Source: an uncultured Pelagibacteraceae bacterium (GTDB taxonomy: Bacteria; Pseudomonadota; Alphaproteobacteria; Pelagibacterales; AG-422-B15). From it: a stretch of 55,021 bases of DNA. How positions within the stretch are numbered: the stretch's first letter is position 1; each line of letters opens with the position of its first letter. This document shows, one piece after another, positions 1 through 55,021 of the stretch. Made by a program: the position numbers and the translations under genes. The stretch lies in contig CABZHO010000005.1 of assembly GCA_902525595.1 (NCBI GenBank), positions 1-55,021 on the forward strand, in the 5' to 3' direction. The notes below the pieces were generated by a model. The model saw only the letters and a program-made list of their open reading frames with translations. It did not search any database and was not told where the DNA came from.

Positions 1-218
1 AATTAAATTACCCTGAAGCCGTATCAATTATTTCTGATTATGTTGTTGAAGGTGCAAGGGATGGCAAATCTGTAGCTGAACTAATGGAAAGTGCAGCACA
101 TGTATTAAAAAAAGATGACTGTATGGACGGAGTTGCTGAAATGATTGCCGAAGTGCAAACAGAAGCAACATTTCCGGATGGAACAAAGTTAGTCACGGTA
201 CATAAACCCATAAGGTAA
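1..218 (+). CDS. ureA: Urease gamma subunit, 3' part (cut by window start)
   Basis: Frame 3 is open from the window edge to a TAA at 216-218 and encodes about 71 C-terminal residues. They read as the conserved UreA tail: LNYPEA near the start, VVEGARDG, then [17 protein letters not shown] and a final PIR. UreA is the small structural subunit of nickel urease, which hydrolyses urea to ammonia and carbamate in the cytoplasm. The start codon and any upstream ureD lie outside the window. ureB begins 7 bp after the stop, so the gene is the first visible member of the ureABCEFG operon. The assignment is firm because of the characteristic ending and the neighbouring ureB and ureC. Confidence 0.95.
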
Positions 219-225
219 GAATTAT

Positions 226-534
226 ATGATTCCAGGAGAAATAATTACAAGTGACAGTGATATAATTTTAAATAAAGATTTAGTGAGTTTGACAATGAAA
301 GTCTCCAATACGGGCGATCGGCCAATTCAAGTCGGTAGCCACTATCACTTTGGCGAAGCAAATGAAAGTCTTGAATTCGATAGACAGAAAGCCTTAGGCA
401 TGAGACTAAACATTTCATCTGGAACCGCAGTAAGGTTTGAACCGGGGCAAACAAGAGATGTTGAACTTATTGAAATACAGGGATTAAAGAAGTTATTTGG
501 ATTTAATAAAAAAGTCATGGGAAAAATTAAATGA
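226..534 (+). CDS. ureB: Urease beta subunit
   Basis: A 102-residue protein, the normal length for a free-standing UreB. It opens with MIPGEI and contains the family signatures [14 protein letters not shown] (about residues 30-43) and [14 protein letters not shown] (about 71-84). It is a structural subunit that packs against UreC to form the urease trimer of trimers. It starts 7 bp after ureA and its TGA overlaps the ureC ATG (ATGA), typical of translational coupling. Separate A, B and C genes are the usual proteobacterial arrangement, unlike the fused subunits of Helicobacter. Confidence 0.96.
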
Positions 535-2237
535 AAAAAATTCCAAGACAATCTTATGCAGCTATGTATGGCCCCACAACAGGCGATAAAGTAAGGTTAG
601 CTGATACTGAACTTTTCATAGAGGTTGAAAAAGACCTCACAGTCTATGGTGAGGAAGTCAAGTTTGGTGGTGGCAAAGTTATTCGCGATGGCATGGGACA
701 GTCTCAGGTTTCAAGAAGTGATGGCGCAGTAGACACAGTTATTACGAATGCTCTAATACTTGATGTCACAGGGATATTTAAAGCAGATATTGGACTAAAG
801 AACGGAAATATTGATCATATTGGAAAAGCTGGTAACCCTGACACACAACCCGGTGTGGATATAATAATTGGTCCAGGTACTGAAGTTATTGCAGGTGAAG
901 GTAAAATTGTAACGGCGGGCGGCTTTGACAGTCATATACATTTCATATGTCCTCAGCAAATTGATGACGCCTTACATTCTGGCATTACTACGATGCTAGG
1001 TGGAGGTACTGGACCAGCACATGGAACATTAGCAACTACTTGTACACCAGGGCCATGGCACATCGGCAGGATGCTTCAATCATCGGATGCTTTCTCGATG
1101 AATTTAGCTTATGCAGGCAAAGGAAATTCTTCGATGCCTTCTGGTTTAGAGGAACAAGTTCTTGGTGGAGCAGCTGCTCTCAAACTTCATGAGGACTGGG
1201 GCTCTACTCCTGGTGCAATTGATAATTGTTTAAATGTTGCTGATAAATTCGACGTTCAGGTCATGATACATACTGATACGCTCAATGAAAGCGGCTTTGT
1301 AGAAAATACAATCAATGCAATTAATAAAAGAACCATTCATACATTTCATACTGAAGGTGCAGGAGGTGGACACGCGCCTGATATAATAAAAATTTGTGGT
1401 GAACCGTATGTTTTGCCATCTTCAACTAATCCAACACGACCGTTTACTGTTAACACTGTTGAAGAGCATTTAGATATGCTAATGGTTTGCCATCACCTTG
1501 ATAAATCAATACCTGAAGACGTAGCATTTGCTGAGAGTAGAATACGCAGAGAGACAATGGCTGCTGAAGACATACTGCACGATATGGGTGCTTTCTCAAT
1601 CATCGCATCTGACAGTCAAGCTATGGGACGCGTTGGCGAGGTTATTATTAGAACATGGCAAACAGCTCATAAAATGAAAGTGCAACGAGGAAGACTATCT
1701 GAAGAGCAAGGCGATAATGATAATTTAAGAGTTAAACGTTACCTTGCAAAATATACAATAAACCCATCAATTGCTCATGGAATCTCTTCTTATGTTGGCA
1801 GTCTCGAAAAAAATAAAAGAGCCGATATTGTAATCTGGGACCCAGCTTTTTTTGGTGTTAAGCCTGAGATTATAATAATGGGTGGGAGTATTGCCTGCGC
1901 TCAAATGGGCGATCCAAACGCATCGATTCCTACACCCCAACCTGTATACACCCGCCCAATGTTTGGAAGTTATGGAAGATCACTTGAAAACTCTTCAGTA
2001 ACATTTGTCAGCAAAAGTTCACTGAAGGCAGACAGTCTTAATCATCTCAATATACAAAAAAACCTACTGCCGGTGAGCAATACAAGGTCTATTGCAAAAA
2101 AAGATATGGTTTTAAACGATGTTTGCCCAACCATAGATGTAAATCCTGAAACATATGAGGTTAGAGCAAATGGAGAAATTATAACATGTGAACCAGCGGA
2201 AGAGCTGCCAATGGCACAAAGATATTTTATGTACTGA
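531..2237 (+). CDS. ureC: Urease alpha subunit (catalytic)
   Basis: A 568-residue protein, full family length, carrying the complete dinuclear nickel site: His135 and His137 (SHIHF), the carbamylated Lys218 (ALKLHEDWG), His247 (MIHTDT), His273 ([10 protein letters not shown]) and Asp361 ([10 protein letters not shown]). The flap residues Cys320-His321 are also present, so the enzyme looks active. It hydrolyses urea to ammonia and carbamate, giving the cell a nitrogen source. It overlaps ureB by 4 bp and is followed 2 bp later by ureE. No part of the sequence suggests truncation or decay. Confidence 0.98.
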
Positions 2238-2239
2238 CT

Positions 2240-2683
2240 ATGGAAATTTGTAATTCAATATTAAGCAACTATGATTTCTCTGAAGAGATGGATACAATTT
2301 CCCTATCTTATGAGGAGAGATTCATGCGACGCAAAAAATTAATTTCTGACAAAGGCCACGAATTTCTTGTTGATCTTGAAGAGATGAAATCAGTCTTGAG
2401 TAATCAAGCTTTCAAACTTGAGAGTGGAAAATTAATTAAAATAAAATCAAAAAAAGAAAATTTAATTGCGATCAAGTCAGAAGATTTAAATAAATTAATA
2501 TGGCATATTGGGAATAGACATATCCCCTGTCAGATTGAAGCTACAAGAATTCTAATACAAAGTGACCATATCATTGAGGATATGGTCAGAAGACTTGGGG
2601 GGCAGACAAAATCTGTGGTTGAACAATTTAATCCTGAAGGAGGGGCCTATGGTATGGGGAGAACACATGGTCACAAGCATTAA
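2240..2683 (+). CDS. ureE: Urease accessory protein UreE (nickel chaperone)
   Basis: A 147-residue protein with the UreE layout: an N-terminal peptide-binding-like domain, then the metal-binding domain with WHIGNRHIPCQIE (about residues 88-100) and a short C-terminal His tail ending HGHKH. UreE delivers nickel to the apo-urease complex formed with UreD, UreF and UreG. The His tail has only three histidines, much shorter than the long runs in some enterobacteria. The gene starts 2 bp after ureC and its end overlaps the start of ureF. Confidence 0.93.
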   Translation: MEICNSILSNYDFSEEMDTISLSYEERFMRRKKLISDKGHEFLVDLEEMKSVLSNQAFKLESGKLIKIKSKKENLIAIKSEDLNKLIWHIGNRHIPCQIEATRILIQSDHIIEDMVRRLGGQTKSVVEQFNPEGGAYGMGRTHGHKH

Positions 2684-3326
2684 AGATAGATACTTATTAG
2701 ATTTAAAATCTCATCAAATTTTACATCTTTGGTTTTCGTCATCATTTCCTATTGGTTCATACGCATATTCGCATGGTCTTGAGGCTATAATTGATGACAA
2801 GCTTATCAAAAATAAAAATGACGTATTAGAATTTATTAAGAGTATTCTCTTTGAGGGAACATGCAGAAATGAGTATATCTTTATCAAGGCTGTCTATCGC
2901 GGAATTGATATAAATGATTTAGTACTTGCAAGCTGCGCATCCAAGGAACGTCAACTTGAAACGCTTAAAATGGGAGATGCATTCAGAAAAATTATGTCTG
3001 AAAGTTGGGGCTATACAATAGATAATGAGACCGCTTTCCCAGTCTGTATAGCTCAAGCAGGTATTAAATTTCATATTGCCTTTAATGATTTGGTTGATTT
3101 TTATATTCAATCATTCATCTCAAACTTAATTAATATGTGCGTTAAACATATACCTTTAAGTCAGAAAGATGGTCAAGATTGTATGGTTTCATTTCTTGGA
3201 ATGATGAAGAGTTTTCATAATACGATGAAAGACTATAGCTTAGACGATTTACGCAGTTCCATGTTTTATGCCGATATTTATAGTATGAAACACGAAAATC
3301 TTACATCCAGAATTTATGTAACATGA
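2667..3326 (+). CDS. ureF: Urease accessory protein UreF
   Basis: About 219 residues. The UreF signature [13 protein letters not shown] lies near residue 20, where family members have P-x-G-x-[FY]-x-[HYQ]-S-x-G-[LM]-E. UreF is part of the UreDFG activation complex and controls UreG GTPase activity during nickel insertion. I chose the ATG at 2667 because GGGGAGA sits 4 bp upstream and the resulting length matches the family. The open frame extends to 2562, but that stretch only overlaps ureE in another frame. The gene overlaps ureE by 17 bp and ureG by 4 bp (ATGA). Confidence 0.92.
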
Positions 3327-3943
3327 ATAATTTTCGAGGTCCTTTAAAAATTGGTATCGGTGGCCCAGTTGGTGCAGGTAAAACAAGTCTTACTGAGGCT
3401 TTGTGCAAAAATTTATCTAAAAATATTTCAATGGCAGTTATATCAAATGATATTTATACCATCGAAGATGCTGAGTATTTAATGAGAGCTCAAGTTTTAC
3501 CAATTGAGAGAATTAAAGGCGTTGAAACAGGTGGTTGCCCTCATACCGCTATTCGAGAGGATGCTTCGATCAACCTCTTAGCTGTAGACGAAATGAAACA
3601 AAAATTTCCTGATTTACAATTGCTATTAATTGAGTCTGGTGGAGATAATTTGGCTGCAACGTTTAGTCCAGAATTAGTAGATTTATCAATCTATGTAATT
3701 GATGTTGGAATGGGAGGTGATATTCCTCGTAAGGGTGGACCAGCAATAAAAAAATCTGATTTACTAATCATCAATAAAACCGATTTGGCAAATCACGTAA
3801 ATGTTGATTTGGATCAAATGAAATTAGATGTTGAAACTGCCCGATCAGGCATGCCTTATATTTTTGGTGAAATGAAGAATAATAAGGGAATAGAAAATAT
3901 TGCTGAATTTCTCAAAACTGAGGGCGGTCTTGAAATAAACTAA
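3323..3943 (+). CDS. ureG: Urease accessory GTPase UreG
   Basis: A 206-residue SIMIBI-class GTPase. Visible motifs are the P-loop [12 protein letters not shown] (residues 11-22), the metal-binding Cys-Pro-His of [11 protein letters not shown] (about 72-82), the switch region ESGGDNL and the guanine-specificity NKTDLA (about 150-155). It couples GTP hydrolysis to nickel insertion into UreC. It is the last gene of the visible urease operon. The flank of the genomic island starts about 40 bp after its stop codon. Confidence 0.97.
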
Positions 3944-3981
3944 AAACCATTTGCCCAGACATATATTGATGTGTCCTACAA

Positions 3982-4071
3982 AAAATTTACAAATTTAGGT
4001 TTGTAAGTTATTGATAAGACTCCCAAATACTTAGCCCCTATCGCTTAATAGTAAAGCAGGTCATTGGTAAT
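3982..4071 (+). repeat. Left flanking direct repeat (attachment-site-like, tRNA 5' half)
   Basis: Positions 4004-4071 are identical over 68 bp to 13522-13589. The similarity extends upstream: a 12-bp match (aaaatttacaaa) at 3982-3993 and 13500-13511 is followed by a 10-bp diverged gap of equal length in both copies. The repeat covers about 30 bp upstream of a tRNA-Thr-like gene and its 5' half, through the anticodon loop TTGGTAA plus one base, after which the two copies diverge completely. Here the tRNA is truncated, so this is a non-functional half. A perfect repeat ending in an anticodon loop is typical of site-specific integration by a tyrosine recombinase (established pattern). The integration event itself is inferred. 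Confidence 0.9.
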
Positions 4072-4181
4072 TAATATATTGACGGATTCTGCCTATTTCC
4101 TGAGACTTTCAAAATAATTCACTATTGGCTGTTACCGGCTTAATTACTCAGGTTTTTCAATTATTTTTCACATATATGCAG

Positions 4182-4225
4182 TGTCCCATGAATAATCGGC
4201 GTTGCTACATATATGCTACATACAC
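4182..4225 (+). repeat. Diverged direct repeat inside the left island end
   Basis: A 44-bp stretch beginning tgtccc matches 13456-13499 in the same orientation at 36 of 44 positions with no gaps. Both copies contain a tandem pair of TGCTACAT units about 11 bp apart, tgctacata then tgctacat. Internal repeated words next to an attachment-like core resemble recombinase arm-binding sites, but that is inference. The rest of the 3944-4264 gap holds the left flanking repeat and no plausible gene. A weak inverted hexamer (4099-4104 with 4147-4152) is the only other structure I see. Confidence 0.65.
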
Positions 4226-4264
4226 TTTGAATTTAAATTACTCTTATGCATTGCGATTTTCTGG

Positions 4265-4606
4265 TTAATCAAATCCAAAATTATTTGAGTTTAAATTTAA
4301 TGAAATAATTAAAAAGAAAAGCAAAAAAATAAAACAAATTTGAAATATGAAGAATATAAACAATTTTATACGAGTGATTTGACTTGGCATAATTGCAATT
4401 ACGAAAAGGTTATATAGAGGCACAACAATAAAAGCTATCATAGGAATATAGATTAGAAGTGCATCATGTATAATTATGCAGCCAAAGATTGCTGCAGAAA
4501 AGAAGGCTGAGTAATAAAGTGGTGGAGCTACAGCACCTGTTATAAGAGGATTTTCAATTGCAAAGTTTCTGAAAGCTTTCACTGCATGACTAAAAAGGAA
4601 TAACAT
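4265..4606 (-). CDS. Small integral membrane protein of unknown function
   Basis: About 113 residues. Three or four hydrophobic spans are visible (roughly residues 20-43, 44-72 and 82-104), the last very rich in Phe and Ile. I do not recognise a family. The open frame reaches 4660, but the ATG at 4606 is preferred: AGGA lies 7 bp upstream and it begins one base after the helicase stop codon, so the gene is probably coupled to the helicase. It is the last gene of the leftward island operon and sits directly beside the left island end. A role in membrane association or immunity would be a guess. Confidence 0.6.
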   Translation of the reverse strand: MLFLFSHAVKAFRNFAIENPLITGAVAPPLYYSAFFSAAIFGCIIIHDALLIYIPMIAFIVVPLYNLFVIAIMPSQITRIKLFIFFIFQICFIFLLFFLIISLNLNSNNFGFD

Positions 4607-4607
4607 T

Positions 4608-6287
4608 TTAATTCCTATAAATTTCATTTGTGATTTTACTGAGCCTGCTGTGACTTTCATCAGGTAATAATCTCAGCATTTTGATTAAAACTTCATCACC
4701 TGATAAAAGAATTGCTTCTCTAAAACTATCAGCATTAATCTCAGATTTTGAAGCTTCACTTTCATCAATGTCCATTCCTCTCACAATCACTCCATGCCGC
4801 AGCGCATTATCAAGGCTTATAACAAAGTGACTATCAAATCGCTCACCACAATGTTCACATTCTGAAGCTGAAATAGGATTAAGATGATCACATGCTTCAC
4901 ATTTTTTATAACTAATATTACCATCTGAAAATTCATGGCCACAAGCTTCATTGCAACAAACTTTTGCATTTAAGCTATTTTCAGTTTGGCAAGATGGGCA
5001 TAATTTAGTTTTCGGTCCAGTTCCTTCCTCTCTTTTAGAAGGTGACATTTCTCTCTCAACACGTCTTGCGTACTCCTCGAATATTAAGTGAGTTGGCATT
5101 ACAACATATGCACGAGAATCATCTTTTGGACCATAGCTCCTAACAACTCTGCCCATCGCCTGTCTGAAAAAAAGTTCCGTTTCAGCAGGCGGTAAATAAA
5201 CTAAAACCCTTAATCTTTTAATATCGACACCTTCACTTACCATCGCAACAGAAACCAGCCACTTGCGATCAGAATTTTTATAAATTTGAATGAGATTTGA
5301 CGCATTAGGTTTTTCACTATGTACCAAAATAGGCTTCTCGTTATATTTCATCTCTATAATCTTACTCATATATTCAGCTGTCTCGATATTTGGTGCAATT
5401 ATTAAACCTCCTGCACTCGGTAATCTTTTACGAGCTTTTTCTAGTTTTTCGTTTGCAGCATCAATCATTGATGCCTGATAAGAATTCAAGTCAGGAGTAA
5501 TATTGTCATCAAGATACTTTGGTATGCGAGCGAGGCGATAAAATTCTATTGCCTTATCTAGAGCCTTAATTCTCTTAAAATTACCTTTTATTTTTGTTTT
5601 TTTGGTACCTGATACATCAACTGAAGTGCCATCCATGAAATCCACCTTGAAATGGCCCTCATGTCGATGAAAAGTTATAGGGCGACAATACTCAAGATCT
5701 ACTGCTTCACCGTAAGTGAGTGTGAAACTGCCACCTTCTGGATGTTCAACTCTGTTGTTCTTTCCTGTTTCAAACCAAACTGTATCTTTTCCATCAGACC
5801 TAATAGGTGTTCCAGTCAAAATAATTGAATATTTCGCTTCATTAAATGCTCCATAAGCTCCTTCACCCCAAACGGCCTCAACGGCGGCATGATGGTGTTC
5901 ATCACAAATAACGAGGGTTTTAAATTTTTTACAAATTGTTTGAAACCCACCAAGTAATCCCTGTATCGATTGCCATGTAGCGCATAAATCAACTCCGTAA
6001 TCCTCAAAACCTTGATTGCTTCCAGTTATCTTTGTCATATGACGGCCTGTGATAAATTTAAACTCATCAGCCCATTGTTTTACAACTTCCTTTGTTGGAG
6101 CAATTACAATAACTCTCTCAATAGCATTCTTTTCAATTAGTTCTTTTGCCATTACAGTTGCGCAAATAGTTTTTCCAGAGCCAGGTGCTGCGTTTATTAA
6201 AAATCTTTTGTTATTTTCCGCAAGAAACCAATTTTTACATTTATTAATTGCTTCGGCTTGCCATGGTCTTAGCTTTATAGAACTCAT
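4608..6287 (-). CDS. SF2 DEAD/DEAH-type helicase with C-terminal zinc ribbons
   Basis: A 559-residue superfamily 2 helicase. Motifs: Q-like RPWQ (residues 7-10), Walker A APGSGKT (34-40), motif II DEHH (129-132), motif III LTGTP (about 157-161) and motif VI QAMGRVVR in the second RecA domain. After the helicase core come two Cys4 clusters, CPSC with a CCNEAC partner and CEAC with CEHC (about residues 430-490), consistent with zinc ribbons. It resembles COG1061-type helicases of phages and islands. It should unwind or translocate on DNA in an ATP-dependent way; the true substrate is unknown. It overlaps the HNH gene by 4 bp, so it belongs to the same cassette. Confidence 0.88.
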   Translation of the reverse strand: MSSIKLRPWQAEAINKCKNWFLAENNKRFLINAAPGSGKTICATVMAKELIEKNAIERVIVIAPTKEVVKQWADEFKFITGRHMTKITGSNQGFEDYGVDLCATWQSIQGLLGGFQTICKKFKTLVICDEHHHAAVEAVWGEGAYGAFNEAKYSIILTGTPIRSDGKDTVWFETGKNNRVEHPEGGSFTLTYGEAVDLEYCRPITFHRHEGHFKVDFMDGTSVDVSGTKKTKIKGNFKRIKALDKAIEFYRLARIPKYLDDNITPDLNSYQASMIDAANEKLEKARKRLPSAGGLIIAPNIETAEYMSKIIEMKYNEKPILVHSEKPNASNLIQIYKNSDRKWLVSVAMVSEGVDIKRLRVLVYLPPAETELFFRQAMGRVVRSYGPKDDSRAYVVMPTHLIFEEYARRVEREMSPSKREEGTGPKTKLCPSCQTENSLNAKVCCNEACGHEFSDGNISYKKCEACDHLNPISASECEHCGERFDSHFVISLDNALRHGVIVRGMDIDESEASKSEINADSFREAILLSGDEVLIKMLRLLPDESHSRLSKITNEIYRN

Positions 6288-6484
6288 ATTTTTGATCCTT
6301 TCTTAAAGTTACATTCAGCACACAATGCTTGGCCGTTTTGGATTATTGTTTTTCCCTCCTTTATGAAAGGGATGATGTGATCCCCATGAAAAATGGGATC
6401 TAAATACTTCTGACATTTTGAACACTGGTTTCCAGAAATCATGGCCAGAATTTTCTTCTGTCGTTTTGTAAAAAATCTTCTCAT
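6284..6484 (-). CDS. Small HNH endonuclease
   Basis: A 66-residue protein that is almost entirely an HNH domain: CSKC near the start of the fold, the catalytic GDHIIP (about residues 32-37), the Asn of IIQNGQALC and the closing CAECNFKK. The four cysteines form the zinc site of the His-Asn-His/N family. Such minimal HNH proteins cleave or nick DNA and are frequent beside phage replication or packaging genes. ATGA overlaps join it to the HTH gene upstream and the helicase downstream, suggesting the products work together. Target specificity cannot be read from sequence. Confidence 0.85.
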   Translation of the reverse strand: MRRFFTKRQKKILAMISGNQCSKCQKYLDPIFHGDHIIPFIKEGKTIIQNGQALCAECNFKKGSKI

Positions 6485-6744
6485 CTACTCACCCAGTATT
6501 CAGTCACTAGAATTTCTTTTACCGGAAGATTTGATGGCGGTTTACAAATACAATATTTTTGTAATCGTTTTAAAACTGTAAGCATTGGAACTTTTCTAGA
6601 TTTGATGATGAATCCATCATTACGAAGTCGCATAACTGAACTAGTCAGTTCCTGTACTCCAAATAGTAAGGTTGCCTCTAATCTTGCAACTGGTTCATCA
6701 TTAAGCATATATTCTTTCAAAGCCGAATGGTTTCCATTTTTCAT
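6481..6744 (-). CDS. Small winged-helix/HTH protein (HTH_39-like)
   Basis: An 87-residue protein. Residues 1-55 look like a helix-turn-helix of the kind found in phage proteins: LEATLLFGV, then LTSSVMRLRNDGFIIKSRKV, where the LR-x-x-G-x-x-I-K turn matches a wing. I read it as similar to the HTH_39 family, not confirmed by search. A strong ribosome site AGGAGG lies 5 bp before the ATG, marking the start of efficient translation in the HTH-HNH-helicase cassette. The stop overlaps the HNH start by 4 bp. It could regulate the cassette or recognise a DNA site for the nuclease or helicase. Confidence 0.65.
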   Translation of the reverse strand: MKNGNHSALKEYMLNDEPVARLEATLLFGVQELTSSVMRLRNDGFIIKSRKVPMLTVLKRLQKYCICKPPSNLPVKEILVTEYWVSR

Positions 6745-6752
6745 TGTTCCTC

Positions 6753-7082
6753 CTAAATCCCTAATGTGTTAAACAAATTTTTTTTGTTGAATGAATTTTC
6801 CATGCTTTGGCATTCTTCATTGTAAACTGCAAGCCAAGGATCATTTTCGATGAGACATGAAACATCTCTTGTGTAGTAATCTGCATCAGGATTACTAGGC
6901 TGTCCGAAGTAATCCTTGTACATTACCGATGGCTTCCGTAACTCAAAGATTTTTTCTGCCTTGTCGTACAAAAACTGGTCAGAAAATTTATTTCCAAGAC
7001 TATTGCATAATTCTTGATAAATTAAATAAACTGCAGTTTTTCTGGCTATTTTTTGTTTATTTATATTATTTTTACGTCTCAT
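6753..7082 (-). CDS. Hypothetical protein, island operon
   Basis: A 109-residue soluble protein that I do not recognise. The N-terminus is strongly basic (MRRKNNINKQKIARK), followed by predicted helices and an acidic, aromatic second half with YYTRDVSCLIENDPWLAVYNEE. No signal peptide or membrane segment is visible. It starts 42 bp after the CHAT gene stop and ends 8 bp before the HTH gene start codon, so it bridges the CHAT gene and the nucleic-acid cassette on one leftward strand. DNA binding is possible from the basic end but not shown. Confidence 0.6.
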   Translation of the reverse strand: MRRKNNINKQKIARKTAVYLIYQELCNSLGNKFSDQFLYDKAEKIFELRKPSVMYKDYFGQPSNPDADYYTRDVSCLIENDPWLAVYNEECQSMENSFNKKNLFNTLGI

Positions 7083-7124
7083 ACTCTGTAGACGCAGGTA
7101 AAGGAAATTTATTCCAATTAAATT

Positions 7125-10100
7125 TTATGGACCGTAATACGAAAATGCACCCCAATAAGCAGGGTGATCATATTCTGGAAAATTTTCTCTTAAATAAAGC
7201 TGAGCATTTCTAAAAGCTTCAGCAGGTTCGTACTCGTTTTTGAGCAAATTATGCATGAAATTATTCATGAACTTCACTGTAGAGCGAGATTCAACAGGCC
7301 AATTTGAAACAATAATTGACTTTGCTCCAGCATAGAGAAAAGCTTGAGCTAAACCAGATAAGATTTGATTATCATTTCTACTTCCAGAAGAAGTATTGCA
7401 TGCAGATAGAATGACAATTTCAGCATTTAGATTTAATTTAGATATTTCTGTCGGAGTTAGATAGCCATCATCTAAAACACTTGAATTTTGTGGTAAAGTT
7501 AAGACTAATCCTGGTTCATCAAATAAATTATGGTTATTTGCAGGAATGCCATGTGTTGCGAAGCTAATTATATCGTATTTTCTCAAATCCATTGTCTTGA
7601 TATTAGTTTCAGTTGCGTCATCTCTGAGTAATAATTTTCGATTATTATTATTAAAGTTTTGTGAAATATTTATCAGTTCTTCAGAAGTTTCAGGCAATTC
7701 ACTGAGTTTAGATAACATTTGTTTATCAGCAATATTGCTGTTTCTAAATAGTCCAAAAATTTCATCTGCCTGTGCGAATTCTAACGAATTTTTTTTGTTA
7801 CTATTTAATATCGGGTCACCAATACCTAAATAACTTAAGTTTTTATTCTTTAGACTACTTTTATCTGAACCAATTAAGCTTTTTAAATTTATTAAATTAG
7901 AAATCGAAACATATTCATTTAAAAAATCAAATTCTAGAAAATCTTCTTCAAATGTTGAAACATTATCTCTATTTGAAACATTTAATGATGAAAATATTGA
8001 AATGGGCAAGTGCCTATCTTTCATATTTGTTAAAAAAAATAATTTATCTCGAGGTCTAACATCCCACAATACACCGCCAAGCATATTACCTGCTAAATAT
8101 CTAATTGGATGGTTCATCGATGAAAAATCTGAACTATATTCTTGGGATTTTAGTTTAAGTTTAATGTCATCAATTATTGTTTTCCTTAACTCGGAGTTAT
8201 CTTTCATGTAAATATATTTAAAAAGTTTGCCGCTGTAATCCATGTTGGATAAAGGATCCCAAAATCTTGATACTGGGATTATAGCTGTGTATGGAACATT
8301 ATTTTCATTAATGGCAATTTTCATGACAAAACTAAAATACTCGTCCTCTAAATATATTACTAAAATCTCATTTTTATCTATATGAGGGACTATGTCATTA
8401 AGCTCGTAGAAAGATACATTGACTTGAGATTTTGATTCAATTTCAGGAAACTTAGCTAAGATATTTTCTATATCATTTTTTTTTGAATTGATTTTATTAT
8501 TATAGTAATAATGATCTACATCTGAATTAGTTGTATTTTCAAATAAGTATTCTTTTTCTAAAAAATATAATTCACTTTTTTGGTCCTGATAAGATTTAAG
8601 ATTGCTAGCAAAGGATTTGTCGTTTTGACTTTTTCGAATGATCATTTTTTCATATGAGTCAGAAGCTTTACTTTGCATAAGAAATTGAGCAGCTTGGAAT
8701 GCAAGATTATTAAAATCAAAAGTTAATTTATCAGTTTTTCGAAATTGGTCGGATTTAGGTTTATCTATTGTTATTCTTTTTAATGGTAATGGAGGTGTAA
8801 ATTCTTTATTCTTTTTTGAATTTTTATAAGCTTCGTAAAGCCATTTGCTTAAAAATATAAAGCTTGTATCTTCTCTCGGCTGATCAACTAAATCTTTAAT
8901 AAAGAGATCTGGATTATCTTGACTAAAGATATTGAAATTTAATACGCTTTCAACTAAGAAATCATTAACAGCAATTAAATAGTCGTCATCTTGAATTCCG
9001 TAATTTCTCAAAATTGAATTAGGTGATAAATTTTTTATTTGCATTCTTGGCATAGTGGCATGAGTGTATGGACAATTTTCTGGGAGATAATTATCTCTAA
9101 AACAATCTCGAGCAGGTCCTTCGGAATCTACTTTAAAATCAATAAATATTTCTTTTTTTATATCACTAACACTAATGTCGAAATCAATGTAATTATTAAA
9201 ACCTACGATTTCATTGCTCAATTTCATTGCCTGCACAATAATTTCAAAAAAATGATAATCATAATTTATGATAAAATTATTTTTACTTTCAAAATCAAGA
9301 TTATTATAAAGTTCAGTAGAGAAATGAATAAAATTAGTATAATGATTTAATTGTCTTTCTAAATCGCCTTCTATACCTGCTTTGTCAGCTAGCATAACAG
9401 AGAAATTTATTGCATCTGATAGTTCGTCGTTATTAAATATTTCATTTGGATTGAGATCTATTAATTGATCTGCTACAAATTTCTCAGATAGATCTTTAAA
9501 ACATTCAATACTGTAACATTTAAAAATTTCTATAACCTGCTCACCATCAGTCATTTTTGCTAAAGTTGGTGTAAGATTTTTACGCCAAATATCTATGGTC
9601 TCATACATCTCATTCCAATATAAATATATTAAACTAGAAGATATTACCCTTAAGTATGCAAACTTTTGATAGGATTCAAAATCTGCGAAATATGTATGCG
9701 TTTCGTTTATAAAATTAATTTTTTCTTCATCAGTTATCTCTTTTAAATCATCACACCTCGAGTCAAGGTCATAAATAAAATAACTGCAATTTCCCATTAA
9801 TAAATATGACAGCTTAAAATTTAAATATTCAGGGTCATCATGAGTTAAATTTAATTGTTCAACTGCTTGCATGGCTTGATTTACCAAAAACGCTGCTTCG
9901 TAGTTAATTTCACCCCCAATGTCATAACTCTCTATTTCGGCTATAGCGATATAATAATCTGCAAATTCAATTATTTTATCTAAATTTCTTAACTGATCAG
10001 CTATTCCAATAAGATTTGATTTATTAGAGAATCCTAACTCAACTAACCTATTATACTGTTCATCGCTACAATCAGAATAAATACAAGGGGATTTTTTAAT

Positions 10101-10322
10101 TATAAAATCTAAATATTGCTTTCTTTTGCTGAAAGTAAGATTTTCATATTCATTTTTGCGTAATTCAAGTTCATACAAAGCCTTGTCTACTTCACCATTT
10201 ATGATTAATTCCTCTACTAATACTGAAAAATTTGGGTTTTTGTCAGATATTAAGTAGATGGCTCCAAGTAATAGAAGGATTAAGATCGTGGGTAGAAAAA
10301 AAATACTTAAATTTTTAGTCAT
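7125..10322 (-). CDS. Membrane-anchored CHAT-domain (caspase-like) protease
   Basis: About 1065 residues. An N-terminal hydrophobic segment (about residues 6-27) should anchor it with the bulk outside the cytoplasm. A long helical, TPR-like region follows, then a PDZ-like stretch (SPNSILRNYGIQDDDYLIAVND, split over about 428-450). The C-terminal CHAT domain has the catalytic pair His924 (FATHG) and Cys975 (ILSAC) and the family ending with SNWPV and HPAYWGAF. CHAT proteases are clan CD cysteine peptidases related to caspases. The frame opens at TTG 10325, but ATG 10322 is the likelier start. It is divergent from the sigma gene across 59 bp, implying joint control. Its substrate is unknown. 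Confidence 0.85.
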   Translation of the reverse strand: MTKNLSIFFLPTILILLLLGAIYLISDKNPNFSVLVEELIINGEVDKALYELELRKNEYENLTFSKRKQYLDFIIKKSPCIYSDCSDEQYNRLVELGFSNKSNLIGIADQLRNLDKIIEFADYYIAIAEIESYDIGGEINYEAAFLVNQAMQAVEQLNLTHDDPEYLNFKLSYLLMGNCSYFIYDLDSRCDDLKEITDEEKINFINETHTYFADFESYQKFAYLRVISSSLIYLYWNEMYETIDIWRKNLTPTLAKMTDGEQVIEIFKCYSIECFKDLSEKFVADQLIDLNPNEIFNNDELSDAINFSVMLADKAGIEGDLERQLNHYTNFIHFSTELYNNLDFESKNNFIINYDYHFFEIIVQAMKLSNEIVGFNNYIDFDISVSDIKKEIFIDFKVDSEGPARDCFRDNYLPENCPYTHATMPRMQIKNLSPNSILRNYGIQDDDYLIAVNDFLVESVLNFNIFSQDNPDLFIKDLVDQPREDTSFIFLSKWLYEAYKNSKKNKEFTPPLPLKRITIDKPKSDQFRKTDKLTFDFNNLAFQAAQFLMQSKASDSYEKMIIRKSQNDKSFASNLKSYQDQKSELYFLEKEYLFENTTNSDVDHYYYNNKINSKKNDIENILAKFPEIESKSQVNVSFYELNDIVPHIDKNEILVIYLEDEYFSFVMKIAINENNVPYTAIIPVSRFWDPLSNMDYSGKLFKYIYMKDNSELRKTIIDDIKLKLKSQEYSSDFSSMNHPIRYLAGNMLGGVLWDVRPRDKLFFLTNMKDRHLPISIFSSLNVSNRDNVSTFEEDFLEFDFLNEYVSISNLINLKSLIGSDKSSLKNKNLSYLGIGDPILNSNKKNSLEFAQADEIFGLFRNSNIADKQMLSKLSELPETSEELINISQNFNNNNRKLLLRDDATETNIKTMDLRKYDIISFATHGIPANNHNLFDEPGLVLTLPQNSSVLDDGYLTPTEISKLNLNAEIVILSACNTSSGSRNDNQILSGLAQAFLYAGAKSIIVSNWPVESRSTVKFMNNFMHNLLKNEYEPAEAFRNAQLYLRENFPEYDHPAYWGAFSYYGP

Positions 10323-10353
10323 CAAATTAAATTTATGTCAAAAAAAATTAATT

Positions 10354-10381
10354 TGGAATAGATTTCTGGTAGGATCGTATT
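10354..10381 (+). promoter_or_regulatory. Candidate ECF-type promoter at the sigma gene
   Basis: TGGAAT (10354-10359), a 16-bp spacer and CGTAT (10376-10380). The same arrangement occurs at 11469-11496. GGAA-type -35 boxes with CGT-type -10 boxes about 16 bp apart are the usual ECF sigma pattern. One conflict: transcription would begin near 10387, just inside the annotated sigma start at 10382, so either the sigma gene starts later (for example TTG at 10412) or this box is not its promoter. Confidence 0.5.
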
Positions 10382-10870
10382 ATGAATAATAAGGGAAAGT
10401 ATAAAGACAAATTGTTTGATTTATATAGTAAATTGCTGAGAACTGCGATTGCAATCGTACCAATTGCCGAATCAGAAGATTTAGTTCATGACACTCTCGA
10501 ATATTTTTTAAAACGTGAACAGAAATATACTGATCATCAGAATTTAGAGGCGGTTGCAATTATGAAATTAAAAAATATAAAAATTGATAAGTGGAGAAAT
10601 AAATCAGGAACAAGATTCGAAGAAATTGATGAAACGTTTATAAGAGATTATATATACGAAAATGAAGATGATTTTGCAAAAATTGAAAGAATAATAGATT
10701 TCAATAAACTTTTTTCAAAAATAGGAGAGAAATGTAAAGAGATTATGAATCTATCTCTGGATTATTCATATGGTGAAATATCCACACTCTTAGATATTGA
10801 GAAAGCCACAGTTGGAAGCCGACTTTCAAGGTGTTATGAAGAGCTAAGGGAGATTGGGAAAGATGGTTAA
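10382..10870 (+). CDS. ECF-like sigma-70 family factor
   Basis: A 162-residue protein with a reduced sigma-70 layout. Region 2 spans about residues 11-60 (LLRTAIAIV, SEDLVHDTLEYFLKRE) and region 4 about 125-157, where the HTH reads YSYGEISTLLDIEKATVGSRL. Domains 1 and 3 are absent, as in extracytoplasmic-function sigma factors. It should direct RNA polymerase to a small regulon. The ATG at 10382 has no clear ribosome site, and a promoter-like box ends right before it, so translation may begin further in, at TTG 10412. The anti-sigma gene overlaps its end by 8 bp. It is diverged from standard ECF groups. Confidence 0.82.
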   Translation: MNNKGKYKDKLFDLYSKLLRTAIAIVPIAESEDLVHDTLEYFLKREQKYTDHQNLEAVAIMKLKNIKIDKWRNKSGTRFEEIDETFIRDYIYENEDDFAKIERIIDFNKLFSKIGEKCKEIMNLSLDYSYGEISTLLDIEKATVGSRLSRCYEELREIGKDG

Positions 10871-11456
10871 AATTACTGACGAGATGCTTTATGCATTTAT
10901 AACTAAAAACGTCTCCATTGACGAAAGTGAGAATATTCAAAATGCCATTGAATCAGATGAAGAAACGAAAGCAAAATATCAAGAAATTTTAAATATACGA
11001 GAAACACATGAAGAATTCATAAGAGATTTTGAAAAAAAACCAATGCCGAAAAGAATTGAAGAACTTTTTACACAAACGAATTCCATAAAGCAAAATAATT
11101 TTTTTTCTAGGTTTGCTCGAGGACCTTTAGCAGGTTTCGGTTGGATTGGATTCATAATAACAGGATTATTTGTCTTTCCAACAATGACGATTCAAATGGC
11201 TCAAAACAATAAAACAAGCAACACAATGATTGCCAGCACAGATGACCAGGAAATAAGATTTAGAGGGCTAGATGGGGAGATTATGAAAGAAATTTCTATT
11301 GGAGAATTATTTAAATTAAAAACAGGATCAAATGAAGAATTTGAAATAACAATTTCCTCAGTTTTAAATACGACTGAGCAAACATGCTTCACAATCACAA
11401 TTAATTATGACAATAAAACTGCGAATAATCTGTCAAAATTATGTATAGATAAATAA
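10863..11456 (+). CDS. Transmembrane anti-sigma factor-like protein
   Basis: About 197 residues. The cytoplasmic N-terminal part opens like anti-sigma domains (ITDEMLYAFI, then an acidic helix pair), without the HxxxCxxC zinc motif. A single membrane span lies at about residues 91-110 (AGFGWIGFIITGLFVF), leaving about 85 residues outside the membrane with two cysteines that could pair. The gene overlaps the sigma gene by 8 bp (ATG 10863, GGGA 5 bp upstream), the normal arrangement of an ECF sigma and its inhibitor. It would hold the sigma factor at the membrane until a signal inactivates it. Assignment rests on topology and position more than on sequence. Confidence 0.7.
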   Translation: MVKITDEMLYAFITKNVSIDESENIQNAIESDEETKAKYQEILNIRETHEEFIRDFEKKPMPKRIEELFTQTNSIKQNNFFSRFARGPLAGFGWIGFIITGLFVFPTMTIQMAQNNKTSNTMIASTDDQEIRFRGLDGEIMKEISIGELFKLKTGSNEEFEITISSVLNTTEQTCFTITINYDNKTANNLSKLCIDK

Positions 11457-11468
11457 AATTTATATCAC

Positions 11469-11496
11469 TGGAATATTTAAGATTACAGTGCGTCTT
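11469..11496 (+). promoter_or_regulatory. Candidate ECF-type promoter of the repeat peptide
   Basis: TGGAAT (11469-11474), a 16-bp spacer and CGTCTT (11491-11496), matching the box at the sigma gene in both elements and in spacing. Transcription would start near 11503, giving a short leader with AAAGGAG (11519-11525) 6 bp before the ATG at 11532. This fits control of the secreted peptide by the adjacent sigma factor. Confidence 0.6.
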
Positions 11497-11531
11497 CTTT
11501 GTAGATGAACAAACATATAAAGGAGATTACA

Positions 11532-11765
11532 ATGATTAAAAACCATCTTACCAAAGCGTTACTTATAATTTTAATGGTTTCAGCTAACACAGCTAATGCT
11601 GACATGCTGTATGATTCATTTGAGAATGAATGGGAACTTGGAAGCTCAAACGATGTCTACATGTACAATGGATTTGACAACGAATGGAGTTACGAGCCAG
11701 AGGGATCTCAACTTGAATATAATGCCTTTGAACATACTTGGGGCTATACATACGAGGGGTATTAA
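11532..11765 (+). CDS. Small secreted peptide with three 18-residue aromatic repeats
   Basis: Seventy-seven residues. Residues 1-23 are a classic signal peptide ending ANTANA, with cleavage expected before Asp24. The mature 54 residues consist of three repeats at exact 18-residue spacing: Y27-x-x-F30-x-x-x-W34, Y45-x-x-F48-x-x-x-W52 and Y63-x-x-F66-x-x-x-W70, consensus Y[DN]xF[ED][NH]xW. The mature part is strongly acidic, with many Tyr, Trp and Glu and no Lys, Arg or Cys. The start at 11532 is set by AAAGGAG 6 bp upstream and an ECF-like promoter. I do not recognise the family. It is a likely target or product of the sigma/CHAT system. Confidence 0.8.
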   Translation: MIKNHLTKALLIILMVSANTANADMLYDSFENEWELGSSNDVYMYNGFDNEWSYEPEGSQLEYNAFEHTWGYTYEGY

Positions 11766-11915
11766 ATTTTTTAATGACGAAACTTCGTAATTGCTTTTTA
11801 TTATATCAGGTATCGTACTTAAATTACATGATGCCTGATGTAATTAGTTTAAGCCACAATTTTACCAAAATACGAACATTTTATAGTTATATCTCTATTC
11901 TAAAAGGAGACAAAA

Positions 11916-12611
11916 ATGAGAAATAATAATTTTAAAAAATCACATATTTATCAAAGTAAGGCAACGTTATTTATAAATCCATCCAAGAAACAAAAGATAA
12001 AAGATAAAAATCCAAAGATATTTTTTAGTTTTTTTTTAGCTGTAATTTTATTTTCATCAATTATTAGTTTCTCAGTACTCGCGGATAATAAAAATAATTG
12101 GACAGTATGGCACGACGATGATTATGAATTCACTTACATCGATGCATGGGGTTCAATTGCTACAGACTTAATGACACTTACAATTAAGAATAATAATTGC
12201 GATAAACTTTTAGTTAATTTCTTTATTTCCAGTGATCGTGAGTCAATTGCAAAAGATTGGACAAAATTTATTGTTGAAATTACAGAAACTCCTCATAACC
12301 AGCAAGGTGTACCTTCAAGAGAATATAAAAATGTTGTTTTTATCAATTACACAGAAATACTTCAAAATGGTATAGTTTATATGCTTGGATTTGACCATGA
12401 GTATGAAACTAATGATTGGATTGAACGATTGGATAATAGTGATCCTTTCTACTTTTATTTAAGCATAGCTGAGCATGCTGAAGAGCAAGCAGACCCTACA
12501 ATATATTTTGAACACACAGACAATATTTGGGATATGTCAGATCTCAAGGATACATTAAAAAATGCGTACCGTAATTGTAGATTTCAAAACTATAACGAGA
12601 TATCGCTTTAA
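11916..12611 (+). CDS. Secreted or membrane-tethered protein of unknown function
   Basis: A 231-residue protein. The start is secure: AAAAGGAG lies 6 bp upstream. An unusually long basic N-region (about residues 1-33) precedes a hydrophobic segment (about 35-54) ending VLADN, so it may be a cleaved signal peptide or a type II anchor. The exported part is acidic and aromatic (WTVWHDDDYEF, FDHEYETNDW) with two cysteines (NNCDK and YRNCRF) that could form a disulfide. I recognise no family. It lies 150 bp after the repeat peptide and 23 bp before another secreted protein of the same island, suggesting related export roles. Confidence 0.7.
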   Translation: MRNNNFKKSHIYQSKATLFINPSKKQKIKDKNPKIFFSFFLAVILFSSIISFSVLADNKNNWTVWHDDDYEFTYIDAWGSIATDLMTLTIKNNNCDKLLVNFFISSDRESIAKDWTKFIVEITETPHNQQGVPSREYKNVVFINYTEILQNGIVYMLGFDHEYETNDWIERLDNSDPFYFYLSIAEHAEEQADPTIYFEHTDNIWDMSDLKDTLKNAYRNCRFQNYNEISL

Positions 12612-12634
12612 GTGCCTGATTTAATATTCATAGT

Positions 12635-13225
12635 ATGTCTGAATTAATGAAAAGTAAGATATTTATGAGAATAGTATTTTTAATTTTTACAATTTCATTT
12701 TTTAACATAACTATCGCTAACGCAGACGTGAGTAATGATTTTCCATATTTCTGCGAACTTAGTATTAGTTTTTATCCTGAAGATGATGGACGTTCTTACG
12801 AAAAATTTCATAGAAATGATAAAAGAATAAGAGGGATAACTAAAATTTATGAGGGAGAACATCCATCACACGGTTCTTATAAACAATTAGGCGTAAGACT
12901 AGTAAGTGACGTCTGCTATAGAAATGAGGCTACTGAAGTACTGTACGTTGATAATCCTGAAGATTTCTGGATTAAAAGCGCTAACGTAGAAGTTAAAAAA
13001 TTCGAATACTCGCTTTCCGAATTTATACTGGTTTTTTTGGACGATTTTAAAACTAATGAAGAAAATGATGATTGCTCAGATAAATGGTGGACTGCTTTTG
13101 AGGACGACCAAAGAGTCATACTTAAAGTTGCAGATATATATCAAGGTATGACAGCGCACTATTCAACAGCCTTTGCAATAGTCCCTGAAGATATTATGCT
13201 TAATGGAAATTGGATTTGTTCATAA
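12635..13225 (+). CDS. Secreted protein of unknown function
   Basis: A 196-residue protein with a typical signal peptide: basic start (MKSKIFMR at residues 5-12), hydrophobic core (IVFLIFTISFFNITIA) and a probable cut after IANA near residue 30. The mature part has four Cys (FCELS, DVCYR, DDCSDKW and the C-terminal WICS), suggesting two disulfides in the periplasm or outside. No family recognised. The start is uncertain: neither ATG 12635 nor ATG 12650 has a clear ribosome site, which suggests translation coupled to the gene 23 bp upstream. It is the last gene of the rightward island arm. Confidence 0.7.
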   Translation: MSELMKSKIFMRIVFLIFTISFFNITIANADVSNDFPYFCELSISFYPEDDGRSYEKFHRNDKRIRGITKIYEGEHPSHGSYKQLGVRLVSDVCYRNEATEVLYVDNPEDFWIKSANVEVKKFEYSLSEFILVFLDDFKTNEENDDCSDKWWTAFEDDQRVILKVADIYQGMTAHYSTAFAIVPEDIMLNGNWICS

Positions 13226-13455
13226 AATGGATGAAATAGACGCAGTTTTAAACTTAGTATTTTTTGTAATGACAATTTTTGAATTAGTTGAAGTCAATGT
13301 TTTTGTAATTGAGTCATTAGGCAATACATAGATCCTAATTTATAATATATAAGATACGATGCATTTTTATGTTATTTATTAAATACTGAATTTAATTCAT
13401 TTCTTTTCATAAAAGCTAATAAATATTATAAAACAGACAGTTACACTAACATCAA
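13226..13455. other. Non-coding right arm of the island
   Basis: This is the first half of the 457-bp gap between 13225 and 13683; the rest holds the inner direct repeat, the flanking repeat and the tRNA-like gene. A 34-codon frame (13227-13331) has no ribosome site and is not called. No strong hairpin or terminator is visible. Confidence 0.5.
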
Positions 13456-13499
13456 TGTCCCGTGAATACTTGGCACTGCTACATACGTGCTACATGCAC
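13456..13499 (+). repeat. Diverged direct repeat inside the right island end
   Basis: Partner of 4182-4225: 36 of 44 positions identical, same orientation, containing tgctacata and tgctacat about 11 bp apart. Here it abuts the flanking repeat directly (13500), whereas on the left it is separated from it by 110 bp. The order core-arm on the left and arm-core on the right is what element ends bounded by recombinase sites could show. Confidence 0.65.
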
Positions 13500-13589
13500 A
13501 AAATTTACAAAATAGAAATTATAAGTTATTGATAAGACTCCCAAATACTTAGCCCCTATCGCTTAATAGTAAAGCAGGTCATTGGTAAT
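13500..13589 (+). repeat. Right flanking direct repeat
   Basis: Positions 13522-13589 are identical to 4004-4071 (68 bp), with further similarity from 13500. This copy runs on into the 3' half of the tRNA-like gene. The repeat ends one base after the anticodon loop, a preferred crossover zone of tRNA-targeting recombinases. Unusually, the duplicated half is the 5' half with its upstream region, not the 3' half. Confidence 0.9.
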
Positions 13590-13625
13590 GATCAGCCGCT
13601 GGAGCGTAACCAGCTAGGGGCACCA
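13552..13625 (+). tRNA. tRNA-Thr(GGT)-like gene with non-canonical D- and T-loops
   Basis: The 74-nt segment folds as a cloverleaf. Acceptor GCCCCTA (13552-13558) pairs with TAGGGGC (13615-13621); D-stem GCTT/AAGC; anticodon stem GGTCA/TGATC with loop TTGGTAA (13582-13588), anticodon GGT for Thr; T-stem GCTGG/CCAGC; then discriminator A and an encoded CCA. All four stems pair over full length, with one G-T pair. Departures from canonical tRNA: the D-loop AATAGTA has A where G18 is expected, and the T-loop is AGCGTAA instead of TTCRANN, although C56 is kept and positions 54/58 are swapped as A/T. It may be a decaying tRNA serving as an integration site, or an unusual functional one. Confidence 0.6.
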
Positions 13626-13682
13626 TATTTTCAAATTAAATTTAATTGTTTTTTTTTGCATGAACCGCCATAATTATTTACT

Positions 13683-15002
13683 ATGAATATCAATTTAGCT
13701 AAGGTCGCTTCGCAAAAAAAGATAAAGTATTTTCTAATCACTTTTGTAGATTTATTTGGTGTGCAAAGAGCTAAATTAGTTCCTACAAGAGCAATCTCTG
13801 AAATGCAAAACAATGGTGCTGGATTTGGGGGTTTTGCAACACATTTAGATCTTTCGTTCTCCGAGCCAGATATGTTTGCTGTTCCTGATCCTCAAAGTCT
13901 AATTCAGTTACCTTGGCAACCTGATGTTGCATGGTTAGCAAGTGATTTAGTAATGAACAATGAGCTAATGGGTCAATGCCCAAGAGTAATTCTTAAAAAT
14001 CAAATAAATAGTTTAGAGACTCTTAATATGAAAATGATGACTGGTGTTGAATGTGAATTCTTTATTTTAAATGAAGAAGGTACTAAAGTTGCTGACGATC
14101 GGGATGACGCACTCAAGCCTTGCTACGATGTCGCTGCTTTAATGAGAAGATTTGACGTCTTAAGTGAGATTTGTGACTCCATGATAAAGCTTGGATGGAA
14201 CCCTTATCAAAATGATCATGAGGATGCCAACGGTCAGTTTGAAATGAATTGGGAATATGCTGATTGTTTAACAACTGCAGATAGACATGTTTTTTTTAAA
14301 TTTATGGTCAAATCAATTGCAGAAAAACATGGGCTTAGAGCAACATTTATGCCTAAGCCTTTTACTGAGCTTACAGGAAATGGTTGTCACGCACATATAT
14401 CATTATGGGACATGAAAAAGAAAAAAAATTTATTTCATGACTACTCTGATCAACTTGGATTATCAAAGATAGGGTATCACTTCATAGGTGGAATTATAAA
14501 ATCAGTAGATGCTTTCGCTGCATGGTTTAATCCCAGCTTAAACAGTTACGAAAGATTAAATGCAACAACAACTAATTCAGGTTCAACTTACTCACCAACA
14601 GGAGTGACGTATTCTGGAAATAATCGAACTCATATGATTCGTATTCCTGATGAGGGGCGTTTCGAATTTAGGGCAGCTGATGGCGCTGTTAATCCATATC
14701 TTTTACAATCTGGAATTATTGCTATGGGCTTAGATGGTATTAAAAACAAACGTAAACCAGGTAAAAGACAGGACATTAATATGTATAAACAAGGTCATAA
14801 ACTTAAACGTATTAAAAAACTTCCAGTTAATCTAGATCAAGCGCTCAAAAAATTCAGCGAAGATGTTATTGTGAAGAATTCTATTGGATCAAAAATTGTA
14901 TCCAAATACGTAAAGTTAAAAAAACGTGAATTAAAAGAATTCAATAAGGTAAGAGAGTCCAACAAAAAAGATTGGACACGCAGAAATATAATTGATTGTT
15001 AA
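13683..15002 (+). CDS. Type III glutamine-synthetase-like ligase (GlnT/GmaS-type)
   Basis: A 439-residue member of the glutamine synthetase superfamily. The beta-Grasp start (KYFLITFVDLFGVQRAKLVP, residues 15-34) is followed by the catalytic domain with GVECEFF, NGQFEMNW, NGCHAHISLW, NPSLNSYERL and FEFRAADGAVNPYL. The length and opening match the type III group that includes GlnT and gamma-glutamylmethylamide synthetase. It should join glutamate to ammonia or an amine using ATP. The aldehyde dehydrogenase and polyamine-type transporter nearby make an amine acceptor plausible, but methylamine partners (mgs/mgd) are absent from the window. It starts 57 bp after the tRNA-like gene with no clear ribosome site. 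Confidence 0.85.
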   Translation: MNINLAKVASQKKIKYFLITFVDLFGVQRAKLVPTRAISEMQNNGAGFGGFATHLDLSFSEPDMFAVPDPQSLIQLPWQPDVAWLASDLVMNNELMGQCPRVILKNQINSLETLNMKMMTGVECEFFILNEEGTKVADDRDDALKPCYDVAALMRRFDVLSEICDSMIKLGWNPYQNDHEDANGQFEMNWEYADCLTTADRHVFFKFMVKSIAEKHGLRATFMPKPFTELTGNGCHAHISLWDMKKKKNLFHDYSDQLGLSKIGYHFIGGIIKSVDAFAAWFNPSLNSYERLNATTTNSGSTYSPTGVTYSGNNRTHMIRIPDEGRFEFRAADGAVNPYLLQSGIIAMGLDGIKNKRKPGKRQDINMYKQGHKLKRIKKLPVNLDQALKKFSEDVIVKNSIGSKIVSKYVKLKKRELKEFNKVRESNKKDWTRRNIIDC

Positions 15003-15005
15003 AAT

Positions 15006-15611
15006 TTATTTTGTTCCAAGCACAGTTGCCACAAGATGTATTCTGTCCTCTTCTCCACCATTAATTGCCGTATGATATTTAGTATTGTCCGTTAGATAAA
15101 TATTACCATCAGCAGGAATATGGTATCCTGTGTGTTCTATAAACATGCGGGCGCCATAATTAGTTTTTATTGCAATGTGCAGTCTTCTCTCCGGATCTCT
15201 ATGCCAGCTAAGTGTTGTTCTTGGTGGCATTTTAATTACGCGACAACGTCCAATTTCAAAAAATTGATTAATTTTTTCATAAACGTACCTAAAGTAAGTA
15301 TCATTCAATTTAGGGTTGAAAAGAGTGTATCGAGATTCATCAATAAATGGTTCTCTTTCCATCTCTTCAAATGAGGAGTCCGGTTTTGTCCAGTACTTTC
15401 CCCTGATGTTTCCTCCAAACCATTCATCTAGCTCTTCTTTATCGTAATTTAAACATATTGCATTCGACTTAAGCATGCCTGGTTTCTGTTCTGAATTCTC
15501 AAACGGCCTTATTCTTACTAATTCATTGACAGCGCCATTAAGCTGGTCAACATCAAATGAGATGTTCTCAAGTCTTTCAATGTATTGGTTTATAGGTGTG
15601 TACATATTCAA
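15006..15611 (-). CDS. Aspartyl/asparaginyl beta-hydroxylase-like 2OG oxygenase
   Basis: A 201-residue protein. The C-terminal half has the Fe(II)/2-oxoglutarate core: LSWHRDPERRLHIAI gives the HxD pair, and YHTAINGGEEDRIHLV gives the distal His and the 2OG-binding Arg. Family members hydroxylate peptide or small-molecule substrates; here no substrate can be read. The start is uncertain: TTG at 15611 has AAAAGGGA at good spacing, while the next ATG is at 15605. It converges with the ligase gene (3-bp gap) and is divergent from the M19 dipeptidase gene across 184 bp, which holds only a weak 5-bp hairpin at 15746-15763. Confidence 0.72.
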   Translation of the reverse strand: MNMYTPINQYIERLENISFDVDQLNGAVNELVRIRPFENSEQKPGMLKSNAICLNYDKEELDEWFGGNIRGKYWTKPDSSFEEMEREPFIDESRYTLFNPKLNDTYFRYVYEKINQFFEIGRCRVIKMPPRTTLSWHRDPERRLHIAIKTNYGARMFIEHTGYHIPADGNIYLTDNTKYHTAINGGEEDRIHLVATVLGTK

Positions 15612-15795
15612 TTAAGTATCCCTTTTCAATATAATGTAGTTTGCAGGAAATTAAAGTTTTACAGGGATAGTAGTAGGCTTAAATTGTCGCAGTTTTTTTA
15701 ATTTAGCTTAGAAAATCTCTCAAAAATCAATATTTATTTTATTTGCCAAGATCCCATACTTGGAGATAAGTAGATGATAAGAATATTTAATTAAC

Positions 15796-16767
15796 ATGAG
15801 TTATAGAATCGATAATCTTCAATACTGCAATTGGTCAGAAAATATTTTCAGAATTAATAATAAAGCAAAACTAGATGCTGTTCATGTAACAATTGCATAT
15901 CATGAAGACTTTGATGAGGTTCAAAATAATATAAATCAATGGCAAGTATACTTTAACGATTTTAAAGATTTAATATTCCACGGTAAAACATACAAAGATA
16001 TCGAAAAGGCTCACAAAGAAAATAAAACTGCAATTTTTTTTGGCTTTCAAAATTGTTCACCAATTGAAGACAATATTAGTCTGGTTGAAACTGTTCACAA
16101 TATGGGAACTGTTTTTATGCAGTTAACCTATAACAATCAGTCATTACTAGCAACGGGCTGTTACGAAGAAAATGATAGTGGCGTAACTCGAATGGGCAAA
16201 GAAGTCATAAAGGAAATGAATCGTGTCGGTATTATCATTGATATGTCACACTCAGCAGAAAAATCAACGTTAGATGCGATGCAGATCTCTGAAAAACCAA
16301 TTGTTGTAACTCATGCTAATCCTTCATTTTGGCATGAGGTAAAAAGAAATAAGTCTGAAATATTATTAAAAGAGTTAAGTCAGTCAAAAGGAATGATTGG
16401 TCTTTCCCTCTATCCGCATCACTTATTAAACGGTTCCAATTGTTCGCTTGAGAGCTTTTGTGAAATGGTTGCAAAAACTGCTGAAATTATGGGTACTGAA
16501 TGTATAGGTATCGGATCCGATTTATGTTTAGGGCAACCTGATACGGTAGTTGAATGGATGCGAAACGGTACATGGACTAAAAATCGAGATTATGGCGAAG
16601 GCTCTGCAGATAATGCTGCATTTCCAAGACAGCCAGAATGGTTCAAAGATGCAACAGGATTTAATAATCTTGAAGATGGTTTAGTAAATGTAGGTTTTAA
16701 TAAAGAAGAAGTTGATGGTATCTTAGGAAACAATTGGTTTAATTTTTATAAAGAAAATATTTTTTAA
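15796..16767 (+). CDS. Peptidase M19 (membrane/renal dipeptidase) family protein
   Basis: A 323-residue TIM-barrel metallohydrolase of the M19 family. Motifs: DAVHVTIAYHE near the N-terminus in place of the usual HxD, GIIIDMSHSAEKSTLDAM (about residues 151-168), VVTHANPSFW (about 175-184) and IGIGSDLCLGQPD (about 235-247). M19 enzymes cleave dipeptides or lactam-like amides with a zinc pair. No signal peptide is present, so it should be cytoplasmic. It starts an operon with the 550-residue unknown protein 2 bp downstream and a DUF3726 protein. The replacement at the first metal motif fits the bacterial subgroup that opens with LQYCNW. Confidence 0.85.
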   Translation: MSYRIDNLQYCNWSENIFRINNKAKLDAVHVTIAYHEDFDEVQNNINQWQVYFNDFKDLIFHGKTYKDIEKAHKENKTAIFFGFQNCSPIEDNISLVETVHNMGTVFMQLTYNNQSLLATGCYEENDSGVTRMGKEVIKEMNRVGIIIDMSHSAEKSTLDAMQISEKPIVVTHANPSFWHEVKRNKSEILLKELSQSKGMIGLSLYPHHLLNGSNCSLESFCEMVAKTAEIMGTECIGIGSDLCLGQPDTVVEWMRNGTWTKNRDYGEGSADNAAFPRQPEWFKDATGFNNLEDGLVNVGFNKEEVDGILGNNWFNFYKENIF

Positions 16768-16769
16768 AT

Positions 16770-18422
16770 ATGACATTTTCAGTTCAGCGTAGAAACCCAA
16801 ATGAAATAATGAAACTCAACCGATTAGGTTGTTTTCACCAATCAAAACTCTCATTTTTAAGAAGCTTTATTAGAGAATTTAAAGATTGGAGATTTAAAAA
16901 TGAAATTTTTGAACTTGACGAGGATGGATATGGAACCGCTGTCTACTCTGTTTCAAATAGACAAAGAACTTATTCCTTAATTTGTTATGCAAATAAATTA
17001 GATGACTCAGAAAGATCTGATCGGGTAATTGCTACAAAATGGGATGCTGCTTTTGTTATTCACGACGGTCATCCGAGTAAAGATGATATTGAAAGACTTC
17101 GAAATAATGTTCCTAAACAAGAAGTAGGCAGATGTTCATTTAAAGAACTTGCATTATCAAGAGCTAATAAATCGGTACGAGTTTTTAATCATGTTGTTGA
17201 AAGTCTGTCGAGTGGAAAACAGCCTGATAAAGAACTTCTCAACAATGTTGGCTATTTGTATAGAACTACAGCTGTTTACGGGTCAGGTAAGTTTGGCTTG
17301 GCCGATCGATATAGAATAAAAGACAGACCGGAAATTAATGGTCCATTTAGAATTGAAATGATGCTTGTTTATCTCGTTCGTCAATTTACATTTGATCAAG
17401 TTAATCATATTGCTGAGAAAAAAAATCCAAACAATTTTGTGAAACTTGATATTGATTTATCAAGGCAGCTTGGTATTGGCAATTCAACTGGCCTTGGCAT
17501 GGCCCCTTTTATTATTAATCATCCAGCTCTACTTCATCAATGGATCTACGTACGAGAAGAGGCTTTAAAACAGATAAGAGAGATCAAACACGTTACTAAT
17601 AATGAATTAGGGATATTCAAAAGATGCCTAGAATTCTCAGAGAAGAATATAGACAATTGGAATACCAGCAGCCAGTTCCAAAGAGTAAAAATAAAACAAC
17701 TAAAACAAGATATTCAAAAATTTGAAAGTAAGTACGACTTAAGTATTAATGATTACGAGTATTTTTGGGATAAAACATATAAATGGACAGAAGAGAATTT
17801 AAGCTACGAAGGTATTGAATATATTGTCTCTTTGATGATGGAACCTTATGACGATATTGTGGGTCAATTAGTGCCTCAAATGAGTGCCGACGAGGACCAA
17901 TTTTTTAATATACCAACAGAAAGAAGCACGAGGGAGTTAAAAGAAATTATAGAAAAATCTTATCCAAATATACTCGCAATAGATTTTTCAATAAAAAAAA
18001 GTAATGAGAACTTTTGGTTTATTTCAAAAAATAAAGAAGAACCTCGCATCGCGAGTCGATTTGAAGAAGATGGCTCTCAATTGGAGCAACCTCTTGCAAT
18101 CGCTAGAGATATTAAAGAATTATATGACCGCCTGTCTTTAGACGAGAATCAAAATTTGTCTAGATTTCTCGAAAATAATAATGATTTAAGGCATATCGTT
18201 CGACGATGTTATGTTGTAGAAAAATTACCTTATGCAGAAATACAGGATAATTCAATTGATGCAGAATTAATGCCAATTGATATGTTAAGACTAAAATTAT
18301 CTTTTTTTGGAGCTCAAAAATTTGATCCTCGATCAGATAAATGGCTTCGTATTTGCATGTATCAAGGAGCGCCACTCATGCATGAAATAAGTTTATCAAA
18401 TGATACTTGGATATATAATTGA
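16770..18422 (+). CDS. Conserved-looking 550-residue protein of unknown function
   Basis: A 550-residue soluble protein without signal peptide or membrane segment. I do not recognise a domain. It is rich in charged and aromatic residues, with motif-like stretches YGSGKFGLADRYRI (about residues 170-183), LGIGNSTGLGMAPFIINHPALL (split, about 230-251), a coiled-coil-like segment (about 270-325) and CYVVEKLPYAEIQ near the C-terminus. GSGKFG lacks the GK[ST] end of a P-loop. Position between an M19 peptidase (2-bp gap) and a DUF3726 protein (1-bp overlap) shows joint expression, so it probably acts in the same amine or peptide pathway. Its length and Gly-rich internal motifs suggest an enzyme. Confidence 0.75.
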   Translation: MTFSVQRRNPNEIMKLNRLGCFHQSKLSFLRSFIREFKDWRFKNEIFELDEDGYGTAVYSVSNRQRTYSLICYANKLDDSERSDRVIATKWDAAFVIHDGHPSKDDIERLRNNVPKQEVGRCSFKELALSRANKSVRVFNHVVESLSSGKQPDKELLNNVGYLYRTTAVYGSGKFGLADRYRIKDRPEINGPFRIEMMLVYLVRQFTFDQVNHIAEKKNPNNFVKLDIDLSRQLGIGNSTGLGMAPFIINHPALLHQWIYVREEALKQIREIKHVTNNELGIFKRCLEFSEKNIDNWNTSSQFQRVKIKQLKQDIQKFESKYDLSINDYEYFWDKTYKWTEENLSYEGIEYIVSLMMEPYDDIVGQLVPQMSADEDQFFNIPTERSTRELKEIIEKSYPNILAIDFSIKKSNENFWFISKNKEEPRIASRFEEDGSQLEQPLAIARDIKELYDRLSLDENQNLSRFLENNNDLRHIVRRCYVVEKLPYAEIQDNSIDAELMPIDMLRLKLSFFGAQKFDPRSDKWLRICMYQGAPLMHEISLSNDTWIYN

Positions 18423-19036
18423 TGCAGTCTTCAAGCGAAATCAATACTATTTCTAAGCGGGCCGTAAAAGCTTCAGGCTATACGTGGGGCATCGCCGAAG
18501 AAGTTGGAAAAAGTATAAGTTCAATTGAGATGTTTGGAATTGCTGGAGTAAAAAATCTTACTTCTTATTTAAAATTAATTAGAAATAATAAACCTGAGGG
18601 TCCAAAGGAAATTAAAAGAAAAAACCACCTTAATGGTAAAAATCTGTGCCCTATTTATACAGGGATCAAGCTAATTGATGATTTTCAATTAGTTGACGAA
18701 ACTAAATCTTTAGATTTTTTAAATGTTGATTATCCGTTACTTCTTTTACCTTTTGTAAGCAGACTGTCATACCTAGTTGGCAAAAGAGTGGGGATTACAA
18801 TCGACCAAATTAAAGTCGAATGTAATTTAAATATTTGTATTCTTGCTGATCATCAAATCAAATCCTTGGTTATTCAGAAAGCTGATACTTTTTCAATAAA
18901 TATAATTGAAAATTTGGACAGCTTCTCTAGCGAGACATGGAATGAGTTATATGAAATGTCTTCTGAAACATTTGTTGAGGAAACGGAGCGCTTAAAAAAT
19001 ACAGCTGCAGGTGCAGGACTGCAAGACAACGATTAA
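18422..19036 (+). CDS. DUF3726 family protein
   Basis: About 204 residues. The N-terminus SKRAVKASGYTWGIAEEVGKSI is close to the pattern I associate with DUF3726 (AxKAARGAGxxWGxAEEAG), a family of unknown function in Alphaproteobacteria. No signal peptide or membrane span. The ATG at 18422 overlaps the preceding TGA by one base (TGATG), which suggests translational coupling; the frame also opens at TTG 18419. It ends the M19 operon and converges with the aldehyde dehydrogenase at 3 bp. Its partnership with a 550-residue unknown protein is probably the best clue to function. Confidence 0.7.
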   Translation: MQSSSEINTISKRAVKASGYTWGIAEEVGKSISSIEMFGIAGVKNLTSYLKLIRNNKPEGPKEIKRKNHLNGKNLCPIYTGIKLIDDFQLVDETKSLDFLNVDYPLLLLPFVSRLSYLVGKRVGITIDQIKVECNLNICILADHQIKSLVIQKADTFSINIIENLDSFSSETWNELYEMSSETFVEETERLKNTAAGAGLQDND

Positions 19037-19039
19037 GAG

Positions 19040-20473
19040 CTAAAGCTGAATACCAATATTTTTTAATTGTAAATAACTTTTAATGGCTTGTTGACCTTTT
19101 TCGCGACTGTATCCAGACTGTTTATATCCTCCAAATGGAGTTGCTATACTCCCTGTGAACCAACTATTTACATAAACTTGTCCACCATTTAATTGAGATG
19201 CTGTTTTTGTAGCCATGTCTACATCTTTTGTAAATACACCTGCTGCTAAACCGTAGTCTGTATCATTCGCGATATGTATAGCCTCCTCATGGTCTTCATA
19301 CTCTAGTACAGACAAAAATGGTCCGAAGATTTCTTCCTGTGCAATGGTCATATCCGGTTTGACATCTGAATAAATTGTTGGTTCAAAAAAGTAACCTTTT
19401 CTATCTACTCGATTACCACCTGAAACTACCTTAGCTCCCGCTTGTAAACCAGAGCGTGCATAATTCTCAATCTTTTGTAGTTGTTCCTCTGAAATTACGG
19501 GCGTTAAATCAACACCATCTTCATTACCTGGTCCTACTTTAATGGAAGACGCTAATGAAGATAACTTTTCAAGAACTTCATCTTTAATTGATTTATGAAC
19601 AATCATACGAGACATAGCTGAACAAATTTGTCCAGCTTGACTGAAAATTCCTACTTTGGTTGCATTTATCACCTTGTCAATATCTGCATCAGGTAGCACA
19701 ACTGCTGCTGATTTACCACCAAGTTCAACTACAGCAGGTACAGCACGTTCAGCAGCTGCATGTAAAATTTCTTTTCCTGTTTTTACTGAACCAGTAAATG
19801 TTATTTGTGCAACATCTGGATGAGCGGTCAAAGCTGTGCCGGCTTCATTGCCGTAACCAGTTACAATATTTATTAAGCCTTTTGGGACCTCCGCATTATG
19901 AATTGCTTGAGCAAAAAAAGATGTCGTCGCAAGAGGCGTAAGTTCAGCTGGTTTGATAACAGTAGAATTGCCTGCAGCAAACGAGCATGCTAATGATCTG
20001 GCTATCATTGAAATAGGAAAGTTCCAAGGAACAATATGGCCTGAGACACCATAAGGTTCATATATCGTATAATCCATTACCTGACTGTTAACAGGAATTG
20101 TTTGACCTTCTATCTTGTCGGTTAGACCACTGTAATAATCAAAATAGTTAGCCGCATCGACAAATTCGTATTCAGAAGCAGCGAGCAGTTTACCATTTTC
20201 AGCACAGAGCAAGGCCCCTCCTTCTTTGCTTATGTTTCTTAATTCATCAGCGATGCGACGCATAAGTTTAGCGCGTTCCATCGGATTCATATCTATAAGT
20301 ACTCGGGACTCATATGATTTTTTTGCGGCTGCAACAGCTTGATTAATATCTTCTTCCTTACCACAAGTTATTTCACCAATAACTTCTTCATTGGCAGGAT
20401 TAATAACCGGAATTAAGTCTTTACTTGAACCATCTGTCCATTCACCATTTATATAGTGCTGATATTTTTTCAT
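19040..20473 (-). CDS. NAD(P)-dependent aldehyde dehydrogenase
   Basis: A 477-residue ALDH superfamily enzyme. Visible motifs are PWNFPISM for cofactor binding, FTGSVKTG, the general base Glu250 (VVELGGKSA) and the nucleophile Cys284 (GQICSAMSR), then the EEIFGPFLSV block. It oxidises an aldehyde to a carboxylate. Gamma-aminobutyraldehyde, betaine aldehyde or gamma-glutamyl-gamma-aminobutyraldehyde are the substrates suggested by the polyamine transporter that is divergent from it across 110 bp, and by the glutamine-synthetase-like ligase nearby. Sequence alone does not fix the substrate. No signal peptide. Confidence 0.93.
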   Translation of the reverse strand: MKKYQHYINGEWTDGSSKDLIPVINPANEEVIGEITCGKEEDINQAVAAAKKSYESRVLIDMNPMERAKLMRRIADELRNISKEGGALLCAENGKLLAASEYEFVDAANYFDYYSGLTDKIEGQTIPVNSQVMDYTIYEPYGVSGHIVPWNFPISMIARSLACSFAAGNSTVIKPAELTPLATTSFFAQAIHNAEVPKGLINIVTGYGNEAGTALTAHPDVAQITFTGSVKTGKEILHAAAERAVPAVVELGGKSAAVVLPDADIDKVINATKVGIFSQAGQICSAMSRMIVHKSIKDEVLEKLSSLASSIKVGPGNEDGVDLTPVISEEQLQKIENYARSGLQAGAKVVSGGNRVDRKGYFFEPTIYSDVKPDMTIAQEEIFGPFLSVLEYEDHEEAIHIANDTDYGLAAGVFTKDVDMATKTASQLNGGQVYVNSWFTGSIATPFGGYKQSGYSREKGQQAIKSYLQLKNIGIQL

Positions 20474-20583
20474 GTATTTATAAATTTCTAAATTAATAGT
20501 GATCTATTTATATGATAAGATCATTATTAATTTAATTTAAAAAAGCCTAGATTCCCAACTATTTTTACCTTACTCTTCAACGC

Positions 20584-21672
20584 ATGAACTCCAAAAAGTC
20601 AGATTTTGTTAAATTCGTGCAAGTTGACAAAAGTTATGACGGTAAAGAACTTGTTGTTAAAGGTTTAGACCTAGATATTGCTGAAGGTGAGTTTCTAACA
20701 TTACTGGGTCCGTCAGGATCTGGAAAAACTACAACTTTAATGATGCTCGCTGGATTTGAAACTCCAACAAATGGTGAAATATACTTCGATGGACGTCCCA
20801 TAAATAATATTCCTCCTCATAAAAGAGGTATTGGTATGGTATTTCAAAATTATGCTTTATTTCCTCACCTATCAGTATTTGAAAATCTAGCTTTTCCGTT
20901 AAAAGTTAGAAAGATTGATAAATCTGAAGTTGATGAGAGAATTAATAGGACATTAAAAATGGTTTCACTGACTGGCTTTGAAAATAGAATGCCTGCTCAA
21001 TTATCTGGTGGACAACAGCAGCGAGTTGCAGTTGCAAGAGCTTTAGTATTTGATCCAAAGCTTGTTCTCATGGATGAACCACTTGGTGCGTTGGATAAAA
21101 ATTTACGGGAAAGTATGCAATATGAATTAAAGCATATTCATGAATCCCTTGGGGTAACAGTTGTTTACGTGACACATGATCAAGGTGAGGCGCTTACAAT
21201 GTCTAATCGAATTGCAGTCTTTAATGATGGAAAAGTTCAACAACTTTCTGGGCCAAATGAATTATATGAAACGCCTGTGAATTCTTTTGTAGCAAGTTTT
21301 ATAGGCGAAAATAATACTTTTACTGGTACAGTTAAAGAGATCAAGTCTGGTTCAGCAAAAATTGAAACAGACACTGGTGAAACAATTATAGCTAATCCGA
21401 TAGCTGTAAAAGCATCCGGAGATAAATCAAAAATTTCTCTAAGGCCTGAGAGAGTAAGTATTGATCCAAATGAACAATTAGAAAATCGTTTTACAAGTGA
21501 AATAAGAGAAATTATTTATCATGGCGACCACACTCGGGTACGCGTAAATCTTTTAGGAAATGATGAATTTATACTAAAAGTGCCTAATGCGAGTAGTGAC
21601 TTAAAGCTCAATGTGGGGGATAAATTAGACTTAGGATGGTCATCTCACGACTGTAGAGCACTAGATTACTAA
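20584..21672 (+). CDS. potA: Polyamine-type ABC transporter ATPase
   Basis: A 362-residue ATPase: Walker A GPSGSGKTT (residues 43-51), Q-loop MVFQNYALFPHL, signature LSGGQQQRVAVARAL, Walker B LVLMDEP and H-loop VTHDQ. The C-terminal part (about 240-362) is the TOBE regulatory domain of the PotA/CysA group. It powers uptake of spermidine, putrescine or a related cation across the inner membrane. It heads the potA-potD-potB-potC cluster. A 121-bp gap separates it from the binding-protein gene, which may have its own promoter. Substrate class is inferred from the set of four. Confidence 0.93.
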   Translation: MNSKKSDFVKFVQVDKSYDGKELVVKGLDLDIAEGEFLTLLGPSGSGKTTTLMMLAGFETPTNGEIYFDGRPINNIPPHKRGIGMVFQNYALFPHLSVFENLAFPLKVRKIDKSEVDERINRTLKMVSLTGFENRMPAQLSGGQQQRVAVARALVFDPKLVLMDEPLGALDKNLRESMQYELKHIHESLGVTVVYVTHDQGEALTMSNRIAVFNDGKVQQLSGPNELYETPVNSFVASFIGENNTFTGTVKEIKSGSAKIETDTGETIIANPIAVKASGDKSKISLRPERVSIDPNEQLENRFTSEIREIIYHGDHTRVRVNLLGNDEFILKVPNASSDLKLNVGDKLDLGWSSHDCRALDY

Positions 21673-21793
21673 TCCTTTGATACTACATCTAGACTCAGCA
21701 TTAATTTGTTGAAAAATAATCTTTTTTTTGTTGCGTTTTTGTTAAAGGCCTAGTGTAATAATTCTTTATATAAAAAAAAGGAGACGATTAATC

Positions 21794-22915
21794 ATGTCTA
21801 GATTAACTAAACTAATCTCTTTGGCTGCTTTATTGGTGGCTCCATCTATGGCTACGGCTGCGGAAGTAAACGTAGCTTCATGGGGAGGCGCTTATACAGA
21901 AAGTCAAAAGCTAGGATACGGGGACCCATATCAAGAAAAGAGTGGCGTTCAAGTAAACTGGATCGACTACAGTGGAGGTTTGAGTGAAATTAGAACTCAA
22001 GTTGAAGCTGGAGCAATTACTTGGGACATTATCGATGTGTATGCACGTGATACAATTATCGGTTGTGACGAAGGATTGTTTGTAGAATTCGATTTCGATA
22101 ATGACTTCCCAGCTGGTGTTAATGGTATGAAAGCAAGTGATGACTTCTTTGCTCCTATGCCTAGTGACTGTGCTGTGGGTAACATTCTTTACTCATGGAA
22201 CTACGCTTACAACACTGATAACATTAATTTTGACGGAAGTTATCCTACAACTATGGAAGACTTCTTCAATCCGAGCAAATATCCCGGTGTAAGATCACTA
22301 TATAGCTCAGCTATGTCAAACCTTGAGTTTGCATTAGTTGCTGATGGTGTTCCAGGATCTGATGTGTATGATTACATGGAAGATAATGGAATCGATAGAG
22401 CTCTTGATAAGCTTTCAGAGCTTTGCAACGATCCACAAGGTGGTTGCATATTCTGGTCAGCTGGTGCACAACCACCTGAGCAGTTAGTATCTGGTGAAGC
22501 TATTATGGCTACAGGTTGGAACGGACGTCATTTCAATGCCATTGTGAACGAAGGTTCACCAATGAAAATGGTATGGGATGGTCAGATTCTTGATTATGAG
22601 TACTTTGTACTTGTAAACGGTGGGCCAAACCAAGCTGAAGCAATGGAAGCATTAAAATACTTCACAAGTTCTGAGGGATTGGCAGGAAGTGCAAAGCATA
22701 TTGCTTACGCACCTTTCAGAATCTCATCTCTTGATATAATCATGGCTGATGAGCCTTGGTTTAATTCACCTCAAGCAGGTGCAGTTGAGATTATGCCTCA
22801 TATGCCTACAGCTCCAGCAAACACAAAGAACTATGTTCTTATGAACCCTGAGTGGTACGCTGATAATAATACTGATATCAACGACGCATGGGAAGCTTGG
22901 AAAGCTAACTTATAA
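21794..22915 (+). CDS. potD: Polyamine-type periplasmic substrate-binding protein
   Basis: A 373-residue binding protein with a clean signal peptide (residues 1-22, ending ATAAE). The fold starts VNVASWGGAY and contains VQVNWIDYSGG and ITWDIIDVYARDT, typical of the PotD/PotF group. Four cysteines in the mature part (IGCDEG, DCAVG, LCNDPQGGC) are more than usual and may form disulfides. AAGGAG lies 9 bp before the ATG. It captures substrate in the periplasm for the PotB/PotC permeases. An 11-bp hairpin after the gene probably separates its expression level from the permeases. Confidence 0.9.
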   Translation: MSRLTKLISLAALLVAPSMATAAEVNVASWGGAYTESQKLGYGDPYQEKSGVQVNWIDYSGGLSEIRTQVEAGAITWDIIDVYARDTIIGCDEGLFVEFDFDNDFPAGVNGMKASDDFFAPMPSDCAVGNILYSWNYAYNTDNINFDGSYPTTMEDFFNPSKYPGVRSLYSSAMSNLEFALVADGVPGSDVYDYMEDNGIDRALDKLSELCNDPQGGCIFWSAGAQPPEQLVSGEAIMATGWNGRHFNAIVNEGSPMKMVWDGQILDYEYFVLVNGGPNQAEAMEALKYFTSSEGLAGSAKHIAYAPFRISSLDIIMADEPWFNSPQAGAVEIMPHMPTAPANTKNYVLMNPEWYADNNTDINDAWEAWKANL

Positions 22916-22925
22916 AAGACGAAAA

Positions 22926-22951
22926 CTTGGGCAACCTATGGGTTGCCCAAG
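22926..22951 (+). promoter_or_regulatory. Perfect 11-bp hairpin between potD and potB
   Basis: CTTGGGCAACC (22926-22936), loop TATG, then its exact complement GGTTGCCCAAG (22941-22951). It begins 10 bp after the potD stop and has no T-tract, so a classic intrinsic terminator is unlikely. Hairpins in this place often protect the binding-protein mRNA from 3' decay or attenuate transcription into the permease genes (established for other ABC operons; inference here). Confidence 0.85.
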
Positions 22952-22979
22952 TCACCTAAATTAAGTATTCTAATCCTTA

Positions 22980-24227
22980 ATGCCCTCAGAAATTAGAACG
23001 TCAGATGGAGAACTACTATCTGTAAAGCTCAAAAAAGTTGAACGAAGACGTAGAACAACGGCATTTTTATTAGCGGCACCACTGCTCTTTTTTATAGTTT
23101 TTGCCTACCTTATTCCCATATTTCAAATGCTTGGGAGAAGCATTGACAATGTTCAGATGCATGAATTTTTGAGTGATACTCACGATGTCATGCAAACTTG
23201 GGATGGCAGCGAGATGCCTGGAGAGGACGTAACTTCAATATTTTTTTATGAACTTAAAGGTTTAGTGGAAGAGAAAAATCATGGAAAAATTGCTACTAGG
23301 CTAAATTATGAAAAAGGTGGATTTACAAGTCTTATAAAAAAAACTGCGAGGAAACTTGATGACTTTGATGAAAATGCAAATTTTCTCGATCAGTTTATTG
23401 ATGTTCACAAAAAGTGGGGTGATATAGAGTATTGGCTGGCTCTCAAAAGAGGTACTGATGCTTACCATTATAGAAAGTATCTCACAACTTTTGATTTCGA
23501 ACAAAAATATGATGGTTCAATTGAGAGAATACCAGAAAAAAAACGTATAAATGTAACACTTTGGTTGCGAACTATTTTTGTTGCTGCAGGGGTTACATTC
23601 TGCTGTTTCTTACTTGCTTATCCGATATCACATTTACTCTCGGTTCTGCCAACACGCTATTCAAATCTATTAATGATTTGTGTTTTACTTCCATTTTGGA
23701 CTTCTCTTCTTGTTCGAACATCAAGCTGGATGGTCTTATTACAAAAACAAGGAGTGCTAAACGATACACTTGTATCATTAGGTATTGTTGCTGACGAAGG
23801 GAGACTTGAATTAATGTACAACATGACTGGTACATTTATTGCTATGACGCAAATACTGTTACCGTTTATGGTGCTTCCACTTTACAGTGTCATGAAAACG
23901 ATACCTCCAAGTTTGATGAGAGCTGCAACCTCCATGGGTGCAACACCTTTTCATGCATTTAGGAAAATATATTTTCCACTTACTTACGCTGGCATAAGCG
24001 CCGGTTCAATTTTGGTCTTTGTCCTTTCTATTGGATACTATATTACTCCAGCACTGGTTGGCGGGGCAAAGGGAACATTAATTAGTAATAGAATTGCCTA
24101 TCATATGCAGCAATCACTTGATTGGTCTCTAGCTACAGCAATGGCAACTGTTCTTCTTATTGCCGTGCTAATCGTTTATTGGCTCTATAATAAAATTGTC
24201 GGAATTGATAATATGAGGCTCGGATAG
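22980..24227 (+). CDS. potB: Polyamine-type ABC transporter permease PotB with large periplasmic insert
   Basis: A 415-residue permease, against about 275-300 for usual PotB. The first span (about residues 28-50) is followed by a hydrophilic segment of about 140 residues before the second span (about 195-217). The remaining spans and the cytoplasmic loop AATSMGATPFHAFRKIYFPL (about 307-326) are standard for the ABC permease EAA motif that docks the ATPase. The insert should lie in the periplasm and may contact the binding protein. It starts 28 bp after the potD hairpin and is followed 1 bp later by potC. Confidence 0.9.
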   Translation: MPSEIRTSDGELLSVKLKKVERRRRTTAFLLAAPLLFFIVFAYLIPIFQMLGRSIDNVQMHEFLSDTHDVMQTWDGSEMPGEDVTSIFFYELKGLVEEKNHGKIATRLNYEKGGFTSLIKKTARKLDDFDENANFLDQFIDVHKKWGDIEYWLALKRGTDAYHYRKYLTTFDFEQKYDGSIERIPEKKRINVTLWLRTIFVAAGVTFCCFLLAYPISHLLSVLPTRYSNLLMICVLLPFWTSLLVRTSSWMVLLQKQGVLNDTLVSLGIVADEGRLELMYNMTGTFIAMTQILLPFMVLPLYSVMKTIPPSLMRAATSMGATPFHAFRKIYFPLTYAGISAGSILVFVLSIGYYITPALVGGAKGTLISNRIAYHMQQSLDWSLATAMATVLLIAVLIVYWLYNKIVGIDNMRLG

Positions 24228-24228
24228 A

Positions 24229-25092
24229 ATGGCATTACCCAAATATACCGAGACACGTTACAGAGTATGGCACTACTCCTATCTGGTTATTTGTACAGCG
24301 GTGTTTTTTTTCTTAATTGCCCCACTGTTTGTGATCATTCCACTTTCGTTTAATGCAGAACAATACATTCATTTTTCTGATGGCATGCTAGCTCTTCAAC
24401 CCGAAGCATTTTCACTTAGATGGTATGAAGATATGATCTATGGAACCAAAAATCCGTGGGGTATTGCTGCTAGAAACAGCATATATTACGCCTTTTTTTC
24501 TACGATTGGGGCCACCATTCTAGGAACTGTTGCAGCCTTAGGTCTGAGTAGCCGATATATGCCATATAAACAATTAATTATGAGCATTCTTATTTCGCCA
24601 ATGATTATTCCTCTGATTATTTCAGGCTCCGCGATTTTCTTTTCTCTTGCAAAACTTGGATTAGCTGCAACTTTTCCTGGAATTGTCATTGCTCATATTA
24701 TCTTAGGGACACCATTTGTTGTAATAACAGTTACTGCAACCTTAAGTGGATTTGATGATAGCATAACACGTGCAGCATCAAGTCTTGGGAGTACACCAAC
24801 TAATACCTTCTTTAAAATTACATTACCGCTAATAACGCCTGGCATAATCTCTGGTGCTTTATTTGCATTTGTCACTTCATTTGATGAGATCGTTGTAATT
24901 CTCTTTGTCGCAGGAGGAGATAGAAATCTAACGACTATCCCACTTCAAATGTGGACTGGATTAAGGGAGCAGCTTAGCCCAACAATCATGGCTGTTGCCA
25001 CGTGTTTAATTGTTCTTTCTACATTGATATTAATTGTAACCGAATTGTTACGCAGAAGATCAGAGAGAATAAGAGGTATATCGGCTCAGTAG
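24229..25092 (+). CDS. potC: Polyamine-type ABC transporter permease PotC
   Basis: A 287-residue permease with six hydrophobic spans and the EAA loop RAASSLGSTPTNTFFKITLP (about residues 181-200), length and layout typical of PotC. It forms the membrane channel with PotB. It begins 1 bp after the potB stop and ends the operon, converging with the DsbA-fold gene across 13 bp. It has no long insert, in contrast to its partner. Confidence 0.92.
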   Translation: MALPKYTETRYRVWHYSYLVICTAVFFFLIAPLFVIIPLSFNAEQYIHFSDGMLALQPEAFSLRWYEDMIYGTKNPWGIAARNSIYYAFFSTIGATILGTVAALGLSSRYMPYKQLIMSILISPMIIPLIISGSAIFFSLAKLGLAATFPGIVIAHIILGTPFVVITVTATLSGFDDSITRAASSLGSTPTNTFFKITLPLITPGIISGALFAFVTSFDEIVVILFVAGGDRNLTTIPLQMWTGLREQLSPTIMAVATCLIVLSTLILIVTELLRRRSERIRGISAQ

Positions 25093-25105
25093 TGATAATT
25101 ATTTA

Positions 25106-25747
25106 TTAAATATTTAAACCGTCTTTTTTTAATTCCTTGACTAAGTCGTTAAATTTATCTTGCCCAAAGAAAAACTTATCTTTGTAAACTGATAACGGTA
25201 CGCCATGGTGGCCAGCTTCAAGTTGCTCTTTTTGATTTTTTTTAATTTGAGAAATTATTTCTTCTTCTTTTTCAGCGACCTTATTCTTTATAGATTGAAA
25301 ATCTAGTCCCAGTTTATTTGTAACTTCAATGAGATTATTGTCTTTATGCCAATCTTCAGTACCACCAAAGATACAGCGAGAAATCTCGTAAGCAAAATCA
25401 AGTTGCCTATCATGTTCAATTGCCTGTAAGAAATGACAAATATCAAATATAAACGGCTGATCTTTCAATACTTCACCCGTAAAGGTATTTTGACGGATTG
25501 GATCTGGCTTTGGAGGAAGAGAAAACGGTAAGCCCAGTCTTCTAGCTTTTAATTTCATATCTATCATTTTCCACCAAAAATAGGTAAAAAAGTTTTTACC
25601 TTCAAAAAACTCAGGCTCTCGAATTGCAAGTGGATAAACAAGTTTAAAATTAACGTCCACTCCATACTTGTCACGAAGCATAATAATTCTAGGTGATATT
25701 AAATAAGAGTAAGGACTTCTTACTGAAAAATAAAAATCGATTTTCAT
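25106..25747 (-). CDS. DsbA-fold / 2-hydroxychromene-2-carboxylate isomerase family protein
   Basis: A 213-residue thioredoxin-fold protein of the kappa-GST/HCCA-isomerase group. The active-site region reads SVRSPYSYL (residues 8-16), with Ser in place of the CxxC redox pair, and ends with HGVPLSVYKDKFFFGQD, the cis-Pro strand of the fold. Such proteins act on glutathione adducts or isomerise aromatic intermediates; no substrate can be assigned. No signal peptide. Its start overlaps the stop of the GST gene upstream by one base, placing it last in a leftward operon of two GSTs, a DUF1330 protein and a membrane protein. Confidence 0.8.
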   Translation of the reverse strand: MKIDFYFSVRSPYSYLISPRIIMLRDKYGVDVNFKLVYPLAIREPEFFEGKNFFTYFWWKMIDMKLKARRLGLPFSLPPKPDPIRQNTFTGEVLKDQPFIFDICHFLQAIEHDRQLDFAYEISRCIFGGTEDWHKDNNLIEVTNKLGLDFQSIKNKVAEKEEEIISQIKKNQKEQLEAGHHGVPLSVYKDKFFFGQDKFNDLVKELKKDGLNI

Positions 25748-26787
25748 TAATTCAAAATTAACCTTTCACAACCTGTACCATCAAATAAATTATTAATTTT
25801 TTTCTTATCATCCTCTGAAAGTAAATTGTATTCCTCATTAACCCATTTCAAGCATTTTGCCTGATAGGGAAACGATTTTTGTTTCCAAGCACAGCCATCA
25901 ATTTCAGTTTCCCATTCTTTATCACCATTTTCTATCGCTTTAGCATTGGCAAGTTGTGCAGGTACATAGCCCTTACCTATTTCAGTTAACAGATCTTTTA
26001 CAGTTGTGGGAAGGCTTTCAATCGTCCCCCATTGGTCTTCTTCAACCTCAATACCTGATTGGTCTTCTAATAAACCTACCCAGGCCACTGTTCTTAAGGA
26101 TACTTGATGACAAATTTCTCTGGGAGTTGGATCAAAATTAACAAGTTGTGACAGCTGGCCGTATAAAGCAAAATCACAGGATGCAGGCCTTTTACTGATA
26201 AGATAAGAAGAAGACGCAAGATGTTTTTCAAGAATATTCAATAATCTTTTAAGGCTTGCATCAATAATTGGTGCTGTATCATTATTGGATCCAACCACCC
26301 ACAATCTATCAATTTGTCTTTTACTGATCATCTCTTTAACATTATTTAACATCTCATCAGGCAGCATTCCTAGCGTTTGTAAGGGAAGTATTGTTCCAGC
26401 ATTATTTGCATCTTTCTGATCATGCCATCTGTAATGAAACATATATTTTGTTCCCCATTCGTCCGCAAAGTCTTCGAGTAAGTAATTAATAAAGGCTAAG
26501 GCTGGATCGCTTGGGATTGAACTTCGATTACTGACTTCTGTGTCGATTCGTCTTATTAAGGGCGTTGAGTCAGTTACCGCTTTGAGATTTCCATCATCAT
26601 CTGGCAAAACAAAAGTTGGAAGTAATCCAGGCTTTGGTTTTTCTATGCCATGTTTATCTAAATAAACTGCTGGATCACCCCATATCATCTTATGAGGGAT
26701 CTGCTTGAACCGAAGATAAGAGAGCATTTTACGTGTATACGGTGATCCCACTCCACCAAGAATGATTAAAGGATTTGGTAAACTCAT
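25747..26787 (-). CDS. Glutathione S-transferase family protein, long form
   Basis: A 346-residue protein. Residues 1-90 are a GST N-terminal thioredoxin fold (GGVGSPYTRKMLSYLRFKQIPH, split; LLPTFVLPDD; STPLIRRID), and about 100-230 an all-helical GST C-terminal domain. About 100 extra C-terminal residues contain GCAWKQKSFPYQAKCLKW, a motif I know from this long subgroup. Function is likely glutathione-dependent detoxification or binding, but the substrate is unknown. It is separated by 10 bp from the second GST gene and overlaps the DsbA-fold gene by one base. Confidence 0.8.
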   Translation of the reverse strand: MSLPNPLIILGGVGSPYTRKMLSYLRFKQIPHKMIWGDPAVYLDKHGIEKPKPGLLPTFVLPDDDGNLKAVTDSTPLIRRIDTEVSNRSSIPSDPALAFINYLLEDFADEWGTKYMFHYRWHDQKDANNAGTILPLQTLGMLPDEMLNNVKEMISKRQIDRLWVVGSNNDTAPIIDASLKRLLNILEKHLASSSYLISKRPASCDFALYGQLSQLVNFDPTPREICHQVSLRTVAWVGLLEDQSGIEVEEDQWGTIESLPTTVKDLLTEIGKGYVPAQLANAKAIENGDKEWETEIDGCAWKQKSFPYQAKCLKWVNEEYNLLSEDDKKKINNLFDGTGCERLILN

Positions 26788-26797
26788 ATAACTCCTT

Positions 26798-27484
26798 TTA
26801 CTTTTGAATAATTTTTGAACCTGTATCTGTTAAATCTTTTGATTGCTTCATGTTTCTCATCAATTCCATAATATCTATTGGCACTGCAACACCTTTCTTA
26901 CAAGCAGGTCGACTTTCCATCATTTGTATCCATTTTTGCACACCGCTTAAACCATCTATATTGATTCCTGACCACTTATATGTTCTGACCCAGCACCAGT
27001 TAGCTATATCAGCAATACTAAAATCATCAGCCAAAAATTCGTTATCTTTGAGGCGTGTTTCTAATACTTCAAACAAACGTCTTCCTTCATTTTGATATCG
27101 ATCAATAGCAGGTTGCAATTTTTCGCCTGGCCAGTATCTAAAAAATACATTGGCTTGCCCCATCATAGGTCCAATACCTCCCATTTGAAACATCAACCAC
27201 TGGATCACTTTAGATCGAGCAATAGTGTCCGTTGGTAAAAGTTTTCCTGCTTTCTCAGCCAAATAAATTAATTGAGCGCCACTTTCCATAATTGAAAGAT
27301 TCTCATTGTCTGTATCTACGATTACAGGAATTCGTCCATTTGGATTTAAAGACAAAAATTCAGGTTTTTTTTGGTCTCCTGATTGCAGATTAACCACATG
27401 AACATTATATGGAATTTCTAGTTCCTCAAGGGCAACTGAAATTTTATACCCGTTAGGTGTTGGCGATGTATAAAGTTCAATCAT
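26798..27484 (-). CDS. Glutathione S-transferase (YfcG/GstB-like)
   Basis: A 228-residue GST. The N-terminal fold reads [20 protein letters not shown] (residues 1-20), with [12 protein letters not shown] and [15 protein letters not shown] giving the cis-Pro and glutathione gamma-Glu contact (ESGA). The C-terminal helical domain includes the [20 protein letters not shown] block typical of the nu-class proteins YfcG and YghU. These enzymes show disulfide-bond reductase and peroxidase activity. It overlaps the DUF1330 gene by 4 bp (ATGA), so the two are co-translated. Confidence 0.88.
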
Positions 27485-27927
27485 TTCAAATTTATTAACG
27501 TATCCATCTCTACAGACTCTATATTAAGCTGACCCTCTAATCCTGCTTCTCGATGCTGATATCCTTCCAATAGAACTGGATCAGAAGGATTCATGTTTTC
27601 GCCCATAATTTTTTTTGAAGGCCATTTTGCAATTACTAAAACATCCCATAAATCCTCAACCTTTCCAACAGTCATCCTTTTTATTTTTGAAGAGAATGTG
27701 ATCTCTCCTCCTAATTCTTCAATATGCTTTGTAATGATTTCAGCATATTTTTGATAAGCTTCTATACCAGTAAGATTGGTTTTCCGTCCATCTCTATATT
27801 CTGCTTTTTTTTTAAATTTTAGCAAATTTACCATGTAAATTGGCTTGTCATTATCTTCATCATCGGCAACTTCAAAAAAGCCTTTCATTTGATCACGTGA
27901 AGGGTACAACTTATTTTTAACTTCCAT
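27481..27927 (-). CDS. DUF1330-like protein (dimeric alpha/beta-barrel)
   Basis: About 148 residues. [14 protein letters not shown] (about residues 32-45) followed by [11 protein letters not shown] and a C-terminal [15 protein letters not shown] is the pattern of DUF1330-type ferredoxin-like proteins. Biochemical role unknown. The second in-frame ATG (27927) is chosen because AAGAAGG sits 6 bp upstream; the ATG at 27933 lies directly on that ribosome site. Association with two GSTs suggests a part in detoxification of small organic compounds. Confidence 0.72.
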
Positions 27928-28399
27928 ATACATCCTTCTTTCTTAATAATGATAAATAAAAGATTATAGATGTAATCCCTAACAAAACAAGTGATCCTAT
28001 ATAACCTCCAGGTGCGTTAGAAGTAGTATATTCTGATCCAGGATAATGTAGCGCAAAAGTTAACAAACGCATGAAGTGATCAAGACAAAAAATAATCCAT
28101 AAAAGCGGTAGAAAACTTTTATATTTAACAAGTATTCCAAGTGAGATTAACATAATAATCATTTGAGACCCTCCAAACAATGATCCTAGAAGATAAATTA
28201 TTTTATTAGGATCAAGATTATTTGTAACTGGAAAAATTACAATTGATGCAATCCGGTTCATTCCTGCATCATATGTGAATAAATGGGTAAATGTTCTAAA
28301 TGCCATCGGCAATAAGTAAAGATAAGTTAGCCAAAGAATATAGGAATTGCCTTCATAATAATTATTTGCTTCTGCTGGAAAAATTTTTAAGTATTTCAT
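27917..28399 (-). CDS. Membrane protein of unknown function
   Basis: About 160 residues from ATG 28399. Four hydrophobic spans are visible (roughly residues 20-38, 65-87, 90-110 and 128-150). The start is preceded by no clear ribosome site. A TTG at 28453 also opens the frame, but using it would leave only 5 bp to the divergent gene at 28459, so the ATG is preferred. I recognise no family. The end overlaps the DUF1330 gene by 11-17 bp, so it is the probable first gene of the leftward GST operon. Confidence 0.6.
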   Translation of the reverse strand: MKYLKIFPAEANNYYEGNSYILWLTYLYLLPMAFRTFTHLFTYDAGMNRIASIVIFPVTNNLDPNKIIYLLGSLFGGSQMIIMLISLGILVKYKSFLPLLWIIFCLDHFMRLLTFALHYPGSEYTTSNAPGGYIGSLVLLGITSIIFYLSLLRKKDVYGS

Positions 28400-28458
28400 T
28401 AAAAAAAGACTAAATAATTGATATAAACTGTCAATACAAACAAAGCACTGCAAAAAAA

Positions 28459-29310
28459 ATGTACTCGTCGATTGTAACTACCACACTCACAATTCTTACT
28501 TCGTTTGTGATATTATTACTTATTTTAATGCCCTACTTATTAAGAGGTTTGGGACTTCATCCGTCGTATGCAGGAAATGTATTTAACTTAGAGAATAAGA
28601 GTGCACTAATTATATCAACAAGTCATGGCTTGCTTAATTATCCCGGCCAAACAACTGGAAAAAAATCTGGTTTGGCAAGTCACGAACTCACTGCGCCATA
28701 TTATGAATTTGTTGACGCCAATATGAAGGTAGATATAGCGAGTATAAAGGGAGGTGAAATTCCAGTTGACCCTCTTACAATTTCCTACTTTGTAAAATCT
28801 TCATCGGATAAAAGATTTTATAAAGATGAAAGTGCACTGAAAAAGTTAAATAATGCACTAAAAATTGATGACGTAAACTTCACGAGTTACGACGTTATTT
28901 TTATTTCTGGTGGTTGGGGTGGCGCCTATGATTTGGGTACATCGGATACTTTAGCAAGAGGAATATCAGATGCCTATTATGCTGGCAGTATTATAGGGGC
29001 TATTTGTCATGGTCCTTTGGGGCTTATTAATGCAAAAGATTTAAACGGTAGAACACTAATTAAAGATCGACGGATTACAGGGGTTACAAACAAACAAGTT
29101 AAAGAATTAGGTATTAGCATGACACCGCAGCACCCTGAAAAAGAATTAAAACGAGTGGGGGTAATCTTTGAAAGCCAATCAAAGTTTAGAGATGTTTTTG
29201 CTAACCTTGTTGTAGTTGACGATGAAGAAAGATTTGTTACAGGTCAAAATCAAAATGCTGGGCATGAAATAGCTCAGAAAATTATGGAAATTATTGCGAA
29301 AACGAAATGA
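28459..29310 (+). CDS. Membrane-anchored DJ-1/PfpI (Hsp31-like) protein
   Basis: A 283-residue protein with an N-terminal membrane anchor (about residues 8-30) and a class I amidotransferase-like domain. The nucleophile elbow is AICHGP (Cys near residue 183), with ISGGWGGAYDLG and an Hsp31-type YPGQTTGKKSGLASHELTAPYYEF region, split over about 65-90. Relatives act as glyoxalases or stress chaperones. Anchoring at the membrane is unusual and would place the domain outside the cytoplasm. It starts an operon with a four-helix protein (ATGA overlap), a metallo-beta-lactamase-fold enzyme and a sulfatase. Confidence 0.82.
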   Translation: MYSSIVTTTLTILTSFVILLLILMPYLLRGLGLHPSYAGNVFNLENKSALIISTSHGLLNYPGQTTGKKSGLASHELTAPYYEFVDANMKVDIASIKGGEIPVDPLTISYFVKSSSDKRFYKDESALKKLNNALKIDDVNFTSYDVIFISGGWGGAYDLGTSDTLARGISDAYYAGSIIGAICHGPLGLINAKDLNGRTLIKDRRITGVTNKQVKELGISMTPQHPEKELKRVGVIFESQSKFRDVFANLVVVDDEERFVTGQNQNAGHEIAQKIMEIIAKTK

Positions 29311-29681
29311 ATAAATTTTTAATAATTCTCACAACAATAAACGGATTTTTATTTTTTCTTATTGGTCTTTTATGGATAATTTCGCCCTATGATGCAGCTA
29401 GTATTTTTGGAATTACTATTCTGCCCATTGGTCTGGGTTTAAGTTCACTTATCGGAGACATAGGAAGCTATTTTTTGTGTATTGGAGTGATGATGATACT
29501 AGCCGCATACACACTTAATAGTATTTGGTTTTATGCTCCAGCTCTTCTGTTAGGTTCGACAGCAGTATTGCGATTTATTTCTTGGAGTATGCATGATGCA
29601 AATTTTGCTACACAATTTATTATTGTAGAAATTTTAATTGTTACCTTATTACTTGTGACAGCACGAAGGGTTCAAAAATAA
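29307..29681 (+). CDS. Small four-helix membrane protein
   Basis: A 124-residue, very hydrophobic protein with four spans (about residues 5-25, 40-65, 68-88 and 98-118) and short loops. I do not recognise the family; the pattern resembles DUF4345-type membrane proteins, which is only an impression. It overlaps the DJ-1-like gene by 4 bp and is followed 5 bp later by the metallo-beta-lactamase-fold gene, so expression is joint. Confidence 0.65.
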   Translation: MNKFLIILTTINGFLFFLIGLLWIISPYDAASIFGITILPIGLGLSSLIGDIGSYFLCIGVMMILAAYTLNSIWFYAPALLLGSTAVLRFISWSMHDANFATQFIIVEILIVTLLLVTARRVQK

Positions 29682-29686
29682 TATAG

Positions 29687-30754
29687 ATGAAAACAATATA
29701 TTATCTTTTAGTTGGTGCCTTACTCTTAGCGATAATTACTTTCCTCGCCATTAGAAATATCACTGTTCAAAATTTCTTAATTGACTTCGATGCAAACCGT
29801 ATGTGGAATAATATTGGCAAGGCTGAAACAATAGAGGGGGATAATCTTGTTGGTATCGTCTGTGGTTCGCGAGGACCATTACCTGGTGCAGGAAGAGCTG
29901 AACCATGCATTATGATAAAAACACCCGAACATATGTTTATTGTAGATACAGGTGATGGCAGTCGTACAAATCTAATGAACTGGCAAGTAGACATGGGAAA
30001 TTTAGATGCAATTCTATTTACACATCTGCATTCTGACCATATTGCGGACTTGGCTGATTTTCATCTTTATTCCTGGGTAACCCAGAATAGACAGGGTAAA
30101 TTACCAGTCTATGGACCTAGAGGTACTGACAAGCTTACGAACGGAATTATGGCAGCTTATGAATTAGACAATGCATTTAGGACATTACATCATGGAGAGG
30201 AAGTGGCTCCCTCAGATATTGCGGGATTTGAAACAACTATAATCGATTTAGATCGTCCAGTTATTTTTGACGACGGTAATTTAAGAATCACCGCTTTTAA
30301 AGTTAAGCATCCTCCAGTCAATCCTGCCTATGGCTTTCGCTTTGATTACAAAGGCAGGTCTATAGTCATCAGTGGTGATACTGATTATAGTAAGAACCTA
30401 ATTGAGCATTCAAAAAATGCCGACGTACTTTTTCATGACGCACTTTCATATGATATGATTGGTCGTGCTGAAGATGTTGCAAGGCCGCTTAGACCTACTC
30501 TTGCATCAGTTTTTGCAGATATTCAGGAATATCACGCATCTCCAGTGGAGGCAGCTCAGGCGGCAAATGAGGCAAACGTTAAAGAGCTCATTTTTTACCA
30601 CCTTATTCCAGCTCCAGGCAACATGATTGCAAAAATGATATTTGTAAGAGGTGTAAATGAAGTTCGATCAGATAATTGGACATTATCGGATGATGGAACA
30701 ATGGCAATCCTACCCGTAGGGTCTGAAAAAGTTAAAATTACCTCAATTAAATAA
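29687..30754 (+). CDS. Membrane-anchored metallo-beta-lactamase-fold hydrolase
   Basis: A 355-residue protein with an N-terminal hydrophobic segment (residues 4-22) and an MBL fold. The metal motif is THLHSDH (His113, His115, Asp117, His118); further ligands appear in KHPPVNPAYGFRFD and SGDTDYS. The layout is close to RNase Z/arylsulfatase AtsA-type hydrolases. The anchor suggests an extracytoplasmic hydrolase rather than an RNase. Its last base overlaps the start of the sulfatase gene, so the two may act on the same sulfated or phosphorylated substrate. Confidence 0.82.
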   Translation: MKTIYYLLVGALLLAIITFLAIRNITVQNFLIDFDANRMWNNIGKAETIEGDNLVGIVCGSRGPLPGAGRAEPCIMIKTPEHMFIVDTGDGSRTNLMNWQVDMGNLDAILFTHLHSDHIADLADFHLYSWVTQNRQGKLPVYGPRGTDKLTNGIMAAYELDNAFRTLHHGEEVAPSDIAGFETTIIDLDRPVIFDDGNLRITAFKVKHPPVNPAYGFRFDYKGRSIVISGDTDYSKNLIEHSKNADVLFHDALSYDMIGRAEDVARPLRPTLASVFADIQEYHASPVEAAQAANEANVKELIFYHLIPAPGNMIAKMIFVRGVNEVRSDNWTLSDDGTMAILPVGSEKVKITSIK

Positions 30755-32409
30755 TGGTAAAAAAAATATTTCTAATATTTTTAATTGGAATATTTTTTAT
30801 TTTTATCGCAATAAATTTTCGTGTTCAAATTGCGATGTCAATAATTCCTATATTGATCAACTTTACAAATCCTGTTGCGGTCAATGAAAATATTACATGG
30901 CCTGATGGGCCTGAAAGTAATAGTCAAAGTATTAATGATAGAAAACCTAATATTATATTAATCTTGGCAGATGATTTAGGTTTTAATGATGTATCTCTCT
31001 ATAATGGTGGTGCTGGAGACGGAAATCTACAAACCCCTAATATTGACAGAATTGGTAAAGGTGGCGTTACTTTTACTAATGGTTATGCTGCAAGCGCAAG
31101 TTGCTCGCCCTCTCGAGCGTCAATTATGACAGGGCGATATTCAACAAGATTTGGTTTTGAATTTACACCGTTTTACAGATTTGGTTACACACTTATGAAA
31201 TGGATGGATCCTACTTTTGATCCACTTATATCTCAATTCAAGGATGCCTCAGAAGAAAATTTTTTAGATGAGGACTATGTTGGAATGCCTGCAAGCGAGA
31301 TTACGATTGCAGAAATTTTAAAACAAGAAGGTTACTATAATGCGCATATAGGTAAATGGCACCTTGGAGGTATAAAAGGACAGAATCCAATTGAACAAGG
31401 CTTTGATGATAGTCTACAATTATTGAGTCCTCTTTACTTACCTAAAAATGATCCTGATGTTGTAAATGCAAAAACAAGCGCAACCATTGATAAAATGGTA
31501 TGGGCATCTTCTCAGTATGCCGTGAGATTTAATGGCGGTAAGGCATTTGAGCCTGGTGGTTACATTACTGACTATTATAGTAAGGAAGCGGTTAAGGTAA
31601 TTGAGAAAAATAAGAATAGACCATTTTTTCTTTACCTAGGTCATTTTGCGCCACATAATCCGATGCAATCTCTAAAAAATGATTTTGATTATTTTCACCA
31701 TTTAAACAATGATGATCAACACAATCTGAGGGTATATTCTGGTATGCTTCGAGCCTTAGATCGAGGAATTGGTGATATTTTAAACGCACTTGAGCAAAAT
31801 AATCTCACCGAAAATACGTTAATCATTTTTTCAAGTGATAATGGTGGTGCAAACTATCTTGAATTATCAGATATTAATAATCCTTATCGTGGATGGAAGC
31901 TAACGCATTTTGAGGGTGGCATGCATGTACCATTCATGGCTAAGTGGCCAAAAAAAATAAAATCAGGCCAAATTTTTGACTATCCAATTCATCAAAATGA
32001 TATTTTGCCAACCATTGCGACAGCGGCAGAAGCACCTATTCCAACCGATCGAGTAATAGACGGTAAAAATTTATTTCCATATTTAAAAAATAACATACCA
32101 CCTCATGAAAACTTGTTTTGGAGACAAGGAAGATTGCAAACTGTACTTCAGAATCAGTGGAAACTGATAAGAGATAAAAATATTGATAAAAAATGGCTTT
32201 ATCATCTGAAAAATGATCCCACTGAGAAGGTTAACCTTGCACTTTTAAATCCCTCTAAGGTATCAGAGCTAGAGGCTTTACTAGATAACCATAATTTAGA
32301 GCAGAAAGAACCTAATATGGAGAGTGTTATCGCAACTCCAATATTAATAGATAAACATACAGGCCAAAAATACGCAGAAGGTGATGAGTATACTTATTGG
32401 GATAATTAA
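30754..32409 (+). CDS. Membrane-anchored sulfatase (formylglycine type)
   Basis: A 551-residue sulfatase. After an N-terminal membrane anchor (about residues 4-25) come ILADDLGFNDVSLYNGG with the calcium-binding Asp pair, the modification site Cys117 in CSPSR, GKWHLGG and FFSSDNGG-type SSDNGGANY. The Cys must be oxidised to formylglycine; no maturase gene lies in the window. It cleaves sulfate esters, probably outside the cytoplasm. It is the last gene of the DJ-1/MBL operon. Marine heterotrophs use such enzymes on algal sulfated glycans and small sulfate esters; the true substrate is unknown. Confidence 0.9.
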   Translation: MVKKIFLIFLIGIFFIFIAINFRVQIAMSIIPILINFTNPVAVNENITWPDGPESNSQSINDRKPNIILILADDLGFNDVSLYNGGAGDGNLQTPNIDRIGKGGVTFTNGYAASASCSPSRASIMTGRYSTRFGFEFTPFYRFGYTLMKWMDPTFDPLISQFKDASEENFLDEDYVGMPASEITIAEILKQEGYYNAHIGKWHLGGIKGQNPIEQGFDDSLQLLSPLYLPKNDPDVVNAKTSATIDKMVWASSQYAVRFNGGKAFEPGGYITDYYSKEAVKVIEKNKNRPFFLYLGHFAPHNPMQSLKNDFDYFHHLNNDDQHNLRVYSGMLRALDRGIGDILNALEQNNLTENTLIIFSSDNGGANYLELSDINNPYRGWKLTHFEGGMHVPFMAKWPKKIKSGQIFDYPIHQNDILPTIATAAEAPIPTDRVIDGKNLFPYLKNNIPPHENLFWRQGRLQTVLQNQWKLIRDKNIDKKWLYHLKNDPTEKVNLALLNPSKVSELEALLDNHNLEQKEPNMESVIATPILIDKHTGQKYAEGDEYTYWDN

Positions 32410-32490
32410 ATATTCATTCAATGTAAATAATTCTAAATATTTTAAAAAATTAATTAGACGAATAGCATATTTATTGTAGAATTTTTCTTT

Positions 32491-32847
32491 ATGAGCGCAA
32501 CAAATTCACTCCTCAAATTTTGGGAAGAACAAATGGGAATGACTCATCGCTCTAGTAAACACTTTTTTAGAAAAACACCTTCTCATTATCACCTTATGCT
32601 TCTTGTAATGTCTGCCCATCAAAATAAAGAGAAACTATGCGTGGAAGAATTAAAAACAAAATTGTTTAGTACGTCACGCCCAAAGTCATCAATGATGATA
32701 AATGAAGCTTGTGATCGAGGATTTATTCACTTAGAAAAAACAGAGCATGATAAGAGGCGTAAGACAGTAAAACCAAGTACAGAATTGATTAAAGAATTTA
32801 AAAATTATTTAGATTCAATGAAAAATATCAATTGGAAGACTGAATAA
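32491..32847 (+). CDS. Small MarR-like winged-helix regulator
   Basis: A 118-residue protein. Residues 35-95 form a winged helix: VEELKTKLFSTSRPKSSMMINEACDRG is the HTH (split here from a longer run), followed by the wing FIHLEKTEHDKRRKTVKPS, where D-x-R-R-K matches the MarR wing. It is shorter than typical MarR proteins (140-150 residues) and lacks much of the first and last dimer helices. It follows the sulfatase by 81 bp and converges with the dienelactone hydrolase at 5 bp. It may regulate one of the flanking operons; target unknown. Confidence 0.72.
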   Translation: MSATNSLLKFWEEQMGMTHRSSKHFFRKTPSHYHLMLLVMSAHQNKEKLCVEELKTKLFSTSRPKSSMMINEACDRGFIHLEKTEHDKRRKTVKPSTELIKEFKNYLDSMKNINWKTE

Positions 32848-32852
32848 CAAAA

Positions 32853-33593
32853 TTACGAAAAAATCTTTTTTAAAAAATTACTCATTTCTTGCCACGAATG
32901 CAGATCAGCGTGGGTGTCATAAAATAACCCAGAACTTTTATCATCAGCTTGTGGATTTGTGAATGCGTGTCCAACATTTCCGTAAGCATGAATTTGCCAA
33001 TTAGCTTTTTTAAAATTTAATTCATCTGCTAAATCAATCATATTCTGTGGAGTAGCCATTGGATCATCATAGCCGTGTAAAATCAAAATTGAAGAATCAA
33101 TTTTTTTTGCTTGGTTTAAATTCGTTTCTATTCTTGTATTAGGTGCATCATATAACCCATGAAAACTTACAACGCCTTGAATATTTTCTCCTGCCCTAGC
33201 TAAATCAAGTGCACATTTTCCACCAAAACAGAATCCAATCGCTGCTGTTTTACTTTCATCAACCTTATCAAATTTCTTTAGTGTTTCGAATGCGTGTATC
33301 ATCCTTTCTTGAAGTAGAGTACGATTAGAATTAAATTCGTTCATGAGCGCCATTGACTCATGTGGATTTAATCCTCTTCTTCCTTGACCGTAAAGGTCCA
33401 TAGCAAAGGCAAAATAACCTAGCTCTGCAAGTTGCTCTGACTTATTGATATCGAATTCAGAATGGCCTCCATAAGCGTGGCATACAAGTATTCCAGGCCT
33501 TAAAGACTCAATACTATCATCATAGCTTATCGTACCTTCAAATTGAACGTCACCGTTTGCAGAGTTATAAACTAATTTTTCTGTTTTTATCAT
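32853..33593 (-). CDS. Dienelactone hydrolase family protein
   Basis: A 246-residue alpha/beta hydrolase. The triad is visible: nucleophile Cys122 in GFCFGGKC, Asp in ILHGYDDPMA and His in GNVGHAFTNP. Cys as nucleophile and this order are characteristic of dienelactone hydrolases. Many relatives are general esterases, so degradation of chloroaromatics is not implied. No signal peptide. It lies 2 bp after the iron alcohol dehydrogenase gene and is the last of a leftward three-gene set with an EamA exporter. Confidence 0.88.
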   Translation of the reverse strand: MIKTEKLVYNSANGDVQFEGTISYDDSIESLRPGILVCHAYGGHSEFDINKSEQLAELGYFAFAMDLYGQGRRGLNPHESMALMNEFNSNRTLLQERMIHAFETLKKFDKVDESKTAAIGFCFGGKCALDLARAGENIQGVVSFHGLYDAPNTRIETNLNQAKKIDSSILILHGYDDPMATPQNMIDLADELNFKKANWQIHAYGNVGHAFTNPQADDKSSGLFYDTHADLHSWQEMSNFLKKIFS

Positions 33594-33595
33594 TT

Positions 33596-34762
33596 TTAGA
33601 GAATACCTTCATAAGAATTTATGTAAAGTTTCTTCATCTCCTCATAAGATATATCACGTGGGTTAGGGGCTGTGGATGGATCCTTTAGTGCCATGTGACT
33701 TAATAATTCAAAATTAAATTCCTGGTCAAGAGCTTTAAGTGTATGCGGAAGAGAAAGTTCACTTCTTATATGAAGTAACCATTCAAGAAATCCATCGAAG
33801 GAAGAATTTTCCAACTCTAAGTATTTTGATAACAATTCGATTCGTTCAGTTATAACTGGGGCATTAAACTTAAGAACATATGGCATGAAGATTGCATTTG
33901 ATAGACCATGATGAACATCATTAACTGCATTAATTGGATGTGATAGGGAGTGTATGGCCCCAAGGCCTTTTTGAAATGCTGTTGATCCCATTGATGATGT
34001 TACAAGCATCTTTGATCGTGCTGTTAAATTGTCAGGATGTTTAAAAGCAGTTAAAAGGCAATTTTTTACATTTTTTATACCCTCCAATGCAATTCCATCA
34101 GCCATAGGGTGAAATCCTCTTGCGCAATAAGCTTCTAAGCAGTGAGCTAAAGCATCCATTCCTGTAGCAGCTGTTAAATGAGGTGGAAGAGATAATGTTA
34201 ATTTTGGGTCAAGAATTACTAGATCTGGTAAGAACGAGGGGTGAAAAATTATTTTCTTTGTCATATCGCTCTCATCTAAAATCAAGGATGATCGACCAGT
34301 TTCAGAGCCTGTTCCAGCAGTTGTAGGTATCGCGATGACTTTTGGAAGTTGATCTGTTTCAGCTTTTGTCCAATTATCTCCGATATCCTCAAAATACCAC
34401 AGGTTCTGTTTTTGTTTAGACATAAAAGCTATTGCTTTACCAGCGTCTAAGGAACTCCCTCCACCAATAGCAACAACTCCATCATTTTTATCAGATATAA
34501 AATGCTCAACACCGTCAGATACATTTCTACCTGTCGGATTGCCCTTAATGTTTGAAAATATAGAATATTCAATTTTTTTCCTTTTTAGTAATTGTATGAT
34601 TTGAAGAAAGTTTTCATTTTTTGAAAAATTAGGATCAGTAACAAGTAAAGGTTTTTTTATACTTAATTCAAGTAAGGCCTTCACAATTTCAGATGACCGA
34701 TCAAGACCAAACCATATAGGGGTGGGATAATTCCAATTGGCGTTAACTATTTCATCCATCAT
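33596..34762 (-). CDS. Iron-containing alcohol dehydrogenase
   Basis: A 388-residue group III alcohol dehydrogenase. NAD-binding GGGSSLDAGKAIAF (about residues 97-110), TTAGTGSETGRSS, and the metal ligands in DALAHCLEAY, ahead of GAIHSLSHPINA with two histidines, are all present. It interconverts an alcohol or hydroxy acid with the aldehyde or keto form using NAD(P). Relatives include maleylacetate reductases, which would pair with a dienelactone hydrolase, but conserved features do not settle this. Two adjacent ATGs (34762 and 34759) are possible starts; neither has a clear ribosome site. Confidence 0.9.
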   Translation of the reverse strand: MMDEIVNANWNYPTPIWFGLDRSSEIVKALLELSIKKPLLVTDPNFSKNENFLQIIQLLKRKKIEYSIFSNIKGNPTGRNVSDGVEHFISDKNDGVVAIGGGSSLDAGKAIAFMSKQKQNLWYFEDIGDNWTKAETDQLPKVIAIPTTAGTGSETGRSSLILDESDMTKKIIFHPSFLPDLVILDPKLTLSLPPHLTAATGMDALAHCLEAYCARGFHPMADGIALEGIKNVKNCLLTAFKHPDNLTARSKMLVTSSMGSTAFQKGLGAIHSLSHPINAVNDVHHGLSNAIFMPYVLKFNAPVITERIELLSKYLELENSSFDGFLEWLLHIRSELSLPHTLKALDQEFNFELLSHMALKDPSTAPNPRDISYEEMKKLYINSYEGIL

Positions 34763-34767
34763 TTTAT

Positions 34768-35676
34768 TTATAATGTTGGTGGTGATGTTTTTTTTGAAGA
34801 ACCAATAGCATAAAAGCTAATTGCTATAATTATAACTAAGCCACCAATAAGCGTTATATTTGATGGCACCTCGTTCACATCAAATAAAGGTATCCAACAC
34901 CAGATGACACCGAATACAACTTCAGTGAGTGAAAGTAACATAAATTCTGCTGCAGGTAGATAGCGTGCTCCAAGGCTGAGCAATATCAAACCAACTCCAA
35001 CAAGGGTTCCATGAAACATACTTAATAAGATATTCTGCAAAGGCATAGAACTACTATCAGTGAATAAAATAATCATAACCATTGAAAATAGTGAACACGT
35101 AATACCAGCAATTATGATAGTTGTGAACTTGGGTGTATCAGGTTGCCATCTTAAAGTCGTTGCAAATACTGCAAATCCGATTGAACAAAATAAACCAAAT
35201 ATCCATCCTAAGAATGTTCCAGCATACCAATCGTTATAGGCCATTAGAAAAATCCCAAATAAAGAAACAATACATGCGATAGTTGTCGTGACACCAACTT
35301 TTTCTTTTAAAAAAATATATGCAAATAATCCTGCAAACAATGGTTGCGTTCCAATCATAAACAAGGTCGTTGCTGCGGAAGTATAAGTCATACCGAAAAT
35401 AAAAAAAATAAATGCAGCCGCGAGGCCAATACCCCCGATTAAACCTGAAGAACCAACTCTGCTAAAATTATGATAAAAAGAAATCCCCTCATTATAGAGA
35501 AGATAAATTAGTAAAATAGTGGCAACGACTATCCCTCGATAAAAAAGATAGTGCCACTGATATATTTGAGCATCAATCATGTATCTTACTGTTGGAGCGC
35601 CAAAACTCCAGATCAAACCTGCTGATAAAGCAAGCACGAATCCAATTAAATATGTTTTGTTATTCAGCTCAGTCAT
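34768..35676 (-). CDS. EamA/DMT-family transporter
   Basis: A 302-residue inner-membrane protein with ten predicted hydrophobic spans in two EamA repeats (about residues 12-140 and 155-292). The first span carries LSAGLIWSFGAPTVRY, typical of drug/metabolite exporters. Substrate cannot be assigned. It ends 5 bp before the alcohol dehydrogenase start, so the exporter heads the leftward operon. It is divergent from the serine hydrolase gene across 46 bp. Confidence 0.88.
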   Translation of the reverse strand: MTELNNKTYLIGFVLALSAGLIWSFGAPTVRYMIDAQIYQWHYLFYRGIVVATILLIYLLYNEGISFYHNFSRVGSSGLIGGIGLAAAFIFFIFGMTYTSAATTLFMIGTQPLFAGLFAYIFLKEKVGVTTTIACIVSLFGIFLMAYNDWYAGTFLGWIFGLFCSIGFAVFATTLRWQPDTPKFTTIIIAGITCSLFSMVMIILFTDSSSMPLQNILLSMFHGTLVGVGLILLSLGARYLPAAEFMLLSLTEVVFGVIWCWIPLFDVNEVPSNITLIGGLVIIIAISFYAIGSSKKTSPPTL

Positions 35677-35722
35677 ATAATCTACTGCAGAATATATAAA
35701 TAATAGCTATAAAACACTATAA

Positions 35723-36865
35723 ATGAGTACAGATATCGAAATAACTGATCTTGGTCAATTTAGTAAAAAGTTTCACAAGACATACGAATTATTCAAAAAT
35801 AACCTGGAAAATAATGAGGAAGTTGGTGCGTCTTTTGCTGTCTACCAAGGTGGTGCATGTTTAATTGATCTTTATGGCGGTTATCGTGACCGTGATAAAA
35901 AAAATAAATGGGACCAAGATACAATTGTAAATGTACACTCTACAAGTAAGGGAATTGTAGCAATGATCGTTGCAAAATTAATCGATGAAGGAAATCTTGA
36001 GCTTAATAAAAATGTTTCTGATTACTGGCCAGAATTTTCAGAATTAGGTAAAGAAAATATTAGAGTAAAAACACTACTTTCACATCAAGCAGGTTTATAT
36101 GGATGGAGACAATCAATAGATGAAACCGATTTTTATAATTGGGACTATGTTGTTAATCTTTTAGCTAAACAAAAGCCGTACCATAAACCTGAGGAAAAAA
36201 TATGCTACCATCCAAAAACAATTGGTTTTTTAGTCGGCGAATTAATAAAACGAGTAACAAATAAATCGGTTGGCAAAAATTTAGAAGATCTAATCAATCA
36301 TCCATTAAAAACAAAATGTTTTATTGGTACACCATTGACTTATCATGATAATATTGCTGAATTAATAAGTTCAGAAAGTTTAAGGCAAGCTTTCAGTAAT
36401 CCACAAAATGTAGATGAATATCTAATCACGGCATTTCTTAATCCAGCAAATAAAACAAAGACAGCAAATACAAAACAATGGAGACTTGCAGAAATTCCAG
36501 CAATGAACTGCCACACAAATTCAAGATCACTTGCTAGAATTTATGATTACTTTTTGTCACATTTATCAAATAAATTTATTTCGCCTAAGACTTTTAACCT
36601 TCTCACTTCTGTTGCAGTAAGTGGAGAGGATCATGTAATGAAGTCTCCCATGCAATGGTCCTATGTGGGTTATAGTGTTGGTGGAGGAAAATTATTTGGG
36701 AATAGTAGTAAAGCGTTTGGCCACACCGGCTGGGGTGGTTCTATGGCATTTGGCGATCCTGAGAATGGTATTAGTTGTGCTTATACAATGAACCTACTCA
36801 CTGGTTCAATGCTTGGAGATCAAAGGGCTTTAAATTTAGTTGAAACAATTTATGAGGCACTATGA
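35723..36865 (+). CDS. Beta-lactamase-family serine hydrolase (EstB-like)
   Basis: A 380-residue class C beta-lactamase-fold protein. SxxK is S73-T-S-K76 (VHSTSKG), the Tyr element is likely CYHPKT (about residues 160-165) and the third motif is GHTGWGG (about 335-341), with HTG in place of KTG as in esterases. No signal peptide is seen, so a cytoplasmic esterase or transesterase is more likely than antibiotic resistance. Its end overlaps the sugar symporter start by 4 bp (ATGA), tying it to the glycoside-use operon, where it might remove acyl groups from sugars. Confidence 0.87.
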   Translation: MSTDIEITDLGQFSKKFHKTYELFKNNLENNEEVGASFAVYQGGACLIDLYGGYRDRDKKNKWDQDTIVNVHSTSKGIVAMIVAKLIDEGNLELNKNVSDYWPEFSELGKENIRVKTLLSHQAGLYGWRQSIDETDFYNWDYVVNLLAKQKPYHKPEEKICYHPKTIGFLVGELIKRVTNKSVGKNLEDLINHPLKTKCFIGTPLTYHDNIAELISSESLRQAFSNPQNVDEYLITAFLNPANKTKTANTKQWRLAEIPAMNCHTNSRSLARIYDYFLSHLSNKFISPKTFNLLTSVAVSGEDHVMKSPMQWSYVGYSVGGGKLFGNSSKAFGHTGWGGSMAFGDPENGISCAYTMNLLTGSMLGDQRALNLVETIYEAL

Positions 36866-38187
36866 AGCTGAGTTTTAAATCAAAACTTTTTTATGGTGGC
36901 GGTGATTTTGCTATTAATATTATGTGGCAATTAACTGTTTTCTACTTGCTCTTCTTTTATACTGATATTTTTGGGCTATCTCCTTCGAGTGCCGGACTAG
37001 TTTTTTTTCTTGCAAAAATTTGGGATGCGTTCACGGACCCAATAATGGGTTATATCGCGGATAATACATCAACAAGGTGGGGTAAATTTAGACCTTACAT
37101 TCTATTTGGATCAGTCCCTGCCCTAATAATGATTGTTCTTTGTTTTACGTCACCTGATCTGTCTCAAACAGGAAAGTTTTATTGGGCTCTTTTTACATAT
37201 ATCACTTTCACCACTTTATACACAGTAATTGCAATACCCGTTGGCTCGCTCATTCCATCGATGACTCAAGATAGAGATGAAAGAACTTCTTTAGCTTCTT
37301 TTAGATTTTTAGGTGCAAGTTCAGGATCAATTGCTGTGGCAGTTTTGACACTACCTTTAGTTGGCTTATTCAGCTCGCCGCAATTTGGATTTCCTATTGT
37401 TGTAGGATTTTTAGCTTTGCTTGGTGCTCTTTTTGCATTCCTATGTTTTTTTCATACCAAAGAAGTTTATTCAAAACCATATGATGAGTCTATTAGCATC
37501 AAAAAAATACTCAAAATGGTTTTTACTAATTATCCATTACACTTTGTGATACTAGCTTTGCTTACAACATGGGTAGCAAATAATATTAAGCAACTCACAA
37601 CCGTTTATTTTGTGAAATATAATTTACAATTAGAGGCTTACTTTAGTCTTATATTACTTGGTGTGATTCTTCAAATTATGTTTGGAGCATATTTAGTTAA
37701 TGTAATAAAACATCGGTTTGAGAAAAAAACTTTATTTATGATTGGTACATTTTTGTATGTATTCACCGATCTAATTATCTATTTTATCACTGGTTATGAA
37801 AATTTTTGGTTATTAGCATTTGTAGCAACTTTTGGATTTATTGGCTTTGGTATGGCTGGTGTAATGGCTTGGTCAATGATAGCGGACACAATTGAGTATG
37901 GTGAATGGAAATCTGGATTTCGAGCAGAAGGAGTACTAAACGCAGCACACGTATTTGTTTTCAAGTTGAGTGTTGGCTTTAGTGCATGGTTAGCAGGAGC
38001 TATCCTTGAAAGTACTAACTATGTAGCAAATACTCTTGAACAAAGTCCTGAAACATTAAATGGACTTTTTATTATGGGATATATTTTTCCATCAATTGCA
38101 GGAACTGTTGCAATAGTTGTTATGTACTTCAATAGATATGACAGTAACTTTTATGAAAAAATATTTACTGAATTGAAGCAAAGATAA
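36862..38187 (+). CDS. GPH-family glycoside/sugar cation symporter
   Basis: A 441-residue permease with about 12 hydrophobic spans. FAINIMWQLTVFYLLFFYTD (residues 14-33), the loop DAFTDPIMGYIADNTSTRWGKFRPY (split, about 54-78) and DTIEYGEWKSGFRAEG (about 347-362) are diagnostic of the GPH family (MelB, XylP, GusB). It imports a glycoside or disaccharide with Na+ or H+. It overlaps the serine hydrolase gene by 4 bp and precedes galactokinase by 8 bp. Together with the GH1 glycosidase this implies uptake of an intact glycoside that is cleaved inside the cell. Confidence 0.92.
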   Translation: MKLSFKSKLFYGGGDFAINIMWQLTVFYLLFFYTDIFGLSPSSAGLVFFLAKIWDAFTDPIMGYIADNTSTRWGKFRPYILFGSVPALIMIVLCFTSPDLSQTGKFYWALFTYITFTTLYTVIAIPVGSLIPSMTQDRDERTSLASFRFLGASSGSIAVAVLTLPLVGLFSSPQFGFPIVVGFLALLGALFAFLCFFHTKEVYSKPYDESISIKKILKMVFTNYPLHFVILALLTTWVANNIKQLTTVYFVKYNLQLEAYFSLILLGVILQIMFGAYLVNVIKHRFEKKTLFMIGTFLYVFTDLIIYFITGYENFWLLAFVATFGFIGFGMAGVMAWSMIADTIEYGEWKSGFRAEGVLNAAHVFVFKLSVGFSAWLAGAILESTNYVANTLEQSPETLNGLFIMGYIFPSIAGTVAIVVMYFNRYDSNFYEKIFTELKQR

Positions 38188-38195
38188 TTTAAGTT

Positions 38196-39227
38196 ATGCG
38201 CGAAGTTTCAATCGGGGAAGGCTTTGGACGAGTAAATCTCATCGGGGAGCATTTAGACTATAATGGTGGGCATGTTTTACCATTACAAATTAAGAATAAA
38301 ATCATCTGTGAGATTATCAAGAATGAGAACAATAATTTTATTTCAATAGACTCTGATAAATATAACGACTCATTAATGGTAAAGAAATTAGAAAGAAGAA
38401 ATGATTGGACTGATTTTATTATTGGATCATGTTTATTTTTTGAAAAACGATTCTCAATATCTGTTAACAATATATCAATTTATATAAAAAGCAGTCTGCC
38501 ACTCGGAATAGGTCTTTCCTCTTCTGCCGCGATTACAGTCAGCACTTTAAAATCCTTGAGTAATTATTTTCACAAAAATATGACAGATGAAGAACTAATA
38601 AATTTAGCATTTGAGGTTGAAAATGATTTTGTTGGTGTAGGCGGTGGTGTAATGGATCAATTTGTATCAGTTTTAGGTAATCACAATGAGGCACTTTTTC
38701 TCAATACATTAAACAAGAATTATGAATTAATACCGATTTTTCCAGATTATGAATTTCTTATCATCGATAGTAATACGCAGAGAATTTTATCTGATAGCGA
38801 GTTTAATAAAAAAAAAGAATTGTGTCTTACTGCTGCAAAAAAAATGAAAATTCAAAATCTCTGTACGAAAAGTAAAATTAATGAAAATGACATTAAGCTG
38901 CTGTCTATTGATGAGTTAAATGTATGTAAACATGTAATTGAAGAAAATTTGAGAGTTGTGGAAGCTGCTAAATATTTAAGAAAAAATAAAGCTAAAGAAT
39001 TTGGAAAATTAATGACAGAAAGTCATGTTTCTTTGTCTCAATATTATGGTGTTTCAACGGATAATTTAAATAAGTTGGTTGATCTATCTAATTCTTTTGG
39101 CGCATTAGGATCTAAACTTACTGGGGCTGGCTTTGGTGGGGCTATTGTAACTTTAGTAAAAAAAGAGCTGGTTGAAGAACTTAAAAAGTATATTCTTGCT
39201 GGGTATCCTGATGCTAAATTTATATAA
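38196..39227 (+). CDS. galK: Galactokinase (GHMP kinase)
   Basis: A 343-residue GHMP-family kinase. The galactokinase signature GRVNLIGEHLDYNGGHVLP is at residues 11-29, the ATP-binding LPLGIGLSSSAAI at about 102-114, the catalytic Asp in GGGVMDQFVS at about 148-157 and the C-terminal GSKLTGAGFGGAIV. It phosphorylates galactose at C1. It lies 2 bp before the GH1 gene. GalT and GalE are not in the window, so the later Leloir steps are encoded elsewhere or another C1-phosphate fate is used. It is slightly shorter than the E. coli enzyme (382 residues). Confidence 0.9.
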   Translation: MREVSIGEGFGRVNLIGEHLDYNGGHVLPLQIKNKIICEIIKNENNNFISIDSDKYNDSLMVKKLERRNDWTDFIIGSCLFFEKRFSISVNNISIYIKSSLPLGIGLSSSAAITVSTLKSLSNYFHKNMTDEELINLAFEVENDFVGVGGGVMDQFVSVLGNHNEALFLNTLNKNYELIPIFPDYEFLIIDSNTQRILSDSEFNKKKELCLTAAKKMKIQNLCTKSKINENDIKLLSIDELNVCKHVIEENLRVVEAAKYLRKNKAKEFGKLMTESHVSLSQYYGVSTDNLNKLVDLSNSFGALGSKLTGAGFGGAIVTLVKKELVEELKKYILAGYPDAKFI

Positions 39228-39229
39228 CT

Positions 39230-40474
39230 ATGAAACTTAATTTGCCAAAAAACTTCATATGGGGAACAGCAACTGCCGCTCACCAAGTTGAAGGAAATAA
39301 TACAAACTCTGATTTTTGGCTACTTGAAAATACAAAAAATACTACTTTTGCTGAGCCTTCAGGAATTGCTTGCGATCAATTGAATAGATATGAAGAAGAT
39401 ATAAAGCTTATGTCTTCTCACGCGATACAGTCATATAGACTATCAGTTGAATGGGCTAGAATCGAACAGTCAGAGGGTGAATTTTCTATGGAAGCAATTG
39501 ATCATTACAAAAAAGTTTTAGAATGTTGTCATGAAAATAATCTACAAACTTGTGTAACTTTCCAACACTTTACGTCACCTCTTTGGTTTACAGCTAAAGG
39601 TGGCTGGGAAAAAAAAGAAAATGAAGATTTATATGTAAAATACGCTGAATTTGTAACAAAAGAATTAGGTGACCACATTGATACAGTATGTACTATTAAC
39701 GAAGCAAATCTTACTGCATGCTTTGCACACACATTTCCTAGCTACCCAGAGCAAGGAATGAAATCTATTATGCCATTCGTTGAAGATGCCGCTAAGTCAT
39801 GCGGATCAACTCTTGAAAATTTTGGCCCCTTTCTATTTGGCCATCCCTATAAAATACGTGACTGCATGATGGCAGCACATGTAAAAGCTTTTCCAGTTAT
39901 TAAAGGTCTCCTTAAAAAAAATCAGCCTGTTGGTATAACACTTTCAATTATGGATTATCAAGCAGCAGATGGAGGAGAAAAAATCCGTGACATTGCACAT
40001 TCTGAAACCGTTGATGTGTTTTTAGACCAGATCAAAGACGATGACTTTGTTGGCATTCAGACTTACACACGTCATACCTTTGGTCCAAAGGGCATAATGA
40101 AACCAAACGTTAATAATGAAAATATGCTGGTAATGGGATATGAATATTATCCTGAGTCATTGGAAAATGTTTTGAGATATGTTGCTCCAAAAATAAATTG
40201 CCCAATGATTGTTTCTGAAAATGGGATTGGCACAGACGACGATAGTCAAAGAATAAATTATATAACTACTGCGCTACAGGGTCTTCAGAGCTGTTTAGAT
40301 GATGGTTTAGATATTAGAGGTTATTACTATTGGTCATTTCTTGACAACTTTGAGTGGATATATGGTTACAAACCTCGTTTTGGACTAGTCGAAGTAAATA
40401 GAGATACTTTAGAAAGAACCAGTAAAGAAAGTCTTAAGTTTTACGAACAAATTATTAGAAATTCCCGATCTTAA
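39230..40474 (+). CDS. GH1 family beta-glycosidase
   Basis: A 414-residue GH1 enzyme, a little shorter than the usual 440-480. FIWGTATAAHQVEG (about residues 10-23) and YRLSVEWARIEQSEG are the N-terminal signatures. Acid/base Glu158 lies in TINEAN, where most members have NEP, and nucleophile Glu330 in VSENGIG. The aglycone end YYYWSFLDNFEW is intact. No signal peptide, so cleavage is cytoplasmic after uptake by the GPH symporter. With galactokinase next to it, a beta-galactoside is the most likely substrate, but beta-glucosides cannot be excluded. Confidence 0.92.
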   Translation: MKLNLPKNFIWGTATAAHQVEGNNTNSDFWLLENTKNTTFAEPSGIACDQLNRYEEDIKLMSSHAIQSYRLSVEWARIEQSEGEFSMEAIDHYKKVLECCHENNLQTCVTFQHFTSPLWFTAKGGWEKKENEDLYVKYAEFVTKELGDHIDTVCTINEANLTACFAHTFPSYPEQGMKSIMPFVEDAAKSCGSTLENFGPFLFGHPYKIRDCMMAAHVKAFPVIKGLLKKNQPVGITLSIMDYQAADGGEKIRDIAHSETVDVFLDQIKDDDFVGIQTYTRHTFGPKGIMKPNVNNENMLVMGYEYYPESLENVLRYVAPKINCPMIVSENGIGTDDDSQRINYITTALQGLQSCLDDGLDIRGYYYWSFLDNFEWIYGYKPRFGLVEVNRDTLERTSKESLKFYEQIIRNSRS

Positions 40475-40905
40475 ATTTCACTACTTTTAGCTTGAGTAAG
40501 AAAGCAGCCATTGATTAACCATTCACCATTGTTTTGTTGCTGCATTGAGTAAATTGCAGTCACAAATTCACCATCTGGATCAACTAAATATACTTCAAGC
40601 GAAGGGACTCCACCTCTGGAAGATACATTTCCAATATTAACGCTTTTAGGTCTATAAACAGCTTGGTACTGACCAACTACCATTTCCCCAAATACTTGCG
40701 GATTAGGAAATATTTTTTTAATTATTGGTGAGGCGAAGGAGTATGCTTTTTCAAAATCATCATCTTGAAATGCCTGTAGTTGCTGACTTACAACCGAAAT
40801 AATTTCTTGTTCATCCTCATCCGTGAGTGAAAATGCAGATGTACTTAATAAGAAGATTATTAAAAACGGAAATATTAGTCTTTTGACAAAATTAATCATC
40901 AACAT
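40471..40905 (-). CDS. DUF4864 family secreted protein
   Basis: A 144-residue protein with a signal peptide (about residues 1-26, MINFVKRLIFPFLIIFLLST then AFS). The mature part has VSQQLQAFQDDDFEKAYSFASP and a closing NGEWLINGCFL, the pattern of DUF4864 in Alphaproteobacteria. The fold is expected to be NTF2-like; no function is known. It lies on the minus strand, overlaps the PsiE-like gene by 14 bp and converges with the GH1 gene with a 4-bp overlap. Confidence 0.78.
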   Translation of the reverse strand: MLMINFVKRLIFPFLIIFLLSTSAFSLTDEDEQEIISVVSQQLQAFQDDDFEKAYSFASPIIKKIFPNPQVFGEMVVGQYQAVYRPKSVNIGNVSSRGGVPSLEVYLVDPDGEFVTAIYSMQQQNNGEWLINGCFLTQAKSSEI

Positions 40906-41263
40906 CAGAAAATATCTTAAGTTTTCTTGCCTTCAAGATAAGAACAGCTATTGCAATCAGTAGAATAGCGCCACCCTCGTAAAGCAGCATACTTGGGTCC
41001 ATGGTTTTTCCTTGCAAGATTATTAACCTAGCAACGGCAGTGATCGCAATGAACAAAGGTATACTGATCCTAATTCTATTCAGCGTCCAATACTCTCGGA
41101 TCATTTGTATAACTTCTAGATAAATAAATAGTAAAAGAAGATCAGCAAGTTCAACGAGATTCTTTTCATACATTGCATATATTTCATAGCCAATAGCGAT
41201 TACAGTAGCAAAAATAATTATGACTAAAGCTATTTTCTCAATGTATTTAATCGTATCAATCAT
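40892..41263 (-). CDS. PsiE-like membrane protein
   Basis: A 123-residue protein with four hydrophobic spans and the pattern YEIYAMYEKNLVELADLLLLFIYLEVI (split, about residues 27-53) followed by RISIPLFIAITAVARLII, which matches the phosphate-starvation-inducible PsiE family. Biochemical role is unknown. Its start overlaps the thiolase stop by 4 bp (ATGA), so it is co-transcribed with thiolase, and its end overlaps the DUF4864 gene. Confidence 0.8.
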   Translation of the reverse strand: MIDTIKYIEKIALVIIIFATVIAIGYEIYAMYEKNLVELADLLLLFIYLEVIQMIREYWTLNRIRISIPLFIAITAVARLIILQGKTMDPSMLLYEGGAILLIAIAVLILKARKLKIFSDVDD

Positions 41264-42441
41264 AAAATCTCAAAAAGACCTGCCGCACCCATTCCACCGC
41301 CAACACACATAGTTACAACACCATATTTGGCGTTGCGTCTTTTACCTTCAATTAAAATATGCCCTGTCATTCTAGAACCAGTCATTCCATATGGGTGACC
41401 AATTGAAATTGATCCACCATTGACATTTAATTTCTCATTATCGATTCCAAGCTTATCTCTGCAGTACAATACTTGAACAGCGAATGCTTCGTTAAGTTCC
41501 CAAATATCAATGTCATCTACTTTTAAACCATGCTGCTCTAAAAGCTTAGGGACAGCAAAAACTGGTCCAATACCCATCTCATCTGGCTCACAAGCCGCGA
41601 CTGAAAGACCTCTAAAAATACCCATAGGCTCAATATTTCTTTTTTCTGCCTCTTTAAGATCCATTAACAAACATGATGATGCTCCATCAGATAACTGACT
41701 TGCATTACCTGCAGTGATATATTTATCTGGACCCATAACCGGCATCAAACCAGCAAGACTCTCAAGTGTAGTTTGTGGTCGGTTACACTCATCTTTATCA
41801 ACCGTAACTTCTTGTTCTGAAACTTCTTTTGTTTCTTTATTCATTACATCCATTTTTGTTGTCAATGGAACAATTTCGTCTTGAAATTTGCCTGCAGTTT
41901 GAGCGGCAGCTGTTCTTTGTTGACTTTGCAATGAATACTCATCTTGGTATTCTCGACTTACTTTATAACGATCCGCTACAACATCAGCTGTATTAATCAT
42001 AGGCATCCATAGAGCTGGACAAATTTTTTGAAGTTCAGGCTCAATAAGATGTTTCATATTCATATTTTGCTGCGTCATTGAGATTGATTCAACTCCACCA
42101 CCTATAGCTACTTTGATTCCATCAACAATAATTCTTTGGGCAGCAACAGCAATTGATTGTAAGCCAGATGAGCAAAAACGATTTATAGTCGTACCAGGAA
42201 CAGTAACAGGACAACCACCGGCAATAGCAACATTCCTACCAATGTTGTGACCCGTTGCTCCTTCTGGCTGTCCACAACCAAAAATTACATCTTCCACTTC
42301 ACCAGACTCAACTCCTGCTCTCTCAATAGCATGCTTAACTGTATGACCACCCATAGTGATACCATGAGTTTTATTAAATCCACCTCTCATAGCTTTTGCT
42401 AATCCTGTTCTTGAAGTTGAAATTATTGCAGCTTCTCTCAT
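41260..42441 (-). CDS. Thiolase (acetyl-CoA C-acyltransferase)
   Basis: A 393-residue thiolase. The acyl-accepting Cys90 lies in NRFCSSGLQSI, His in SIGHPYGMTGSRM (about residues 344-356) and the second Cys in VTMCVGGGMGAAGL. It catalyses either the last step of beta-oxidation or the reverse condensation; the degradative type is likely given the acyl-CoA dehydrogenases and hydratases in the next 12 kb. It heads a leftward operon with PsiE-like and DUF4864 genes. The upstream 196-bp gap holds no convincing gene. Confidence 0.93.
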   Translation of the reverse strand: MREAAIISTSRTGLAKAMRGGFNKTHGITMGGHTVKHAIERAGVESGEVEDVIFGCGQPEGATGHNIGRNVAIAGGCPVTVPGTTINRFCSSGLQSIAVAAQRIIVDGIKVAIGGGVESISMTQQNMNMKHLIEPELQKICPALWMPMINTADVVADRYKVSREYQDEYSLQSQQRTAAAQTAGKFQDEIVPLTTKMDVMNKETKEVSEQEVTVDKDECNRPQTTLESLAGLMPVMGPDKYITAGNASQLSDGASSCLLMDLKEAEKRNIEPMGIFRGLSVAACEPDEMGIGPVFAVPKLLEQHGLKVDDIDIWELNEAFAVQVLYCRDKLGIDNEKLNVNGGSISIGHPYGMTGSRMTGHILIEGKRRNAKYGVVTMCVGGGMGAAGLFEIL

Positions 42442-42637
42442 ACTTTATTGCCCTTATTATTAATAATATTTAGAAAATCGTAAGATAGACTTTTTATGTG
42501 AAAAAAAAAGTTTAATTTTGTTAAATATAATATTTCTAAAATACCCTCAATTTTGGCGTATATTTCTCTTAATTCTGCTTGACCATAAACGAATTGAAGT
42601 TTAGAAAGTCGCATTCTTTGAATCAAGGGGTTTCTCT

Positions 42638-43075
42638 ATGGTCATGTTAAAGACAAAAGTTTCAGCACCAAGCTGGGTACCAGAAGGATACAAAAAACTA
42701 GGCTGGCATGCTGGATTTGATGTCTTAATTGGACCAATGTATTTTAAAAGAGAAGAAGATAACCAATATAAATTCATTACAAAAATTCTTGATAAACATC
42801 TTAATGCACACGGTATTGCTCATGGCGGCTACTCAATGTCATTAGCAGATATTTTTCTAGGATCTATGGTTTTCGCTGCAAGTGGTAAAAAACCCTGTAG
42901 CACAATTTCACTTAATTGTAATTTTGTAAGCCCCGGCCTTCAAGACGATATTGTCGAGTGTGATGCTAAAGTTACAAAAACAACCAAATCCTTAGTTTTC
43001 ATTGAGGGTAATTTGATTTCAAAAGATAAAATTATTTTATCTGCTTCTGGCATTTGGAAAATATTAAATCAATAG
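42638..43075 (+). CDS. PaaI-like hotdog thioesterase
   Basis: A 145-residue protein of the hotdog fold. The signature HLNAHGIAHGGYSMSLAD (about residues 50-67) and the strand SLNCNFVSPG place it with PaaI-type acyl-CoA thioesterases. It hydrolyses a CoA thioester, probably of an aromatic or medium-chain acid. AAGGGG lies 7 bp before the ATG at 42638. It converges with the NUDIX gene with a 7-bp overlap of coding ends. Confidence 0.85.
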   Translation: MVMLKTKVSAPSWVPEGYKKLGWHAGFDVLIGPMYFKREEDNQYKFITKILDKHLNAHGIAHGGYSMSLADIFLGSMVFAASGKKPCSTISLNCNFVSPGLQDDIVECDAKVTKTTKSLVFIEGNLISKDKIILSASGIWKILNQ

Positions 43076-43602
43076 AATTTCATAAATCGATCAAGACTAA
43101 TATACGTTTTCATATCATTTATTTTATTTGCTCTAAGTAGTTTCTTTACCTCGTTGACTGAATAAATGCTTGTTTCAAGAACTTCATCTTCGTCCAAATT
43201 TGTCTCACTCTTCTTATAGCAATGAGTTAGATAGCAATGCACTAAGCAGGTGTTATATGCTGGAGTTGAAAAGTATTTGCCTATCATTTTCCAATTCTTT
43301 CCATGATAACCAGTTTCTTCAATTAATTCTCTTTTAGCGCAACTTAATGGCTTTTCTCCTGAGTCAATAGTTCCTGCTGGGACTTCAAGCATAATTTGAT
43401 TTGATCCATATCGATATTGTTTGAGTAAAACTACAAATTTTTTATCAACTATTGGAACAATACAAGTTATACCATTATGTACGATAAGATCTCTAACAGT
43501 CTTGTTTCCATTTACCCATTTAACTTCATCAAAATGTAAATCAAAGACATTCGCTTTGATTTTTTTCTTGGTTTTAATAAATTTTGCTTTTCTTAGAGTC
43601 AT
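43069..43602 (-). CDS. NUDIX hydrolase (ADP-ribose pyrophosphatase-like)
   Basis: A 177-residue protein. The Nudix box Gx5Ex7REUxEExGU is complete: GTIDSGEKPLSCAKRELIEE followed by TGY (about residues 76-98). Upstream LEVPAGTI is typical of ADP-sugar pyrophosphatases. It hydrolyses a nucleoside diphosphate linked to another group. It overlaps the ProX-like deacylase gene upstream by 4 bp. Confidence 0.88.
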   Translation of the reverse strand: MTLRKAKFIKTKKKIKANVFDLHFDEVKWVNGNKTVRDLIVHNGITCIVPIVDKKFVVLLKQYRYGSNQIMLEVPAGTIDSGEKPLSCAKRELIEETGYHGKNWKMIGKYFSTPAYNTCLVHCYLTHCYKKSETNLDEDEVLETSIYSVNEVKKLLRANKINDMKTYISLDRFMKFY

Positions 43603-44099
43603 TTTTGAAAATCTCTCATATTAATAAATTCGACCTTTGAATGGTGCAGTTCAATCAGATTTATCAGGTCATTTGGAGCTATCGACACTGTTGACGTGTT
43701 GATTAAAGGATGAAAATTCACAATTTCATATTCCATGAACTCTTGATCAAAAAAAAATTTAACTTTTTTTTCTTTATCATTCAATAATCCAAATGGAGAA
43801 ACTGATCCAGGTTTAATACCTAAAATGTTCATTAAATAATCCTCATTTGCAAATGACAATTTTTTTGATTTTAAAGGTGCTGATGCTTTTTTTAAATCAG
43901 CAATAATATCCTCAATAAAACTTACTAAAAAAAAATTATTCTTTTTATCTTTCAAAAAAAGATTCTTTGAATGTGCGCCGTCAATTGAGCCTCGAAGATT
44001 TTTAGAATCTTCGACGGTAAACAGTGGTTCATGTTCAGTAATCTTGTAACTAATAGACTTTGAGTCTAATAAATTAATTAGTGAATTTTTATCAAACAT
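43599..44099 (-). CDS. YbaK/ProX-type aminoacyl-tRNA deacylase
   Basis: A 166-residue protein with the bacterial prolyl-tRNA-synthetase-associated domain: AHSKNLFLKDKKNNFFLVSF (about residues 43-62), the GSVSPFGLLND motif (about 97-107) and NFHPLINTSTVSI near the C-terminus. Relatives (ProXp-ala/PrdX) clear mischarged Ala-tRNA(Pro). The gene shares its first base with the stop codon of the nucleotidyltransferase gene and overlaps the NUDIX gene by 4 bp. Confidence 0.85.
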   Translation of the reverse strand: MFDKNSLINLLDSKSISYKITEHEPLFTVEDSKNLRGSIDGAHSKNLFLKDKKNNFFLVSFIEDIIADLKKASAPLKSKKLSFANEDYLMNILGIKPGSVSPFGLLNDKEKKVKFFFDQEFMEYEIVNFHPLINTSTVSIAPNDLINLIELHHSKVEFINMRDFQK

Positions 44100-44968
44100 T
44101 AAGCAAGTGCACTTAATTTTTCTTTATATTTTGAGTTGGGCATTTGATTAATAAGAGTTCTAAGTCGTTTCCTTGTAATCCATCCATTTAAATATGAATC
44201 CATTTCGATAGATCCAAATAGTTTTTTTTCTTTTTTTTGATATCTGTGAATATAGTTCGAAGCTTCAAGCATTTCTTCAGCATCACCAGTGTCAAACCAC
44301 TGAACATCTTTTTTTAACTCAAAGACTTTTAAGAGATTTTTTCTAAGATAAGATTGATGAACATCAACGATTTCTAATTCTTTTCTTTTAGAAGGCTTTA
44401 AATTCTTAACTACTGATATAGAATCTTTATCGTAAAAATAAAGACCAGGTATTGTAAGATTACTCTTGGGGTTTTTTGGTTTCTCAATAATCGATTTTAT
44501 ATTCTTTTGTCTATCATATTCAATAACTGCTGATTTAGACGGATATTTTGTTTTAACAGCTAAAACAGCAGCTCCTTCCTTGACTGACTGAACTTTTTTT
44601 AAAGTTGAAGTGAAGCTCTTACCGATAAATAAATTATCAGCTAAAGCTAAAACAAATGGCTTTTTATTGATAAATTTTTTGGAAATATTAATCGCATCAG
44701 GAATTCCAACTTGTTTTTTCTGAAATGTATAACTGAATTTCATGTTAAGTTGTTTTCCTGAACCAAACAATTTTCTGAATTTTGAAATATCTTTTTTTTG
44801 AGATATAAATAATACCTCACGTACACCAGCTCGAATTAGATTTGATAAAGCGTAATAAAGCAAAGGTTTATCGTATAAGGGAAGAAGAGGTTTAACTGTT
44901 ACCTTTGTTGCGGGTGAGAGACGAGTGCCTTTACCGGCAGCGAGAATAATGCCTTTTTTGAATCTCAT
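44099..44968 (-). CDS. Sugar nucleotidyltransferase
   Basis: A 289-residue NTP-transferase. The N-terminal signature GIILAAGKGTRLSPATKVTV (residues 6-25), then KPLLPLYDKPLLYYALSNLI, split, and the metal Asp in ALADNLF (about 109-115), match the RmlA/GalU group. It should couple a sugar-1-phosphate to dTTP or UTP. Specificity is not decided by visible residues. It sits apart from any capsule cluster, in an operon with the deacylase and NUDIX genes. Confidence 0.85.
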   Translation of the reverse strand: MRFKKGIILAAGKGTRLSPATKVTVKPLLPLYDKPLLYYALSNLIRAGVREVLFISQKKDISKFRKLFGSGKQLNMKFSYTFQKKQVGIPDAINISKKFINKKPFVLALADNLFIGKSFTSTLKKVQSVKEGAAVLAVKTKYPSKSAVIEYDRQKNIKSIIEKPKNPKSNLTIPGLYFYDKDSISVVKNLKPSKRKELEIVDVHQSYLRKNLLKVFELKKDVQWFDTGDAEEMLEASNYIHRYQKKEKKLFGSIEMDSYLNGWITRKRLRTLINQMPNSKYKEKLSALA

Positions 44969-44991
44969 CTAAATTAAATTTGTTAAAAATA

Positions 44992-45843
44992 CTATTTGCT
45001 TGACTTATGTTTCAAGAAATTTTTGTCCCTTAAATTTCTATACTCAGGCTTTTTCTTTTGCATTTTTGACATCATTGTAGTCATTACATCTTCCTTATGA
45101 AGCGTAGCCGCATTCCATAGAGCCACATTATCTAAGCCTTCCTTAACAGAGTGATCTCTTGAATAATTTAGAACCTCTTTTGTAACCCACATTGCAAGTG
45201 GTGTTTTTGAAGCTAATTTTTCAGCCATTTCAAATGCACTATCAATCATTTCTTCATGACTTTCATGTAAAGAGCTAACAAGACCTACTTCTTTAGCTCT
45301 TTCTGCGGATACCTTTTCTCCCATCATAGTCCATTCACGTGCAATACCGGCAGGTATAATTTTTGGTAATCTTTGTATTGTTCCAATGTCCGCTGCTAAA
45401 CCTACATTTATTTCCTCGATTAGAAAAAAGGCATCTTTTGTGCACAATCTTATATCAGCAGCCGTGATTAAATCGATACCTCCACCTATACACCCACCTT
45501 GAACAGCAGCGACTACTGGAAATCTTGCATCTTCTAAACACGAAGCGGCGCGTTGCAAAAACTTTAACTGTTGAATAAAATATCCTCTACTTCTGCCAAG
45601 CTCTTGGTTTGTTTCGTGTTCAACAACATCATCCTTAAACATGCTTAGGTCTATTCCAGCGGAAAAGTGTGGCCCTGTGGATGATACGATTAATGCCCTA
45701 ATCTCACCACTGTCATCAAGCTCTTCAACTTCTTTCGGAAATAATCTCCAAAAATCTTCATTCATTGAATTTCTTTTTTCAGGCCTATTGAATCTGATAT
45801 GAGCAATTGAATTATTTATTTCAACATCAAAAGGTTTTGACAT
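44992..45843 (-). CDS. Enoyl-CoA hydratase/isomerase (crotonase) family protein
   Basis: A 283-residue crotonase-fold protein: the oxyanion-hole strand HFSAGIDLSMF (about residues 59-69) and GGCIGGGIDLITAADIRLCT (about 117-136), then EINVGLAADIGTIQRLP with an Asp that matches dienoyl-CoA isomerases. Function is hydration or isomerisation of an unsaturated acyl-CoA. It is divergent from the MaoC-type hydratase across 74 bp, consistent with a beta-oxidation locus. A methylthioacryloyl-CoA hydratase role cannot be excluded. Confidence 0.9.
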   Translation of the reverse strand: MSKPFDVEINNSIAHIRFNRPEKRNSMNEDFWRLFPKEVEELDDSGEIRALIVSSTGPHFSAGIDLSMFKDDVVEHETNQELGRSRGYFIQQLKFLQRAASCLEDARFPVVAAVQGGCIGGGIDLITAADIRLCTKDAFFLIEEINVGLAADIGTIQRLPKIIPAGIAREWTMMGEKVSAERAKEVGLVSSLHESHEEMIDSAFEMAEKLASKTPLAMWVTKEVLNYSRDHSVKEGLDNVALWNAATLHKEDVMTTMMSKMQKKKPEYRNLRDKNFLKHKSSK

Positions 45844-45917
45844 ACTTTTTTCCTCGCTTTAGATAAGTGATCTATATAAAGTATATATATATTTAAAATT
45901 AGAGAAATACATAAAAA

Positions 45918-46766
45918 ATGGCTATTAATTACGAAGAAATAATGTCAATGACTTCAGAAAACGTTGAAGTTTCATATACTGATAAAGATTCCATTCTCTA
46001 TAGCTTAGGTGTCGGTCTTGGAAATGATCCAATGAATATCGATGAATTAAAATTTGTTTATGAAAACTCACAAATTGCATTACCATCCATGGCTACTAAT
46101 TTTCAATATCACTCGCCCCTACTGCTTAAAACAAATATAAATTTCATCATGGTTGTTCATGGTGAACAGAGATTATCAGTAACCAACCCTTTGCCTGTCT
46201 CAGGAGAATTTGTAACTAACGCCAAAGTTATTGGATGTTATGACAAAGGTCCTGGTAAAGGTGCCATTATTGAGGTTGAAACAACCGTCAACCTTAAAAA
46301 AGATAATATGGAAATCTGCAAGCTTGTTAGTACAACATTTGCAAGAGGAGATGGTGGCTTTGGTGGACCTGATTCTCCAAAGAAGGAATTGATTAAACCT
46401 GATGGTAAACCAGATTATGTACATGAAATTAATACCAAACCTGACCAAGCGCTAATCTTTAGACTTTCAGGTGATTACAATCCATTGCATTCCGATCCAA
46501 ATTTTGCAAAATCTGCGGGTTTCGATAGGCCAATTTTACATGGTATGTGCACTTACGGTATTGCATGTAGATCAATTATTGAAAGTCTATGCGATAAAGA
46601 TGTAAAAAAACTTAAAAGATTTGATTGTCGTTTTTCATCACCTGTATATCCTGGAGAAACAATAATTACAGAGATGTGGAAAGATGGTAATACTGTACAT
46701 TATCAATCAAAAGTAAAAGAACGTGATAAAATAGTAATTAAAAATGGAGTGAGTGAAATAATATGA
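45918..46766 (+). CDS. MaoC-type (R)-specific enoyl-CoA hydratase 2
   Basis: A 282-residue double-hotdog protein. The hydratase-2 motif is visible at FRLSGDYNPLHSDPNFAKSA (about residues 181-200) followed by GFDRPILHGMCTYG, with the Asp and His catalytic pair. It is full length for the group (peroxisomal hydratase 2 and MaoC relatives). It hydrates trans-2-enoyl-CoA. Its stop overlaps the acyl-CoA dehydrogenase start by 4 bp (ATGA), so the two form a two-gene operon. Confidence 0.9.
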   Translation: MAINYEEIMSMTSENVEVSYTDKDSILYSLGVGLGNDPMNIDELKFVYENSQIALPSMATNFQYHSPLLLKTNINFIMVVHGEQRLSVTNPLPVSGEFVTNAKVIGCYDKGPGKGAIIEVETTVNLKKDNMEICKLVSTTFARGDGGFGGPDSPKKELIKPDGKPDYVHEINTKPDQALIFRLSGDYNPLHSDPNFAKSAGFDRPILHGMCTYGIACRSIIESLCDKDVKKLKRFDCRFSSPVYPGETIITEMWKDGNTVHYQSKVKERDKIVIKNGVSEII

Positions 46767-47950
46767 TACCAAAAGTCGGAATTTCTGAGGGTAAAGAACC
46801 TCTTTTTTATAATGAGTCTCATCATGCATGGAGAGAAGAAGTAAGAAAATTTGTTACAAAGGAAATAGCTCCTTTTGTTGAAGAATGGGAAGAAGCTGGT
46901 GAGTTTCCAAGAGAACTATATAAAAAAGCTGCAGATGTTGGCTTAATGGGAATGGGCTATGATGAAAAATACGGTGGCACAACAGAGGGTATTGATATTT
47001 TTCACGGTATCGTAACAGCTGAAGAGTTCGCTCATGGATGTGGTGGTGTTTCAGCAAGTCTTTTGTCTCATAACATCGCAATACCATTAATACAATCGTT
47101 AGGTACTGAAGAGCAAAAAGAGAAATTCATTCCGCCCGTGGTAAGAGGTGAAAAAATAGCAGCTCTTGCAATGACAGAACCCTCAGGAGGTTCAGATGTT
47201 GCAAGTTTAAAAACAAAAGCGGTTAGAAAAGGCGACCATTTCATTGTCAATGGATCAAAAATGTTCATTACAAGTGGAATGCGGGCTGATACCTATGTGG
47301 TTGGTGTAAGAACTGGTGGTGAAGGTGCAACAGGAATATCAGTTCTAGTTATTGAAAAAGATACGCCTGGATTCACTCAAACACCTCTTAAGAAAATGGG
47401 TTGGTTAAGCTCTGATACAGCTGTACTTTATTTCGATGACTGCAAAGTACCAGTTGAGAATCTTATAGGAGGAGAAAATAGCGGATGGATGGGCGTGATG
47501 GGTAATTTCAGTCAGGAAAGACTGGGTATGGCAGCTGGGATGAATGCCTATTCACAGATTTGTATTGATGAAGCTGTCGCTTGGGCAAAAGAGAGAAAAA
47601 CTTTCGGAAAACCCCTCATTGATAATCAAGTTATCAAGCATAAGCTCGTTGATATGAATAGAGCGGTGAGAACTTCGAGAGCCTGGACCGAATTACTATC
47701 CTGGAAAGTAATGAATGGTGAAAGTCCAATAGCAGACTTAGCAATGCTCAAAGTGCATGCAAGTAAAGCGATGGAACTTTGTGCTCGAGAAGCAATGCAA
47801 ATTCTTGGCGGCGCCGGTTATCTTAGAGCTAATAGTGGCCCAGGAAAAGTAGAGCGGATTTATCGTGAAGTTAGAGTAAATGCAATCGGAGGTGGATCAG
47901 AAGAAATAATGTATGATTTAGCTGCGAGACAATTGGGTTATAAGTCTTAA
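46763..47950 (+). CDS. Acyl-CoA dehydrogenase
   Basis: A 395-residue flavoprotein. LAMTEPSGGSDVASLKTKAV (about residues 134-153) and KMFITSGM are the FAD/substrate signatures. AREAMQILGGAGYLRANSGP is the C-terminal block, and the end reads VNAIGGGSEEIM where many relatives have IYEGTSEI with the catalytic Glu. It introduces the alpha-beta double bond into an acyl-CoA. It is the second gene after the MaoC hydratase and ends directly at the end of the opposite dehydrogenase gene. Confidence 0.94.
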   Translation: MIPKVGISEGKEPLFYNESHHAWREEVRKFVTKEIAPFVEEWEEAGEFPRELYKKAADVGLMGMGYDEKYGGTTEGIDIFHGIVTAEEFAHGCGGVSASLLSHNIAIPLIQSLGTEEQKEKFIPPVVRGEKIAALAMTEPSGGSDVASLKTKAVRKGDHFIVNGSKMFITSGMRADTYVVGVRTGGEGATGISVLVIEKDTPGFTQTPLKKMGWLSSDTAVLYFDDCKVPVENLIGGENSGWMGVMGNFSQERLGMAAGMNAYSQICIDEAVAWAKERKTFGKPLIDNQVIKHKLVDMNRAVRTSRAWTELLSWKVMNGESPIADLAMLKVHASKAMELCAREAMQILGGAGYLRANSGPGKVERIYREVRVNAIGGGSEEIMYDLAARQLGYKS

Positions 47951-49720
47951 TTAAAACTCAGCAACTTCCATGTCCATCATTGAGGATTTTCCAGCCTGGA
48001 CCTTTTTAGAATACATAAATAATTCAGGCATTATTTTTTCAACAAAATAAGTACCTGTCTTAATTTTATTTTTGTGGATTGGTTCATTTTTTCCAATCGA
48101 AAACTTCGCCATACGTGCCCACATATATGTCATTGAAGAAAGCGCAACTAAATTCAAATAGTCTGTTGCAGAGGCTAGTGCATTTTCAGGATCTTGCATT
48201 CCATTTTGCATTAACCACATAGTTGCGGCCGTGACTTCTTTAAGGGCATTTTCTAATGGTTTAATAAAAGAAGCAATTTCGTCGTTATCTTTATTTTCTG
48301 ATAGAAACCTTTGCACTTCTTTTTGAAAAGTTTGCAATAATCTTCCTTGATGCATGGTCAATTTTCTGCCGACTAAATCTAATGCCTGAATACCATTTGT
48401 ACCCTCATAAATCATAGTAATTCTGACGTCTCTTAAATATTGTTCTAGTGGATATTCTTTAGTAAAACCGCTGCCACCTAGTACTTGAAGAGATTCTGAA
48501 CAGTTTAAAAAACCTCTATCCGTACAGTAGGCTTTAATAATTGGCGTCATCAGCGCTGCAAAGTCATCGGCCTCTTGTCTGACGTTTTCATCAGGATGAT
48601 CTTCTGCAAGATCAATTTTCATTGCTGTATAAATGCAAAGCGCTCTCATTGACTCAGTGGTCGCTTTCACATTCATCAACATTCTTCTTACATCTGGATG
48701 CACAATAATATTATCCGCTTTACTTTCCATATCCCGCTTATCTTTAACAACCGATCTCATTTGTTTACGCTCTTTTGCAAACTCTAAAGCATTTTGATAT
48801 GAGATCTCTGACATTGCTATACCTTGCAAACCAACTTTTAATCGAGCATCATTCATCATTAAAAACATCGCTTCCATGCCTTTATTTTTTTCTCCAACAA
48901 GCCAACCTTTTGCGTTATCTAGATTCATTACACAAGTCGGAGAAGATGCAATACCAAGCTTATGCTCTAAACCACCACAATAGATTGTGTTTCGAGAGTT
49001 ATCATCTAATCGCTTTGGAACAAGAAATAGACTTATCCCTTTTATTCCATCTGGTGCGTCAGGTGTTCTGGCTAGAACGAGGTGTATAATATTTTCAGTC
49101 AAATCATGTTCACCAAATGAAATCCATATTTTTTGACCTGTTAACTCGTAGTGATCATCTTTCGGAATAGCCGTTGATTTTATTAATCCTAAATCTGTTC
49201 CACATTGTGGTTCTGTTAAGCACATCGTGCCCATCCATTCACCTGAAGTTAAGTTTGGAAGATATTTGTCTTTAAGTTCATCTGTCGCTTTTTTTAAAAT
49301 TGTCTTCATAGCGCCGTGACTTAATCCAGGGCCCATATAAAAAGCCATATTCGCAGCAATCCCAATTTCACCTGCCAGGACTGCAGTTGTAAATGGAGCT
49401 CCACCGCCCCCATATTGTGTTGGCATCGTTGCGCCCACGTAGCCAGACGCTTTTACTGCTTCATATAATTTTTTAAATCTTTCAGGGGTGTGAACTTCGG
49501 GACCCTCTGCACCGTCGGTTACATATTTTAAGCCTTCTCTATCACCGATTTTATTACTATCAAGAACCTCTTGTTCATTTAAGCGTCCTATTTCTGAGAC
49601 AACACTCATAAGTGTTTCTGAGTCATATTCTTTAAATTTTTCAATACCCGCGATGACTTCATCATAGTTCAGCATAGCTAGATTGTATTTGAAATCTTCT
49701 GTTGGACTTTTATATGACAT
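47951..49720 (-). CDS. Long acyl-CoA dehydrogenase with C-terminal extension (AcdC/DmdC-like)
   Basis: A 589-residue dehydrogenase. TMPTQYGGGGAPF (about residues 99-111), TMCLTEPQCGTDLG (about 166-179), LQVLGGSGFTKEYPLEQYLRD and IYEGTNGIQALDLVGRKL with the catalytic Glu (about 433-450) are present, followed by about 140 extra C-terminal residues. This layout is that of the long ACAD subfamily that includes 3-methylmercaptopropionyl-CoA dehydrogenase (DmdC) as well as FadE-like enzymes. DmdB is absent here, so a DMSP role is only possible. It is divergent from the TauE gene across 112 bp. Confidence 0.92.
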   Translation of the reverse strand: MSYKSPTEDFKYNLAMLNYDEVIAGIEKFKEYDSETLMSVVSEIGRLNEQEVLDSNKIGDREGLKYVTDGAEGPEVHTPERFKKLYEAVKASGYVGATMPTQYGGGGAPFTTAVLAGEIGIAANMAFYMGPGLSHGAMKTILKKATDELKDKYLPNLTSGEWMGTMCLTEPQCGTDLGLIKSTAIPKDDHYELTGQKIWISFGEHDLTENIIHLVLARTPDAPDGIKGISLFLVPKRLDDNSRNTIYCGGLEHKLGIASSPTCVMNLDNAKGWLVGEKNKGMEAMFLMMNDARLKVGLQGIAMSEISYQNALEFAKERKQMRSVVKDKRDMESKADNIIVHPDVRRMLMNVKATTESMRALCIYTAMKIDLAEDHPDENVRQEADDFAALMTPIIKAYCTDRGFLNCSESLQVLGGSGFTKEYPLEQYLRDVRITMIYEGTNGIQALDLVGRKLTMHQGRLLQTFQKEVQRFLSENKDNDEIASFIKPLENALKEVTAATMWLMQNGMQDPENALASATDYLNLVALSSMTYMWARMAKFSIGKNEPIHKNKIKTGTYFVEKIMPELFMYSKKVQAGKSSMMDMEVAEF

Positions 49721-49832
49721 AGGTTTAAAGATTAATATTGTAATTTAACAATATATAACCTTTGTCACATAAATTGCAAATTTCTAATTTTGTTAACCTG
49801 ATCAATGGGGAAAGTCTGAAAAGTATAGAATT

Positions 49833-50756
49833 ATGAGTATTTATCTGCCCATTGCAGAGCTCTCGGTTAACATTTTTTTATTACTATCACTTGGTGGAGT
49901 TGTGGGTTTTCTATCTGGTATGTTTGGATTAGGCGGAGGATTTTTAATGACTCCACTTCTTATATTTATGGGGATACCCACAAGTATAGCTGTAGCAACT
50001 TCAGCTAATCAAATTGTGGCGTCATCAATTTCTGGAACCCTTGGGCATTGGCGGCAAGGTTTAGTGGATTTCAAAATGGGTGGGGTACTTTTGATAGGGG
50101 CATTCTTTGGATCAATTTTAGGAGTTTGGATTTTTAGTCGATTAGTAGCCATCGGACAAATTGATACTGTAATTTCAATATTATATTTTATTCTTCTCAC
50201 TGGAATTGGATTATCAATGCTTATCGAAAGCTCAAAAGTTATTCGAGATCGAATAAGAAGAAAAAGTGTTAAACGAAAAATTCATTATCATAATTGGGCA
50301 CATCGATTACCCTTTAAAGTCAAATTTTACACATCAAAATTATACATCAGTGTGATACCTCCAATATTAATTGGTTTTGTAATTGGAATCTTATCAGCGA
50401 CAATGGGGATTGGTGGAGCTTTTATTTTGATACCAGCAATGATATATTTTTTAGGAATGCCTACATCTAAGGTAATCGGTACATCATTATTTCAAATTAT
50501 TTTTATTACTGCGTTAGTGACCATGCTTCACGCAACAACAACTTTTGCAGTCGATGCAGTTTTAGCATTCTTTTTAATCATTTCATCTGTAATAGGAGCA
50601 CAAGTCGGAGTGTTAGCAGCTAATAAATTAAGAGGTGAAGAAATAAGAGCTTTACTGGCTATTATTGTTCTAGGAGTTGCAACTAAAATCGCACTTGATT
50701 TATTAGTTGAACCAAATGAAATTTTTAATTTATCTGTGATCAGGGTAATGATTTGA
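49833..50756 (+). CDS. TauE/SafE-family sulfite/sulfonate exporter
   Basis: A 307-residue membrane protein with about nine hydrophobic spans. The paired family repeats are clear: GVVGFLSGMFGLGGGFLMTP (about residues 22-41) and GFVIGILSATMGIGGAFILI (about 181-200), each ahead of a SANQ- or TSLFQ-type turn. It exports sulfite or organosulfonates or moves related anions. GGGGAAAG lies upstream of the ATG. It is joined to the TIGR02186-type protein by a TGATG overlap. Confidence 0.88.
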   Translation: MSIYLPIAELSVNIFLLLSLGGVVGFLSGMFGLGGGFLMTPLLIFMGIPTSIAVATSANQIVASSISGTLGHWRQGLVDFKMGGVLLIGAFFGSILGVWIFSRLVAIGQIDTVISILYFILLTGIGLSMLIESSKVIRDRIRRKSVKRKIHYHNWAHRLPFKVKFYTSKLYISVIPPILIGFVIGILSATMGIGGAFILIPAMIYFLGMPTSKVIGTSLFQIIFITALVTMLHATTTFAVDAVLAFFLIISSVIGAQVGVLAANKLRGEEIRALLAIIVLGVATKIALDLLVEPNEIFNLSVIRVMI

Positions 50757-51547
50757 TGTTTAAAAAATTTTTTATTATTATTTATGTTCTTATAATACAA
50801 TTTCTTTGTACTTCTTCATTTGCTCTTGTAATTGGCTCAGATCAAGAAGAAATATATATAGATGCGAATTTTTCAGGTGAGTCTTTGCTAGTTTTTGGGG
50901 CTTTCTATTCTGATCCCTCACAATCCAGAGATAGTAAAAGCGATATACTTATTGAAGTTGTCGGTCCTCTTGAAGATGTAGCTTTAAGAAAGAAAGAATC
51001 ATACTTTGGTTTTTGGTTAAATTCAAAAAGTATATTGTTTAATGATATACCTGGCTTTTATTATCTATCAAGTACCTCTGAAATCTCAAATGAGTTTCTT
51101 AATAAGAATCAAATTGGTTTACTTAATTATAAAAGATCTGAAATAGATAATAATAGTTTGATTGAATCTAACTTAAGTGAAGTTAAAAGTATAAATGAAC
51201 AAGAAGAGTTCTATAATGCTCTCGTCAGAACGAAAACTAGTGAAAATTTATACAAGCAAGTTTTTGATGAAATCGAAATCATCGATGGAAACTTGTTTCG
51301 ATCTTATATTGATATTCCAAATACAGTGCCAGTTGGTGAATATAATGTGAACCTATATCTAATCATTGACAATCAGGTAACACAGAAATATTCCTATAAT
51401 TTTATGGTAACTCGAGTAGGTATTGAGGAAGCAATTTATTCATTTTCAAAAAACTTTCCTTTTTTCTACGGATTGATTTCTCTGATAATTGCAATAATTA
51501 TTGGTTGGAGTGGGTCTGAAATTTTTAAAAGATTTAGAAAAGTATAG
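50756..51547 (+). CDS. TIGR02186-type transmembrane protein
   Basis: About 263 residues from the ATG at 50756. A signal peptide (about residues 1-24) is followed by an exported domain (LVIGSDQEEIYIDANFSGES) and one C-terminal membrane span (about 234-253) with a short basic tail. This is the layout of the alphaproteobacterial family described as TIGR02186 (Alph_Pro_TM), commonly found with TauE. Function unknown. It shares one base with the TauE stop (TGATG) and one with the GTG start of the CcdA gene. Confidence 0.8.
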   Translation: MFKKFFIIIYVLIIQFLCTSSFALVIGSDQEEIYIDANFSGESLLVFGAFYSDPSQSRDSKSDILIEVVGPLEDVALRKKESYFGFWLNSKSILFNDIPGFYYLSSTSEISNEFLNKNQIGLLNYKRSEIDNNSLIESNLSEVKSINEQEEFYNALVRTKTSENLYKQVFDEIEIIDGNLFRSYIDIPNTVPVGEYNVNLYLIIDNQVTQKYSYNFMVTRVGIEEAIYSFSKNFPFFYGLISLIIAIIIGWSGSEIFKRFRKV

Positions 51548-52278
51548 TGACTGAAATTTCATATTTTTATGTTGTCCTCGCTGGACTGTTAAGCTTCTTA
51601 TCACCTTGTGTCCTGCCAATTGTGCCTGGCTATCTTTGCTTTATGGCTGGAACTAGTCTTGATAAATTACAAGTTGATCATGATAATATTACAAAGAAAA
51701 GAGTGTTTAAGTTTTCACTCAGCTTTGTATTGGGTTTTTCTACTGTTTTTGTCGTACTCGGAGCATCTGCAACATTGCTCAGTAGCGTTGTTTATGAGTA
51801 TCTAGATTACTTGAGAATTGCAGGCGGAATTATAATAATAATTTTTGGTATTCATTTTATGCAAGTTATTCAAATACCATTTCTGAACAGAGAAATGAGA
51901 TATCAAATTGAAAATTATAGACCTGGAATTGTTGGATCATACATAATTGGTCTTTCATTTGCTTTTGGCTGGACTCCCTGTATAGGGCCAATATTAGGTA
52001 GTGTCTTATCCATTGCCGCAAGCTCTGAAACGGTCACCTACGGTGTAGTTTTATTAATGCTATACTCTGCCGGCTTGGGAATACCTTTTTTGCTTGCTGC
52101 CTATGCGATTAATGGCTTTATGAAATTTTTATCTAAGATAAGAAATTATATTAGAAGTATTGAAATTTTTACTGGTCTATTGCTAATAATATTTGGTATT
52201 CTTATACTGACTAATAGAATTCAAGAATTGGCATTCTTTTTTATAAAGTATTTTCCATTCTTAGCACAATTTGGATAA
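51547..52278 (+). CDS. CcdA-type cytochrome c biogenesis/thiol-transfer membrane protein
   Basis: A 243-residue protein with six spans. The two redox Cys motifs are FLSPCVLPIVPGYLCFM (about residues 17-33) and GWTPCIGPILGSVLS (about 140-154), as in CcdA and the central domain of DsbD. It moves electrons from cytoplasmic thioredoxin to the periplasm. The start is GTG at 51547, which shares a base with the preceding TAG. It is the third gene of the TauE operon, suggesting reductant supply for the same process. Confidence 0.88.
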   Translation: MTEISYFYVVLAGLLSFLSPCVLPIVPGYLCFMAGTSLDKLQVDHDNITKKRVFKFSLSFVLGFSTVFVVLGASATLLSSVVYEYLDYLRIAGGIIIIIFGIHFMQVIQIPFLNREMRYQIENYRPGIVGSYIIGLSFAFGWTPCIGPILGSVLSIAASSETVTYGVVLLMLYSAGLGIPFLLAAYAINGFMKFLSKIRNYIRSIEIFTGLLLIIFGILILTNRIQELAFFFIKYFPFLAQFG

Positions 52279-52288
52279 AGGAGTATTT

Positions 52289-53164
52289 ATGTTTCAGAAA
52301 GATTTATTAAAAGATAAAAGAATTTTAGTTTCAGGTGGAGGGTCTGGTCTTGGTAAGGCTATGGCAACACGATACTTAGAGCTTGGTGCAGATATTTATA
52401 TTTGTGGAAGAAGAAAATCTGTATTAGAGGAAACAGCAAGAGAAATGATGGATCTACACGGTGGATCAGTAAAATCTATTTCTTGCGATATTAAAGTACC
52501 TGAAGCAATTGAGGACATGGTAGATGAAATTTGGAGTGAGGGACCTCTTACAGGTTTGCTTAATAACGCGGCAGGTAACTTTATTTCTAGAACTGAAGAT
52601 CTGTCACCAAAAGCTTTTACGGCTATATCTAATATAGTTTTTAATGGAACATTTTATATGACTAATACCATTGGCAAAAGATGGCTGAAAGAAAATCATA
52701 AAGGCAGTATAATTTCTATTTTAACAACCTGGGTTGACAGCAGCGGTCCATATACAGTGCCATCAGCAATGTCTAAATCAGGTTTAGCCACAATGACAAG
52801 ATCACTCGCCGCTGAATGGGGCAACAGGGGAATAAGACTAAATGCTATTTCACCAGGACCCTTCCCAACAAAAGGTGCATGGGACAGATTGGCACCAGGT
52901 GGTAAGGGAGCAAATATGATGGAAGCAATCCCAATGAAAAGAACGGGTGAACTGAGTGAGTTAGCAAATCTTGCCACTTTCTTAATGGCAGATGGTTGTG
53001 AATATTTAACAGGTGAAATCGTTACTATCGATGGTGCGCAATGGTTAAATCATGCAGGTAACTTCTATGAAATGTTGAAAGATGTAACTGATCAAGAATG
53101 GGAACAGCTTCGCAGTATGATCAAAGCTTCAAATGATGCGGACAAAGCTAAAAGATCAGTTTAG
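52289..53164 (+). CDS. SDR oxidoreductase, 2,4-dienoyl-CoA reductase-like
   Basis: About 291 residues. Start ATG 52289 is set by AAAGGAG 5 bp upstream; a TTG at 52271 also opens the frame. Cofactor motif LVSGGGSGLGKAMA (about residues 13-26) and LLNNAAGNF are typical of the SDR family. The usual YxxxK is SAMSK here: the catalytic Tyr is replaced, as in 2,4-dienoyl-CoA reductases (DECR), which use other residues. It should reduce an unsaturated acyl-CoA in beta-oxidation. The CcdA gene ends 10 bp before this start. It converges with the next SDR gene with a 4-bp overlap. Confidence 0.88.
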   Translation: MFQKDLLKDKRILVSGGGSGLGKAMATRYLELGADIYICGRRKSVLEETAREMMDLHGGSVKSISCDIKVPEAIEDMVDEIWSEGPLTGLLNNAAGNFISRTEDLSPKAFTAISNIVFNGTFYMTNTIGKRWLKENHKGSIISILTTWVDSSGPYTVPSAMSKSGLATMTRSLAAEWGNRGIRLNAISPGPFPTKGAWDRLAPGGKGANMMEAIPMKRTGELSELANLATFLMADGCEYLTGEIVTIDGAQWLNHAGNFYEMLKDVTDQEWEQLRSMIKASNDADKAKRSV

Positions 53165-53964
53165 ATAAATGTATTTTTAAAACTTTTCTTACTGAGCCAT
53201 CTGATAAAAGAGGGAAAGATTCTTGTAACAGAGGCAGCAAATTTTGCTTCAAAACCAATTGGGTTATGTATTTTATTATTCGAGTAAGCTGACCAAACTG
53301 TATCAACAACTTTTTCAACTGGATAAACGGTTGTTTTTTCGTAAAGAGTATTTCGATCAAGTTGACTCTTCATGTTTCCTGTTACTGCTTTGGCATCAAG
53401 AATAGGGGTTTCTGTAAACCAAGGATTTATTTCTGATACTCGAACACCATATCTCTCAAATTCGATTCTTAAAGACTCGGTTAATGAACTGACTGCATGT
53501 TTGGTGGCACCATATACTGATATTCCCGGTGTCGTAACCAGACCTGCAACTGAACTGGTATTAAGTATCATGCTGTTTTTCGTATTTTTAAGCAGTTCAA
53601 GCATTGATCTGCAACCATTAACCACGCCTTTAAAATTCACATCTATGATTTTATGAACCTCGTCAATTTGTATATCTTCGAATGCTCCAGCAAAATTAGC
53701 AATTCCAGCATTATTAAAGAACAGATCGCAAGAACCATTTGTATAGTCTGAAAAACTTTTGCTAGCACTAACCCACTCCTCATAAACTGTAACATCAAGT
53801 TTTTGGTACATGCATTTATTATGACCAATTTCATTTGCTACTTCTTTAAGACCTTCCTCATTGATATCAAATAAACCGACGTTCCACCCTTCCCTGGCAA
53901 ATCGAATAGCCGTTGCTTTGCCAATTCCTGATGCTGCGCCGGTTATAAATATACTTTTTGTCAT
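53161..53964 (-). CDS. Short-chain dehydrogenase/reductase
   Basis: A 267-residue classical SDR: TGAASGIGKATA (about residues 7-18), the acidic residue of LFDINEEG that favours NAD, NNAGIANF and the active site YGATKHA with intact YxxxK (about 150-156). Substrate not predictable. It is separated from the TetR-type regulator gene by 3 bp, and so is probably in one operon with it and pyrD, or at least read through from it. It has no signal peptide. Confidence 0.9.
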   Translation of the reverse strand: MTKSIFITGAASGIGKATAIRFAREGWNVGLFDINEEGLKEVANEIGHNKCMYQKLDVTVYEEWVSASKSFSDYTNGSCDLFFNNAGIANFAGAFEDIQIDEVHKIIDVNFKGVVNGCRSMLELLKNTKNSMILNTSSVAGLVTTPGISVYGATKHAVSSLTESLRIEFERYGVRVSEINPWFTETPILDAKAVTGNMKSQLDRNTLYEKTTVYPVEKVVDTVWSAYSNNKIHNPIGFEAKFAASVTRIFPSFIRWLSKKSFKNTFI

Positions 53965-53967
53965 TTA

Positions 53968-54582
53968 TTATAGACCCTCAAGAAATAGTTTTGCTGCAAA
54001 TTTAGAAGCATCATTTAATTCTACATCATCTCTCTCTAACATTTCATCACCTAAATTTATACAAACAGCAATAATTGACGTAACCATAAAAGATATATCA
54101 TTTTGGGGAAATTTTATCGTTTTGGACATTTGAATTACTATTTCAAATAACTTTTTATTAAACACTCTGTATTCTTTTGAATTCTGTGATAACCACTTTA
54201 AATCAAGTACATATTTCTTATTATTTTTTATAAATTGATAGTTTTCTTCTTCATTTAAAATCCAACTGAACCAACAATTAAATGCTGTCCTCACTAGCTC
54301 ATTAAAAGTTTTGACTTTTTCGATCTCTCTAAGAAAATAATCACTAAACTCATTTACGAGCCTTCCGTTGATAATTAAAAAGATTTCGAATTTATCGTCA
54401 AAATAATTATAGAACGTTCCTGATCCTAATTTTGCATTCATAACTATCTCGCGAACACTGGCATTCTCAAAACCTTTTTGAGCAAAAACCTGTCTTGCGG
54501 ATATAATCAAACTTTCTTTGTTATGTCTTTTGTTTAATTGTCTCTTACGTTGATGAAAAGGTACTACTGATAGTTTATTCAT
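53968..54582 (-). CDS. TetR-family transcriptional regulator
   Basis: A 204-residue protein. Residues 20-65 form the TetR HTH: SLIISARQVFAQKGFENASV, then REIVMNAKLGSGTFYNYFDDK, where TFYNYF is the typical recognition helix and turn. The long C-terminal domain is helical and divergent. It is likely to regulate the SDR gene 3 bp downstream and itself; inducer unknown. Its start overlaps the pyrD stop by 4 bp (ATGA). Confidence 0.9.
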   Translation of the reverse strand: MNKLSVVPFHQRKRQLNKRHNKESLIISARQVFAQKGFENASVREIVMNAKLGSGTFYNYFDDKFEIFLIINGRLVNEFSDYFLREIEKVKTFNELVRTAFNCWFSWILNEEENYQFIKNNKKYVLDLKWLSQNSKEYRVFNKKLFEIVIQMSKTIKFPQNDISFMVTSIIAVCINLGDEMLERDDVELNDASKFAAKLFLEGL

Positions 54583-55021
54583 TTTATATCAATGCCAATC
54601 GCATCACTAATAGTGGCGAAACTATCTCTTTTTAAAAGTTCGGAAAGTTGTAATTTAACATCACTGAGAAAAGAAAGATTATTAAATGTCAGTGCTGTAT
54701 AAAGTTGCACAAGCGATGCTCCGAGTTTAATTTTTTTATAGATATCCTTCGCGCTCGATATTCCTCCCACGCCAATCAATAAAAGTTCATTTTTTGTTTC
54801 TTTTGCGATGAATTTAAGTACCCTATCCGATAAATCTCCTAGTGGCTTGCCTGATAATCCCCCTTCCTCAAATTTATTTGTACTTTTGATAGTTTCGGGA
54901 CGTGAAACAGTAGTGTTTGTTGCAATGATACCGTCAATTTTATATTTTTGAACAAGATTGATAAGCATCGCATAGTGTTGATCCGTATTATCCGGGTCGA
55001 CTTTAAGTAGAATCATTTTCT
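54579..55021 (-). CDS. pyrD: Dihydroorotate dehydrogenase, C-terminal part (cut by window end)
   Basis: About 147 C-terminal residues. The visible part shows ILLKVDPDN, GIIATNTTVSRP, EEGGLSGKPL, LLIGVGGISSAKDIYKKI and GASLVQLYTAL, the FMN-binding barrel end of class 2 (quinone-linked) dihydroorotate dehydrogenases. The enzyme oxidises dihydroorotate in pyrimidine synthesis at the inner membrane. The start lies beyond the right window edge on the minus strand. It overlaps the TetR gene by 4 bp. Confidence 0.92.
   Translation of the reverse strand, partial: KMILLKVDPDNTDQHYAMLINLVQKYKIDGIIATNTTVSRPETIKSTNKFEEGGLSGKPLGDLSDRVLKFIAKETKNELLLIGVGGISSAKDIYKKIKLGASLVQLYTALTFNNLSFLSDVKLQLSELLKRDSFATISDAIGIDIK

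Follow-up and report, generated by a model that had tools for sequence, protein, structure and literature searches.

An uncultured SAR11-type marine bacterium (Pelagibacteraceae) carries, on a small mobile island, a module that is probably an ECF26 switch of the RpoE6 type in variant form, in which a caspase-like CHAT protease takes the slot of the exported subtilisin (S8) protease and acts on the periplasmic parts of the circuit. The architecture of sigma factor, anti-sigma factor and protease is known from ECF26 systems; what is new is a CHAT protease in the slot usually held by S8. An earlier note on this DNA (55,021 nucleotides, referred to as the window) had described the set as a candidate new system. 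As a new architecture this description fails, because a sigma/anti-sigma pair divergent from a protease gene is the published ECF26 RpoE6 arrangement (PMC6180224). All open reading frames named in that note are present in the sequence, and the layout it described, with CHAT divergent from the sigma/anti-sigma pair and a secreted repeat peptide behind the latter, was borne out (Table 1).

Table 1. Features of the module and its island, with positions in the window
Feature	Position	Strand	Basis
Left direct repeat, 68 bp (30 bp plus 5' part of tRNA gene)	4004..4071	+	68/68 identical to 13522-13589
Third ECF26-type promoter, GGAATA-N15-CGT	7092..7115	-	exact match, 9 nt before ORF 7082
Membrane-anchored CHAT (caspase-like) protease, 1065 aa	7125..10322	-	Pfam CHAT, hydropathy, conserved His/Cys
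ECF26-type promoter, GGAATA-N15-CGT	10355..10378	+	exact match, 3 nt before sigma ATG
ECF sigma factor, 162 aa	10382..10870	+	NCBIfam TIGR02937, 6e-14, above its cut-off
Membrane anti-sigma factor, 197 aa	10863..11456	+	homologous to S8- and C14-module anti-sigmas; hydropathy
ECF26-type promoter, GGAATA-N15-CGT	11470..11493	+	exact match, 38 nt before peptide ATG
Secreted acidic repeat peptide, 77 aa (54 aa mature)	11532..11765	+	sequence; ribosome site AAAGGAG; composition
Right direct repeat, 68 bp	13522..13589	+	overlaps complete tRNA gene 13552-13622

The island and its genes

The island spans about 9.5 kb and is flanked by a perfect 68-bp direct repeat, 38 nt of which are half of a tRNA gene. 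Homology to the sibling genomes G006 and G002 resumes at the right repeat, and this comparison together with the perfect repeat confirms the earlier proposal that the set is island-borne. The 68-bp sequence is also seen as a 93-nt imperfect repeat family. A border tRNA gene with a duplicated tRNA sequence resembles the tRNA islands known as tycheposons, but no tyrosine recombinase was found among the island genes (Pfam/PHROGs). The island contains no CRISPR-like repeats. A helicase and an HNH gene neighbour the module.

The CHAT domain forms the C-terminus of the protease (residues 800-1065; Pfam PF12770, 154 bits, 9e-45). In an alignment of 53 CHAT proteins the catalytic Cys within SACNT (973-977) is conserved throughout and the catalytic His within ATHG (922-925) in all but one (52/53), and hydropathy analysis places a single hydrophobic helix at the N-terminus (residues 7-25). 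With these data we could confirm the description of an anchored protease with intact His and Cys. About 740 residues after the helix are without recognised relatives. A PDZ-like segment noticed there by eye (about residues 424-452) was discarded: Pfam, BLASTP and phmmer returned nothing, and an hhalign match at the same place was not significant. Translation more likely starts at ATG 10322, one codon after the listed TTG. The CHAT protein alone as query found no relatives in the genome and viral collections and had no sequence match to Csx29 or to any solved structure. The single-sequence structure model (mean pLDDT 34) is too poor for fold comparison or contacts. CHAT groups with the CHATs of the SAR11 order (support 1.0); the closest CHAT domains, up to 44% identical, belong to exported proteins of that order (L010-L013), but no sigma or anti-sigma gene lies near those.

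The peptide more likely starts at ATG 11532, just after the ribosome site, which gives 77 residues instead of the listed 86. A signal peptide ending in ANA is followed by three imperfect Y[DN]xF[ED][NH]xWx[LY] units, features that establish the small secreted repeat peptide described previously; the mature part holds 13 acidic residues and neither Lys nor Arg. No relatives of the peptide were found in the databases searched. We rejected a bacteriocin assignment (mediterrocin model, E 0.008-0.015), as this match depends on the signal peptide and the mature part alone is unmatched. The two further secreted proteins of the earlier note, S2 and S3, do exist but are not members of the module, since five genomes of the same genus carry this pair with neither sigma nor CHAT.

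A divergent sigma/anti-sigma pair and its promoters

Judged by sequence, the genes at 10382-11456 encode a pair distantly related to the ECF26 RpoE6-EcfR6 type. The sigma factor contains domains 2 and 4, matches the PDB sigma factor 5uxx at 8e-4 and has its closest relatives (phmmer) in S8-protease modules, and it is the only sigma factor of its type among 97 SAR11-order genomes searched. Identities to the comparators are 20-32% for sigma and 12-25% for anti-sigma. When sigma, anti-sigma or peptide served as query against phage and plasmid sequences, no closer relative came up.

The anti-sigma factor, more likely starting at ATG 10863, has no Pfam or NCBIfam match of its own. It consists of an inner helical anti-sigma domain, one transmembrane segment (87-105) and a short outer domain with two cysteines, which form an invariant pair in the alignment with homologous membrane anti-sigmas. 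The outer domain is shortened, and the protein ends just past the second cysteine. A structure model predicts the inner helices with pLDDT 73-88, the remainder with low confidence (52 overall), and is too poor for fold comparison or contacts.

The motif GGAATA-N15-CGT agrees with the published consensus for ECF26 promoters (GGAATA / GT class; PMC6180224). Exact matches number four in the window versus 0.13 expected from shuffles, and three in the island versus 0.04 expected on the basis of the remaining genome. The fourth match, at 15956, is attributed to chance: it lies within a coding gene and is identical in sibling G006, where no such sigma was found. The match before the sigma gene is so close to the annotated ATG that the start codon is uncertain; several comparator modules have a like motif 7-13 nt before the sigma start. 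The minus-strand match may, with less certainty, extend the sigma regulon to the minus-strand genes of the island. The earlier suggestion that sigma drives the secreted set is supported for the peptide, which bears sigma's own promoter type, but not for S2 and S3, which are not tied to the module.

Possible roles of the protease

CHAT and sigma genes share an intergenic gap of 59 bp, yet within 260 nt upstream of CHAT we found no ECF26-type promoter with up to one mismatch allowed. The absence of a sigma-type promoter indicates that CHAT is probably made independently of sigma.

In relatives from other Alphaproteobacteria whose anti-sigma carries the outer Cys pair, the genes are divergent from an exported S8 protease, with a single instance of a C14 caspase instead; here S8 is absent and CHAT occupies the slot, so that proteases of three families fill it. 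Among anti-sigma matches fetched after the alignment was built, an S8 neighbour accompanies 11 of the 12 that share the two-cysteine outer domain versus none of the eight that match in the inner domain only (Fisher P 7e-5). This co-occurrence supports a putative link between protease and anti-sigma. Taken together, the three families in one slot and a protease that tracks the outer rather than the inner anti-sigma domain suggest that protease and outer domain share one mechanism. The earlier idea of a signalling circuit across the membrane is likewise supported by related pairs, beside which an exported protease is retained at the equivalent divergent position (PMC6180224). The S8-type relatives lie amid ordinary chromosomal and plasmid genes.

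In the switch that we propose, the anti-sigma factor would keep sigma at the inner membrane, and an envelope signal on its two-cysteine outer domain would release it. Free sigma would then transcribe its own operon and the acidic repeat peptide from the observed GGAATA-N15-CGT sequences. CHAT, replacing the usual exported S8 protease, is predicted to be anchored in the inner membrane and to face the periplasm, on the same side as the anti-sigma outer domain and the peptide. Its most likely task would be to act on these periplasmic parts of the circuit, either by trimming the outer domain to free sigma or, with slightly lower probability, by processing the induced peptide or some other envelope protein as an output arm. 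A cleavage of the anti-sigma by CHAT is plausible.

CHAT may be an activating site-1 protease that cuts the outer domain, whereupon more proteolysis frees sigma and the peptide is turned on, a role that we regard as possible though short of an even chance. The co-occurrence of outer domain and protease, the exchange of three families in one slot and the missing promoter before CHAT all agree with this role, as does the precedent of Csx29, Csx30 and CASP-sigma, of which the module would be a non-CRISPR parallel (PMC10028731). On the other hand, the S. meliloti protease is a sigma target (PMC6180224), Csx29 and Csx30 work inside the cell, and CHAT resembles neither Csx29 nor any solved structure by sequence. 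The proposal that a membrane-anchored, periplasm-facing CHAT is a regulated protease, whose cut in the outer domain of an ECF26-type anti-sigma would turn on the secreted repeat peptide as a CRISPR-free, envelope-facing parallel to Craspase, appears less likely than not.

Only slightly less probable than the activating role is that CHAT is an output arm instead of a regulator, supplied in place of S8 with secreted proteins under envelope stress and acting perhaps on the repeat peptide or on a different envelope protein. RpoE6 does activate SMa0142 in S. meliloti, exact GGAATA-N15/16-CGT motifs precede 9 of 15 comparator protease genes within 260 nt (one further gene has the motif with one mismatch), and the peptide of this module bears a sigma-type promoter. 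The motif is absent before CHAT, however, which would hence not be induced with the rest.

That a SAR11-type CHAT and a sigma/anti-sigma pair merely came to lie together on the island, functionally unlinked, we consider unlikely. A general CHAT-sigma linkage can be dismissed, since no such sigma gene adjoins CHAT at any of 40 other alphaproteobacterial or 7 SAR11-order CHAT loci; the sole sigma in the former stretches is more than 10 kb from CHAT, and the pairing is a single case in this context search. These observations favour coincidence, and S2 and S3 illustrate that unrelated cargo gathers on the island. Against coincidence, the position of CHAT is precisely the divergent one where related modules carry a protease, across a shared 59-bp gap. 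Independent occurrence of the genes, which the earlier note would have counted against a joint system, was found in part: CHAT and S2/S3 occur without sigma, and related sigma pairs lack CHAT and have another protease in its place. The ECF26-switch reading is limited by the divergence of sigma and anti-sigma from the comparators, the shortened outer domain and the single occurrence of the CHAT-sigma pairing.

A system directed at phages or competitors, in which sigma or peptide would serve as alarm or toxin, is very improbable: the module is island-borne at a tRNA site beside the helicase and HNH gene, and CHAT proteases serve defence elsewhere (PMC10028731), but a PADLOC defence-family search found no match for six proteins, the weak bacteriocin hit stems from the signal-peptide end, and the S8 relatives have ordinary genomic surroundings.

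Relation to known systems

The closest characterised counterpart is RpoE6-EcfR6-SMa0142 on pSymA of S. meliloti, where we located the locus. Overexpression of RpoE6 raises the protease gene SMa0142 and its own operon; activation of ECF26 sigma factors is described as hypothetical, and the divergent protease is read as a sigma target (PMC6180224). This protease is a transcriptional output, which need not imply action on the anti-sigma. Both modules encode an ECF sigma, then a membrane anti-sigma that has a periplasmic part and, divergently, an exported protease, and both use the GGAATA / GT promoter class, with autoregulation tested in S. meliloti and presumed here. Our module differs in its CHAT protease without a sigma promoter, the shortened outer domain, the extra secreted repeat peptide and the low identity of its sigma to the comparators. 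The L038 / L070 module (Alphaproteobacteria MAG BS150m-G7: sigma, anti-sigma, TPR-caspase C14) likewise has a caspase-class cysteine protease in the divergent slot and a Cys-pair motif in the outer part of its anti-sigma, but its protease is C14 rather than CHAT, its anti-sigma is longer, and no repeat peptide was seen there.

In type III-E Craspase, Csx29 is a TPR-CHAT protease whose substrate Csx30 inhibits CASP-sigma (PMC10028731), and CHAT protease, ECF sigma and sigma inhibitor are encoded together as in our module. The latter has no Cas7-11/gRAMP among its genes and no CRISPR array on its island; its membrane anti-sigma is unlike Csx30, and its CHAT is predicted to be exported, not cytoplasmic. 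If our reading is true, this locus would join type III-E CRISPR as a second case of one circuit built from CHAT protease, sigma factor and sigma inhibitor. Because the CHAT gene lacks a sigma promoter, this variant separates the role of the protease as regulator from that as sigma target, and the replacement of S8 by CHAT is a clean case for asking whether the protease controls the switch.

Gene order and borders of the island

ORF calls on this 55-kb contig, which comes from a 1.0 Mb genome, bear out the arrangement described in the earlier note. A gene for a caspase-like CHAT protease is followed by a divergent ECF sigma gene, an overlapping membrane anti-sigma gene, and genes for a secreted repeat peptide and two further secreted proteins (S2 and S3; see table). 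The CHAT protein (1065 aa, Pfam match 9e-45) carries a single hydrophobic helix at its N-terminus, and its catalytic residues are indeed intact (His kept in 52 of 53 aligned CHATs, Cys in 53 of 53). The sigma factor is a 162-aa ECF-type protein (TIGR02937, 6e-14). The preferred peptide start has a clear ribosome site and a clear signal peptide; the mature peptide (54 aa) is strongly acidic, contains no Lys or Arg, and comprises three F[ED][NH]xW repeats. Small secreted proteins made mostly of DDxDD repeats are encoded near S8-type ECF26 modules in other genomes (L049, 4429-4890; L181, 6248-6796), an echo of this acidic peptide.

The proposal that the set is island-borne was confirmed by a direct repeat (68/68 bp identical, period 9518 bp) and by a homology break at a tRNA gene, of which the repeat takes in the first 38 nt. 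In the sibling genome G006 the genes downstream are 97-99.7% identical and homology stops at this tRNA; in sibling G002 a urease operon runs directly into it. Based on the repeats and this comparison, the repeats border an integrated element about 9.5 kb long. It also encodes a ResIII-type helicase, an HNH and a winged-helix protein; no recombinase or integrase was recognised among its genes. The tRNA gene matches Rfam (50.9 bits), is missed by ARAGORN, has an unusual T-loop (AGCGTAA) and, by eye, anticodon GGU, and is kept in the siblings. S2 and S3, previously counted as members of the set, proved to be an independent, function-unassigned secreted pair that occurs at varied locations in several same-genus genomes (L302-L307), in a single instance (L302) adjoining restriction-type defence genes.

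Features of the island and its surroundings
Feature	Position	Strand	Remark
Direct repeat	4004-4071; 13522-13589
Second, inexact repeat	4182-4221; 13456-13495		33/40, near both island ends
Run headed by ORF 7082	4265-7082	-	small ORF, winged-helix, HNH, helicase genes
GGAATA-N15-CGT	7092-7115	-	exact; 9 nt before ORF 7082
CHAT	7125-10322	-	preferred start ATG 10322
GGAATA-N15-CGT	10355		before sigma gene
Sigma	10382-10870	+
Anti-sigma	10863-11456	+	preferred start ATG 10863
GGAATA-N15-CGT	11470		before repeat-peptide gene
Repeat peptide	11532-11765	+	preferred start ATG 11532
S2/S3	11916-13225
tRNA gene	13552-13622
GGAATA-N15-CGT	15956		within a gene

Kinship with ECF26 modules

A class-wide search with the sigma factor as query returned comparator loci in which an exported protease, either an S8 subtilase (L035, L049) or a TPR-caspase of type C14 (L038), is divergent from a sigma/anti-sigma pair. 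Plasmid records of Aminobacter, Nitratireductor and Agrobacterium contain the same S8, sigma, anti-sigma order, which is the published ECF26 arrangement of RpoE6, EcfR6 and the serine protease SMa0142 in S. meliloti (PMC6180224). We found these three genes in pSymA, and they fit the family. Overexpression of RpoE6 raises expression of the protease gene and ecfR6, by a mechanism of activation that the authors call still hypothetical (PMC6180224). The anti-sigma factor of the window can be aligned with the comparators, has two outer-domain cysteines in common with them, and terminates just past the second.

The anti-sigma family profile was run on 385 Alphaproteobacteria, and 20 of its match regions beyond the seeds were inspected. 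An S8 protease lies within 3.5 kb of 11 of the 12 matches reaching the outer domain versus none of the eight inner-domain-only matches (Fisher P 7e-5), a co-occurrence that we take as support and not proof, since the sample is small, the matches are phylogenetically non-independent and most of the sequences behind the profile come from S8 modules. The exception, L191, has no protease of any kind beside it; there the two-cysteine motif also ends a predicted secreted protein adjoining a sigma gene (2210-3241).

The ECF26 promoter consensus is GGAATA / GT (PMC6180224). The window contains four copies of GGAATA-N15-CGT (0.13 expected from shuffles), and the island three (0.04 expected, P about 1e-5, 9.6 kb scanned; P about 5e-5 with spacers 14-16). 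With spacers 14-16, the whole genome showed no enrichment (10 matches versus 15 for a reversed control). The match at 15956 was taken as chance because sibling G006 has it too, while no such sigma was found there. Among comparators, the 260 nt upstream of the protease gene include the exact motif in 9 of 15 cases and a copy with one mismatch in a tenth; in several modules the sigma start follows a motif of this kind at a distance of 7-13 nt. Here only 3 nt separate the motif from the annotated sigma ATG, so this start codon is uncertain, or the transcript may be leaderless. The island genes behind the promoter at 7092-7115 may also be under sigma control. No ECF26-type motif was found before CHAT; it is chiefly in this respect that the circuit is wired differently from the published one.

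CHAT in the protease slot

The circuit is probably an ECF26-type variant with CHAT occupying the protease slot. CHAT would face the periplasm, the sigma factor would use the GGAATA-N15-CGT promoters, and CHAT could act on the anti-sigma factor or on the peptide. That CHAT is the activating protease is a tentative prediction; a role as output or peptide processor is nearly as likely. The likeness to Craspase, in which the TPR-CHAT protein Csx29 cuts the sigma inhibitor Csx30 (PMC10028731), is one of layout only, because no sequence similarity was detected between CHAT and Csx29 or any protein of solved structure.

CHAT is present in 76 of 385 alphaproteobacterial genomes, and none of 40 such loci examined has this sigma type adjoining; a single locus includes a sigma gene at all, at a distance of over 10 kb. 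An accidental neighbourhood of CHAT and the sigma pair is somewhat less likely than either role proposed for CHAT. In a domain tree CHAT groups with other exported SAR11-order CHATs (support 1.0). A search of 397 genomes found these in five besides this one, and no sigma gene lies close to any of them. One SAR11-order CHAT protein carries an N-terminal PDZ domain (L010, 10016-14302; 1e-18), and a related CHAT locus has an adjoining trypsin-like protein (L012, 10876-12129). The relatives searched are small genomes, presumably SAR11-like judged by their size and gene content. Since CHAT belongs to a SAR11-order clade and the sigma type was not detected in any other of 97 SAR11-order genomes searched, the ECF26-type variant seems to join a protease typical of this lineage to an incoming sigma pair.
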